Below the pieces are notes generated by a model that was not told where the DNA came from, made no database searches, and saw nothing but the letters and a program-made list of their open reading frames with translations. A program made the translations under genes and the position numbers. 44,896 bases of DNA from an uncultured Flavobacteriales bacterium (lineage in GTDB: Bacteria > Bacteroidota > Bacteroidia > Flavobacteriales > BACL11). How positions within the stretch are numbered: the stretch's first letter is position 1; each line of letters starts with the position of its first letter. Location of the stretch: positions 1 to 44,896 of the forward strand of contig CASIBH010000009.1 of the NCBI GenBank assembly GCA_949372805.1, given 5' to 3'. Shown piece by piece: positions 1 through 44,896 of this stretch.

Positions 1-81
1 CCAATTTATCATATAAATTAGACCAATTATATAAAGGGTAAATATAATGGCCCCAATAATAAACATTGAAAGAGAAAGCAT
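1..81 (-). CDS. Small membrane protein, C-terminus cut by window edge
   Basis: An open frame starts at an ATG at base 81 and runs off the left edge after 27 codons with no stop. The visible peptide (MLSLSMFIIGAIIF...) is almost wholly hydrophobic, consistent with one N-terminal membrane helix. The start lies two bases after the stop of the 65-residue membrane gene, so the two are probably co-transcribed. I do not recognise a family. The short hydrophobic start could equally be the first helix of a longer membrane protein outside the window. Confidence 0.45.
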   Translation of the reverse strand, partial: MLSLSMFIIGAIIFTLYIIGLIYMINW

Positions 82-83
82 AA

Positions 84-281
84 TTATTTGTTTTTGTTAA
101 AGAAATTATTTCTTCTTTGTCTAATTGCAATTGCAAACAAAAGAATCGTACCTGGCCAATGAGCAGAATATTGCGCAGATTCAAAATCACCAGTAATACC
201 AAGAGCTATTGAGTACATCATTGCAATAAAAGCTATTATTATTGGATAGTATACACTAATGAATTGAGATAAATTTTTCAT
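84..281 (-). CDS. Small two-helix membrane protein, unknown function
   Basis: 65 residues with a hydrophobic segment at about residues 9-29 and a second at about 43-54, ending in a basic tail (RQRRNNFFNKNK). This fits a small inner-membrane protein with two helices. A Bacteroidota -7 element (TAAATTTG on the minus strand, 295-302) sits 13 bases upstream of the ATG, which supports it as a real gene. It is followed two bases later by another hydrophobic frame that leaves the window. No enzymatic motif is visible and I assign no function. Confidence 0.55.
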   Translation of the reverse strand: MKNLSQFISVYYPIIIAFIAMMYSIALGITGDFESAQYSAHWPGTILLFAIAIRQRRNNFFNKNK

Positions 282-294
282 TTTAATTTTTTTT

Positions 295-302
295 CAAATT
301 TA
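295..302 (-). promoter_or_regulatory. Candidate -7 promoter element (TAAATTTG)
   Basis: Reads TAAATTTG on the minus strand, matching the Bacteroidota -7 consensus TAnnTTTG, just upstream of the 65-residue membrane gene. No TTG is present at the expected -33 spacing, so this is a half-match. Confidence 0.4.
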
Positions 303-381
303 CAAAATCTCTTTCATTTATTTGCGACTATCTTTTTTAAAAGATGCTTAATTTCACAAAAAATAATTAAAAATATTTTGT

Positions 382-1047
382 ATGACAACAATTTCCTTTT
401 TTAAGTACAAAAAAAATAAATATTGGGCTTTCACACAAATGAGACTTGCTTATGATGTAATAAAAAATAGTCCTGGAGTTTTATTTTTTAAGCTTTTAGG
501 AACAGGAGCTGGAGATGGTTTTAGTCTTTTTCCTGATTTTTCTACATATTCTATTATATGCGTTTGGAAGCACGAATCAGATGCTCTCAATTTTATTAAT
601 AATAGTGATCATTCAAAAGTAATATCTCAAAAAGCATTTTCAAGACAAGATTTTTTTTTAAAAACAATAAAGTGTCATGGTAAATGGGATGGTGTTACTC
701 CTTTTGTTGCAAATGATAGAAGTTTAAATGAAAAAAATAAAATTGGTATCATTACTAGAGCTAAGATAAATAAAGCCAGATTATTTGAGTTTTGGAATTC
801 TGTCCCTAAAGCCTCTCAAGCAATAAAGAATGCTAAAGGAGTAGAGTGGTGTAAGGGTATAGGTGAGTGGCCATTTATTCAGCAGGCAACCTTTAGTGTT
901 TGGGATAATCTAGAGAGCGTTAAAAAATTTGCTTATGATAAAGGGGCGCATTCTGAAATTGTTAGAAAAACTAAAAAAAGAAATTGGTATAGCGAAGATT
1001 TATTTGCACGTTTTGAGATTTTACATTCAGAATTAAAAATTTTGTAA
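382..1047 (+). CDS. CrtA-like (spheroidene monooxygenase family) protein
   Basis: 221 residues, close to the usual length of the CrtA family. Recognisable family motifs are FFKLLGTGAGDGF (residues 35-47), a TRAKI segment (125-129), GIGEWP (159-164) and the C-terminal WYSEDLFARF (202-211). Characterised CrtA proteins are oxygenases that add keto groups to acyclic carotenoids such as spheroidene; that is family knowledge, and the substrate here is unknown. No other carotenoid gene (crtB, crtI, crtY, crtZ) is present in the window, so a carotenoid role cannot be argued from context. It converges with the next gene, 15 bases apart, with no obvious terminator between. A TATTTTG sequence touches the ATG but is one base short of the -7 consensus. 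Membership of the family is fairly secure, the reaction is not. Confidence 0.75.
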   Translation: MTTISFFKYKKNKYWAFTQMRLAYDVIKNSPGVLFFKLLGTGAGDGFSLFPDFSTYSIICVWKHESDALNFINNSDHSKVISQKAFSRQDFFLKTIKCHGKWDGVTPFVANDRSLNEKNKIGIITRAKINKARLFEFWNSVPKASQAIKNAKGVEWCKGIGEWPFIQQATFSVWDNLESVKKFAYDKGAHSEIVRKTKKRNWYSEDLFARFEILHSELKIL

Positions 1048-1062
1048 TTAGTTTTCTTTGAA

Positions 1063-1938
1063 TTAACCTAAATCTTCTTCAGCAATTAAATTGTAGATAT
1101 AAAGAATTAGAAGGCCAAATATTATCCCAGAAATTATCAGCAAAATACTTGATAGACCATTTGTAGAAAAAGAAAGTCTCAATAAGATAGTAGAAATAAT
1201 AAATCCAGTATTTCTGATAATTTGACAATATCTCTCAGTATATTGAAATGATAAAAGTAGTATGAAAACATCTGCTAGAATTAGTAATGTAAAAAAGTCA
1301 GTGAAAAAAAGATAATTAATATTTTCGCTAATTGCAGTTTCATCTCCAATTCCTATTAGCCAGCTGTAAAAACTTAAACAACATACTATTATTAGTATCG
1401 GAGTAAGCAATAAGCTAATTATTTTTTTTGAAGCAATAAAAAGATCTAATTTTTTTGAGTTAAATTTCTTAGGTGATTTCTTTCGTATTTTTTTAAATAG
1501 ATATATTAGAAAAAAGACAATTAGAATTCCTAGCAAATCGTAGATCAGCTGAAGGTTATTGCTAGTTGTTAGCCAATTTGCATTTAAATCTACTAATGGA
1601 ATGTCCTTAAATATTTTTCGAATAATAATAAGTGACATTATTTCATACTGTTTACTTATCGCAGTTGAAAATGATCTTGGTATATAATAGACTAATAAAA
1701 ATGCTTCATAAATTAGTATAAAAGAAAATGGAGTGTAAAGTGCAGAAATTGGATTTGTAAGAAGATTACTATCCCCAAAGCTAATTTCAATTATATTATA
1801 ATAATTAAGAAGAATAAGAATTAGGTGCAGTATAAAGCCTAATGATGCTATATAAAGAATGTATTTTTCAGTATTCTTAATATTCTTCTCAGAAAAAACT
1901 AAAGAAAAAATATTGTTGATATTATCAGAAAATTTCAT
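1063..1938 (-). CDS. Multi-pass membrane protein, unknown function
   Basis: 291 residues with about six or seven hydrophobic segments (roughly 26-47, 66-86, 131-148, 174-194, 209-231, 245-257, 262-283). Between helices 2 and 3 lies a long polar stretch beginning YIPRSFSTAISKQYEI (85-100), which looks like the most constrained soluble part. A basic patch (KKIRKKSPKKF, 149-159) suggests a cytoplasmic loop. A -7-like TAAATTTG lies upstream on the minus strand (1952-1959). I do not recognise the family: a transporter, channel or sensor membrane domain are all possible. It stands alone, convergent with the CrtA-like gene and divergent from the azurin gene. Confidence 0.6.
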   Translation of the reverse strand: MKFSDNINNIFSLVFSEKNIKNTEKYILYIASLGFILHLILILLNYYNIIEISFGDSNLLTNPISALYTPFSFILIYEAFLLVYYIPRSFSTAISKQYEIMSLIIIRKIFKDIPLVDLNANWLTTSNNLQLIYDLLGILIVFFLIYLFKKIRKKSPKKFNSKKLDLFIASKKIISLLLTPILIIVCCLSFYSWLIGIGDETAISENINYLFFTDFFTLLILADVFILLLSFQYTERYCQIIRNTGFIISTILLRLSFSTNGLSSILLIISGIIFGLLILYIYNLIAEEDLG

Positions 1939-1951
1939 AACTATTTTTATT

Positions 1952-1959
1952 CAAATTTA
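1952..1959 (-). promoter_or_regulatory. Candidate -7 element for the 291-residue membrane gene
   Basis: Minus-strand TAAATTTG, a TAnnTTTG match, 13 bases upstream of the ATG at 1938. No TTG at the expected spacing. Confidence 0.4.
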
Positions 1960-2011
1960 CAATTTTAAATCAATATATAATTTTTTAATAAAAAACTTAT
2001 ATAAAATAAAA

Positions 2012-2033
2012 TCTACAGATTTTCTACAGATTT
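2012..2033 (+). repeat. Two tandem 11-base copies upstream of azurin gene
   Basis: TCTACAGATTT occurs at 2012-2022 and again, head to tail, at 2023-2033. The copies are exactly one helical turn apart and end six bases before the putative -7 element of the azurin gene. They occupy the -10 to -35 region, where a regulator could bind. This is direct sequence observation; an operator role is inference. Confidence 0.6.
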
Positions 2034-2039
2034 GAAATA

Positions 2040-2047
2040 TAAATTTG
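2040..2047 (+). promoter_or_regulatory. Candidate -7 element for azurin gene
   Basis: TAAATTTG matches TAnnTTTG, 35 bases before the azurin ATG. There is no TTG at the -33 spacing; the tandem 11-base repeat occupies that space, which would fit an activator-dependent promoter. Confidence 0.4.
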
Positions 2048-2082
2048 CAGAAAATTTAATACTAACAAAAATAAATTAAAAA

Positions 2083-2577
2083 ATGAAAACATTCAGTCAA
2101 TTAGTAATTGTAGCTTTAAGCTCTTTATTTTTTTCAAGTTGCGGCTCAGATGCTCCAAAAGAAGTTATTGCAGATGCCGTAGTTGAAGAAACTACTAAAA
2201 ATTGGGAGGAGTTCACTATAAGTGCTGTTGGAAATACGATGCAGGATATGATGTATAGTGAAAAGAATTTAAATGTAAAAGAGGGTTCGTGGGTCAGAAT
2301 TATCTTAAAAAATGAAGGTGTTGATCAGGCTATGATACACAATATTTTATTTGTAAATTTTGGAAAGAGAAAGGATCTTGCGCTTTTAGCTAATGAAGCT
2401 GGTCCTGATAATGAATTCATTCCGTCTTCGCCTGATTTAATAGCTGCATCTGGTCTTGCTCTTCCTGGAGAAACAATTACTTTGGAGTTTAAAGCCCCTG
2501 CAAAAGGAAATTATGAATTTTTCTGTAGTTACCCAGGGCATGCTGGTATGATGAAAGGTTATTTATTTGTTAAATAA
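2083..2577 (+). CDS. Azurin-type blue copper lipoprotein
   Basis: 164 residues. A lipoprotein signal ends in FSSC with the lipidated Cys at residue 20, followed by an acidic linker. Residues 42-164 form a cupredoxin domain of the azurin type. The type 1 copper ligands can be read as His86 (in MIHN), Cys148, His153 and Met157, with the azurin-like spacing C-x4-H-x3-M in FFCSYPGHAGMMKG. The expected role is periplasmic or membrane-anchored single-electron transfer, for example to a terminal oxidase or a copper-containing reductase; the partner is not in this window. It is monocistronic, with a tandem repeat and -7 element upstream and a strong hairpin terminator downstream. The copper site is clear; the exact physiological partner is unknown. 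Confidence 0.9.
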   Translation: MKTFSQLVIVALSSLFFSSCGSDAPKEVIADAVVEETTKNWEEFTISAVGNTMQDMMYSEKNLNVKEGSWVRIILKNEGVDQAMIHNILFVNFGKRKDLALLANEAGPDNEFIPSSPDLIAASGLALPGETITLEFKAPAKGNYEFFCSYPGHAGMMKGYLFVK

Positions 2578-2597
2578 TTAATAAAATTATTCATTTT

Positions 2598-2630
2598 AAA
2601 AAATAGCCACATATTGTGGCTATTTTTTTT
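2598..2630. terminator. Bidirectional rho-independent terminator
   Basis: A perfect 14-base-pair stem, AAAAAATAGCCACA (2598-2611) against TGTGGCTATTTTTT (2615-2628), with a three-base loop and a run of T on both strands. It lies between the convergent azurin and MazG-like genes and can serve both. Confidence 0.9.
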
Positions 2631-2925
2631 ACAAATCTCCTTCTTTTATAAATATTCCATCAATCATCTTTCCTTTTCTATCTTTAATGTCTTCCCATGC
2701 TCTTTGCATGCAATCTTCTAAAGTAAGACCATTACGTTCTGCTATATTTATTAGCACTACAATCATGTCACCAATGTCATCAGCAATATCTTTTCCTTTG
2801 CAGATATTATCACTTAATTCGCCAGCTTCCTGGATTAACTTACAAAACTGATCTTTATCTGTTGCGCCTTTAATTAAATTTCTTTCATGATGCCATTTGG
2901 CAATATTTTTAGCTAGTTTTTCCAT
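2629..2925 (-). CDS. MazG-like nucleotide pyrophosphohydrolase
   Basis: 98 residues, the size of single-domain MazG-like proteins. The metal-binding pattern of the all-alpha NTP pyrophosphatases is visible: Glu33 and Glu36 in QEAGEL (32-37), and Asp50 and Asp53 in DDIGDM (49-54), inside two predicted helices. Family members hydrolyse (d)NTPs to the monophosphate and pyrophosphate, acting in nucleotide-pool housecleaning; short versions also occur in phages. The specific substrate cannot be told from sequence. It shares the bidirectional terminator with the azurin gene. Upstream DNA is very AT-rich and no clear -7 element is seen. Confidence 0.8.
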   Translation of the reverse strand: MEKLAKNIAKWHHERNLIKGATDKDQFCKLIQEAGELSDNICKGKDIADDIGDMIVVLINIAERNGLTLEDCMQRAWEDIKDRKGKMIDGIFIKEGDL

Positions 2926-2964
2926 CTTTTTTTTTAAATTTAAAGCTAATTTAATAAAATTTGT

Positions 2965-2994
2965 TTGATTTTTAATATATATAATATATTTTTG
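2965..2994 (+). promoter_or_regulatory. Bacteroidota promoter TTG-N19-TATTTTTG
   Basis: TTG at 2965-2967 and TATTTTTG at 2987-2994, spacer 19. This is a full match to the phylum's -33/-7 pattern. The predicted start of transcription, near base 3000, lies about 20 bases before the TTG start codon of the next gene. Confidence 0.65.
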
Positions 2995-3021
2995 TTTAAA
3001 ATATATAAATTAATATAATAA

Positions 3022-3603
3022 TTGAAAAATAAAAATATAGAAAATTATTTTGAAAAGTTTTTACCGCACTCTTATATAGAGACTTTAGAGAAAAGTAAAT
3101 TAAATAATATTGGTTTTAACTCATTAATTTCAAAAAGAAATAAACTCATCAATGCTTTAAAATTAATTAATGTTGAATTAGATAAACTTGCCCATGAGCG
3201 TCAGTTGTTAATTAGTCAAACTACATTTATTAAAAAAAAGTATATACCAAAAGTTTATTATAAACAATATTATAAGAAAAATCAATCGACATTATTCTCT
3301 CATATTATTATAAAATATCATTTGATTTCTAAAACAATTTATTTTGGTAAGGTTGATTCTTTAATTATCTTATTTTCCAATTTAAATTTACAGCTTGATG
3401 TAAAGAATTTTAAAGAAAAGATATTCCCATTACTTCTTCCTAAGGTTTTAGATTTTTTATCTAATATTAAAAATGAAGCTGAGTTTAAGAACTTAAAAAT
3501 CAAATCAACTCAATTGATTTCTTTTATTATTGAAATGGAAAATAATGTAGCAGATTTTGAAAATAATGGTTCCCTATTAGATTACATTAAATCTTTGAGT
3601 TAG
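3022..3603 (+). CDS. Orphan protein with TTG start, unknown function
   Basis: 193 residues, very rich in Lys, Ile, Leu and Asn. The frame is closed directly upstream by a TAA at 3019-3021, and the first internal Met is near the C-terminus, so the TTG at 3022 is the only reasonable start. A full consensus promoter 28 bases upstream supports expression. Residues about 25-70 look like a helical, possibly coiled-coil segment (KRNKLINALKLI...DKLAHERQLL). The middle (73-115) is basic with many aromatics. There is no signal peptide, membrane helix or catalytic motif that I recognise. It ends two bases before the convergent 63-residue membrane gene. Possibly lineage-specific or acquired. Confidence 0.6.
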   Translation: MKNKNIENYFEKFLPHSYIETLEKSKLNNIGFNSLISKRNKLINALKLINVELDKLAHERQLLISQTTFIKKKYIPKVYYKQYYKKNQSTLFSHIIIKYHLISKTIYFGKVDSLIILFSNLNLQLDVKNFKEKIFPLLLPKVLDFLSNIKNEAEFKNLKIKSTQLISFIIEMENNVADFENNGSLLDYIKSLS

Positions 3604-3604
3604 T

Positions 3605-3796
3605 TTACCCCTCCTCTTGAATATTGCCAACAATAAACCCAATAAATGATAAAAACATTGCAAGAGGAAGACATCCCTTAAGCAGATCTTGAATTTCATT
3701 ACCCATGTTGCTGTAACCCATATATTTGACAAATAAGATTGTAATTAAAAACCCTAAAATAAACCCTAATATTGAATAGATGTATTGTTTTTTCAT
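3605..3796 (-). CDS. Small two-helix membrane protein
   Basis: 63 residues with hydrophobic helices at about 6-25 and 41-59, a short polar loop between, and an acidic end (QEEG). It begins MKKQY, a positive-inside start. A -7 element TATATTTG lies on the minus strand at 3831-3838, about 34 bases upstream. No family recognised; it resembles many short unannotated flavobacterial inner-membrane proteins. It sits between the orphan gene and the S41 protease but is separated from the protease by 76 bases, so it is probably its own unit. Confidence 0.55.
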   Translation of the reverse strand: MKKQYIYSILGFILGFLITILFVKYMGYSNMGNEIQDLLKGCLPLAMFLSFIGFIVGNIQEEG

Positions 3797-3830
3797 CTTT
3801 ATCTTAACTTAATATTATTTATTTGTTAAG

Positions 3831-3838
3831 CAAATATA
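3831..3838 (-). promoter_or_regulatory. Candidate -7 element (TATATTTG)
   Basis: Minus-strand TATATTTG, an exact TAnnTTTG match upstream of the 63-residue membrane gene. No TTG is present at -33 spacing. Confidence 0.45.
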
Positions 3839-3872
3839 TGAAATTTACCTTTATTATTTGATTATCAATACA

Positions 3873-5408
3873 TTAATTGTTCAATAACTCTATCGCTTTT
3901 AGTATATATTTGTCTTTAGTATGCTTAATTTTGTAGTAATACTCTTTGCCGTATATTCCCCTAGAAATTCTTGCTTGTAATTCTGTTGACAAATATTTTA
4001 TCTCACTATTCTTTAGAATTATTTCTTTTTCATTTTTCTTTAAAAAACTTAAAAAACCTTTTATTATTAATTCTTTTTCTTCAGAATTAAAATTAAAGTT
4101 AGTACCTGATGTATTTTTTAATCTTGATCTATTATTTTCAGCATATTTTATGCAAAATTCAGAAATCCACCCTTTTGAAAAAAGATAATTAATATTTCTA
4201 TAGTTTAATGATGTATCTCTTTGTATTATATAATCAGGAGTAATTCCTCCTCCTGCATAAACTATCCTTCCATTTTTTGTTAAAAATTGTATTGTATCAA
4301 CTTTAGCAGAGTCACTTCTAAGGTATTGTTCCATATAGTAATCTTTATTGCTCTCACCATATTCTTTTTGAATACACCTTCCTGATGGTGTGTAATATCT
4401 TTGTGTTGTTAATCTTATAGCAGTTCCGTCATCTAACTTTATTTCTTCCTGAACTAGTCCCTTGCCAAACGATCTTCTACCAACTATTTCACCTCTGTCA
4501 TTATCCTGAATTGCACCAGCAATAATTTCTGATGCTGATGCTGATCCTTCGTTTATTAAAATAATAACTTTAATATCTTCTAATTTACCATTTGACGAAG
4601 CAAATATTTCATTCCTATCTCTATTTCTACCTTCAGTAAATACTATTAATTCTCCTTTTTTTAAAAATTCGTCGCTAATTGAGGCTGCTGCATGTAAATA
4701 TCCACCGGGATTATCTCTAAGATCTAAAATCAGATTTTCAACTTTCAACGCCTTAAGTTTTTTAATTGCTTCATCAAATTCTTTAATTGTTGTTGCTGAA
4801 AATCTATTAATTTTAATATAACCATTGATTTTGTCCAACATTATAGAAGCATCTATGCTATAAATTGGAATTTGCTCTCTTTTAATTTTAAATTCTATTA
4901 ATTCTTTAATGTTATTTCTTTGAATATAAACATTAACATACGTGTCTTGCTTACCTCTTAGATTTTTGATTACATCATCATTTTCTAATCCTATTCCTGC
5001 AAAATTTTCACCATCTATTTTAATAATTTTATCCCCAGAGATTATACCAAGTTTTTCAGAAGGACCATTTGAAATGGGAGAAACTACAACAATTGTATCG
5101 TTTATTATGTTAAACTCAATTCCAATGCCACTAAACTCTCCAGACATATTTTCATTAACATTCTTATATTCTTTCTTTGGAATGTAAGTGGTGTGAGGGT
5201 CAAGATCCTTGATTATTAAGTTAATCATTTTTTCTTCAAACTTTTCATCTAGAGTATCTACATAATGCTCATCAATCAATTTGAGAATTCTATTAATTTT
5301 AGATCCTTCATTAACTTTTTCTGAATTATTATTTCTCGAATTACCTATTAATATTCCAACTACAACTAATAGAGAGTAAAGTATTGGTTTAAAATTCGTT
5401 GTAATCAA
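3873..5408 (-). CDS. C-terminal processing peptidase, S41 family
   Basis: 511 residues. An N-terminal hydrophobic signal or anchor (about 8-22) leads into a periplasmic protease. Order: a short helical N-domain, a PDZ domain (about 88-165, containing GEFSGIGIEF and SGDKIIKIDG), then the S41 core with DLRDNPGG (229-236), the serine motif GSASASE (288-294) and the general-base Lys316 in SFGKG. Such proteases cleave periplasmic or lipoprotein substrates at their C-termini; the substrate here is unknown. The start is a TTG overlapping the stop of the upstream deaminase gene (TTGA, 5405-5408). The only other option before an in-frame stop is an ATT, and the next ATG would remove the signal segment. 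The overlap implies translational coupling with the deaminase. Confidence 0.9.
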   Translation of the reverse strand: MITTNFKPILYSLLVVVGILIGNSRNNNSEKVNEGSKINRILKLIDEHYVDTLDEKFEEKMINLIIKDLDPHTTYIPKKEYKNVNENMSGEFSGIGIEFNIINDTIVVVSPISNGPSEKLGIISGDKIIKIDGENFAGIGLENDDVIKNLRGKQDTYVNVYIQRNNIKELIEFKIKREQIPIYSIDASIMLDKINGYIKINRFSATTIKEFDEAIKKLKALKVENLILDLRDNPGGYLHAAASISDEFLKKGELIVFTEGRNRDRNEIFASSNGKLEDIKVIILINEGSASASEIIAGAIQDNDRGEIVGRRSFGKGLVQEEIKLDDGTAIRLTTQRYYTPSGRCIQKEYGESNKDYYMEQYLRSDSAKVDTIQFLTKNGRIVYAGGGITPDYIIQRDTSLNYRNINYLFSKGWISEFCIKYAENNRSRLKNTSGTNFNFNSEEKELIIKGFLSFLKKNEKEIILKNSEIKYLSTELQARISRGIYGKEYYYKIKHTKDKYILKAIELLNN

Positions 5409-5836
5409 TTTAATTTTTTTTTGTCAAAGTGTGTTGTTTCAACCTGAGCTCTTTTTAAAAATTCTATACCCGTTGTGTCTTTATACTTATTTAAGTAAAC
5501 CACTCTTTTTATGCCAGATTGATGAATTAGTTTGCTACACTCTCTGCATGGTGACATTGTTAGGTACAATGTTGAATCTTTACAGTTATGATTTGATCCA
5601 GCTGTTTTTAAAATTGCATTAGCTTCTGCATGTAAGACAAACCAATTTGTTTCATTATTTTTATCTTCGCAGCAATTATCAAAACCACTAGGTGTGCCAT
5701 TATATCCATCTGATATGATCATTCTGTCTTTAACAATGATGGCTCCCACTTTTCTTCTTTTGCAATAAGAAAGCTTTGACCATTCCACTGCTAGTCTTAA
5801 ATATGCTGCATCAAATCTATTGCTAATTTTTTTCAT
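5405..5836 (-). CDS. dCMP deaminase-like / ComEB-type zinc deaminase
   Basis: 143 residues, typical for the family. The zinc site is complete: His69-Ala-Glu71 in HAEANAIL and the pair Cys97/Cys100 in PCREC. An N-terminal KRRKVGAIIVKD segment and the GYNGTPSGFDNC region match deoxycytidylate deaminases, which make dUMP for thymidylate synthesis. The ComEB label used for such genes in databases is homology only. The ATG follows tRNA-Leu by only 14 bases, with no -7 element or terminator between, so it is probably transcribed from the tRNA promoter. The stop codon overlaps the start of the S41 protease gene. Confidence 0.88.
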   Translation of the reverse strand: MKKISNRFDAAYLRLAVEWSKLSYCKRRKVGAIIVKDRMIISDGYNGTPSGFDNCCEDKNNETNWFVLHAEANAILKTAGSNHNCKDSTLYLTMSPCRECSKLIHQSGIKRVVYLNKYKDTTGIEFLKRAQVETTHFDKKKLN

Positions 5837-5850
5837 GATTTATATAATTG

Positions 5851-5934
5851 TGCCCAGAGCCGGGATCGAACCGGCACGGGTTTAACCCCATTGGTGTTTG
5901 AGACCAACGCGTCTACCAATTCCGCCATCTGGGC
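5851..5934 (-). tRNA. tRNA-Leu (CAA)
   Basis: 84 bases with a perfect 7-base-pair acceptor stem (GCCCAGA with TCTGGGC) and discriminator A. There is a long variable arm of a class II tRNA, and an anticodon loop CTCAAAC between TTGGT and ACCAA, giving anticodon CAA. The CCA end is not encoded. It reads UUG codons, which are used as start as well as Leu codons nearby. Confidence 0.95.
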
Positions 5935-5952
5935 ATCTCAAATTTTACAATA

Positions 5953-5960
5953 CAAAAGTA
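5953..5960 (-). promoter_or_regulatory. -7 element for tRNA-Leu and downstream genes
   Basis: Minus-strand TACTTTTG matches TAnnTTTG and lies 18 bases before the first base of tRNA-Leu, the same distance pattern seen at the other tRNA genes here. No TTG is found at -33 spacing. It probably drives tRNA-Leu, the deaminase and the S41 protease together. Confidence 0.55.
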
Positions 5961-6030
5961 AAAATTTAAGAGAACTATTTCTTAAAATATTGAATTTTTA
6001 AAAACTTAAAGATATTAGATATAAAGTTGT

Positions 6031-6038
6031 TATATTTG
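6031..6038 (+). promoter_or_regulatory. -7 element for prs (TATATTTG)
   Basis: TATATTTG matches TAnnTTTG, 19 bases before the prs ATG. No TTG at -33 spacing. The leader after the predicted start is short and A-rich (AGGAAAAA before the ATG). Confidence 0.55.
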
Positions 6039-6057
6039 CGTCCCTTTTTAGGAAAAA

Positions 6058-6990
6058 ATGAAGAGACCATTTAAAATATTTGCTGCTAGAGCTTCTAGAA
6101 AAATTGCACAACAAATCTGTCATCATTTAAATGTTGATTTAGGTAGTAATACTCTTATTGAATTCAGTGATGGTGAGTTTGAGCCGTCTTTTGATGAATC
6201 AATTAGAGGTGCTGATATATTTATTGTTCAATCCACTATGCCTCCTGCCGAAAATTTAATGGAGTTACTTTTGATGATAGATGCTGCTCGTAGAGCATCA
6301 GCTTATAAAATAAATGCTGTCATTCCCTATTTTGGCTATGCTCGACAAGATAAAAAGGGTAAACCAAGAGTTCCAATAGGAGCTAAATTAATTGCCAATT
6401 TATTGTCCTCTGCTGGAGTAGACAGAGTAATGACAATGGACTTACATGCTGATCAAATTCAAGGTTTTTTTGATGTTCCAGTTGATCATTTGTATTCATC
6501 AAGGCTCTTCATCCCTTATATCCAATCCCTGAAACTTCCAAATTTAACTATTGCTTCACCTGATATGGGCGGTTCAAATAGAGCTAATACCTATGCACGT
6601 TTTTTAAATGCTGAAGTAGTTATTTGTTACAAGCACAGGGAGAAGCCAAATGAGATTGGTAAGATGTTAGCTATTGGAGATGTCAATGGGAGAGATATTG
6701 TTCTTGTCGACGATATGGTTGATACAGCAGGTACATTATCTAAAGCAGCTGACTTGATGATCTCTATGGGGGCTAATAGTGTTAGAGCTGTATGTACTCA
6801 TGGAGTTTTTTCTGGCCCTGCATATCAAAGAATTGAAGATTCTGCTCTTCTTGAAATAGCGGTTACCGATACAATTCCTAAAAATCATTCAGGAAATAAA
6901 ATAAAAGAAATTAGTATTGCGGAAATTTTTTCTAATTCTATTAAATCAGTTTTAGAAAATAAATCAATCTCTGAATACTTTATAAGATAA
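6058..6990 (+). CDS. prs: Ribose-phosphate pyrophosphokinase
   Basis: 310 residues, the usual length. The enzyme makes PRPP from ribose 5-phosphate and ATP for purine, pyrimidine, His, Trp and NAD synthesis. Diagnostic elements: FSDGEFEPSFDESIRG (36-51), the catalytic-loop and ATP region YFGYARQDKK (91-100), MTMDLHADQIQGFFD (125-139), and the PRPP-binding loop VLVDDMVDTAGT (215-226). It is the first gene of a plus-strand set with the L25 gene 22 bases downstream and pth after that, a common grouping in bacteria. Nothing unusual seen. Confidence 0.97.
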   Translation: MKRPFKIFAARASRKIAQQICHHLNVDLGSNTLIEFSDGEFEPSFDESIRGADIFIVQSTMPPAENLMELLLMIDAARRASAYKINAVIPYFGYARQDKKGKPRVPIGAKLIANLLSSAGVDRVMTMDLHADQIQGFFDVPVDHLYSSRLFIPYIQSLKLPNLTIASPDMGGSNRANTYARFLNAEVVICYKHREKPNEIGKMLAIGDVNGRDIVLVDDMVDTAGTLSKAADLMISMGANSVRAVCTHGVFSGPAYQRIEDSALLEIAVTDTIPKNHSGNKIKEISIAEIFSNSIKSVLENKSISEYFIR

Positions 6991-7012
6991 ATAACTAAAT
7001 TAAATTTAAATA

Positions 7013-7666
7013 ATGAAATCACTAGCAATTAGCGCAAAAACAAGAGAAAAAGTAGGTAAATCAGATTCTAAAGCGTTAAGAAATCAGGGTAAAGTTCCAT
7101 GTGTGCTTTACGGGGGAGAAAAGCAGGTGAGTTTCTATGCTCATGAAAATGATTTTAGAAAACTTGTATATACTTCCGATGTATTTCTTGTCGAATTAGA
7201 TATTGATGGCTCTAAATTTTCTGCAATTATGCAGGACATTCAATTCCATCCTGTAACCGACAAAATCTTACATATAGACTTTTTACAAGTTTTTGATGAC
7301 AAAGAAATTACTGTCAATATTCCTGTTAAATTAGATGGTCAATCAATAGGTGTTAAAAATGGAGGTAACTTACTTCAAAGAAGAAAATCAATTATTACAA
7401 GAGCACTTCCAGGTAATTTACCTGATGCAATTAACATTGATATTACTGACTTGAAAATTGGTATGTTTGTCTATATTAAAGACCTAAGATCTGAACTATA
7501 TGATTTTTTAGCTGCTGATAATTCTGTTGTAGTTGGAGTTAAAACTGCAAGAAATGCTGTTGAAGATGAAGTTGAAGCAGAAGGGGCAGTACCTGAAGAA
7601 GGAGAAGACGGAGAAAACCCTGAAGCTGGCTCAGATGAAAAAACTAAAGAAAATAAAGATTCTTAA
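7013..7666 (+). CDS. rplY: 50S ribosomal protein L25/general stress protein Ctc
   Basis: 217 residues, the long Ctc/TL5 form. An N-terminal L25 domain (about 1-90) binds 5S rRNA; typical pieces are REKVGKSDSKALRNQGKVPC (11-30) and VLYGG. A second beta domain (about 95-180) follows. The last roughly 37 residues are an acidic Glu-rich tail ending in Lys/Glu repeats, common in Bacteroidota versions and probably disordered. It lies between prs and pth; the gap to pth is three bases, so it is co-transcribed with it. Confidence 0.95.
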   Translation: MKSLAISAKTREKVGKSDSKALRNQGKVPCVLYGGEKQVSFYAHENDFRKLVYTSDVFLVELDIDGSKFSAIMQDIQFHPVTDKILHIDFLQVFDDKEITVNIPVKLDGQSIGVKNGGNLLQRRKSIITRALPGNLPDAINIDITDLKIGMFVYIKDLRSELYDFLAADNSVVVGVKTARNAVEDEVEAEGAVPEEGEDGENPEAGSDEKTKENKDS

Positions 7667-7669
7667 ATT

Positions 7670-8236
7670 ATGAAATACTTAATCGTCGGATTAGGTAACC
7701 CTGGATTAGAGTATGAGAATACTCGACATAATGTAGGTTTTAAGGTTCTTGATGGATTCTTGAATGATGATATTAGTTTTGAATCATGTAAATACGGTAG
7801 CCGTTTAGATATTTCATTTAAATCTAGAAAATTAATTCTACTTAAGCCTAATACTTTTATGAATCTAAGTGGTAAAGCGGTTCAATATTGGATGACAAAA
7901 GAGAAGTTAAATTTAAATAATCTGCTTGTCGTTACTGATGATATTGCGTTAACTTATGGTGCTATTAGATTAAGACCTAAAGGTTCTGATGGAGGTCACA
8001 ATGGATTAAAAGATATTAATCAAATTTTGTCAAGTAACAATTATCCAAGATTACGTATAGGAGTTGGAAGTGATTTTGAAAAAGGTCGTCAGGCTGACTA
8101 TGTTCTTGGAAACTGGTCAAGTGAGCAAGAAAAAGACTTAAATTCTTTAATCAGCAGTGCTACTGAAGCGATTAAATCTTTTTGTACAATTGGTATTGAC
8201 TACACTATGAATAATTTAAATAGAAATAAATTATGA
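7670..8236 (+). CDS. pth: Peptidyl-tRNA hydrolase
   Basis: 188 residues, typical. It releases tRNA from stalled peptidyl-tRNA in the cytoplasm. Visible motifs: GLGNPG (7-12) with Asn10, the catalytic His20 in NTRHNVGF, KPNTFMNLSG (59-68), the TDD at 89-91 and GSDGGHNGLK (105-114). It starts three bases after the L25 gene stop and is the last gene of the prs-L25-pth set. The tRNA-Cys promoter begins seven bases after its stop. Confidence 0.97.
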   Translation: MKYLIVGLGNPGLEYENTRHNVGFKVLDGFLNDDISFESCKYGSRLDISFKSRKLILLKPNTFMNLSGKAVQYWMTKEKLNLNNLLVVTDDIALTYGAIRLRPKGSDGGHNGLKDINQILSSNNYPRLRIGVGSDFEKGRQADYVLGNWSSEQEKDLNSLISSATEAIKSFCTIGIDYTMNNLNRNKL

Positions 8237-8242
8237 GTGTTC

Positions 8243-8272
8243 TTGTTTTATACCGCTTAATGTATATTTTTG
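8243..8272 (+). promoter_or_regulatory. tRNA-Cys promoter, TTG-N19-TATTTTTG
   Basis: TTG at 8243-8245 and TATTTTTG at 8265-8272, spacer 19; tRNA-Cys begins 12 bases later. Full consensus match. Confidence 0.75.
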
Positions 8273-8283
8273 CATAGTATTTA

Positions 8284-8354
8284 GGTATCGTGGCCGAGCG
8301 GTTAGGCAGTGGTCTGCAACACCATCTACAGCGGTTCGAATCCGCTCGATACCT
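8284..8354 (+). tRNA. tRNA-Cys (GCA)
   Basis: 71 bases. Acceptor stem GGTATCG with CGATACC and discriminator U, the known Cys identity base. The anticodon loop within GTGGTCTGCAACACCAT gives GCA, and the T arm is GCGGTTCGAATCCGC. CCA is not encoded. It is flanked by its own promoter and terminator, so it is a single-gene transcript. Confidence 0.95.
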
Positions 8355-8355
8355 C

Positions 8356-8386
8356 AAAATGCCCGTTGTTAGACGGGCATTTTTTT
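8356..8386 (+). terminator. Rho-independent terminator after tRNA-Cys
   Basis: Stem AAAATGCCCGT (8356-8366) with ACGGGCATTTT (8373-8383), six-base loop, followed by T. It lies one base after the tRNA and before the T9SS cargo gene. Confidence 0.9.
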
Positions 8387-8409
8387 ATATTTTAGTAAAA
8401 AATTATTTA

Positions 8410-9468
8410 ATGAATAAATTTTTAGTTCTAATCTTATTCTTTTTCAACTTTCAAATTGCTTCTGCTCAATGTCAGTATACTCTTAATAATTTACAGCATG
8501 TTAACTGTAATAGTGAGAATACTGGAACTATCGATATAACATTGCAAGAAAATAGTAGTGATATTTCATGGAACGGACCAAATAATTTTTCTAGTTCATC
8601 TGCCAATCTTTCCTCTCTTTTTGCGGGAAAATATTTTTTACAGATATCAAATAATAGTTCAGGATGTAATATTTTAGATTCCATTATTGTTTTAGAAACA
8701 ATTGAGGTAAATGTTGATTTTAATGTTTTAAATTTATGTGATATTGGAGATAGTGCTGATATTACAGTCAGTGTTTTTGGTGGCACTCCACCATATACAA
8801 ATCTATGGTCTACTGGAGATACATCAAGAAGTTTATATAATGTACCGTCAAACACTCCATCTTCTTTAACTTTAGACATTACAGATCTTAATGGCTGTTT
8901 ATCTCAACATATTTTTGAAATTAATCCTGTTGAAAAGATGGAAGCTTTTATGTCGACAAATAATGTTATATGTAAGGATGATCTGAATGGAAGCGCACGA
9001 GTTTACGTTTCAAATGGAGTCTCTCCTTTCATTTATATGTGGAATAATGATACTACTACTATTCTAAAATCAGAACATCCTTTCTCTAGAATAGAAAATT
9101 TATCTCCTGGAGATTATTTTGTTGAGATTATTGATGATAATGGTTGTATCGAAAAAGATAATTTTACTATTAGTTATAATCCTAAAATTTGTTTAAACCC
9201 AAAAAAAGTATTTTCTCCTAATAATGATGGTATTAATGATTTTTGGTTAATTGAAAATATTCATATTTATCCAAATGCTTTAATTGAAATTTATTCCAAA
9301 AATGGAACTCAGGTGTTTAGACGTAGAAATTATACAAATTCTTTTGACAATGGTTTTAAAGGTGTTGATAGTAAGAATAATATTTTGCCTTCTGGAACCT
9401 ATTATTTTATTATTCAATTAGATAATGAAAATGAAGTTTTTAAAGGTTCATTAACAATAGTGAGATGA
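8410..9468 (+). CDS. T9SS cargo with type B (gliding-motility) sorting domain
   Basis: 352 residues from the ATG at 8410. A longer frame reaches back into tRNA-Cys and its terminator, so that start is rejected. A signal peptide ends at about residue 20 (IASAQ). The middle holds SprB-like repeat units with short Cys-containing strands (for example VNCNSENTGTIDI and LWSTGDTSRSLYNV). The C-terminus carries the type B sorting domain of T9SS cargo: FSPNNDGINDFW, then IEIYSKNGTQVF, then LPSGTYYFIIQL and a final KGSLTIVR. Proteins of this kind are exported across the outer membrane and held at the surface or in complexes. The next gene, PorP/SprF, overlaps its stop by four bases (ATGA), a pairing typical of T9SS surface proteins, so the two are probably translated and act together. 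Confidence 0.88.
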   Translation: MNKFLVLILFFFNFQIASAQCQYTLNNLQHVNCNSENTGTIDITLQENSSDISWNGPNNFSSSSANLSSLFAGKYFLQISNNSSGCNILDSIIVLETIEVNVDFNVLNLCDIGDSADITVSVFGGTPPYTNLWSTGDTSRSLYNVPSNTPSSLTLDITDLNGCLSQHIFEINPVEKMEAFMSTNNVICKDDLNGSARVYVSNGVSPFIYMWNNDTTTILKSEHPFSRIENLSPGDYFVEIIDDNGCIEKDNFTISYNPKICLNPKKVFSPNNDGINDFWLIENIHIYPNALIEIYSKNGTQVFRRRNYTNSFDNGFKGVDSKNNILPSGTYYFIIQLDNENEVFKGSLTIVR

Positions 9469-10415
9469 TTAGATATTTCTTAGCAATATTATTTATTTTA
9501 TCTGTATTTTATTCTAATGCTCAACAACAAATTATATTTGATCAATTCTTTGTTAATGATGTTATTTATAACCCCGCTATTTCTGGAAGCAAGACTTATA
9601 ATCCTTTGATAATACAAACTAGACAGCAATGGGCTGGATTTGATGATGCTCCTTTTTCTACATCTATAAGTTATCATCAAGCAATTAAATACAATACTGC
9701 AATAGGTGGTTTTATTAATGTTGAAAATAGTTACCCGTCTAGACAATTAAATTTACAGCTTAACTATGCTTATCATATACCTTTAAATTCTAACAATACA
9801 TATCTTTCTTTTGGATTAGGGCCTAAGTTTATGTTTTACTCACTTAATTTTAACAGGGAAGATTTACCTGAAATGAATGATCCTGCATTTAATTTTAACG
9901 CTCATAATGAAATACTTGCTGATTTTTCTACAGGTTTTTATCTGTATAACAAGAATTTCTCTTTAGGCTTTTCTGCTCTTAACATACTGCAGTCATCATT
10001 TAATGGGGAAGTTTTTACAAATTCACTGAATCAATCTGTTAGTAATAGTTTTGGGGAGAATATTGAGATAAGACATTTTTATTTAACAGGATCTTACCGG
10101 GGAAAAATAATTAATAATGATTGGGAGATAGAGCCTTATTTACAAATTTCATCTGCTGAAAAGCAAAGTAATGTTGTTAGACTTTCTTCAAGAATTATTT
10201 TTTTAGAAGATAATTGGCTATCTGTTGGATTATCTAATAACGGTTTAATTTCTTCAGGAATAGGATTTAAAGCTAATAATATATGTTTTGGATATAGTTA
10301 TGGGCAGCAATTAAATGGAGAAATAGTCCGCTATAATTATGGTTCTCATGAATTAACTTTGACTTTTAAGTTGATTTCATATAATCAAAAGGAAAGAACA
10401 TCATTCTGGTATTAA
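9465..10415 (+). CDS. PorP/SprF family T9SS outer-membrane protein
   Basis: 316 residues. A signal peptide ends at about residue 20 (FYSNAQ), followed by the family's N-terminal pattern FFVNDVIYNPAISGS (28-42) and RQQWAGFDDAPFS (53-65). The rest is alternating hydrophobic/aromatic strands ending near HELTLTFKL, consistent with an outer-membrane beta-barrel. In gliding flavobacteria SprF is needed for surface delivery of SprB; the many PorP/SprF paralogues usually sit beside one type B cargo gene, exactly as here (ATGA overlap with the cargo). This copy is therefore more likely a cargo-specific partner than the core PorP, but that is inference. Confidence 0.9.
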   Translation: MIRYFLAILFILSVFYSNAQQQIIFDQFFVNDVIYNPAISGSKTYNPLIIQTRQQWAGFDDAPFSTSISYHQAIKYNTAIGGFINVENSYPSRQLNLQLNYAYHIPLNSNNTYLSFGLGPKFMFYSLNFNREDLPEMNDPAFNFNAHNEILADFSTGFYLYNKNFSLGFSALNILQSSFNGEVFTNSLNQSVSNSFGENIEIRHFYLTGSYRGKIINNDWEIEPYLQISSAEKQSNVVRLSSRIIFLEDNWLSVGLSNNGLISSGIGFKANNICFGYSYGQQLNGEIVRYNYGSHELTLTFKLISYNQKERTSFWY

Positions 10416-10421
10416 ATTTAT

Positions 10422-10826
10422 ATGAATAAAATTGATCATATTGGTGTAGTTGTTAAAGATATAAATAAAGCTAATCAGCTTTTTGAAACAATACTTAAGA
10501 CAAGTTCATATAAAAAAGAATATGTTAAATCTGAAGATGTATCAACATCTTTTTTTAAGCTTGGAGATTCTAAGATAGAACTTATTTCTTCAAATGATCC
10601 AGAGCATACTATTAATAAATATATTAATAATCAAAGTAGTTCATTGCATCATTTTGCAATTAGGGTAGATGATATTATTATTGAAATGAAAAGGATTTCT
10701 TCTTTGGGTATTAGATTATTAAATGACACTCCCAAGCTTGGAGCTGACAATATGTTAATTTGTTTTCTTCATCCAAAAGATACATATGGAGTGCTTATTG
10801 AATTATGTCAGGAAATAAATCAGTAA
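10422..10826 (+). CDS. mce: Methylmalonyl-CoA epimerase
   Basis: 134 residues, a VOC-fold enzyme. It interconverts (2R)- and (2S)-methylmalonyl-CoA in the propionate/succinate pathway. The opening MNKIDHIGVVVKDI supplies metal ligand His6; SSLHHFAIRVDD carries the second His region and GVLIELCQE the C-terminal Glu ligand. Family assignment rests on these positions and length. The PduO-type cobalamin adenosyltransferase at 37667 would make the cofactor for the partner mutase, which is not in the window. The 3' end overlaps the convergent HAD gene by 32 bases. Confidence 0.9.
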   Translation: MNKIDHIGVVVKDINKANQLFETILKTSSYKKEYVKSEDVSTSFFKLGDSKIELISSNDPEHTINKYINNQSSSLHHFAIRVDDIIIEMKRISSLGIRLLNDTPKLGADNMLICFLHPKDTYGVLIELCQEINQ

Positions 10827-11415
10827 TTTCTTCTGAATTTTTTAAGTGATGGCATTTAATTTTTAGTTTCCTTGCTGTTTTGATATGTTGAGGGCTGTCA
10901 TCAATAAAGAAAGCATTTTCTGCCTCTATAGAATTATCTTTTAAAACTTTTATAAATATTTCTTGATTGGGCTTTCGCATACCTAATTCATGAGATAGGT
11001 AAAACTTGTAAAACATTTTCTTAAATAATATCCAGTTTCTTTCTCCAAAATCTTCTATGATTTTTTCAATATGAATTGAATTTGTATTTGAAAGTAATAT
11101 TATTTTATAGTCTTTTGAAAGTTCTTTTAATAATTGTATTCTCTTATCAGGGATTGTGCCTAACATCATATTCCAGGCCTCAATAATCTGATTTTCAGAC
11201 GCAGAATCTGTTATTTTTTTTATTTCATTAATAAAATTTTGATTAGAAATTTTCCCTTCTTCTAATGCCTCAAATAATTTGTTTTGAATTTTTTTAGAGT
11301 ATAAATTTTCAGCATCTTTAATCCCTAACATTTTAAACGCTTGAATTGTAGCATCGTAATTAATATTTATAATTACTGCCCCAAAATCAAAAATTATATG
11401 AGTAAGTTTTTTCAT
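10795..11415 (-). CDS. HAD-family phosphatase, YihX-like
   Basis: 206 residues. HAD motifs: nucleophile Asp10 in IIFDFGAV, with the second position Gly instead of Asp as in the YihX/epoxide-hydrolase-like subgroup; motif II LLSNTNS (107-113); Lys148 in GMRKPN; and motif IV FFIDDSP (169-175). The cap contains EGKISNQNF as in YihX-type sugar phosphatases, whose E. coli member removes phosphate from glucose 1-phosphate. The substrate here is not known. The last 32 bases overlap the end of the epimerase gene on the other strand. The start lies just upstream of, and divergent from, the CAU tRNA promoter. Confidence 0.85.
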   Translation of the reverse strand: MKKLTHIIFDFGAVIININYDATIQAFKMLGIKDAENLYSKKIQNKLFEALEEGKISNQNFINEIKKITDSASENQIIEAWNMMLGTIPDKRIQLLKELSKDYKIILLSNTNSIHIEKIIEDFGERNWILFKKMFYKFYLSHELGMRKPNQEIFIKVLKDNSIEAENAFFIDDSPQHIKTARKLKIKCHHLKNSEEITDLFPDIIQ

Positions 11416-11425
11416 GATGCAAATG

Positions 11426-11456
11426 TTGTAAAAAGTAAAACAATTTGATAGTTTTG
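11426..11456 (+). promoter_or_regulatory. CAU-tRNA promoter, TTG-N20-TAGTTTTG
   Basis: TTG at 11426-11428 and TAGTTTTG at 11449-11456, spacer 20; the tRNA starts 20 bases after. Full consensus match. Confidence 0.75.
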
Positions 11457-11475
11457 CACTACCTTTTTTTAAAGG

Positions 11476-11552
11476 GGGCCCATAGCTCAGCTGGTTAGAG
11501 CACTTGACTCATAATCAAGGGGTCGCAGGTTCAAGCCCTGCTGGGCCCACCA
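11476..11552 (+). tRNA. tRNA with CAU anticodon, probably tRNA-Ile2 (lysidine)
   Basis: 77 bases including an encoded CCA, the only one of the four tRNAs here that has it. Acceptor stem GGGCCCA with TGGGCCC, discriminator A. Anticodon stem-loop CTTGA-CTCATAA-TCAAG gives CAU. CAU is shared by initiator Met, elongator Met and Ile2. Position 1 pairs with 72, so it is not the initiator. The 4-69 and 5-68 pairs are both C-G, the acceptor features that E. coli TilS uses to tell tRNA-Ile2 from elongator Met. I therefore favour tRNA-Ile2, read as AUA-decoding after lysidine modification, over tRNA-Met. tilS lies at 29234. Confidence 0.85.
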
Positions 11553-11553
11553 T

Positions 11554-11587
11554 AAAAAAATCTTTACAGTAATGTAAAGATTTTTTT
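11554..11587 (+). terminator. Rho-independent terminator after the CAU tRNA
   Basis: A perfect 15-base-pair hairpin, seven A plus TCTTTACA (11554-11568) against TGTAAAGA plus seven T (11573-11587), loop GTAA, starting right after the encoded CCA. Confidence 0.9.
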
Positions 11588-11654
11588 ATTTTACCAATAT
11601 ATATTATTAGTTTTAAAATATTATATAATTATTTTAGCATTATATACTTTTTAC

Positions 11655-12545
11655 ATGCAATATTTTAAATCAATTTTTACTTATATAAAGAACAATAAGC
11701 TTTTAGTTGCTCTTTTTATACTAATTCTATTATTAATTAGTTCGCTTTTCTATCAAAGTGAAAGTATGAAAAAACAAATGGATTTAAAGATTCAGTTTAT
11801 TGAGCAGAAAAATATTATTCGAGATGAGCTTGATGACCTTGTTGATGAACACGACGAGTTGCTTGAGGAGTATGGCGACTTAAATAATCAATTGTTTGAG
11901 AAAGATTCGTTAATACAAAATCAAATTGCTGAAATTAAAAATTTAATTAGAAATAAGAAAGATCTTAAAGAGGCTCGAATAAAGATTGAGAATTTAAAAA
12001 GAATTTCAAAGAGGTATCTTGCAGACATAGACTCATTGTTTTATATTAATGAAAGGCTAGCCTCAGAAAAAGATAGTGTAATAAAAGTTAATAAAAATAT
12101 TAACTGGAAAAATTATACGCTTAATAAGAAAAATATTCAGCTTTCTGATCAAGTTAATAAAGGTTCTGTTTTAGAAGTTTCTAATATTTCAGTTGAAGCA
12201 TTGCGCTTTAGAGGCACCGGGAAAGAAGTTCCAACTAGATCAGCACAGAAAACTCAAATTCTTAGATCGTGTTTTAATATCTCAGCAAATCAAATTGCTA
12301 AATCTGGTCAGAAATCTCTATGTATCCAATATTTAAATCCTAGAGGCGAGATTTTAAATTCTACTGATTCCGTAAATATAAATCAAGTTCAATACTCTTT
12401 CACTGATAGCATTAATTATCTTAACAAAGATCTTGAAATTTGTATTGACTTTGAGAGAAATAAAATGCTTATTGAAGGTAACTATGTTTTAAAAGTTTTC
12501 ATTGATGACTTGTTCTTAGCAGAATCAAAATTTAATTTAAGGTAA
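11655..12545 (+). CDS. Membrane-anchored coiled-coil protein
   Basis: 296 residues. A short basic N-terminus, one transmembrane helix (about 15-33), then a long heptad-rich coiled coil (about 36-150, rich in Glu, Asp, Leu and Lys). A C-terminal beta-rich domain (about 170-296) includes RFRGTGKEVPTRSAQKT and the Cys pair CFNIS...LCIQYLNP. This architecture is common and conserved in flavobacteria but has no established function; such proteins are sometimes mislabelled as chromosome-partitioning proteins because of the coiled coil. The exonuclease gene starts five bases after its stop, so they probably share a transcript. Confidence 0.75.
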   Translation: MQYFKSIFTYIKNNKLLVALFILILLLISSLFYQSESMKKQMDLKIQFIEQKNIIRDELDDLVDEHDELLEEYGDLNNQLFEKDSLIQNQIAEIKNLIRNKKDLKEARIKIENLKRISKRYLADIDSLFYINERLASEKDSVIKVNKNINWKNYTLNKKNIQLSDQVNKGSVLEVSNISVEALRFRGTGKEVPTRSAQKTQILRSCFNISANQIAKSGQKSLCIQYLNPRGEILNSTDSVNINQVQYSFTDSINYLNKDLEICIDFERNKMLIEGNYVLKVFIDDLFLAESKFNLR

Positions 12546-12550
12546 TTCAT

Positions 12551-13318
12551 ATGCCAACAATTCTTACATATAATATAAATGGAATTAGAGCGGCTATTAA
12601 AAAAGATCTTCCTAAATGGATAGATAGTACTTCAGCAGATATTATTTGTCTTCAGGAAATTAAGGCTAAAGAAGAGCAGTTTGACAAAAAGGTTTTTGAG
12701 GAGTTTGGATATAGTTCATATATTAAATCAGCTGCAAAGCCTGGATATAGCGGCGTTGCAATAATTAGTAAAATTAAACCAATACATGTTGAATACGATT
12801 GTGGTATCACAAAAATTGATTCTGAAGGAAGGTTTATTAGACTAGATTTTAAAAATTATTCTGTTTTAAGTATGTACTTCCCCTCTGGAAGTAGTGGTGA
12901 TTTACGCCAAGCCTTTAAAATAGAGTTTTTAAAGATTTTTTCAGAATATATTAATAAGTTAAAGTTAAAAATTCCAAACTTAATAATTTGTGGAGATTTT
13001 AACATATGTCATAAAGCAATTGATATACATAATCCCTTAAGAAATAAAAATACTTCTGGATTTCTTCCACAGGAAAGAGAATGGTTATCACAGTTTTTGA
13101 ATTCTGGTTTTACAGATGTTTTTAGATTCTTTAATCAAGATCCTCACCATTATAGCTGGTGGAGTTATAGGGCACGTGCAAGAGAAAAGAATCTAGGCTG
13201 GAGAATTGACTATATTATGGTATCTAATAATTTACAAGATAAGCTTAAACGATCTGTTATACTTTCACAGGCTATTCACTCTGACCATTGTCCTGTTCTT
13301 CTAGAAATTGATGATTAG
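12551..13318 (+). CDS. xth: Exodeoxyribonuclease III
   Basis: 255 residues. This is the AP endonuclease and 3'-5' exonuclease of base-excision repair. Motifs of the EEP fold: TYNINGIRAA (6-15), the metal-binding Glu36 in LQEIKA, SGVAIISK, the CGDFN box (147-151) with Asp149 and Asn151, a WWSYRARAREKNLGWRIDYI segment typical of XthA, and the final SDHCPV (244-249) with catalytic His246. Spacing to the upstream coiled-coil gene is five bases. Nothing is missing. Confidence 0.96.
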   Translation: MPTILTYNINGIRAAIKKDLPKWIDSTSADIICLQEIKAKEEQFDKKVFEEFGYSSYIKSAAKPGYSGVAIISKIKPIHVEYDCGITKIDSEGRFIRLDFKNYSVLSMYFPSGSSGDLRQAFKIEFLKIFSEYINKLKLKIPNLIICGDFNICHKAIDIHNPLRNKNTSGFLPQEREWLSQFLNSGFTDVFRFFNQDPHHYSWWSYRARAREKNLGWRIDYIMVSNNLQDKLKRSVILSQAIHSDHCPVLLEIDD

Positions 13319-13325
13319 TTTTTAT

Positions 13326-13333
13326 TACATTTG
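13326..13333 (+). promoter_or_regulatory. Possible -7 element very close to start codon
   Basis: TACATTTG matches TAnnTTTG, but only nine bases separate it from the ATG at 13343. If used, the leader would be a few bases at most. No TTG lies at -33 spacing. Confidence 0.3.
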
Positions 13334-13342
13334 TAATTGGTA

Positions 13343-14119
13343 ATGGCAATAATTCAAACAGCAGAAAGAAGTTCACATTTAGACCCTTCGGAAAATGTTA
13401 TTTTTCAAAGGCACATGATTGCTTATTTAGAAGCTTCAAAGCGTATTAATGGAATTGTTCTTGAGATTGGTTGTGGAGAAGGGTATGGTATTAGAGAGCT
13501 TGCAAGTAAGTCATCTAAGTATATTGCAGTAGATAAATTTCATACTAAAATTGATGAATCTATTATTAAGGATAATAATATTGAATTTCATCAAATGGAG
13601 ATACCTCCTTTAAGAAATATTGAATCTGATTCTATAGACTTTGTGGTTACTTTTCAGGTAATAGAACATATTGTAAATGATGTTTTCTTTCTTAAAGAAA
13701 TACATAGAGTTTTAAAAAATGGAGGTCAGCTTCTTTTAACCACCCCTAATAAATTAATGTCTTTGTCTAGAAATCCTTGGCACATCAGAGAGTATAATCC
13801 TACTGAAATGCATAATATATTGGAGACAAGTTTTAATCAGATACAGATAAATGGTGTTTATGGTAGTGAAAAAGTTATACAGTATTATAATGAAAATAAG
13901 GAGTCTGTAAGAAGAATTACAAGATTTGATATTTTAAATTTACAGTATAGATTACCTCGGTGGATTTTGCAAATTCCTTATGACTTTTTGAATCGATTGA
14001 ATAGAAGAAAATTAAAAGTAAATAATAACGACCTTGTTAGTACAGTAGATGTAAATGATTATTCTATTAAAAATTCAGTTGATAATTGTTTAGATTATTT
14101 TTGTATTGCTACCAAGTAG
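13343..14119 (+). CDS. SAM-dependent methyltransferase, class I
   Basis: 258 residues from the ATG at 13343; a TTG two codons earlier is possible but less likely. The SAM-binding loop VLEIGCGEG is at 39-47. A motif for the second strand (FVVTFQVIEHI) follows, then IHRVLKNGGQLLLTTPN, all typical of the Methyltransf_11 group. The C-terminal third is divergent and sets substrate choice, which I cannot predict; similar proteins act on sugars, quinones or small metabolites. It overlaps the convergent polysaccharide deacetylase gene by 11 bases. No cofactor-residue loss is seen. Confidence 0.85.
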   Translation: MAIIQTAERSSHLDPSENVIFQRHMIAYLEASKRINGIVLEIGCGEGYGIRELASKSSKYIAVDKFHTKIDESIIKDNNIEFHQMEIPPLRNIESDSIDFVVTFQVIEHIVNDVFFLKEIHRVLKNGGQLLLTTPNKLMSLSRNPWHIREYNPTEMHNILETSFNQIQINGVYGSEKVIQYYNENKESVRRITRFDILNLQYRLPRWILQIPYDFLNRLNRRKLKVNNNDLVSTVDVNDYSIKNSVDNCLDYFCIATK

Positions 14120-14717
14120 TTGAAAAACTATACCCTAAATTTTTAAGCTCAACTAGTGATGATTTTAAAGATTCTTTGAGATTCTGATAACTTTTAGAAT
14201 TATTATGTAAGACAATAATTGATCCTTTTTCGACATTATTTAGTATATTTTTTTTAATTCTTTTTGATCGGTTTTTTTTAAAATCCCAGGTAAAAACATC
14301 CCACATTATAATTTTATATTTTTTTCTCAAATATTTTATTTGAGTGAAGGTTATTCTTCCATATGGAGGCCTGAAGATCATTGCCTTATTTTCTATCTTA
14401 TTGTTTTTTTCTATATCATTAAAATAGATAGCATTATTTGTAATAAACCCATCCTTGTGTGAATAGGTGTGGTTACCTACAATATGTCCACTTTTAATTA
14501 TCTCATTAGTTAGTTCAGGAAATTGCTCAATATTTTGTCCAACCAGAAAGAAAGTAGCTTTAATTTTTAAATCATTAAGTATGGATAAAATAAGTGGAGT
14601 TGTTTTTAAGCACGGGCCATCATCAAATGTTAACCATAGCTTTTTTTCATCCGTATTTTTTTTCCAAATAATACTTGGAAATAATTTAAAAAATATTTTA
14701 GGTGTTTTTACAAACAA
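14109..14717 (-). CDS. Polysaccharide deacetylase (NodB family)
   Basis: 202 residues. The NodB metal triad is readable: Asp33 (or 32) in TFDDGP, and His83 and His87 in GNHTYSH. RPPYGR (motif 3) and a late VLHNN (motif 5) follow. Family members remove N- or O-acetyl groups from GlcNAc polymers, peptidoglycan or chitin-like material. A short hydrophobic N-terminus (IFFKLFPSII) could be a membrane association, but there is no clean signal peptide. It begins six bases after the stop of the DUF2723 gene and is probably co-transcribed with it, suggesting a role in surface or protein glycan processing. Substrate unknown. Confidence 0.88.
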   Translation of the reverse strand: MFVKTPKIFFKLFPSIIWKKNTDEKKLWLTFDDGPCLKTTPLILSILNDLKIKATFFLVGQNIEQFPELTNEIIKSGHIVGNHTYSHKDGFITNNAIYFNDIEKNNKIENKAMIFRPPYGRITFTQIKYLRKKYKIIMWDVFTWDFKKNRSKRIKKNILNNVEKGSIIVLHNNSKSYQNLKESLKSSLVELKNLGYSFSTTW

Positions 14718-14723
14718 CTTTTT

Positions 14724-17700
14724 TTATTGAAGAGAATAAAATTCATCCATAAATGTATTTATCCTATAACTTTCATAATCAATTTCTTCATTTACACCAT
14801 TTTTGCTTTTGAAGTACTTTTCGTCCTCACTAAAATATGTAAATTCAGTATTGTCTAATTGATGTATTTGTATAACTCTTGAAAGGCTTCCTAAAACTTG
14901 ACCGCAAATATTTAAATTTTGTTTTAAACCGCTGCCTGAGCTAAAGTTGGTTAAATAATTATACTCAGTTAAGTAATCATCAAGCATAAGGCTTAATAAA
15001 TTATCAGCTTTTTTGTTTTCTTCTAACTTATAATAAAGGTCTATTATCGGAATAGCAAAGTAGCTAAGATTTACAACTTCTCTAGGGAATTCAAAAACAC
15101 ATTTATCTAAGACAGCAATTGCTTGATCATTTTTCCCTTCTTGTAAAAGTTTTTCTGCTAGCCTTGCATAATTATTTCTGTAATTCATAATCATCCTTGT
15201 ATTAGTCTCGTCAAAATATATTTCTTTATTATTTAGCCCTCCCCAAGAGAATTTATTAATAACATTATCATACATGATTTCTGAAGCAACTGCTCCTGTT
15301 TGACCATCTGTATTTTTTGTTAAATAAGGAACTAATCTATATGCTAATCCTTCTAATTGAAAATATTTTTCTAATCCCATAAAATTATCTTTACCAACTG
15401 TAATTGCGAAATAAATTGGTCTATCCCAGTTGAAATTTGCTAAGATATCTAGAACCATTAATTTATTTTTATAAATTCCATTACCCTTTATTTGCCATTT
15501 CATTTCATCAACAATTTGAGAATGTAAATTTTTAGGAACAAATAATTTTGCTTTTTCTTTATCTACATTCAACTTTAATTTTCTAGTTGGGCAGTAGTTT
15601 TTTAGGCCAGCGGAAGTGTTTATCTTAGCTTTTGAACTTTTGCTATTTATAAATTTAACAACTTGGTTGACATCTTTAAAGTCCTTAAATTTTTCTTGAA
15701 TAGGGGTGTAGTCTCTTGTTCCAGCTCTATAATCTTCATTTTCAAGTGATGATGGTATTGGTGCTGCATCATAAGAGGCTCTTTTCATTTGATCAATATA
15801 CCAAGGAGTGTTAAATAATGATAGGTTGACAACTTTAATGTCAGTTCTAATCCCTTCCACCTCTTGAGCATACCAAAGGGGAAATGTATCATTATCACCA
15901 TTTGTAAATAGAATAGAGTTTTTAGCACATGAATTTAGATAGTTTTTAGCAACCTCTAAAGCTGTGTATCTTCCAGATCTATCGTGATCATCCCAATTCT
16001 CGCTTGCCATAAGGGCTGGGGCCATAAAAAATGCTAGACATGTCGCAATTGCCAAACTCGCTTTTGAATTCATTTTTTGTCTGAGAAAATCATAAATAGC
16101 TAATAGGCCTAGTCCAATCCAAATTGAAAAGGCGTAGAATGAACCTACATATGCATAATCTCTTTCTCTTGGTTGAAAAGGAACAACATTTAGGTAAATT
16201 ATAATTAGAACTCCAGTGAACAGGAAAAAAAGCAATACAACTAAGGCATCTTCATTGTTTTTCTTAAAATGAAATAAAAGCCCAATCAGACCTAAAATAA
16301 GAGGAAGAAAATAATAGTGGTTTTTAGCTTTATTATTTTTAAGGTGATCGGGAGCATCTACATCACTTGCGCTTGGAGTACCCAGTCTGGCATTGTCAAT
16401 GAATCCAATCCCACTTTCCCAGTTGCCATATAAAGAATTCCCGTCCATATTCATATAGTCATTTTGTCTTCCTGCAAAATTCCACATAAAATATCTCAGA
16501 TATGACCAACCAATCTGGTAGCTAAAGAAGTATTTTAGGTTTTGGCTAAATGTGGGAGTCTTATCTTTGTTTGAGAGTCCCGCCCAGCTTTTATATCCCG
16601 CAGCATGTCTAGACTGAGTATTACTCCACATTCTTGGAAAAAATGTTTTATCTTGACTTCTGTAGTTTGGAAGAGATTTTTTTCTTTTATCAATAATAAT
16701 ATATTTATTCTTTTTTTCATCTTTAGCATAAACTGGATTTCCATCTAAATAAGGTTTTTTACTATCCAGTTTTGCATTAAAATATTGTCCGTAAACAATT
16801 GGCCAACTTCCATATTGTTCTCTTTTTAAGTAAGAAAGAAGTCCTACAGCATCTTCTGGATTATTTTCATCAATTGGTGGGTTTGCATTTGATCTCACAA
16901 CAAGAACAGCAAATGATGAATAACCAATTAACAGCATCATAAAGCTTAAAATTATAGTGTTAAGCATTGGTTTGTTGTTTTTGGCAGTATAAACAAGCCC
17001 AAAGGCTATTAGACTAATTAGTGCAATGAAATAAATTATTGCTCCATAATTAAATGGTAAGCCAACGGTATTTGTAAAGAAAATCTCAAATTTTGAAATC
17101 AAGCTTACTGCTCCAGGTATTATTACTCCTTGAACAAGCCCCAATACAAACATTGATGCAATAAAAGCTTTAATTGCGCCCACTCTACTGTATTTGTATT
17201 TTTTGTTGTAATAAATCATTCCCATTGCAGGAATGGTTAATAGACTTAATAAGTGAACCCCAATAGATAAACCAATTAAGTATGCAATTAGAACTAACCA
17301 TCTTGTTGCTCTATCCTCAGATTCTTCCTCCCATTTTAAAATGCACCAAAATGTTATGGCTGTAAAGAAAGATGACATTGCGTAAACTTCCCCTTCAACA
17401 GCTGAAAACCAGAAAGAATCAGAAAAGGTGTATGCTAAGGCTCCAATAACTCCGCTAGCCAGTATTGCATATTTATTATTAGTTAATCCATCTTCATCTT
17501 TTGCGAAAATCCTTTTTGCAAAAGATGTAATTGTCCAAAAAAGAAATAAAATTGTAAATGAGCTACATAATGCTGATAGAATATTTATGGCTACTGCTAC
17601 TTGGCTAGTAGCAGGTTCAGCAAAAAGAGAAAAAATTCTACCCAATAATTGAAAAAGTGGAGCTCCAGGAGGGTGACCAACTTCAAGCTTATAAGCTGTT

Positions 17701-17822
17701 GCAATATATTCACCACAATCCCAAAAGCTTACAGTAGGTTCAATGGTAGATAAATAAACAAATGATGCAATTGAAAAGACTAGCCAGCCTATAATATTAT
17801 TAAGTTTTTTAAATGTATTCAT
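14724..17822 (-). CDS. DUF2723 / GT117 family membrane glycosyltransferase
   Basis: 1032 residues, normal for Bacteroidota members. The N-terminal half has about ten membrane helices of a GT-C fold. The family signature begins TIEPTVSFWDCGEYIATAYK (26-45) and continues GHPPGAPLFQLLGR; the acidic SFWDCGE loop is the likely catalytic loop. The second half is a soluble region with ENWDDHDRSGRY and NGDNDTFPLWYAQ motifs, ending in a TPR-like helical part. The family is related to human TMEM260, reported as a protein O-mannosyltransferase. Bacteroidota homologues are probable protein O-glycosyltransferases, but donor and acceptor are not shown here. A -7-like TAGTTTTG lies on the minus strand at 17898-17905. 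Confidence 0.88.
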   Translation of the reverse strand: MNTFKKLNNIIGWLVFSIASFVYLSTIEPTVSFWDCGEYIATAYKLEVGHPPGAPLFQLLGRIFSLFAEPATSQVAVAINILSALCSSFTILFLFWTITSFAKRIFAKDEDGLTNNKYAILASGVIGALAYTFSDSFWFSAVEGEVYAMSSFFTAITFWCILKWEEESEDRATRWLVLIAYLIGLSIGVHLLSLLTIPAMGMIYYNKKYKYSRVGAIKAFIASMFVLGLVQGVIIPGAVSLISKFEIFFTNTVGLPFNYGAIIYFIALISLIAFGLVYTAKNNKPMLNTIILSFMMLLIGYSSFAVLVVRSNANPPIDENNPEDAVGLLSYLKREQYGSWPIVYGQYFNAKLDSKKPYLDGNPVYAKDEKKNKYIIIDKRKKSLPNYRSQDKTFFPRMWSNTQSRHAAGYKSWAGLSNKDKTPTFSQNLKYFFSYQIGWSYLRYFMWNFAGRQNDYMNMDGNSLYGNWESGIGFIDNARLGTPSASDVDAPDHLKNNKAKNHYYFLPLILGLIGLLFHFKKNNEDALVVLLFFLFTGVLIIIYLNVVPFQPRERDYAYVGSFYAFSIWIGLGLLAIYDFLRQKMNSKASLAIATCLAFFMAPALMASENWDDHDRSGRYTALEVAKNYLNSCAKNSILFTNGDNDTFPLWYAQEVEGIRTDIKVVNLSLFNTPWYIDQMKRASYDAAPIPSSLENEDYRAGTRDYTPIQEKFKDFKDVNQVVKFINSKSSKAKINTSAGLKNYCPTRKLKLNVDKEKAKLFVPKNLHSQIVDEMKWQIKGNGIYKNKLMVLDILANFNWDRPIYFAITVGKDNFMGLEKYFQLEGLAYRLVPYLTKNTDGQTGAVASEIMYDNVINKFSWGGLNNKEIYFDETNTRMIMNYRNNYARLAEKLLQEGKNDQAIAVLDKCVFEFPREVVNLSYFAIPIIDLYYKLEENKKADNLLSLMLDDYLTEYNYLTNFSSGSGLKQNLNICGQVLGSLSRVIQIHQLDNTEFTYFSEDEKYFKSKNGVNEEIDYESYRINTFMDEFYSLQ

Positions 17823-17897
17823 TCTTTTAATTCTTAGTTATAATTTTGAATGCGAATTTAATAAATTTATATGTTAATCCATCAAGCATTTTTTCTT

Positions 17898-17905
17898 CAA
17901 AACTA
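17898..17905 (-). promoter_or_regulatory. Candidate -7 element for the DUF2723 gene
   Basis: Minus-strand TAGTTTTG matches TAnnTTTG, about 75 bases upstream of the ATG. No TTG at -33 spacing; it would run divergently from the tRNA-Gln promoter. Confidence 0.35.
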
Positions 17906-17922
17906 AAATAAGTGAAAATGTT

Positions 17923-17951
17923 TTGTAGTAAATACAATATTGCTATTTTTG
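17923..17951 (+). promoter_or_regulatory. tRNA-Gln promoter, TTG-N18-TATTTTTG
   Basis: TTG at 17923-17925 and TATTTTTG at 17944-17951, spacer 18 (one short of the usual 19-21). The tRNA begins 17 bases downstream. Confidence 0.65.
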
Positions 17952-17967
17952 CCAACCTAAGTTATAA

Positions 17968-18040
17968 TGCCCGATGGTGTAACTGGCAACACGTCTGTTT
18001 TTGGTGCAGAAGAGTCTAGGTTCGAAACCTAGTCGGGCAA
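17968..18040 (+). tRNA. tRNA-Gln (TTG)
   Basis: 73 bases. Acceptor stem TGCCCGA with TCGGGCA, including the weak U1-A72 pair typical of tRNA-Gln; discriminator A. The anticodon arm TCTGT-TTTTGGT-GCAGA gives UUG. T arm CTAGGTTCGAAACCTAG. CCA is not encoded. Confidence 0.95.
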
Positions 18041-18054
18041 CAAATTTCACAAGG

Positions 18055-18091
18055 TAACTCAATGTTTGTAAACACATTGAGTTATTTTTTT
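18055..18091 (+). terminator. Rho-independent terminator after tRNA-Gln
   Basis: Stem TAACTCAATG (18055-18064) with CATTGAGTTA (18075-18084), ten-base loop, followed by seven T. Confidence 0.85.
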
Positions 18092-18124
18092 ACAATTTTT
18101 TAACCATCTTTCCTTATTTTTCTT

Positions 18125-18154
18125 TTGACAAATCATCAATTTTATCTAGATTTG
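18125..18154 (+). promoter_or_regulatory. Promoter of the repeat-rich T9SS cargo gene, TTG-N19-TAGATTTG
   Basis: TTG at 18125-18127 and TAGATTTG at 18147-18154, spacer 19, a full consensus match. It gives a leader of about 40 bases before the ATG at 18200. Confidence 0.7.
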
Positions 18155-18199
18155 TGAACTTGTATTAAATTTTAAATACAATTTATTAAAAATATATAT

Positions 18200-20839
18200 A
18201 TGAATAAATTATCTACTCTATTTTCAAAAAGGTCATTTTCCTTTTTAATTTCTGCACTATTTGCATCTGTAATATGTGCACAAAGTTTTTCTCCAACTGT
18301 AAATGTTACTCTTTCAAATAACGACTGTGGACTTTCAGCTGATTTATCAATTCATGTTGATCAAGACTCAGGTGAGACTGATATAGATGCCTCAATTTTC
18401 AGCTCTGATGTTGGTTCATTTGATTTGTCAACACTCTTAACTGGAGATACTGTTGGAATGGCAGCTTTAAACTTCAACAGTGGAAGTTCTGTTACAACTG
18501 ACTTAATTGTTGGAGCAACATCTAATTTATCAACTGTTGTTTTATCAATTGATGCTAGCAATGGAAGTACATTAGGTTCTTTTACAATGTCAAATTCTAG
18601 TAACGGTGGTATTCTTGTAACTGCTACAAGTCCAGGAGATGGAAATACAACTACCGGTGGATACACCTCTACTGCTACATTCTACAATTTATTTGTAAAT
18701 CCTAATAATGGAGTCCTAAATTTTTATTCAACAATTAATTCTGAACTTGGACAGTCAGATTCTCAATCATTCATGTTTTACTTATCTTGTTTAGATTTCT
18801 CGCCTACTGTTAGTGTTTCTTTATCCAATCTAAATTGCGATAGTCTTGCTGATTTAACTGTAAGTGTAGCTCAAGATGCTGGCGAGGCTGATATTGCAAG
18901 TGCAGTATTTAGCTCTGATGGCGGTCAATTTACAATTTCTTCTATGAATGTTGGTGATGTTATTGGTACAGCTACAATGACAGCTGGTTCTAATTCATAT
19001 AATACTGATTTAGTTGTTGCAACAGTTGTCTCATCTAATCAAGCAATAATTTCTGCTATCGATAATATTTCTGGGCTATCTATTGGGACTTTTGATATTG
19101 AAAATACACTTTCTGGTATTAATGTTACTGCAACTTCCCCTGCCGATGGAAACTCAACAACAAGCGGTAATTCTTCAACTGCAACTTTTAATAATATCTT
19201 TCATAACCCTAATAATGGAGCCTTAACTTTTACAGCTACTTCAACATCTGAACTTGGAAGTGTTTCTTCTGAAACTTCTGTTTTTATGATGTCTTGTGTT
19301 GATTTTACTCCAACAGTAAGTGTTTCACTTTCTAATCTTTTGTGTGATAGTGTTTCTGATTTAACAATTAACGTTGCTCAAGATGCAAATGAAGTGGATA
19401 TGGATACAGCAATATTTTTATCTGATGCTGGTTCTTTTAGTATATCTACAATGAATATTGCTGACATGATTGGTTCAGCTACTATGACTTATGGTGGTAA
19501 TATTTCTTTAACAGCTGATCTTTATGTTTTATCTACTGTATCACCTGATTTAGCTAATATTGAAGCAATAGATATTTCTTCAGGAATGACTTTAGGCTCA
19601 TTTTTAATTGAAAACTTATCTTCTGGAGGTATTAGCGTAACTGCTACTAGTCCAGCAGACGGAAATACTCTAACTAATGGAAATTCTTCATCTGTTACTT
19701 TTAATGGAATTTATACTAATTCTTCAAATTCGTTAACAACTTTTACTTCTAATATAACTTCTGAGCTTGGAGATTTTGATACTCAGAGTTTTTCGTTTAA
19801 TATCAATTGTGTTACTTTTTCTCCAAATGTTGGAGTTAGTCTTTTAAATTTAGATTGTGATAGTTTAAATGATTTAACAATTACAGTAAGCCAAGACCCA
19901 TATGAGGTTGATATGGATACTGCTCTTTTTTCATCTGATGGTGGTTCATTTACTATATCGACAATGAGTGTTGGGGATACTATTGGTTTTGCTTCTTTAA
20001 TTGCAGGTACAAACTCATTTACAACAGATTTATTAGTAAGTTCAATTGTATCTTCAAGTCAGGTTATTGTTGAATCTATAGATATTACTTCGGGATTAGT
20101 TTTAGGAACATTTGATGTTTCAAATAATTTAACTGGTGGAGTTTCTGTAATAGCTACTAGTCCTGCAGACGGAAATAATATTACTTTAACAGGAAACAGT
20201 TCTTCAGTTACATTTAACAATGTATTTTTAAATCCAAATGCAAGTACACTTAATTTTACATCTACTATAACTTCTGAACTAGGTGATGTAGATACACAAA
20301 GCTTTAGTTTCAATATTGTTTGTCAGTGTATTACTCAATATTTAGATGTTATTATTACAGCATGTGATGATTTCACATGGGACGGTATTGTTTATGATTC
20401 TACAGGTATTTATATAAATACTTACACAGATTTATTAGGTTGTGATAGTATTGTTACACTTAACTTAACAATTAATAATAGTTCTGCAGGTTCAGTGGAT
20501 ATAACTGAATGTGATGAATTTATATGGGATGGTATTGTTTATGACTCTACTGGTTCATACACGAATACTTATACTGATGTAAATGGGTGTGATAGTTTAA
20601 TGACTTTAAATTTAACAATCGACAATAGTTTTAACGATGTCTTAGTAATAAGTGCATGTAATGATTATACATGGCTTGGTGTTGTTTATGACTCTACAGG
20701 ATTATATACTAATACTTATACTGGCTCTAATGGATGTGATAGTTCATTGACTTTAGATTTAACAATCAATAATAGCTCTATTGGATCAGTAGATGTTACA
20801 GCATGTGATGACTTTCACATGGGATGGTATTGTTTATGA
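18200..20839 (+). CDS. Repeat-rich T9SS cargo, N-terminal part (frameshifted)
   Basis: 879 residues up to a premature stop. Signal peptide of about 27 residues (ends VICAQ). Four repeats of about 170 residues follow, starting at Phe30, Phe200, Phe369 and Phe540. Each opens with F-S/T-P-x-V-x-V-S-L-x-N and contains SSDxGxFxIS, VTATSPADGN and a closing SELGxxxxQSF. They are probably beta-sandwich modules. Then come the first Cys-bearing 49-residue repeats. In the fourth of these, the reading frame breaks at 20813-20816 (GACTTTCACATGG where sister repeats read GACTTTACATGG or GATTTCACATGG), giving a DDFHMGW end and a stop at 20837. One base removed restores a single frame to 21842 of 1213 residues. 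A full consensus promoter is upstream. This is a surface protein or adhesin by architecture; ligand unknown. Confidence 0.85.
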   Translation: MNKLSTLFSKRSFSFLISALFASVICAQSFSPTVNVTLSNNDCGLSADLSIHVDQDSGETDIDASIFSSDVGSFDLSTLLTGDTVGMAALNFNSGSSVTTDLIVGATSNLSTVVLSIDASNGSTLGSFTMSNSSNGGILVTATSPGDGNTTTGGYTSTATFYNLFVNPNNGVLNFYSTINSELGQSDSQSFMFYLSCLDFSPTVSVSLSNLNCDSLADLTVSVAQDAGEADIASAVFSSDGGQFTISSMNVGDVIGTATMTAGSNSYNTDLVVATVVSSNQAIISAIDNISGLSIGTFDIENTLSGINVTATSPADGNSTTSGNSSTATFNNIFHNPNNGALTFTATSTSELGSVSSETSVFMMSCVDFTPTVSVSLSNLLCDSVSDLTINVAQDANEVDMDTAIFLSDAGSFSISTMNIADMIGSATMTYGGNISLTADLYVLSTVSPDLANIEAIDISSGMTLGSFLIENLSSGGISVTATSPADGNTLTNGNSSSVTFNGIYTNSSNSLTTFTSNITSELGDFDTQSFSFNINCVTFSPNVGVSLLNLDCDSLNDLTITVSQDPYEVDMDTALFSSDGGSFTISTMSVGDTIGFASLIAGTNSFTTDLLVSSIVSSSQVIVESIDITSGLVLGTFDVSNNLTGGVSVIATSPADGNNITLTGNSSSVTFNNVFLNPNASTLNFTSTITSELGDVDTQSFSFNIVCQCITQYLDVIITACDDFTWDGIVYDSTGIYINTYTDLLGCDSIVTLNLTINNSSAGSVDITECDEFIWDGIVYDSTGSYTNTYTDVNGCDSLMTLNLTIDNSFNDVLVISACNDYTWLGVVYDSTGLYTNTYTGSNGCDSSLTLDLTINNSSIGSVDVTACDDFHMGWYCL
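18287..20326 (+). repeat. Four imperfect ~510-base repeats (A1-A4)
   Basis: Units start at 18287, 18797, 19304 and 19817, with lengths of about 510, 507, 513 and 510 bases. They are clear at protein level (FSPTVxVSLSN start, SPADGN core, SELG end) but diverged at DNA level, so they are old duplications. All four lie in the N-terminal part of the T9SS cargo gene. Confidence 0.85.
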
Positions 20840-21360
20840 CTCTACAGGATCATATACTAATATGTATGTGGATCAAAATGGATGTGATAGTTCAATGACT
20901 TTAAATTTAACAATAATAACTGGTTCTGCTGGTTCATTAGATATTACAGCTTGTGATGACTTTACATGGGATGGTGTTGTTTATGATTCAACAGGTTCAT
21001 ATACTAACATATATACAGGTACTAATGGATGTGATAGTTTAATAACTCTTAATTTAACTATTAATAATAGTTCAGTAGGTTCAGTTGATATTACTGCGTG
21101 TGATGATTTTACATGGGATGGTATTGTTTATGATTCAACTGGTTCATACACTAACACATATTCAGGTGCTAATGGATGTGATAGTTTAATGATTCTTAAT
21201 TTAACAATAAACAATAGTTCAGTTGGTTCAGTAGACATTACAGCGTGTGATGATTTTACATGGGATGGTATTGTTTATGATTCAACTGGTTCATACACTA
21301 ACACATATACTGATGTAAATGGCTGTGATAGTGTTATGACTTTAAATCTAACAATCAATG
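20360..21360 (+). repeat. Seven tandem 147-base repeats with two Cys each
   Basis: The landmark TGTGAT (or TGTAAT) falls at 20363, 20510, 20657, 20804, 20952, 21099 and 21246. Spacing is 147 every time except 148 between units 4 and 5, which pinpoints one extra base. Each 49-residue unit reads roughly ACDDFTWDGIVYDSTGSYTN, then T-x3-N-G-C-D-S and T-L-N-L-T-I. Similar Cys-paired units are common in Bacteroidota surface proteins. DNA identity is high between units 5, 6 and 7, so the array is recombination-prone. Confidence 0.93.
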
Positions 21361-21842
21361 TTGGTCCTGTTGTTGAAATAATTTATAATTCTTCATTAGG
21401 AACTTTAACTGCAAATAACATTACAGGAAGTACATCTCCTTACACTTGGCTTTGGAATACTGGTGAATTAACACAATCAATTTCCGTTGATCCATCTGTT
21501 TTATCTTACTGGTGTGTTGTTAGTGATGCAAATGGTTGTCTTTCAGATACAGTATATTTTTCTATTACTACAGGAGTTGATGAAATATTAGATTCTAGAC
21601 TGTTAGTTTATCCAAATCCAGTTAATGATATTTTAAATATTGACTTTACTTTTAAAAATAACCAAAGTGTTGAATTAAAAATTGTAAATATTTTAGGTGA
21701 GGTAATGTATTTTGAAAAGGTTAATCAAATAGAATTATCTTATTCTAACAAGTTTGATTTTTCAAAATTCTCTAAAGGATTATATTTTATTAAACTTAAG
21801 TTAGATAAAAATGTTATTACTCAGAAGGTTATCCTTCAGTAA
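20793..21842 (+). CDS. Repeat-rich T9SS cargo, C-terminal part (after frameshift)
   Basis: This frame carries the rest of repeat 4 and repeats 5-7, then a short SprB/PKD-like unit (YTWLWNTGELTQSISV). It ends in a T9SS type A sorting domain: LLVYPNPVNDILNI, then KIVNILGEVMYF, then FSKGLYFIKLK and VITQKVILQ. The ATG at 20793 is only where the open frame begins. True coding in this frame starts at about 20817, after the extra base, and nothing before it resembles a signal peptide. On its own this piece could not be exported. It is therefore the tail of the gene starting at 18200, and either a sequencing error or a real inactivating or phase-changing mutation separates them. Confidence 0.85.
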   Translation: MLQHVMTFTWDGIVYDSTGSYTNMYVDQNGCDSSMTLNLTIITGSAGSLDITACDDFTWDGVVYDSTGSYTNIYTGTNGCDSLITLNLTINNSSVGSVDITACDDFTWDGIVYDSTGSYTNTYSGANGCDSLMILNLTINNSSVGSVDITACDDFTWDGIVYDSTGSYTNTYTDVNGCDSVMTLNLTINVGPVVEIIYNSSLGTLTANNITGSTSPYTWLWNTGELTQSISVDPSVLSYWCVVSDANGCLSDTVYFSITTGVDEILDSRLLVYPNPVNDILNIDFTFKNNQSVELKIVNILGEVMYFEKVNQIELSYSNKFDFSKFSKGLYFIKLKLDKNVITQKVILQ

Positions 21843-21863
21843 ATAGATTTTAATATAAATTTT

Positions 21864-21892
21864 AAAAAACCCGTTTAGTACGGGTTTTTTTT
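21864..21892 (+). terminator. Rho-independent terminator after the T9SS cargo gene
   Basis: Stem AAAAAACCCGT (21864-21874) with ACGGGTTTTTT (21880-21890), loop TTAGT, T tail. An intact terminator and promoter suggest the gene was functional until recently. Confidence 0.9.
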
Positions 21893-21970
21893 ATTCTATT
21901 TTTCAATAAAAATTATTAATGTTTCAAATAATAATAATATAATTACAAATTAATTTAAAAAATAAATAAT

Positions 21971-23086
21971 ATGAAAAAGATATTTTATTTCTCAGTTCTA
22001 CTTTTTTTTGCATCTGCATGTACAACTATAAGTGAGAAAGAGGCTGAAGAATTTATTGTTTCACACTTTGCAGAAAAAGTAGGCGGAGAATTAGCTATAG
22101 AGCCATTTATATCAGATTTTGATGAATCTTTAGGGCTTCACAATCTAGCTACAGGATGGTCAGGAACTCCTAAGTGGGTAAATGATAAATCGCTTGTAAC
22201 TGCTGACTGGTTCTATGAAGACTCTGTTGTAACAAAAATTAAAAGTATTGAATTATTTGGATCGGTTGCAAGTGTTTATGGAAATGCAAAATCATATATT
22301 TCAGGAATTGAAACTTATAATGGAAATTTTCATTCATTAGTTTCAAAGGAAAAGGGCAAAGTTATTTTTAAAAGACATTCTTGGGCTAGCTCGCAGTATA
22401 GAAGAACTGCAAATAGTTTTGTATGGCCTTCGACAAAAATCGAAGGAGCTTTGTCTATGTATAATAGAATGAGGTATGCTATGATTAATATGAGAACCAA
22501 TGACGCGAAATTAATTTCCGATAGCTTAGTTGATTTAGATCCAAAGCTTGCAGTTGCACATTTAGGTCAAATTAATGCTCTATGGATGGACGGGAAAAGG
22601 TCTGAATTAGATGCTTTACTTAATGATATTAATTCAAAAATTGATTCGGCATCTCAAGCTGAAAAATATACTTTAGGCATTTTTTCTGCTTCTAAATCAG
22701 CTTCAGAAATACGATTGAAAATAGAAAAAGCTTTATTATTTGCAAGTGCAGATCCTATGTTAAGGGGTTGGCATGGATACTGGACAGATGATGTTGATGA
22801 TAAAATAGCAACTTTAAAAGAAGGTTTGTTTAGATATCCTGAATCAAGTATCCTAAATAATATTATGGGTTATGCTCTGATGGATCAAAATAAATTTGAT
22901 GAAGCATTGAATCATTTTAATGTTTATGTAACAGTACATCCAGAAGAACCAAATGCGTATGATTCTATGGGTGATTTTTGGTTAGCAACAGGTGATTCAC
23001 TAAAAGCCAAAGAAATGTTTTTAAGAGCTTTCGAAATTAATAGTAGTTTTACAGCTTCTAAAGAAAAAGCTGATAAATTAAACTAG
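21971..23086 (+). CDS. TPR-containing lipoprotein
   Basis: 371 residues. A lipoprotein signal ends FASAC with lipidated Cys17. Residues about 22-140 resemble a cystatin/NTF2-like alpha+beta domain (a helix EAEEFIVSHF, then ADWFYEDSVVTKIKSIELFG and YNGNFHSLV strands). I see no active-site residues I can name. Residues about 150-371 are helical, with TPR units clearest at 281-355 (SSILNNIMGYALMDQNKFDE and AYDSMGDFWLATGDSLKAKE). It is likely a periplasm-facing scaffold or substrate-binding lipoprotein. It stands alone between the cargo gene's terminator and the rimP promoter. No specific function assigned. Confidence 0.75.
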   Translation: MKKIFYFSVLLFFASACTTISEKEAEEFIVSHFAEKVGGELAIEPFISDFDESLGLHNLATGWSGTPKWVNDKSLVTADWFYEDSVVTKIKSIELFGSVASVYGNAKSYISGIETYNGNFHSLVSKEKGKVIFKRHSWASSQYRRTANSFVWPSTKIEGALSMYNRMRYAMINMRTNDAKLISDSLVDLDPKLAVAHLGQINALWMDGKRSELDALLNDINSKIDSASQAEKYTLGIFSASKSASEIRLKIEKALLFASADPMLRGWHGYWTDDVDDKIATLKEGLFRYPESSILNNIMGYALMDQNKFDEALNHFNVYVTVHPEEPNAYDSMGDFWLATGDSLKAKEMFLRAFEINSSFTASKEKADKLN

Positions 23087-23107
23087 ACTTATAGAACATC
23101 TAATTAT

Positions 23108-23138
23108 TTGCACTATTTGTAAAAAGGTTATATATTTG
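23108..23138 (+). promoter_or_regulatory. rimP-nusA-infB promoter, TTG-N20-TATATTTG
   Basis: TTG at 23108-23110 and TATATTTG at 23131-23138, spacer 20. Transcription should start near 23145, giving a leader of about 47 bases that contains a GC-rich hairpin. Confidence 0.7.
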
Positions 23139-23157
23139 CATCGTATTAAAAATTTGT

Positions 23158-23180
23158 AGAAGGGGCCTCAAGCCCCTTCT
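23158..23180 (+). promoter_or_regulatory. GC-rich leader hairpin upstream of rimP
   Basis: AGAAGGGGC (23158-23166) pairs perfectly with GCCCCTTCT (23172-23180) around the loop CTCAA. The nine-base-pair stem stands out in AT-rich DNA. It lies between the predicted transcription start and the rimP ATG (23192) and is followed by TTAATATAAATAT, a weak U tract. It could be an attenuator, an mRNA-stabilising 5' hairpin or a protein-binding site. Confidence 0.6.
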
Positions 23181-23191
23181 TTAATATAAAT

Positions 23192-23647
23192 ATGTTAACA
23201 AAAGAAAATATATCTAAAGTAGCAATAGAAAGGATAACTGAATTAGGGGGGTTTCTTGTTGATGTAAAAATGAATGCTAATAATGCTATTACTATTCATT
23301 TTGATAAGCATGATGGAGTTCTAATAGAAGATTGTATTTCTGTAACAAAACATGTTGAAAGCGTGTTTGATAGAGATGATCAGGATTATGAGCTAAGTGT
23401 TTGTTCTGCTGGTTTGTCTGAGCCTTTTAAGGTTAGTGAGCAGTATTTAAAAAATATTGGTAAAGAAGTATCTATTAAATTAAAGGACGGAAAAAGAAAA
23501 AGTGGAGTAATTAAATTTTTTGATGAGAATTTAATTCTAGAAGTTTTAAAAAAGAAAAAAGGATCTAAAAAGGATTATGCTATTGAAGAAATAATTATTC
23601 CTATTGATCAGATAAAAGAAACAAAATTGAAAATAAACTTTAAATAA
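23192..23647 (+). CDS. rimP: Ribosome maturation factor RimP
   Basis: 151 residues, the normal size. Needed for 30S subunit maturation. N-terminal domain about 1-75 with the conserved HDGVLIEDCISVTKHVE segment, and the ELSVCSAGLSEPF pattern equivalent to the family's EVSSPG(L/I)xRP. An SH3-like C-domain (about 83-151) begins IGKEVSIKLKDGKRKSG. First gene of the classic rimP-nusA-infB operon; nusA starts eight bases after the stop. Confidence 0.95.
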   Translation: MLTKENISKVAIERITELGGFLVDVKMNANNAITIHFDKHDGVLIEDCISVTKHVESVFDRDDQDYELSVCSAGLSEPFKVSEQYLKNIGKEVSIKLKDGKRKSGVIKFFDENLILEVLKKKKGSKKDYAIEEIIIPIDQIKETKLKINFK

Positions 23648-23654
23648 ACTATTA

Positions 23655-24896
23655 ATGGAAGTAGAAAATCTTATTGAATCATTCTCTGAATTTAAAGATG
23701 TTAAAAACATAGATAGAGAAACGATGATGAATATCCTTGAGGATGTTTTTAAAGCAGTTTTAGATAAAAAATATGAGGAAGCTGGTAATTTTAATGTTAT
23801 TATTAATGTCGACAAAGGAGATTTAGAGATATGGAAAAACAGAGAAGTTGTTGCTGATGGTGATGTGGAAAATGATATTGCCCAAATTTCTCTTACTGAC
23901 GCCTTAAAGATTGAAGATGATTATGAAATTGGAGAAGAACTTTCTGAGCAAGTAAGTTTTGAATCTGAATTTGGTCGTAGACAAGTATTATCTATTCGTC
24001 AACATTTAATTGCTAGAATTCATGAACAACATAGAGATACTTTAATTAAAAGATACCAAGATAGAATTGGTGAGATTGTACATGGTGAGGTGTATCAAAT
24101 CTGGAGAAATGAAATTTTGCTTACAGACGATGAAGGAAATGATATGTCACTTCCAAAAACTGAGCAGATTCCAAAAGATTATTTTAAGAAAGGAGAATCT
24201 GTTAGGGCTGTAATTAAAGATGTTAATGTTAAAAATAATAAAGCAAATATTATTCTTTCAAGAATAGCTCCTGAATTTATTGAAAGATTATTTGAAATGG
24301 AAGTTCCTGAGGTTTTTGATGGTATTATAACAATTAAAAAAGTTGTTAGAGTTCCTGGAGAAAGAGCTAAAGTCTCTGTTGAATCTTATGATGATAGAAT
24401 TGACCCAGTGGGAGCATGTGTGGGAATGAAGGGCTCGAGGATTCATGGAATTGTAAGAGAGTTAAAAAATGAAAATATTGATGTTGTTAATTACACTGAA
24501 AACTTACAATTACTAATAACTAGAGCATTAAGTCCTGCAAAACTTACTTCTGTTAGTATAAATGAAGAAACTGGTAGAGCAAAGGTTACCATGGATGCTG
24601 ATCAGGTTTCATTAGCTATTGGAAGAGGAGGTAATAATATTGGTTTAGCTGGAAAGTTAACTGGATATGAAATTGATGTATTTAGAGATGAAGATTCATT
24701 TGAGGACGATGTAGATATAGATGAATTTAGCGATGAGATTGAAGCTTGGGTTCTTGATGCTTTAAAAGCAATTGGGTGTGATAGTGCTAAAAGTGTTTTA
24801 GCAATTGAAGCAGATGATCTTGTTTCTAGAACAGATTTAGAAAAAGAAACTGTTGATGATGTTTTAGCAGTATTTAAAGCTGAATTTGAGGATTAA
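23655..24896 (+). CDS. nusA: Transcription termination/antitermination factor NusA
   Basis: 413 residues, the shorter form usual in Bacteroidota. N-terminal RNA-polymerase-binding domain (about 1-125). An S1 domain (about 130-200) holds GEIVHGEVYQIWRNEILL. Two KH domains follow: KH1 around VDPVGACVGMKGSRIHGIV (written DPVGACVGMKGSRIHGI here, about 251-268) and KH2 with LAIGRGGNNIGLAGKLTGYE. A short acidic and helix-hairpin-helix-like C-terminus (about 350-413) follows. It controls pausing, termination and antitermination. Nine bases separate it from infB. Confidence 0.96.
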   Translation: MEVENLIESFSEFKDVKNIDRETMMNILEDVFKAVLDKKYEEAGNFNVIINVDKGDLEIWKNREVVADGDVENDIAQISLTDALKIEDDYEIGEELSEQVSFESEFGRRQVLSIRQHLIARIHEQHRDTLIKRYQDRIGEIVHGEVYQIWRNEILLTDDEGNDMSLPKTEQIPKDYFKKGESVRAVIKDVNVKNNKANIILSRIAPEFIERLFEMEVPEVFDGIITIKKVVRVPGERAKVSVESYDDRIDPVGACVGMKGSRIHGIVRELKNENIDVVNYTENLQLLITRALSPAKLTSVSINEETGRAKVTMDADQVSLAIGRGGNNIGLAGKLTGYEIDVFRDEDSFEDDVDIDEFSDEIEAWVLDALKAIGCDSAKSVLAIEADDLVSRTDLEKETVDDVLAVFKAEFED

Positions 24897-24905
24897 AAAA
24901 AAAAT

Positions 24906-27488
24906 ATGACAGAAAATAAAAGCGTTAGAATAAGTAAATTAGTAAAAGAATTTAATGTCAAGATTGACAGGATTCTTGATTTTCTTGAAAAACAAGGTTT
25001 AGAAGGTTTAAACCCAAACTCTAAGATTTCATATGATGTTTATATGAAATTACTTGAAGAGTTTGATGCTTCAAAAGCAGCAAAGATTTCCGCACAGTTA
25101 TTAGCTAAAGAAAAAGAATTAGAAAGAGCCGAAGAAATAATAAAGAATCAAGAACTACTAGAGTCTAAAGCAAAATTAGATGAAGAGAAGGCAATAGCTA
25201 AAGCCAAAGCAGCTGAGGAAGCTAAGCAAAAGGAATTAGCAAAAGAGAAAGAGGTTAAAAAAACATCTCCCAAGGTAATTGGAAAAGTAGATTTAACTAA
25301 AAAGAATGATGTAAAAAAGGATATTAAAGTAAAAGATACTACCTCTACTGAGGCTAAACCTGAGGTCAAAAAAGAAGATGAAATAATTAAATTTAAATCC
25401 ATTAAACTTAAAGGATTAACATCTGCTGGAGAGAAGATAGATTTATCAAAGTTTGATACTCCTAAAAAGGCTACTTCTAACTCGGAAGAAAATAAAAGGA
25501 AAAGAACAAGAATTATTAAGAAAAAGGTTGAGCCAAATAAATTTAATAAAAATAGAAAGTCAGCACCTAAAAAAGTAGTTGAAATTTCTCCTGAAGAAGC
25601 ACAAAAAAGAGTTAGAGAAACTTTAGCTAAATTACAGGGGGGAGGAAAGAAAACTTCTGTAAGAAACAGAAAAGAAAAAAGAGAGGCACACAAGGCATTG
25701 TCAGAACAGGAGCAAGTTCAGAAATTGGCTTCTGATAAAAATATTAAAATTGCAGAATTTGCAACAGCAAATGAACTTGCTGTACTTATGAGTGTTCCTG
25801 TTACTGAGATTATTACTTCATGTATGAGTCTTGGTATTATGATTAGTATGAATCAGCGATTAGATGCTGAAACTATTCAAATGTTAGTAGAGGATTTTGG
25901 ATCTACAGTAGAGTTTGTTGGTGCTGATGTTCAAGAGTCTATTGAAGAAATAATAGATGAAGACACTGATTTATTAGTTAGAGCTCCAATTGTTACAATT
26001 ATGGGGCATGTTGATCATGGTAAGACTTCATTGATGGACTATATTAGAAAAACTAATGTAATTGCTGGAGAATCTGGTGGAATTACTCAACATATTGGTG
26101 CTTATGAAGTAACTCTTGATGATGGGAAAAAGATATCATTTTTAGATACCCCAGGTCATGAGGCTTTTACAGCAATGAGAGCAAGAGGAGCTAAGGTTAC
26201 AGATATTGTAATTGTTGTAGTAGCTGCTGATGATAGAGTAATGCCTCAAACAAAGGAGGCTATTAGTCATGCACAAGCTGCTGGAGTACCCATTATTTTT
26301 GCAATTAATAAGATAGATAGACCAACTGCTGATGCAGAAAAAATTAAAGGTGAACTTGCAGAAATGAATTTACTTGTTGAAGATTGGGGAGGTAAATATC
26401 AATCACAAGATATTTCAGCTCTTAAAGGAACAGGAGTTAATGAAATCCTCGAAAAGATTTTACTTGAATCTGAGATGTTAGATCTTAAGGCTAATCCTAA
26501 CAGAAATGCTCAAGGAACAATAATTGAAGCTTCACTTGATAAGGGTAAAGGATTTTTGTCTACTATATTAGTTCAAAAAGGAACGTTAAAAATTGGTGAT
26601 TATGTGTTAGCTGGAAGTTATTCTGGGAAAGTGAAAGCGCTACTTGATGAAAGAGGTAAAAAGATTGAAGAAGCAGGCCCTTCAACTCCTGTAGTTTTAT
26701 TAGGTTTAGATGGAGCTCCAACTGCTGGTGATGAGTTTTATGTAATGGATAGAGAGCAAGAGGCTAAAAAGATAGCATCTAAGCGAATGCAACTTCAGAG
26801 AGAACAAAGTGTTAGAACTCAAAAACACCTAACACTAGATGAAATTGGTAGAAGAATTGCTCTAGGTGAATTCCAAGAAATTAATGTTATTGTCAAAGGT
26901 GATGTTGATGGATCTATAGAGGCACTATCTGATTCTTTGGAAAGACTATCAACTGAAGAAATTAAAGTAAATATTATTCAAAAGGCAGTAGGTCAAATTT
27001 CTGAATCTGATGTAATGTTAGCAGCTGCTTCTGATGCTATAATAATTGGATTTCAAGTAAGACCATCTTTAAAAGCAAGAAAATTAGCTGAAAGCGAAGA
27101 GATAGATATAAGATTATATTCTATAATTTATAAGGCAATTGAAGAATTAAAACTTGCAATGGAAGGAATGCTTTCTCCAGATGTTCAAGAAAAAATTGTT
27201 TGTAATGTTGAGGTAAGAGATGTTTTTAAAATTTCAAAAATTGGAACAATTGCTGGTTGTATGGTCTTAGATGGTCAATTAACTAGAAAGAATGGAGTTC
27301 GTCTTATTAGAGATGGTGTAGTTGTTTATACAGGTAAATTATCATCTTTAAAAAGATTTAAAGATGATGTAAACGAAGTTAGAAAAGGATTTGAATGTGG
27401 TATGTCTATTGAGAACTTTAATGATTTAAAAGTTGGAGATGTTATTGAAGGGTATGAGCTTGTAGAAACTCAGAGAGTGCTTGACTAG
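24906..27488 (+). CDS. infB: Translation initiation factor IF-2
   Basis: 860 residues. An IF2_N motif at about 4-55 ([19 protein letters not shown]), then a long charged Lys/Glu/Ala-rich linker (about 75-260), and a second IF2_N-like region (about 280-335). The GTPase domain has G1 GHVDHGKT (about 366-373), G3 DTPGHE and G4 NKID, followed by domains II-IV. IF-2 brings initiator tRNA to the 30S subunit and promotes joining. The linker explains a 181-codon antisense open frame (25148-25693), which is a composition artefact. The gene ends two bases before the convergent SPOR gene, with no visible hairpin terminator. Confidence 0.97.
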
Positions 27489-27490
27489 TA

Positions 27491-27883
27491 CTATTTATGT
27501 AGTTCTGAAATAGGAATAATAGTTGGAACAGGATAAGCTTCAATATATTCTCTTTTAATTTTATCTTTTAATTTTAGAGCATCTATTTTTTCTCTAAAAT
27601 TTCCAACACTTATTTTGTAGTAAGGGGAACTGTAAGTTAAATAAGTGTCAATTTCTGGATACTTGTTTATAAAATCTAGTCTACTAGCTCTAATTTCTTC
27701 CTTCGTACTTTTGAATGCTAACTGAATTCTCCATCCATCTATTCCGTTTTTTAAATAATTTATTTCTTGATGTTTAATTATTAAGCTGTCAATATCATCT
27801 TCATACTTGATATTTTTTTGATTAAAATCTTGAGAAAACAAACTGAATGGAAAAAATAAAATTACAAATATTCTTAATTTCAT
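27491..27883 (-). CDS. Small secreted SPOR-domain-like protein
   Basis: 130 residues from the ATG at 27883. A longer start at 27910 would put nine residues before the signal peptide and is less likely. The signal peptide MKLRIFVILFFPFSLFSQ ends at about residue 18. A SPOR-like fold follows, with DGWRIQLAF (first strand) and YYKISVGNFREKIDALKLKD (second strand and helix). SPOR domains bind denuded peptidoglycan glycan at septa. The match rests on this two-part pattern, so it is likely but not certain. A -7 element sits five bases upstream of the ATG. Confidence 0.75.
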   Translation of the reverse strand: MKLRIFVILFFPFSLFSQDFNQKNIKYEDDIDSLIIKHQEINYLKNGIDGWRIQLAFKSTKEEIRASRLDFINKYPEIDTYLTYSSPYYKISVGNFREKIDALKLKDKIKREYIEAYPVPTIIPISELHK

Positions 27884-27888
27884 AATCC

Positions 27889-27896
27889 CAAAATTA
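27889..27896 (-). promoter_or_regulatory. -7 element almost abutting the SPOR gene start
   Basis: Minus-strand TAATTTTG matches TAnnTTTG with only five bases to the ATG at 27883, predicting a leaderless or near-leaderless mRNA. No TTG at -33 spacing. Confidence 0.35.
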
Positions 27897-27933
27897 GTAA
27901 ATTTATCCATTAGCTATTATATATTTAAAAAAA

Positions 27934-29241
27934 ATGAGAAATAAAGTTATTTATAATGTTAAAAATACTGATTTACTACTAAATCAATTTGTCTCATTAA
28001 CAAAAAAATATAAATATTCCTGTTTGTTAAACTCAAACCCTTCATCAAAAGATCAACCAAGAAATTATAATAATTTTTCATTCATTCTAGCTCTAGATAA
28101 GATCGATTTAATACAGTCTAATCATAATTCATTTAACAAATTAAAAGAATTTCATTTAAAAAAGAAGGACTGGATGTTTGGGTACTTATCTTATAATTTA
28201 AAAAATGAGAGCTCTAATTTATATTCAAAAAATATTAACAATATTTCTAATCATAATCTGTCTTTCTTTATTCCTAAGTATGTATTTATTGTAAAAGGAA
28301 ATAATCTTACAATTGAAGGTTTTGATTCAAAAGAAAATATTTCAAATTTCTATCAAAATGTTATCGCTATTGAGTTGAGTAATCCCCAAGAAGTTAAATA
28401 TGAACTTATACAAAGAGAAAGTAAAGATATTTATCTCAAAAAGATAAATATGATAAAGGATCATATCCAAAATGGAGATATATATGAGATGAATTATTGT
28501 CAAGAGTTTTTTCTAGAAAATACATTGTGTCATCCTCAGGATGTTTATGCAAAACTAAATTCTTTAGCTGAATCTCCTTTCTCTTGCTTTCTAAATTTAG
28601 AAAATATTAATATTATGTGTGCTAGTCCTGAGAGATTTCTCAAAAAAACAGGCAAAAAAATTATTTCTCAGCCAATTAAAGGAACTTCTAGAAGATCACA
28701 AGACCCAAAAGAAGACAAGAGGTTATTTGAACAATTATCTAATAGTATTAAAGACAAAACAGAAAATATTATGATAGTTGATTTAGTGAGAAATGATTTA
28801 TCTATTACTGCCAATAAATCTTCTGTTAAGGTTAATGAACTTTGTTCTGTTTATCCCTTTAATCAAGTGTATCAAATGATTTCGACAATTTCATCTGAAA
28901 TTGAACTAACTAAGTATAGTTTTAGTGATGTTTTGAAATCAACTTTCCCAATGGGTTCAATGACTGGAGCTCCAAAATATAGCGCTATGAAAATTATAGA
29001 AAAATTTGAAGAGTTTAATAGAGGTGTGTTTTCAGGCTCTGTTGGCTATATAGATCCAGCTGGCGATTTTGATTTTAATGTCATAATTAGAAGTATTATA
29101 TATGATTCAATAAGTAAATATCTTTCAGTATCTGTTGGAGGTGCGATTACAAATAAATCAATTGCTAATGAAGAATATGATGAATGTCTCACCAAGGCTA
29201 GTTTAATGTTTAATGCTTTAAATTTTAATTTTGATGATTAA
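27934..29241 (+). CDS. pabB: Aminodeoxychorismate synthase component I
   Basis: 435 residues of the chorismate-binding family. It makes 4-amino-4-deoxychorismate for folate. The motif PIKGTSRR has Lys249 at the position where anthranilate synthase has Ala (PIAGT), the usual mark of PabB. Other conserved pieces: NGDIYEMNYCQ (about 176-186), ENIMIVDLVRNDL, FPMGSMTGAPK and GSVGYIDPAGDFDFN, all chorismate- and magnesium-binding. A glutamine amidotransferase partner (PabA) is not in the window. The stop overlaps the tilS start by eight bases, indicating coupling. Confidence 0.92.
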   Translation: MRNKVIYNVKNTDLLLNQFVSLTKKYKYSCLLNSNPSSKDQPRNYNNFSFILALDKIDLIQSNHNSFNKLKEFHLKKKDWMFGYLSYNLKNESSNLYSKNINNISNHNLSFFIPKYVFIVKGNNLTIEGFDSKENISNFYQNVIAIELSNPQEVKYELIQRESKDIYLKKINMIKDHIQNGDIYEMNYCQEFFLENTLCHPQDVYAKLNSLAESPFSCFLNLENINIMCASPERFLKKTGKKIISQPIKGTSRRSQDPKEDKRLFEQLSNSIKDKTENIMIVDLVRNDLSITANKSSVKVNELCSVYPFNQVYQMISTISSEIELTKYSFSDVLKSTFPMGSMTGAPKYSAMKIIEKFEEFNRGVFSGSVGYIDPAGDFDFNVIIRSIIYDSISKYLSVSVGGAITNKSIANEEYDECLTKASLMFNALNFNFDD

Positions 29242-30547
29242 TAAAATTAAACAATATATCAGTAAAAATAATTTATTTAGCTCAAATGATAAATTATTAG
29301 TTGCAGTTAGCGCAGGCATAGATAGCATGTTTCTTTTACACGTTTTAATGAAGTTAGATTATAAAATTGAAGTTATCCATTGTAACTTCTCATTAAGAGC
29401 AGCAGAGTCTGATAATGATCAGAAGTTTATCGAAGAATTTACATCAAATAATAATATTAAAATTCATGTAAAAAAATTTGATACATCAAGATTTGCAAAA
29501 AAAGAAAAAATTTCAACTCAAATGGCTGCCAGAGATTTAAGGTATGAGTACTTTGAAGAGATAAGATCTTCTTCTAACTGTAACTATATTGTTATTGCTC
29601 ATAATTCTGATGATGATGTTGAAACATTTTTTATCAATCTACTTCGTGGTTCTGGCCCAAAAGGCTTGTCCGGAATAAGAAAGAAGATTAATAAAATTGT
29701 TAGACCCATCTTGTCTGTAAGTAGAAATGATATTCATAATTATGTTAATTTAAATAATATCTATTTTAGAGAAGATTCGTCAAATTTAAGTAGTGATTAT
29801 GTAAGAAATAATTTTAGAAATAAGATTTTCCCATTACTGTCAGATATAAATCCCTCATTTAAGAAAACTATTTTGAATCAAATTAAAATTCTAGATGAAT
29901 TTTACCAAATGCATTCTCACGTTGTTGGTGAAGATCTTGATCATTTAAAATCAAAAGTTAAAAATGGTTTTAAAATAAAACTTTCAGATATATTATTTAA
30001 AAAATTTCCGATGGTCTATGTGTATGAATTGTTCCATCAATACGGGTTTAAAGATTTTGATAGTATATACTTGGCAATTAAAGCTAAAGAAAGTGGTAAA
30101 GTATTTTTAAGTGATAATTTTAAACTCCTCGTTGATAGAGGGTATATTTATATAATTGAACATTATAATCTTAATAACGTTACTTATAAAATTGATCAAA
30201 ATGTAAAAGAAATTTTTAATCCAGTAAAATTAAAATTTCTTGTTTCTTCAAAAATTGCTTTTATAAAAAACTCTAAACAAGCTTTCTTAGATTTTGATAA
30301 AATTATTTTCCCACTTAATATTAGAAAATGGCAAAATGGCGATTCATTTTATCCTCTTGGGATGAAAAATAAAAAAAAGTTAAGTAATTTTTTTATTGAC
30401 GAAAAATTATCACTTTACGATAAAGATAATGTTTGGTTATTGTGTTCCAATAATAATATTATTTGGGTAATTGGCTATCGTATTGACGATAGATATAAGT
30501 TAACTGATAATACTAAAAAGATGTATATTGCAAATCTTTTAAATTAA
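29234..30547 (+). CDS. tilS: tRNA(Ile)-lysidine synthase
   Basis: 437 residues from the ATG at 29234 (a TTG lies one codon earlier). It converts the CAU anticodon of tRNA-Ile2 to lysidine-AU so that it reads AUA. The N-terminal PP-loop reads VAVSAGIDSM, where most TilS have SGGxDS; the second Gly is Ala27. Further motifs: VIHCNFSLR, AARDLRYEYFEE, IAHNSDDDVETFFINLLRGSGPKGLSGI, which fit TilS well. The C-terminal domains include RKWQNGDSFYPLGM and KKKLSNFFID, the TilS_C signature. It overlaps pabB by eight bases and is followed four bases later by a small membrane gene. Confidence 0.93.
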   Translation: MINKIKQYISKNNLFSSNDKLLVAVSAGIDSMFLLHVLMKLDYKIEVIHCNFSLRAAESDNDQKFIEEFTSNNNIKIHVKKFDTSRFAKKEKISTQMAARDLRYEYFEEIRSSSNCNYIVIAHNSDDDVETFFINLLRGSGPKGLSGIRKKINKIVRPILSVSRNDIHNYVNLNNIYFREDSSNLSSDYVRNNFRNKIFPLLSDINPSFKKTILNQIKILDEFYQMHSHVVGEDLDHLKSKVKNGFKIKLSDILFKKFPMVYVYELFHQYGFKDFDSIYLAIKAKESGKVFLSDNFKLLVDRGYIYIIEHYNLNNVTYKIDQNVKEIFNPVKLKFLVSSKIAFIKNSKQAFLDFDKIIFPLNIRKWQNGDSFYPLGMKNKKKLSNFFIDEKLSLYDKDNVWLLCSNNNIIWVIGYRIDDRYKLTDNTKKMYIANLLN

Positions 30548-30551
30548 GAAT

Positions 30552-31031
30552 ATGTTAGCTAGTACATTTCATGAAAAGCAATATTTGGGATTAAATAAAA
30601 ATTCTCTTTCTCGTAGGTTAGTTATTGGTATATTTTGTTTTTTTGCCTTTTACTTTAGCACTAGTGTTGGAACAAATGGAGATATTTATTTTTTTATTGG
30701 GATTTGTATTATCTTAATATCCATTCTATTATTATTTGTTCTACACTTTGAAACTAAGGTTATTAATGGTAGTTTGATATTAGATGGTATTTGGACTTCT
30801 AGAAAAGTTAAGATTGATCTTCAATCAATTGAGTCATGTAAGAAAGTGAATTATAGTAAGTACATTCTTAACCGATCTGTGTATAATCTTCATAGAAAAG
30901 GTATTGTTAGATTTTATACTAGAGGAAATGAAGCTATTGAGCTAGTTGATAGAGATGGGTTGAAATATCTTATTGGCAGTCAAAATGCATCTGAATTACA
31001 CAAAGTAGTTAATACAATTTTAAATAAATAA
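30552..31031 (+). CDS. Small membrane protein with PH-like cytoplasmic part
   Basis: 159 residues. Two helices at about 22-40 and 44-65, then a soluble beta-rich segment (about 68-159; TKVINGSLILDGIWTSRKVKI, IELVDRDGLKYLIGS, ending in a helix SELHKVVNTIL). The layout resembles bacterial PH-like membrane proteins, but I cannot name a family with confidence. It lies four bases after tilS and three bases before dsbD, so it is part of this plus-strand operon. Confidence 0.7.
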   Translation: MLASTFHEKQYLGLNKNSLSRRLVIGIFCFFAFYFSTSVGTNGDIYFFIGICIILISILLLFVLHFETKVINGSLILDGIWTSRKVKIDLQSIESCKKVNYSKYILNRSVYNLHRKGIVRFYTRGNEAIELVDRDGLKYLIGSQNASELHKVVNTILNK

Positions 31032-31034
31032 ATT

Positions 31035-32924
31035 ATGAAAAAAATAATTTTATTATCATTTTTATGTTTAGGGTTTTTGTCAAATGCTCAAATTTTTAAT
31101 CCTGTTACATGGGATTTTTCACAAAGTAAAATTTCTGAAAATGAAATTGAATTAACTTTTAAAGCTAAAATAGATAGTGGTTGGTATGTATATTCTCAAT
31201 TCGCTGGCGAAGGTCCTGTTTCTACTGAATTCACATTTATTGAATCACAGTCGTTTACTTTAAAAGATAATGTAAAGGAAGGCGATGCAATCACTGAGTT
31301 TGATCCAAATTTTGATGTCGTTCTTTCATATTTTAAGAAAGAAGCAGTTTTTACACAAATCGTCCAGATTAATTCAGAAGTAGACTTTTCAATAAGTGGT
31401 GATGTTTATTTTATGACTTGTGATGCTGGACAATGTCTCCCCCCCGAGGCTGTTGAATTTTCTTTTGAGGTTGATGGTTCAAAACAATCAAGTAGCTATA
31501 GTATGTGGAGATTATTTTTAATTGCTTTTTTAAGTGGTTTTGCAGCTCTTTTAACTCCTTGTGTTTTTCCTATGATCCCTATGACTGTTTCATTTTTCAC
31601 TAAGCAATCTAAAACTAAATCTAAGGGAATTTTTAATGCAATTATTTATGGAATCTCAATTATTGTCATTTATGTTGCCCTTGGAGTTGGCGTATCCTCT
31701 ATTTTTGGTGCCGATGCTTTAAATAATATGGCAACTAATGTATATTTTAATATAGGTTTCTTTCTGCTTCTGATTATTTTTGGGGCTTCTTTTCTTGGTG
31801 CATTTGAAATTCAACTTCCTTCATCTTGGGTAAACAGTACTGATAAGGCCTCTGATCGTGGCGGACTAATCGGTATTTTCTTTATGGCTTTTACTCTAGC
31901 TTTAGTTTCATTTTCATGTACAGGGCCTATAGTTGGAACTTTACTTGTTGAGGCTGCTACTGGCGGCTATATGGGGCCTATAATTGGAATGCTTGGCTTT
32001 TCTTTAGCTATTGCTCTACCTTTCGCATTATTTGCGGCTTTTCCAGGGTGGTTAAATTCTCTTCCGCAGTCTGGAGGATGGCTAAATTCAGTTAAAGTAA
32101 CACTTGGTTTTCTTGAAATAGCTTTAGCTTTTAAATTTTTATCAAATGCTGACCTTGTATTACAAACTCATCTTTTAGAAAGAGAATTGTTTATAGCTAT
32201 ATGGATTGTAATTTTTGCTTTATTAACGATGTACTTACTTGGATTTCTAAAATTTGCTCATGATTCTGAACTTAAATATTTATCGGTTGGTAGATTGTCT
32301 ATGGCTTTTTTAGCTGGTACATTAACTATATATATGATACCGGGCATGTGGGGTGCCCCTTTAAAAATTATAAATGCTTTCCCACCTCCTATGCAGTACA
32401 GTGAATCCCCATCTGGTATAGGCTCTTCTTCTAAAGCAAGTGTTCCTTCTCATTCAGTAAGTGGACAGCATGTAGGTCCTCAAGGCTTAATGGTCTTTCA
32501 TGATTATCAAGAAGGCTTGCAATATGCTAAGAAAATTAACAAACCTCTTATGGTCGATTTTACTGGACACGCTTGTGTTAATTGTAGGAAAATGGAAGAA
32601 CAAGTTTGGTCTTATCCAGATGTTAAAAATGTATTGATGAATGATGTTGTGCTAGTTTCTTTATATGTTGATGAGAGAATTGACCTACCATCTAATGAAC
32701 AATATGTTACAACAATGGCAGGAAAAAAGAAAAAAGTTAAAACAACAGGAGATAAGTGGATGGTTTTTCAAGCTAATACTTTTGGAACAAATTCCCAACC
32801 ATATTATGTTCTCTTAGATCACAATGAAAATCAACTTAATGAACCCGCTAATTATCAGGATTATGGATCAGTTCCTCTCTTTCAGGACTGGTTATCTAGA
32901 GGTTTAGGTTCATTTAATAAATAA
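31035..32924 (+). CDS. dsbD: Thiol:disulfide interchange protein DsbD
   Basis: 629 residues with the three DsbD parts. A signal peptide (about 1-18, ends LSNAQ). A periplasmic N-domain has the CDAGQC pair. A membrane domain of about eight helices carries the redox Cys176 (LLTPCVFPM) and Cys295 (FSCTGP). A C-terminal thioredoxin domain has CVNC (Cys514/Cys517, in GHACVNCRKMEE). It moves electrons from cytoplasmic thioredoxin to periplasmic proteins, supporting cytochrome c maturation and disulfide isomerisation. All six expected cysteines are present. The M42 peptidase follows five bases later. Confidence 0.93.
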   Translation: MKKIILLSFLCLGFLSNAQIFNPVTWDFSQSKISENEIELTFKAKIDSGWYVYSQFAGEGPVSTEFTFIESQSFTLKDNVKEGDAITEFDPNFDVVLSYFKKEAVFTQIVQINSEVDFSISGDVYFMTCDAGQCLPPEAVEFSFEVDGSKQSSSYSMWRLFLIAFLSGFAALLTPCVFPMIPMTVSFFTKQSKTKSKGIFNAIIYGISIIVIYVALGVGVSSIFGADALNNMATNVYFNIGFFLLLIIFGASFLGAFEIQLPSSWVNSTDKASDRGGLIGIFFMAFTLALVSFSCTGPIVGTLLVEAATGGYMGPIIGMLGFSLAIALPFALFAAFPGWLNSLPQSGGWLNSVKVTLGFLEIALAFKFLSNADLVLQTHLLERELFIAIWIVIFALLTMYLLGFLKFAHDSELKYLSVGRLSMAFLAGTLTIYMIPGMWGAPLKIINAFPPPMQYSESPSGIGSSSKASVPSHSVSGQHVGPQGLMVFHDYQEGLQYAKKINKPLMVDFTGHACVNCRKMEEQVWSYPDVKNVLMNDVVLVSLYVDERIDLPSNEQYVTTMAGKKKKVKTTGDKWMVFQANTFGTNSQPYYVLLDHNENQLNEPANYQDYGSVPLFQDWLSRGLGSFNK

Positions 32925-32929
32925 AGAAA

Positions 32930-34036
32930 ATGACAAAAAATAAAGTAAAAAAATATACGGAAGTTATAACAAAAAAATCAGAAGATTTTTTAGAAAAATA
33001 TATAAATAACCCCTCCCCAACAGGTTTTGAAAGTGAGGGTCAAAAATTATGGCTTGATTATATAACTCCATACATTGATGAACATTTTGTTGACACCTAT
33101 GGTACAGTTGTTGGTGTGATTAATCCTAAAGCAGAATATAAAGTTGTTATTGAGGCTCACGCTGATGAGATTTCTTGGTTTGTGCATTATATTACAAAAG
33201 ATGGTTTTATTTATTTAAGAAGAAATGGAGGGTCAGATCATCAGATTGCTCCATCTAAACGTGTTAATATTCACACTAAGAAAGGTGTTGTTAAGGCTGT
33301 ATTTGGATGGCCAGCTATACATACTCGAACAGCTGCAGATGAGAAAGTTCCAAAACTGGATAATATTTTTCTAGATTGTGGTTGTTCTGATAAGAAAGAA
33401 ATAGAAGCCCTAGGTATTCATGTTGGTTGTGTAGTTACATATGAAGATGAGTTTATGGTTCTGAATGATAAGTTTTATGTTGGAAGAGCTCTTGATAATA
33501 GAGTTGGTGGCTTTATGATTGCAGAGGTTGCTAGACTATTAAAAGAAAACAATGTAACACTTCCTTTTGGCCTTTACATTACTAATGCTGTTCAAGAAGA
33601 AGTGGGTTTAAGAGGTGCGCAAATGATTGTTGAAACAATTAAGCCAGATGTTGCAATTGTAACTGATGTATGTCATGATACTCATACGCCAATGATTAAT
33701 AAAATTAAACAAGGTGATACTAAATGTGGTGAAGGTCCTGTCTTGTTTTATGGTCCTGCCGTTCAGAATAATTTATTAGAACTTATAATAAATTCAGCAG
33801 AGAAAAATAAAATTCCTTTCCAAAGAGGAGCTGCCTCTAGAGCAACTGGAACTGATACTGATGCCTTTGCCTTTTCAACTGGCGGAGTTGCTTCTGCGTT
33901 AATCTCCTTACCTTTAAGATATATGCATACAACTGTAGAAAGTGTACATAAGAGTGATGTCAATAATGTAATTACTTTAATATATAATTTGCTACAAGAT
34001 ATTAAAGATAAACACGATTTTAGATATTTAAAATAG
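32930..34036 (+). CDS. M42 family metallo-aminopeptidase
   Basis: 368 residues, as expected for M42 (glutamyl aminopeptidase / TET peptidase-like). Zinc ligands and catalytic residues are visible: EAHADE with His77 and Asp79, Asp189 in RALDNRVGG, QEEVG with Glu223/224, DVCHDTHTP, and a late His in RYMHTTVE. GGSDHQIAPSKRVNI and the G-rich PAIH region fit the family's lid domain. Members trim N-terminal residues from peptides in the cytoplasm as large complexes. It ends three bases before the end of secA on the other strand. Confidence 0.92.
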   Translation: MTKNKVKKYTEVITKKSEDFLEKYINNPSPTGFESEGQKLWLDYITPYIDEHFVDTYGTVVGVINPKAEYKVVIEAHADEISWFVHYITKDGFIYLRRNGGSDHQIAPSKRVNIHTKKGVVKAVFGWPAIHTRTAADEKVPKLDNIFLDCGCSDKKEIEALGIHVGCVVTYEDEFMVLNDKFYVGRALDNRVGGFMIAEVARLLKENNVTLPFGLYITNAVQEEVGLRGAQMIVETIKPDVAIVTDVCHDTHTPMINKIKQGDTKCGEGPVLFYGPAVQNNLLELIINSAEKNKIPFQRGAASRATGTDTDAFAFSTGGVASALISLPLRYMHTTVESVHKSDVNNVITLIYNLLQDIKDKHDFRYLK

Positions 34037-34039
34037 TAG

Positions 34040-37000
34040 TTATTTTCCGTGACACTTTTTGAATTTCTTTCCACTACCGCACGGACAAGGATCGTTTCTA
34101 TTAGTTTTTTGTTCTACTCTAACTGGCTGAACTTTATTTGATTTTTGAGAATTTGAATTTCCTGAACTTATATTGTTATCTGGTCTACTAGTCTTTAAAT
34201 CTTCATTATTACTACTTTGCTCTTCTTGAATGTTATGTGTGTTATTAGGTAGTCCAGCTTTTAACAGAAAGGTTACAATTTCTTTATTTACCTTATAAAT
34301 TAATTCTTTGAAAAGATTAAAAGATTCAAATTTATAGATTAGAAGCGGGTCTTTTTGCTCATATACTGCATTTTGAACAGATTGTTTTAGATCATCCATT
34401 TCTCTTAGATGTTCTTTCCAGATATTATCAATAATTGCTAGCGTAACACTTTTTTCTATTGATTCTGCAATATTTGCGCCTTGTGATTCAAAGGATTCTT
34501 TTAGATTAGTGACCACTTGAAGTGTTTTTAAACCATCAGTAAATGGAATTACAATGTTTTTATATGTAGCAGATTGTTTCTCAAAGACATCTTTAATTAC
34601 AGGAAATGTTTGCTTCGCTATAGAAGAAGTTTTTAATTTATAATTACTGTAGCACTTCTCAAATGTAATTTCAGCAAGCTCATTTTTTTCAAGTTCTAAA
34701 AAGTCTTCTTTATTCACCGGAGACTCAATTGTTAATGTTCTAAGTAAAGCTAATTTATAAGCTTCAAAATCTTTCTTTTCTTGATTTTCAAATGCAATAG
34801 TTTCACATGTATCAAAAATACTATTTGAAATATCTAAAGAAATTCTATCTCCATAAAGAGCATGTCTTCTTTTTTTATAAATCACTTCTCTTTGCTGATT
34901 CATAACATCATCATACTCAAGAAGTCTTTTACGAATACCAAAATTGTTTTCTTCAACCTTTTTCTGTGCTCTTTCAATAGATTTACTAACCATTGAGTGC
35001 TGGATAACCTCTCCTTCTTCAAGTCCCATTCTATCCATTAGTTTGGCTATTCTTTCAGAGCCAAATAATCTCATCAGGTTGTCTTCTAATGAAACATAAA
35101 ATTGTGATGAACCAGGATCCCCTTGTCTTCCAGCCCTCCCTCTTAGCTGTCTGTCAACTCTTCTTGAATCATGTCTTTCAGTTCCTATAATTGCTAAACC
35201 ACCATTTTGCTTAACTTTTTCTGAAAGCTTAATATCTGTTCCTCTACCAGCCATATTTGTTGCTATAGTTACAATACTTTCATTTCCTGCTTCAGCAACA
35301 ATATCTGCTTCTCTTTGATGAAGTTTTGCATTTAAAACATTATGTTTAACTCCTCTTTTACGTAAAATTGTACTGAGGAGTTCAGATATCTCTACAGAGG
35401 TAGTTCCAACTAATATAGGTCTTCCTTCTTCACTAAGTTTAATTACATCCTCAATGATGGCATTATATTTTTCTCTATTTGTTTTATAAACTAGATCATT
35501 TTTATCATCTCTTTGAATTGGTCTATTTGTAGGAATTGAAACAACATCTAATTTATAAATTTCCCAAAATTCTCCCGCTTCCGTTTCAGCTGTTCCAGTC
35601 ATTCCAGATATTTTATTATACATTCTAAAATAATTCTGTAAAGTAACGGTTGCATAGGTTTGTGTAGCATCCTCAATTTTGACATTTTCTTTTGCCTCAA
35701 TTGCTTGATGAAGGCCATCAGAATATCTTCTTCCTTCCATTATCCTTCCAGTCTGCTCATCAACAATTTTCACCTTGTTATCCATGACAACATATTCAAC
35801 ATCAATTTCAAATAAAGTATATGCTTTTAATAGTTGATTGACTGTATGAATTCTTTCACCTTTGATTGAAAAATCTCTTAGTAATATTTCCTTGTCAATT
35901 GATTTGTCATTATCATTTTTACTTGACTTCTCAATATCTGCAATTTCTTGCCCAACATCAGGAAGGACAAAGAAATCTTTATCGTCAATTGATGTTGTCA
36001 TAAGGTTAAGACCTTTTTCTGTTAATTCAATTGTATTTGTTTTTTCATCTATTACAAAAAATAATTCTTCATCTATTAAATGCATTTCCTTATTCTGATC
36101 TTGCATATAGAAATTCTCAGTTTTCTGTAATTGTGCTCTAATACCTTCTTCACTTAAGAATTTAATAAGAGCTTTATTTTTTGGCAAACCTCTAAACGCT
36201 CTTAATAAGTTAAACCCCCCATTTTCTTTATCATCTTCGCCAAGAAGTTTTTTAGCATCAGAAAGAACAGTGGTAACATATTTTTTTTGTGCTATTGCCA
36301 ATTGACTTACCTTGTGTTTTAATTCATTATATTCATGAATATCTCCTTTTGGTGTTGGTCCTGAGATAATTAAGGGTGTTCGTGCATCATCTATAAGTAC
36401 AGAGTCAACTTCATCAACAATAGAATAATGTAGTTTCCTTTGAACTAAGTCATCAGGTCTTTTAGCCATATTGTCTCTAAGGTAATCAAACCCAAACTCA
36501 TTATTTGTTCCATATGTTATATCAGCTAAGTACGCTTTTCTTCTTTCGTCCGAGTTTGGTTGATGATTATCAATACAATCAATGCTAAGACCGTGAAATT
36601 GGAATAGTGGCCCCATCCATTCACAATCTCTTTTGGCTAAGTAATTGTTAACTGTTACTAAATGTACCCCAAGTCCTGTTAAGGCATTTAAAAAAACTGG
36701 AAGTGTAGCAACTAATGTTTTTCCCTCCCCTGTTTGCATTTCAGCAATTTTACCCTCATGTAAAACTATTCCACCAATTAATTGTACGTCGTAGTGAACC
36801 ATATTCCACTGCATCTCATTACCTGCTGCTTGCCATTTGTTTTTATATGTAGCTTTCTCACCATTAATACTAATAAAATCTTTGGAGGCAGCCAAATCTC
36901 TGTCAAAATCATTAGCTGTAACTTCAATAGTTGAGTTATCTGTAAATCTTTTAGCAGTTTCTTTCATTACTGCAAAAGCTTGTGGAAGTATTTGTTTTAA

Positions 37001-37315
37001 GACCTCTTCAATTTTATCAATAATCTCTTTTTCAAGATTATCAATTTCAGAGTAATAATTTTCTTTTTGCTGAAATGATGTTTCTGTATCTTCAGCTTTT
37101 ATTTTTAAACCATCAATTTCTTCTCTCTCAGAATTAATATGAGAATGAATTTGATCTTTTAATAATATTGTTTTTTTTCTAAGGTCATCATTTGAAAGTA
37201 ATGATATTTTTTCTTCTTCTAACTTAATTTTTTCTACAATTGGGGTGATAAGTTTTAAGTCCTTATCATACTTTGTGCCAAAAAATTTAGTTGCAAAATC
37301 AAATATTCCTCCCAT
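34040..37315 (-). CDS. secA: Preprotein translocase ATPase SecA
   Basis: 1091 residues, long compared with the roughly 900 of E. coli, as is usual in Bacteroidota because of inserted segments (here around 325-480, containing a Lys/Asp/Asn-rich low-complexity part). Walker A is QTGEGKT (194-200); the DEAD-like box lies in [20 protein letters not shown]. The second helicase half has [16 protein letters not shown] and [16 protein letters not shown]. The C-terminus is the zinc motif [13 protein letters not shown] (Cys1077, Cys1079, Cys1088, His1089) for SecB or ribosome contact. A full consensus promoter of its own lies upstream even though it sits at the end of a minus-strand cluster. Confidence 0.97.
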
Positions 37316-37333
37316 TACCTTTTTTTATGTAAA

Positions 37334-37363
37334 CAAATGTAGTTTTTAAAGTAGAAAAGCCAA
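37334..37363 (-). promoter_or_regulatory. secA promoter, TTG-N19-TACATTTG
   Basis: On the minus strand TTG (37363-37361) is followed after 19 bases by TACATTTG (37341-37334), then 18 bases to the secA ATG. Full consensus match. Confidence 0.75.
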
Positions 37364-37391
37364 AGTAAAAGAATGAATTATATAGCTTGTT

Positions 37392-37619
37392 TTAATATTC
37401 ATCTTCATTAAAGAAGAAGTCATCTTTTGTAGGATAATCGGGCCATATGTCTTCAATTGTTTCCCACTGCATACCAGGCTCATCTTCAGTGAGCTCTTGT
37501 AGATTTTCAACAACTTCCATTGGGGCTCCTGATCTTATGGCAAAATCAATCAATTCATCTTTTGTAGCAGGCCAAGGTGCGTCTTCTAGCTTTGATGCTA
37601 ATTCTAAAGTCCAGTACAT
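37392..37619 (-). CDS. DUF2795 domain protein
   Basis: 75 residues, acidic. It begins MYWTLELASKLEDAPWPATK and contains the DUF2795 pattern of a short helix-turn arrangement (KDELIDFAIRSGAPMEVVENLQEL), then an acidic tail rich in Asp, Glu and Phe. This small protein is widespread in flavobacteria next to secA; its function is not known. A -7 element lies upstream (37633-37640). Confidence 0.85.
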   Translation of the reverse strand: MYWTLELASKLEDAPWPATKDELIDFAIRSGAPMEVVENLQELTEDEPGMQWETIEDIWPDYPTKDDFFFNEDEY

Positions 37620-37632
37620 GAGGTTTTTTTTG

Positions 37633-37640
37633 CAAAAATA
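37633..37640 (-). promoter_or_regulatory. -7 element for the DUF2795 gene (TATTTTTG)
   Basis: Minus-strand TATTTTTG matches TAnnTTTG, 13 bases before the ATG. No TTG at -33 spacing. Confidence 0.5.
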
Positions 37641-37666
37641 AATTTTTTCCTCAATTATACTGTCTT

Positions 37667-38215
37667 TTAGAGGTTTTTTTCCCAGATTATTTCTTTGTCA
37701 TCATTAATTATAATAATAAATCTTGAGAGTACAAATAGAAAATCTGAAAGTCTGTTAAGATATTTTAAATGAATATTCTCTGATTTAGAAAGGTCAATTA
37801 GTTGTACAAGTCTTCTTTCTGTTCTTCTGCAAACTGTTCTAGCAATATGAGTAAGTGAAGCTATTTTATTTCCAGATGGAAGAATAAAATTTGAAAGGGC
37901 TGGAAGGTTTTTTTCCATGTTATCAATCTCTTCTTCTAGCAGAGTTATATCTTTTTCTGATATGACTGGAAGAATTATCTTTTTATTTTTTTTATCAAAA
38001 GCAATATTACTACCCATATCAAATAATTTATTTTGAATAATTTTAAGAATATCTTTTGTTTGCGTTGGGACTTTGTGATCAAATATATGTCCAATGTATG
38101 CGTTTAACTCATCTATTGATCCATAGCATTCTATTCTTTCATGATCTTTATCAACTATTGTCCCTCCTAATAGTTGTGTTTTTCCTTTATCGCCTTGTTT
38201 TGTATAAATTTTCAT
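37667..38215 (-). CDS. PduO-type cob(I)alamin adenosyltransferase
   Basis: 182 residues, right for the PduO/ATR family. It adenosylates cobalamin to make coenzyme B12. Key pieces: the N-terminal IYTKQGDKGKTQLLGG (3-18), which binds ATP, YGSIDELNAYIG (31-42), VCRRTERRLVQL (128-139), and the final LNRLSDFLFVLSR (154-166). With methylmalonyl-CoA epimerase at 10422 it suggests a methylmalonyl-CoA mutase elsewhere in the genome. It starts two bases after the upstream methyltransferase stop. Confidence 0.93.
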   Translation of the reverse strand: MKIYTKQGDKGKTQLLGGTIVDKDHERIECYGSIDELNAYIGHIFDHKVPTQTKDILKIIQNKLFDMGSNIAFDKKNKKIILPVISEKDITLLEEEIDNMEKNLPALSNFILPSGNKIASLTHIARTVCRRTERRLVQLIDLSKSENIHLKYLNRLSDFLFVLSRFIIIINDDKEIIWEKNL

Positions 38216-38217
38216 TG

Positions 38218-39000
38218 TTAAAATCGTATTATATAATTTTCTTTACTTAATTTTTTGTCTATAAAAACTAAGCCAACAAAAAATAGATCAATCGTAAGCG
38301 TAACTTTTGTAGATTCTTTAATCTCTTCCCATGCCTTTTCCATATCATTTGACCAGTGTATATCATCAAAGATAAGAATTGCATTTTCATTCATATTCTC
38401 TATCAATAAATTAAAATATTTAATGGTGGCATCTTTATTATGATTTCCATCAATAAAGGCTAAATCAATTTTTGGAATTTTAGAAATAGTTTTTTCTAAA
38501 GTATTTTTAAAATCTCCTTCAATAATTTCAATATTTCTTAGACCAAGATGAGCAAAATTTTGCTCAGCAATTTTTATAGTTTCCCCACAGCCTTCAAGAG
38601 TATAAATTTTAGAATTTGAATTTGCTTTTGCAATATAAGAAGTGCTAATACCAAGAGAAGTGCCTATTTCAATTATTGTTTTTGGCTTAAAATAACTAAC
38701 TATTCTATAAAGAAGCATTCCAAATTTAGAGTTTTTCGCTGAGTTTTTAGCTATATCTTTAATCTTACGTTGCTTGGACTCATTAATAACACTTCCAGCT
38801 CCAAAATCATTAATAGTTATAGCATTATTATTTTTATTTAGTTGAGCTCTTAGCCTTGAAATTTCTCTCTCATCTTTTGTGTTATTTGCTAAAATAACTT
38901 GTGATACGATTTTATATAGGAATGGGGAGTGAAGATTATATTTTCCCTTAGCTTGTATTAAATATTTAAGATATCTAATTATTATTTGTATTAGTTTCAT
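38218..39000 (-). CDS. SAM-dependent methyltransferase, O-methyltransferase-like
   Basis: 260 residues. After an N-terminal helical region (HSPFLYK at 24-30 is conserved in flavobacterial members), the SAM site reads TIIEIGTSLGIS (108-119). An acidic strand end YTLEGC (133-138) and IDLAFIDGNHNKD follow. FDDIHWSNDMEKAW completes the Methyltransf_24 pattern. Relatives methylate small phenolics or sugars; no substrate can be assigned. It is in a tight minus-strand cluster, 6 bases after the DksA-like gene and 2 before the adenosyltransferase. Confidence 0.85.
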   Translation of the reverse strand: MKLIQIIIRYLKYLIQAKGKYNLHSPFLYKIVSQVILANNTKDEREISRLRAQLNKNNNAITINDFGAGSVINESKQRKIKDIAKNSAKNSKFGMLLYRIVSYFKPKTIIEIGTSLGISTSYIAKANSNSKIYTLEGCGETIKIAEQNFAHLGLRNIEIIEGDFKNTLEKTISKIPKIDLAFIDGNHNKDATIKYFNLLIENMNENAILIFDDIHWSNDMEKAWEEIKESTKVTLTIDLFFVGLVFIDKKLSKENYIIRF

Positions 39001-39006
39001 ATCAGA

Positions 39007-39339
39007 TTAAGTTGCACAATTAACACATTTTTGGCTATTAGGTCTTATCATTAATCGACCATATGGTATTTCTAGTTTACAGATGATACACATTCCAAAA
39101 TCTTTATTATTACTTTTGTTTATAATTTTTTCTAGATCTAGTAATTTTTGTTTTGATTCTCTTAGAGCTGCCTCAACAACACTTTTATTATTTATTGCAT
39201 CCATTCTACTAATTCTTCCAATCGAATTTTCTGGTGCAATTGGTTTGCATAATTCTGAGTATTTTATAATTTGAAGTTTAGTTTTTTTAATTTCTTTGGA
39301 TAGTTTAAATAAAAAAATTTCTTTTTTATTTTCTTCCAT
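39007..39339 (-). CDS. TraR/DksA-type zinc-finger protein
   Basis: 110 residues. A helical hairpin (about 10-75) precedes a four-Cys zinc site: Cys84, Cys87, Cys105 and Cys108 (CIIC ... CVNC). The segment GRISRMDAIN at 41-50 is typical of DksA/TraR coiled-coil tips, where acidic residues modify RNA polymerase in DksA. Length is shorter than E. coli DksA (151). Probably an RNA-polymerase secondary-channel regulator, but this is inferred from family only. It overlaps nothing and is one base from the MerR gene. Confidence 0.85.
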   Translation of the reverse strand: MEENKKEIFLFKLSKEIKKTKLQIIKYSELCKPIAPENSIGRISRMDAINNKSVVEAALRESKQKLLDLEKIINKSNNKDFGMCIICKLEIPYGRLMIRPNSQKCVNCAT

Positions 39340-39340
39340 A

Positions 39341-39673
39341 CTAAAGTTCTTCTCTTAATTTGACTAAGAAAGTTCTGATTTCTTGTAAGTGATTTATGAT
39401 GCGAAGATTGTCTGTTGTGTCTTCCTTATTCTCTCTTAATTTCTTTTTAGCACCTTCTATTGTAAAACCTCTTTCCTTTAGTAGATGATAAATGATTTTT
39501 AAATTTTCTAGATCTTTTTTTGTAAATAATCTATTCCCTTTTTTATTTTTTTTAGGCTTAAGAATATCAAATTCTTTTTCCCAAAATCGAATTAAACTTA
39601 CATTCACATTAAACTCTTTAGCTATTTCACCAATCTTATAAAACAGTTTTTGGGGGTTAGATTCTAAATTCAT
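39341..39673 (-). CDS. MerR-family transcriptional regulator
   Basis: 110 residues. A winged HTH reads FYKIGEIAKEFNVNVSLIRF (11-30), then WEKEFDILKPKKNKKGNRLF, typical of MerR. A long helix follows (about 57-75, ERGFTIEGAKKKL) and a short C-terminal helix. There is no Cys-based metal site or effector domain, so the signal is unknown. The ATG lies directly after the M23 peptidase stop (zero bases between), implying coupling with it. Confidence 0.9.
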   Translation of the reverse strand: MNLESNPQKLFYKIGEIAKEFNVNVSLIRFWEKEFDILKPKKNKKGNRLFTKKDLENLKIIYHLLKERGFTIEGAKKKLRENKEDTTDNLRIINHLQEIRTFLVKLREEL

Positions 39674-40645
39674 TTAATCAAATGATTGATTGTTTTGTGA
39701 TGAGATTTCTAACATTTTAGAGTATTCTTCTGTGGATAAATCGTTATAATAAAAGTTAACTGGATCAATTTTTTTCCCATTCTTATGAACTTCGTAATGA
39801 AGATGAGGAGCAACTGATGTTCCTGTATTCCCAACATATCCAATTACCTCTCCTCTTTTAACTTTTTGTCCTTTTTTAACAATTGATTTAGACATGTGTG
39901 CATAAAGTGTTTTATAGCCATACCCATGATTTATTTCCACATAATTTCCATATCCTTTTTTACTCCTTCTTACTTTGCTGATTTTTCCATTTCCTGTGGC
40001 ATAAATTTCTGTTCCTATTTTGGCTGAAAAATCCATTCCAGTATGAAGTTTCCTTGTTTTATAAATTGGATGAATTCTATACCCATATCCACTCGCCATT
40101 CGTTTAAGATTTTTATTAGAAACTGGCTGAATTGCAGGAATAGAAGCAAGCATTGATAGCTTATCTTTTGTTAAATCAATAATTTCATCAAAAGATTTTG
40201 ACTGTAAATAAAGTTGTTTGGTAAGTTGATCAATTTTTGAAGATGTTTCGATAATAATTTTAGAATTTGAAAAACCTTCTAATTCTTTGTATCTATTTAT
40301 CCCACCAAAACCTTGTTTTCTTATTGAAGTTGGTATTGGGTCTGCTTCAAAAATAGTTCTATATATATTGTCATCTCTTTTTTGAATATCATCAAGAACT
40401 ACTTCGATTTTAGACATTTTATTATCTAGAACTTCATATTGATTTACTAGATGATTAATCTCATTTATTAATCTTTTTTCTTTTGGACTGTCAAAAAACT
40501 GAAAAAAAGTTACAATCATTATTAAACCAATTAGAGTGCTTGAAAAAATAAAATAACTCAGTCTTTTAGTTTTTTCTATCTTACTAAGCTTAATTCGCTT
40601 GTAGCTTAAGGTCTTTGTATCGTAATAATATTTTATTTTAGCCAT
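39674..40645 (-). CDS. M23 (LytM) peptidoglycan endopeptidase
   Basis: 323 residues. A basic cytoplasmic N-terminus, one helix (31-51), a coiled-coil stretch (about 56-165), then a LytM domain with zinc ligands His201 and Asp205 (HTGMD) and His283 (HLHYE), plus His250 (YAHM). All catalytic ligands are present, so it is likely an active endopeptidase acting on peptide cross-links, rather than an inert EnvC/NlpD-type activator. It heads the minus-strand cluster ending in secA. A -7 element is present upstream. Confidence 0.93.
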   Translation of the reverse strand: MAKIKYYYDTKTLSYKRIKLSKIEKTKRLSYFIFSSTLIGLIMIVTFFQFFDSPKEKRLINEINHLVNQYEVLDNKMSKIEVVLDDIQKRDDNIYRTIFEADPIPTSIRKQGFGGINRYKELEGFSNSKIIIETSSKIDQLTKQLYLQSKSFDEIIDLTKDKLSMLASIPAIQPVSNKNLKRMASGYGYRIHPIYKTRKLHTGMDFSAKIGTEIYATGNGKISKVRRSKKGYGNYVEINHGYGYKTLYAHMSKSIVKKGQKVKRGEVIGYVGNTGTSVAPHLHYEVHKNGKKIDPVNFYYNDLSTEEYSKMLEISSQNNQSFD

Positions 40646-40660
40646 AACTAATTATTAATA

Positions 40661-40668
40661 CAAATTTA
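40661..40668 (-). promoter_or_regulatory. -7 element for the M23-MerR-DksA cluster (TAAATTTG)
   Basis: Minus-strand TAAATTTG matches TAnnTTTG, 15 bases before the M23 ATG. No TTG at -33 spacing. Confidence 0.45.
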
Positions 40669-40742
40669 GTAATATTACAGTAGATAATCTATTTAAAGGA
40701 TTTGATTTACAATCTTTACTAATGAATGATTTATAAATTATT

Positions 40743-43340
40743 ATGAAATCTCAAGACATCAGAAAATTATTTTTAGAGTTTTTCAAGAATAAAAAACATT
40801 CTATTGTTGATTCATCATCTTTAGTAATTAAAGATGACCCTACATTGATGTTTGTAAATGCGGGCATGAATCAATTTAAAAATATTTTTTTAGGTGATAA
40901 AAAACCTGCAGATTTAAGAATTGCTAATTCACAAAAATGTTTAAGAGTTTCTGGTAAACATAATGACTTAAATGAGGTTGGTCATGATACATATCATCAT
41001 ACTTTTTTTGAGATGTTAGGAAGCTGGTCTTTTGGAGATTACTTTAAAAAGAATGCAATTGAATTATCATGGATGTTTTTAGTAGATGTTTGTGCATTAG
41101 ATAAAAGCAGGATTTATGTTACAGTTTTTGAGGGGGATAAGTTAGATGGAATTAGTAGAGATAATGATGCTTTTTCTTTTTGGAGAAAATTTCTTCCAGA
41201 GGAAAACATTATAAATGGTAATAAGAAAGATAATTTTTGGGAAATGGGTGAGATAGGCCCATGTGGTCCTTGCTCTGAAATTCATTATGACAATAGAGAT
41301 GATAAGCAACGCAAAGAAGTTGCTGGCCTATCTCTAGTTAATAAAGACCATCCAGAAGTTATAGAAATTTGGAATCTTGTTTTTATGCAATATAAAAGAC
41401 TTAAAGATGGAACTTTAGCTGATCTACCTACTCAACATGTTGATACAGGAATGGGTTTTGAAAGATTAACTATGATTATGCAAGGAAAAAAATCAAATTA
41501 TGATACTGATATTTTCCAACCTCTAATACAAGAGATTGCTAAAATTTCTGGAATTCAATACGGAGCTAATGTTGATAGTGACATAGCTATGAGAGTTATT
41601 GCTGATCACCTTAGAGCTGTATCTTTTTCAATCGCTGATGGACAAATCCCCTCTAATGTTAAAGCTGGATATGTAATTCGTAGAATTTTAAGAAGAGCCA
41701 TTCGTTATGGATATACTTTCTTAAACCTTAAAGAACCATTTATATATAAACTAGTACCTATTTTAGAATCTTCAATGGGAGGTCAGTATAAAGAACTATC
41801 TATTAACAGTAAATTAATTACTAACGTTCTTCTGCAGGAGGAGCAGTCTTTTTTAAGAACTCTATCCAAAGGTCTAAAAAGAATTGATGAGATTATTTCT
41901 CAGAATACAACATCAGTTTCTGGCGCAATAGTCTTTGAGCTATACGATACATATGGTTTTCCTAAAGATTTGACAGCTCTTATTTTAAGTGAGAACTCAT
42001 TATCTTTTAATAGTGAAGAATTTGCTCAAGAAATGCAAAATCAAAAAGAAAGATCTAAAATCTCTTCGAATTCGGATATTGGAGATTGGGTAATGGTTAA
42101 TAAATGTCAAGAAGAGTTTAATGGTTATAATTTTTTAGAATTAAATACTAAAATTAGTAGATATAGAAAAGTACATAAGAAGAATAAAGAATTTTTTCAT
42201 ATCGTCTTAGAAGATTCTCCATTTTATGCTGAATCAGGTGGTCAAATTGGAGATACTGGAGTATTAATAGGTAATAATTTGACCTTAAAAGTTCTAGATA
42301 CAAAAAAAGAAAATGATATTAAATATATTATTTGTGAAGAATTCTTTGATAATTTACCTCAATCTGTAAAAGCTATAGTAGATGTAACTAGAAGAGCAGA
42401 TATATCTAAAAATCATACTACTACTCATTTGCTACATGACTCTCTTAGGCGAGTACTTGGTGAGCATGTTGAGCAAAAGGGCTCGCTAGTAAGTGATACA
42501 TATTTAAGATTTGACTTTTCTCACTTTTCTAAAATTACAACTGAAGAATTAAAGAAAGTTGAAGTTGATGTAAATAAGAAAATTCAAGAAAATATACAAT
42601 TAAAGCTTTACGATAACCTTTCATTATCTCAAGCTAAAGAAATGGGGGCTCTTATGCTATTTGGGGAAAAATATGGAGATAGTGTTAGACTTGTAGAGTT
42701 TAACTCTTCTAAAGAGTTGTGTGGGGGAACACATGTCTCTGGTACATCAGAGATAGGCTTGTTTAAAATAAACTCTGAAAGTTCTACTGCTTCAGGAATT
42801 CGTAGAATAGAAGCTTGTACCGGAAGGGCTGCTTTAGATGCTTTAAAAGAAAAAGAAGAGTTGCATGATAAGTTAGAGATAATTTTGAAAAACAAAAATA
42901 TTATTGCTTCTGTTGAGAGTTTGATTTTAGAAAATAAAAACAATTCTAAGGAGATAGAACTTTATAAAGGTTATTATTTTAAATCTTTAATGGATGAAAT
43001 GCTATCAAATTCCGAAACAATTGGCTCTATTAATTTTGTCTACAAGAAGATGGATTCAAATGCTCAAGATTTAAAGACCTTTGCCCAGAGTTTTAAAAAG
43101 GAAAATAATTTGGTGTTATTACTTTCTTCGATCTTTGACTCTAAAGTTCTAATTACTCTTCTAATTACTTCAGATCTAATTTCTAAAGGATATAATGCAA
43201 AAGATTTAATAAATATTCTTTCAAAGGAAATTTCTGGCGGAGGAGGAGGACAAGATTATATTGCAACAGCTGGAGGGTCAAATATAAATGGACTGGATAA
43301 TGTAGTTCAAAAAGTAAAAGAATTATTTACTAAATTATAA
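40743..43340 (+). CDS. alaS: Alanyl-tRNA synthetase
   Basis: 865 residues, typical. Class II catalytic core at the N-terminus (motif around HHTFFEMLGSWSFGDYF; EMGEIGPCGPCSEIHYD; VDTGMGFERL; RRILRRAIRYG). The editing domain has zinc/catalytic residues HTTTH (558-562) and CGGTH (660-664). The C-terminal C-Ala oligomerisation domain ends near SGGGGGQDYIATAGG. It charges tRNA-Ala and clears Ser/Gly mischarging. Divergent from the M23 gene, 97 bases apart; a terminator follows. Confidence 0.97.
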   Translation: MKSQDIRKLFLEFFKNKKHSIVDSSSLVIKDDPTLMFVNAGMNQFKNIFLGDKKPADLRIANSQKCLRVSGKHNDLNEVGHDTYHHTFFEMLGSWSFGDYFKKNAIELSWMFLVDVCALDKSRIYVTVFEGDKLDGISRDNDAFSFWRKFLPEENIINGNKKDNFWEMGEIGPCGPCSEIHYDNRDDKQRKEVAGLSLVNKDHPEVIEIWNLVFMQYKRLKDGTLADLPTQHVDTGMGFERLTMIMQGKKSNYDTDIFQPLIQEIAKISGIQYGANVDSDIAMRVIADHLRAVSFSIADGQIPSNVKAGYVIRRILRRAIRYGYTFLNLKEPFIYKLVPILESSMGGQYKELSINSKLITNVLLQEEQSFLRTLSKGLKRIDEIISQNTTSVSGAIVFELYDTYGFPKDLTALILSENSLSFNSEEFAQEMQNQKERSKISSNSDIGDWVMVNKCQEEFNGYNFLELNTKISRYRKVHKKNKEFFHIVLEDSPFYAESGGQIGDTGVLIGNNLTLKVLDTKKENDIKYIICEEFFDNLPQSVKAIVDVTRRADISKNHTTTHLLHDSLRRVLGEHVEQKGSLVSDTYLRFDFSHFSKITTEELKKVEVDVNKKIQENIQLKLYDNLSLSQAKEMGALMLFGEKYGDSVRLVEFNSSKELCGGTHVSGTSEIGLFKINSESSTASGIRRIEACTGRAALDALKEKEELHDKLEIILKNKNIIASVESLILENKNNSKEIELYKGYYFKSLMDEMLSNSETIGSINFVYKKMDSNAQDLKTFAQSFKKENNLVLLLSSIFDSKVLITLLITSDLISKGYNAKDLINILSKEISGGGGGQDYIATAGGSNINGLDNVVQKVKELFTKL

Positions 43341-43344
43341 AACA

Positions 43345-43373
43345 AAAAAAAACCACCTAAAAGGTGGTTTTTT
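43345..43373. terminator. Bidirectional rho-independent terminator
   Basis: AAAAAACCACCT (43347-43358) pairs with AGGTGGTTTTTT (43362-43373), three-base loop, A-run and T-run on either side. It serves alaS and the convergent small beta-barrel gene. Confidence 0.9.
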
Positions 43374-43391
43374 AAATTTTTAACAAGTTTA

Positions 43392-43826
43392 TTAGAATCT
43401 GTAAGCAAGGCCAAAGTTTAATTTCCCTTCTCTATCACCTGCATCATCTTCATTAACTGGCATTGTGTAACTTGGCTCTAAGTATAGTGCATTCCATACG
43501 TTAAAAGAATATCCTACACCTACAGTCATGTTATCTGTAGCTTCTTCAGTTGGCATTTGTACAGTTGCCCACATTCCTTCACCAAAGTTATATCTTACAA
43601 AAAGATCCCATGTTGCATCACCAGCAGCATCTTCTGCTCCTTTTTGTACCCCAGCTGTAAAATTTTCATTTACCATGTAACCTAAACCTATTTTGTCAGT
43701 AATTTGTTCAGCTGAGAATCCATCTGCATCATCTCCTGCTTCTGTAACTGTAGTAACTACCATAAATTGAGCTGAAGCAAATAACGTAGTCATTGCTAGA
43801 GCTGCTGTAAATAATACTTTTTTCAT
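43392..43826 (-). CDS. Small outer-membrane beta-barrel-like protein
   Basis: 144 residues from the ATG at 43826. A frame extending to 43859 would put 11 residues before the signal peptide and is rejected. The signal peptide ends at about residue 20 (TLFASAQ). The mature part is acidic, with alternating strands such as WDLFVRYNFGEGMWATVQM and DNMTVGVGYSFNVWNALYLE, ending in the aromatic C-terminus FGLAYRF that is typical of outer-membrane barrels. About eight strands fit its length. The ligand or function is unknown; abundance is suggested by its simple, regular codon use. Confidence 0.75.
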   Translation of the reverse strand: MKKVLFTAALAMTTLFASAQFMVVTTVTEAGDDADGFSAEQITDKIGLGYMVNENFTAGVQKGAEDAAGDATWDLFVRYNFGEGMWATVQMPTEEATDNMTVGVGYSFNVWNALYLEPSYTMPVNEDDAGDREGKLNFGLAYRF

Positions 43827-43936
43827 CTTATTTAAATTTAATATTAATATTGGTCGCAAGATAGTGAAGCTATTTATATTTTATATAATAAAAAACAACT
43901 TTTCTTAACATGAAATTGTTAATTGCTAGATTAAAG

Positions 43937-43969
43937 CAAAAAAAAAGAGCTGCACTAGGCAGCTCTTTT
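43937..43969 (-). terminator. Rho-independent terminator for the porin-like gene
   Basis: On the minus strand AAAAGAGCTGC pairs with GCAGCTCTTTT around a five-base loop (plus coordinates 43943-43953 and 43959-43969), followed by a long U tract from the A-run at 43938-43946. It lies 21 bases past the porin stop. Confidence 0.9.
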
Positions 43970-43990
43970 CTAAGTTTATTTTTTAACTAA

Positions 43991-44896
43991 TTACGGAGTA
44001 ACAGTTAAAGTTAACCAGTTGTATTGTGTATCAGTATCACCACCATTGTTGTCAGTAACCATTCTGTATGATAATGAAGCATTATCAGTTAATGAATAAC
44101 CTACAGAAATATCAGTAGCTGATCTTTCGTAGTTTTCATCTTCAGTGTTAGTTACAGTACTCATTGTAGCTGATAAAGAGAAATCTCCCATGTTGTATGA
44201 ACCACCAACATATAAGTTTTCTTCGTTAGCTGCTAATTGACCAAGATTACCATGAGACATCCAGTCACCAGTCATGTTACCTGAAGCTAAGTAAGTGAAT
44301 CCATCTTCACCAACTGAAGCCATACCTGCAGTTAATGACATGTCATCATTTACAGTGTAAGTACCTGAAACATCCATCATGTCACCATCGACACCATCAA
44401 ATGAAGTTGTGTTGTAAGAAACATTTAAATCTAAAGCACCACCCATTGCTGAGTAAGTAAAGTCAAGACCCATTGCAGTATTTGCATCAGCTCCATCATT
44501 TGCTAAAGATAAATATAGTAAGTTAGCACTCCAGTCACCTTGAGACTTAGATGCGTTTAACCACATGTTGTCTAATGATGAAGTTCCATCTTCGTTACTT
44601 TGTGAATTTAAACCTAAGTCTAAACCTACTAAGTCATTGTCAATTGCAAAAGTCATACCATCTGTAGTATTTCTTTGTGCTGCCCAATCGTTAGTTCCAA
44701 CAAAAACACCTGAACCATAAGATAATGCTTGACGACCAATGTTCATAGTTGCGAAACCGAAAAGATCAGTTGAAGCATATGCTTCGTAAACGTTAGCATT
44801 AAGTGTTCCATTAGTTCCGTCGTTAGTTGTGTAGTTTACATCACTACTTAAAACGATTCCCCAATTGTCACCACCCCATGTAGTTCCAACAGTTAC
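43991..44896 (-). CDS. Porin-like beta-barrel protein, N-terminus beyond window
   Basis: The frame is open without a stop to the window's right edge (base 44896), so the internal ATG at 44746 is not the start; 301 residues are visible. The sequence is strands alternating with Asp/Gly/Asn turns, for example NVYEAYASTDLFGFATMNIG, then GRQALSYGSGVFVGTNDWAA, resembling the GRQ-x-L-x-YGS region of alginate-export-type porins. It ends in LTLTVTP. It is probably an abundant outer-membrane channel. Codons are markedly biased to GCT, GGT and GTT-type choices and the region is less AT-rich than its neighbours, in line with high expression. A strong terminator follows. Substrate unknown. Confidence 0.8.
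   Translation of the reverse strand, partial: VTVGTTWGGDNWGIVLSSDVNYTTNDGTNGTLNANVYEAYASTDLFGFATMNIGRQALSYGSGVFVGTNDWAAQRNTTDGMTFAIDNDLVGLDLGLNSQSNEDGTSSLDNMWLNASKSQGDWSANLLYLSLANDGADANTAMGLDFTYSAMGGALDLNVSYNTTSFDGVDGDMMDVSGTYTVNDDMSLTAGMASVGEDGFTYLASGNMTGDWMSHGNLGQLAANEENLYVGGSYNMGDFSLSATMSTVTNTEDENYERSATDISVGYSLTDNASLSYRMVTDNNGGDTDTQYNWLTLTVTP

Follow-up and report, generated by a model that had tools for sequence, protein, structure and literature searches.

A frame break in the repeat array of a T9SS surface-protein gene from an uncultured Flavobacteriales bacterium probably reflects a consensus error

In the draft genome of an uncultured marine Flavobacteriales bacterium, a gene for a predicted surface protein is split by a single extra base inside a tandem-repeat array. 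Our results favor the view that a single, ordinary gene of some 1213 codons occupies the locus (18200-21842) and that the frame break is an error of the consensus sequence, a reading to which we assign a probability of roughly 0.86. The gene lies in the 44,896-nucleotide stretch of DNA that was analyzed (hereafter, the window), which belongs to contig C9 of a draft genome (G000) of 25 contigs and 1.17 Mb that is 64% complete and has a GC content of 30.7%. The closest relative of this genome is FRAM18_bin220 (G001), a marine Flavobacteriales MAG of the same genus. When three genomes of the genus were examined, an orthologue of the repeat gene was found in one other genome; a search of the genome contigs with the repeat gene matched a single locus, and a search of viral contigs gave no match.

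All features of the locus lie on the + strand. A tRNA-Gln (TTG) gene detected by ARAGORN (17968-18041) is the direct upstream neighbor and lies outside the gene; it is followed by a candidate Bacteroidota-type promoter (18125-18154), assigned by consensus match, with TTGAC at 18125 and TAGATTTG at 18147, the latter fitting TAnnTTTG. The first reading frame, ORF1 (18200-20839; 879 aa), is backed by 83% identity to FRAM18_bin220 and consists of a putative signal peptide, four repeats of ~165 aa, array units 1-3 and the beginning of unit 4. Its N-terminus, MNKLSTLF...ASVICAQS, appears signal-peptide-like by eye, and past the extra base it runs out of frame to the terminus DDFHMGWYCL*. ORF2 (20793-21842; 349 aa) overlaps ORF1 over 20793-20839 and carries units 4-7, a further C-terminal region and the T9SS type A sorting domain. 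Thus, in the sequence as given, the signal-peptide-like start and the sorting tail are in different frames, as an earlier note on this DNA had stated; the length of 1213 residues that it gave for the intact protein is correct by arithmetic. The same note had placed a promoter, a signal peptide and a terminator upstream of the break, which agrees with our findings for the first two; the intrinsic terminator is instead downstream of the gene, at 21864-21890. Beyond it, the gene at 21971-23086 is fast-evolving (dN/dS 0.35; 51% identity to the relative), and its neighbors are mostly 75-99% identical to the relative; by eye, its product has a lipoprotein-like start and a tetratricopeptide-like end.

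The sequence supports assigning the product to the T9SS type A cargo proteins, which is also how the earlier note had described it. Por_Secre_tail profiles matched ORF2 only, at 21606-21833, and both scores exceeded the curated cut-offs (PF18962, 59.6 bits against a cut-off of 27; TIGR04183, 47.5 bits against 23). Furthermore, the genome encodes the T9SS translocon SprA (SprA_N, 567.7 bits, C1:87504-89060) and has 36 further sorting-tail matches beyond the repeat gene. With its C-terminal domain, its signal-peptide-like start and SprA in the same genome, the gene resembles known T9SS type A proteins and differs from them in nothing but the frame break; neither its ~165-aa nor its 49-aa repeats gave a convincing Pfam or NCBIfam match. 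Matches of ORF1 and ORF2 to Peptidase_M43, Glyco_hydro_49 and other Pfam families covered only short stretches of repeat sequence and were rejected as spurious. Structure prediction for ORF2 gave a nearly all-beta model with low confidence (pLDDT 59), and no match to a solved structure was found.

The array (20353-21359) consists of seven 147-base (49-codon) units, whose starts at 20363, 20510, 20657, 20804, 20952, 21099 and 21246 give spacings of 147, 147, 147, 148, 147 and 147, confirming that the single odd step is that from unit 4 to unit 5. The extra base is a C in unit 4, and its placement at 20812 or at 20816 is equivalent; tblastn with the relative's protein independently placed the break at 20814/20815. 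The deviating spelling of unit 4 had been pointed out before; at the break the unit resembles a blend of the two synonymous Asp-Phe-Thr spellings that are present in the other units. The site is free of simple repeats and homopolymers (longest run, TTT), of A/T runs of at least 8 and of any recognized slippery heptamer. The chance of a break falling inside the array is about 3.5%, and its position there hints mildly that the repeats caused difficulty in building the consensus. A paralogous 49-aa array with a type A tail occurs elsewhere in the genome (G000:C2:1-1716; L030), shares ~75% DNA identity with the window array and is open over 523 aa, running off the contig start.

To assess the background of such events, frame breaks were defined as proteins of one genome that match the other genome in two successive frames, after which the candidates were filtered and their DNA alignments inspected. 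From the window's genome, 339 kb entered the comparison, and the relative contributed 776 kb. Four candidates were left out, three as antisense or start-region artefacts (C1:3805, C4:14485 and C2:48700) and one as a messy contig end (C6:314). When ~282 kb of coding DNA from the window's genome was aligned with its closest relative, ~18 genuine-looking breaks were left, a rate that applies to a sample chosen around T9SS-tail genes and is not a random-sample estimate. From this, 2.9 breaks are expected per 45 kb (1.6 without the cluster at C2:15.5-19.5 kb) and 0.13-0.23 in the 3.6-kb repeat gene. The window holds one, and no second frame break relative to FRAM18_bin220 was found in its ~45 kb; one break is no excess over chance given the indel background of the assembly. 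The unbroken state of the window's other genes relative to FRAM18_bin220 had at first suggested a clean assembly of short reads, a view that the wider two-genome comparison overturned.

The breaks affect genes of several kinds. T9SS-tail genes are broken on C1, C2, C3 (twice), C4 and C9, and the broken non-T9SS genes include lipA (lipoyl synthase), a porin gene, a DUF2520 gene and two photolyase-related genes. Indels of the same type lie in unrelated genes, housekeeping genes included, as expected of an assembly or sequencing artefact. For lipA the genome has a single match (G000:C5:1696-2536), which a one-base insertion near position 1959 of contig C5 splits in two, and breaks of this kind will mislead pathway calls for the MAG. 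About nine one-base indels are packed into the 4 kb of G000:C2:15496-19441 (L030), across a T9SS gene and the two photolyase-related genes, where the consensus seems to be of poor quality.

The indel spectrum of the genome was also informative. Insertions made up 14 of the 18 breaks and deletions the other 4; the inserted base was G or C in 10 of 14 cases in a genome of 30.7% GC (P = 0.002), and a single insertion of the 14 fell inside a run of at least 4. The event in the window, a C added outside a run, is typical of this spectrum. Natural indels and slippage are expected mainly in A/T runs. Insertions are the main error type in PacBio data (PMC6362602), and most errors in consensus reads are linked to homopolymers (PMC12007338). 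The long-read indel errors described in the Kastor paper (PMC12007338) resemble those found here in that isolated one-base indels split conserved genes and in that some of the insertions have no homopolymer link; the two sets differ in that the errors of that paper are mostly homopolymer-linked, whereas the breaks of the window's genome mostly are not. The errors of the window's MAG may be of a long-read kind.

The orthologue in FRAM18_bin220 (L009; G001:C3:119379-123178) has the same architecture and gene neighborhood as the window gene, and the two proteins are 83% identical. Its array (L009 7176-8350) has eight units that are highly alike, in contrast to the seven more diverged units of the window; the unit number thus differs between the species by one whole in-frame unit. 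The relative's array is also frame-broken, at other positions: unit 2 contains both a +1 and a -1 change, and unit 4 has a deletion. Across ~299 kb, FRAM18_bin220 yielded 44 filtered breaks, with a spectrum like that of the window's genome and a higher density, and a hand count of the filtered list revealed no clear T9SS-tail enrichment among them. Over the region that corresponds to the window it has about ten breaks, one of them in nusA, which is whole in the window; therefore, most breaks of the relative are errors in its sequence, and its breaks lend no support to switching. The study from which FRAM18_bin220 comes reported long-read MAGs built with metaFlye from PacBio Sequel II reads (PMC8254474), and FRAM18_bin220 is probably one of them, judging from the errors it carries and from its assembly into few, long contigs.

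Both halves of the gene evolve as those of an intact gene. In comparison with the relative, dN/dS is 0.13 for the part that precedes the array and 0.18 for the tail, and both halves are under purifying selection. Furthermore, the 49-aa repeat is widespread in genomes of the family, and arrays in other genera mostly form open frames of at least about 1000 residues. In several of these the array and the sorting tail share one frame (G036:C201, G008:C52 and G025:C45); a few arrays contain in-frame stops (G008:C61 and G036:C158). No break at the position of that in the window gene was present in the relative's array or in the other-genus arrays examined.

Three origins had been offered for the break: an assembly or sequencing error, a recent mutation, and on/off switching of a surface protein through the repeat array. 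The genome-wide background of like indels strongly favors the first, as does the fact that breaks also hit genes with no reason to be switched, such as lipA and the photolyase-related genes. A genuine, recent one-base insertion would make the gene a pseudogene or strain variant, and the N-terminal part of the protein, lacking a sorting signal, would be secreted into the periplasm. The extra base is, after all, present in the sequence as given, and a low dN/dS is also what a very young mutation would leave. The window is also free of breaks outside the repeat gene, which tells somewhat against an error. Outside the C2 cluster, moreover, 6 of 10 breaks lie in T9SS-tail genes, whose share of the sequence sampled is about 29% (binomial P = 0.04), and this mild over-representation might be a sign that surface genes are truly decaying. 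However, indels of the same type occur in lipA and the photolyase-related genes here and in nusA of the relative, and a spectrum rich in insertions, G/C-rich and outside homopolymers, in an AT-rich genome, is unlike that expected of natural slippage, so that we consider this explanation unlikely. The stronger proposal that the insertion is real and segregating, leaving part of the cells without the protein, and that T9SS surface genes of the genus are hot spots of frame mutation seems improbable. A frameshift that was real in the population would indicate that a marine flavobacterium loses or switches one of its surface repeat proteins.

Reversible phase variation through the array would suit a surface protein with tandem repeats, and the broken array of the closest relative might be taken to point the same way. 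Nevertheless, because the unit length of 147 is 3 x 49, the frame is preserved when units are added or removed, and the array is thus incapable of switching the sorting tail; the site has neither a short repeat nor a homopolymer, the relative's breaks lie elsewhere (one a +1/-1 pair in one unit) in a genome with 44 filtered breaks, and most homologous arrays of other genera have open frames. The earlier suggestion of switching is therefore unsupported, and we regard it as highly improbable. A programmed ribosomal frameshift or transcriptional slippage could in principle join ORF1 and ORF2, which overlap and are both under purifying selection. Programmed frameshifts are recognized, among other things, by conservation of the shift site (PMC3711429); here, the position of the break is conserved in none of the relatives examined, and the absence of a long A/T run or recognized slippery heptamer also speaks against such a shift, which is barely credible.

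We propose that the extra base was inserted by an error still left in the consensus of the MAG, which may be of the long-read type or may have arisen when nearly identical repeat units were blended into one consensus, and that the base would be absent from the organism itself. The cell would then most likely read one frame encoding a Sec signal peptide, the four ~165-aa repeats, the seven 49-aa repeats and the type A sorting domain. Such a protein would be exported through SprA and then anchored or released, and would probably have its role at the surface. Split T9SS surface genes in draft genomes of this kind should be read first as consensus errors, and examination of the indel spectrum together with a check of housekeeping genes goes far toward settling such cases without reads.
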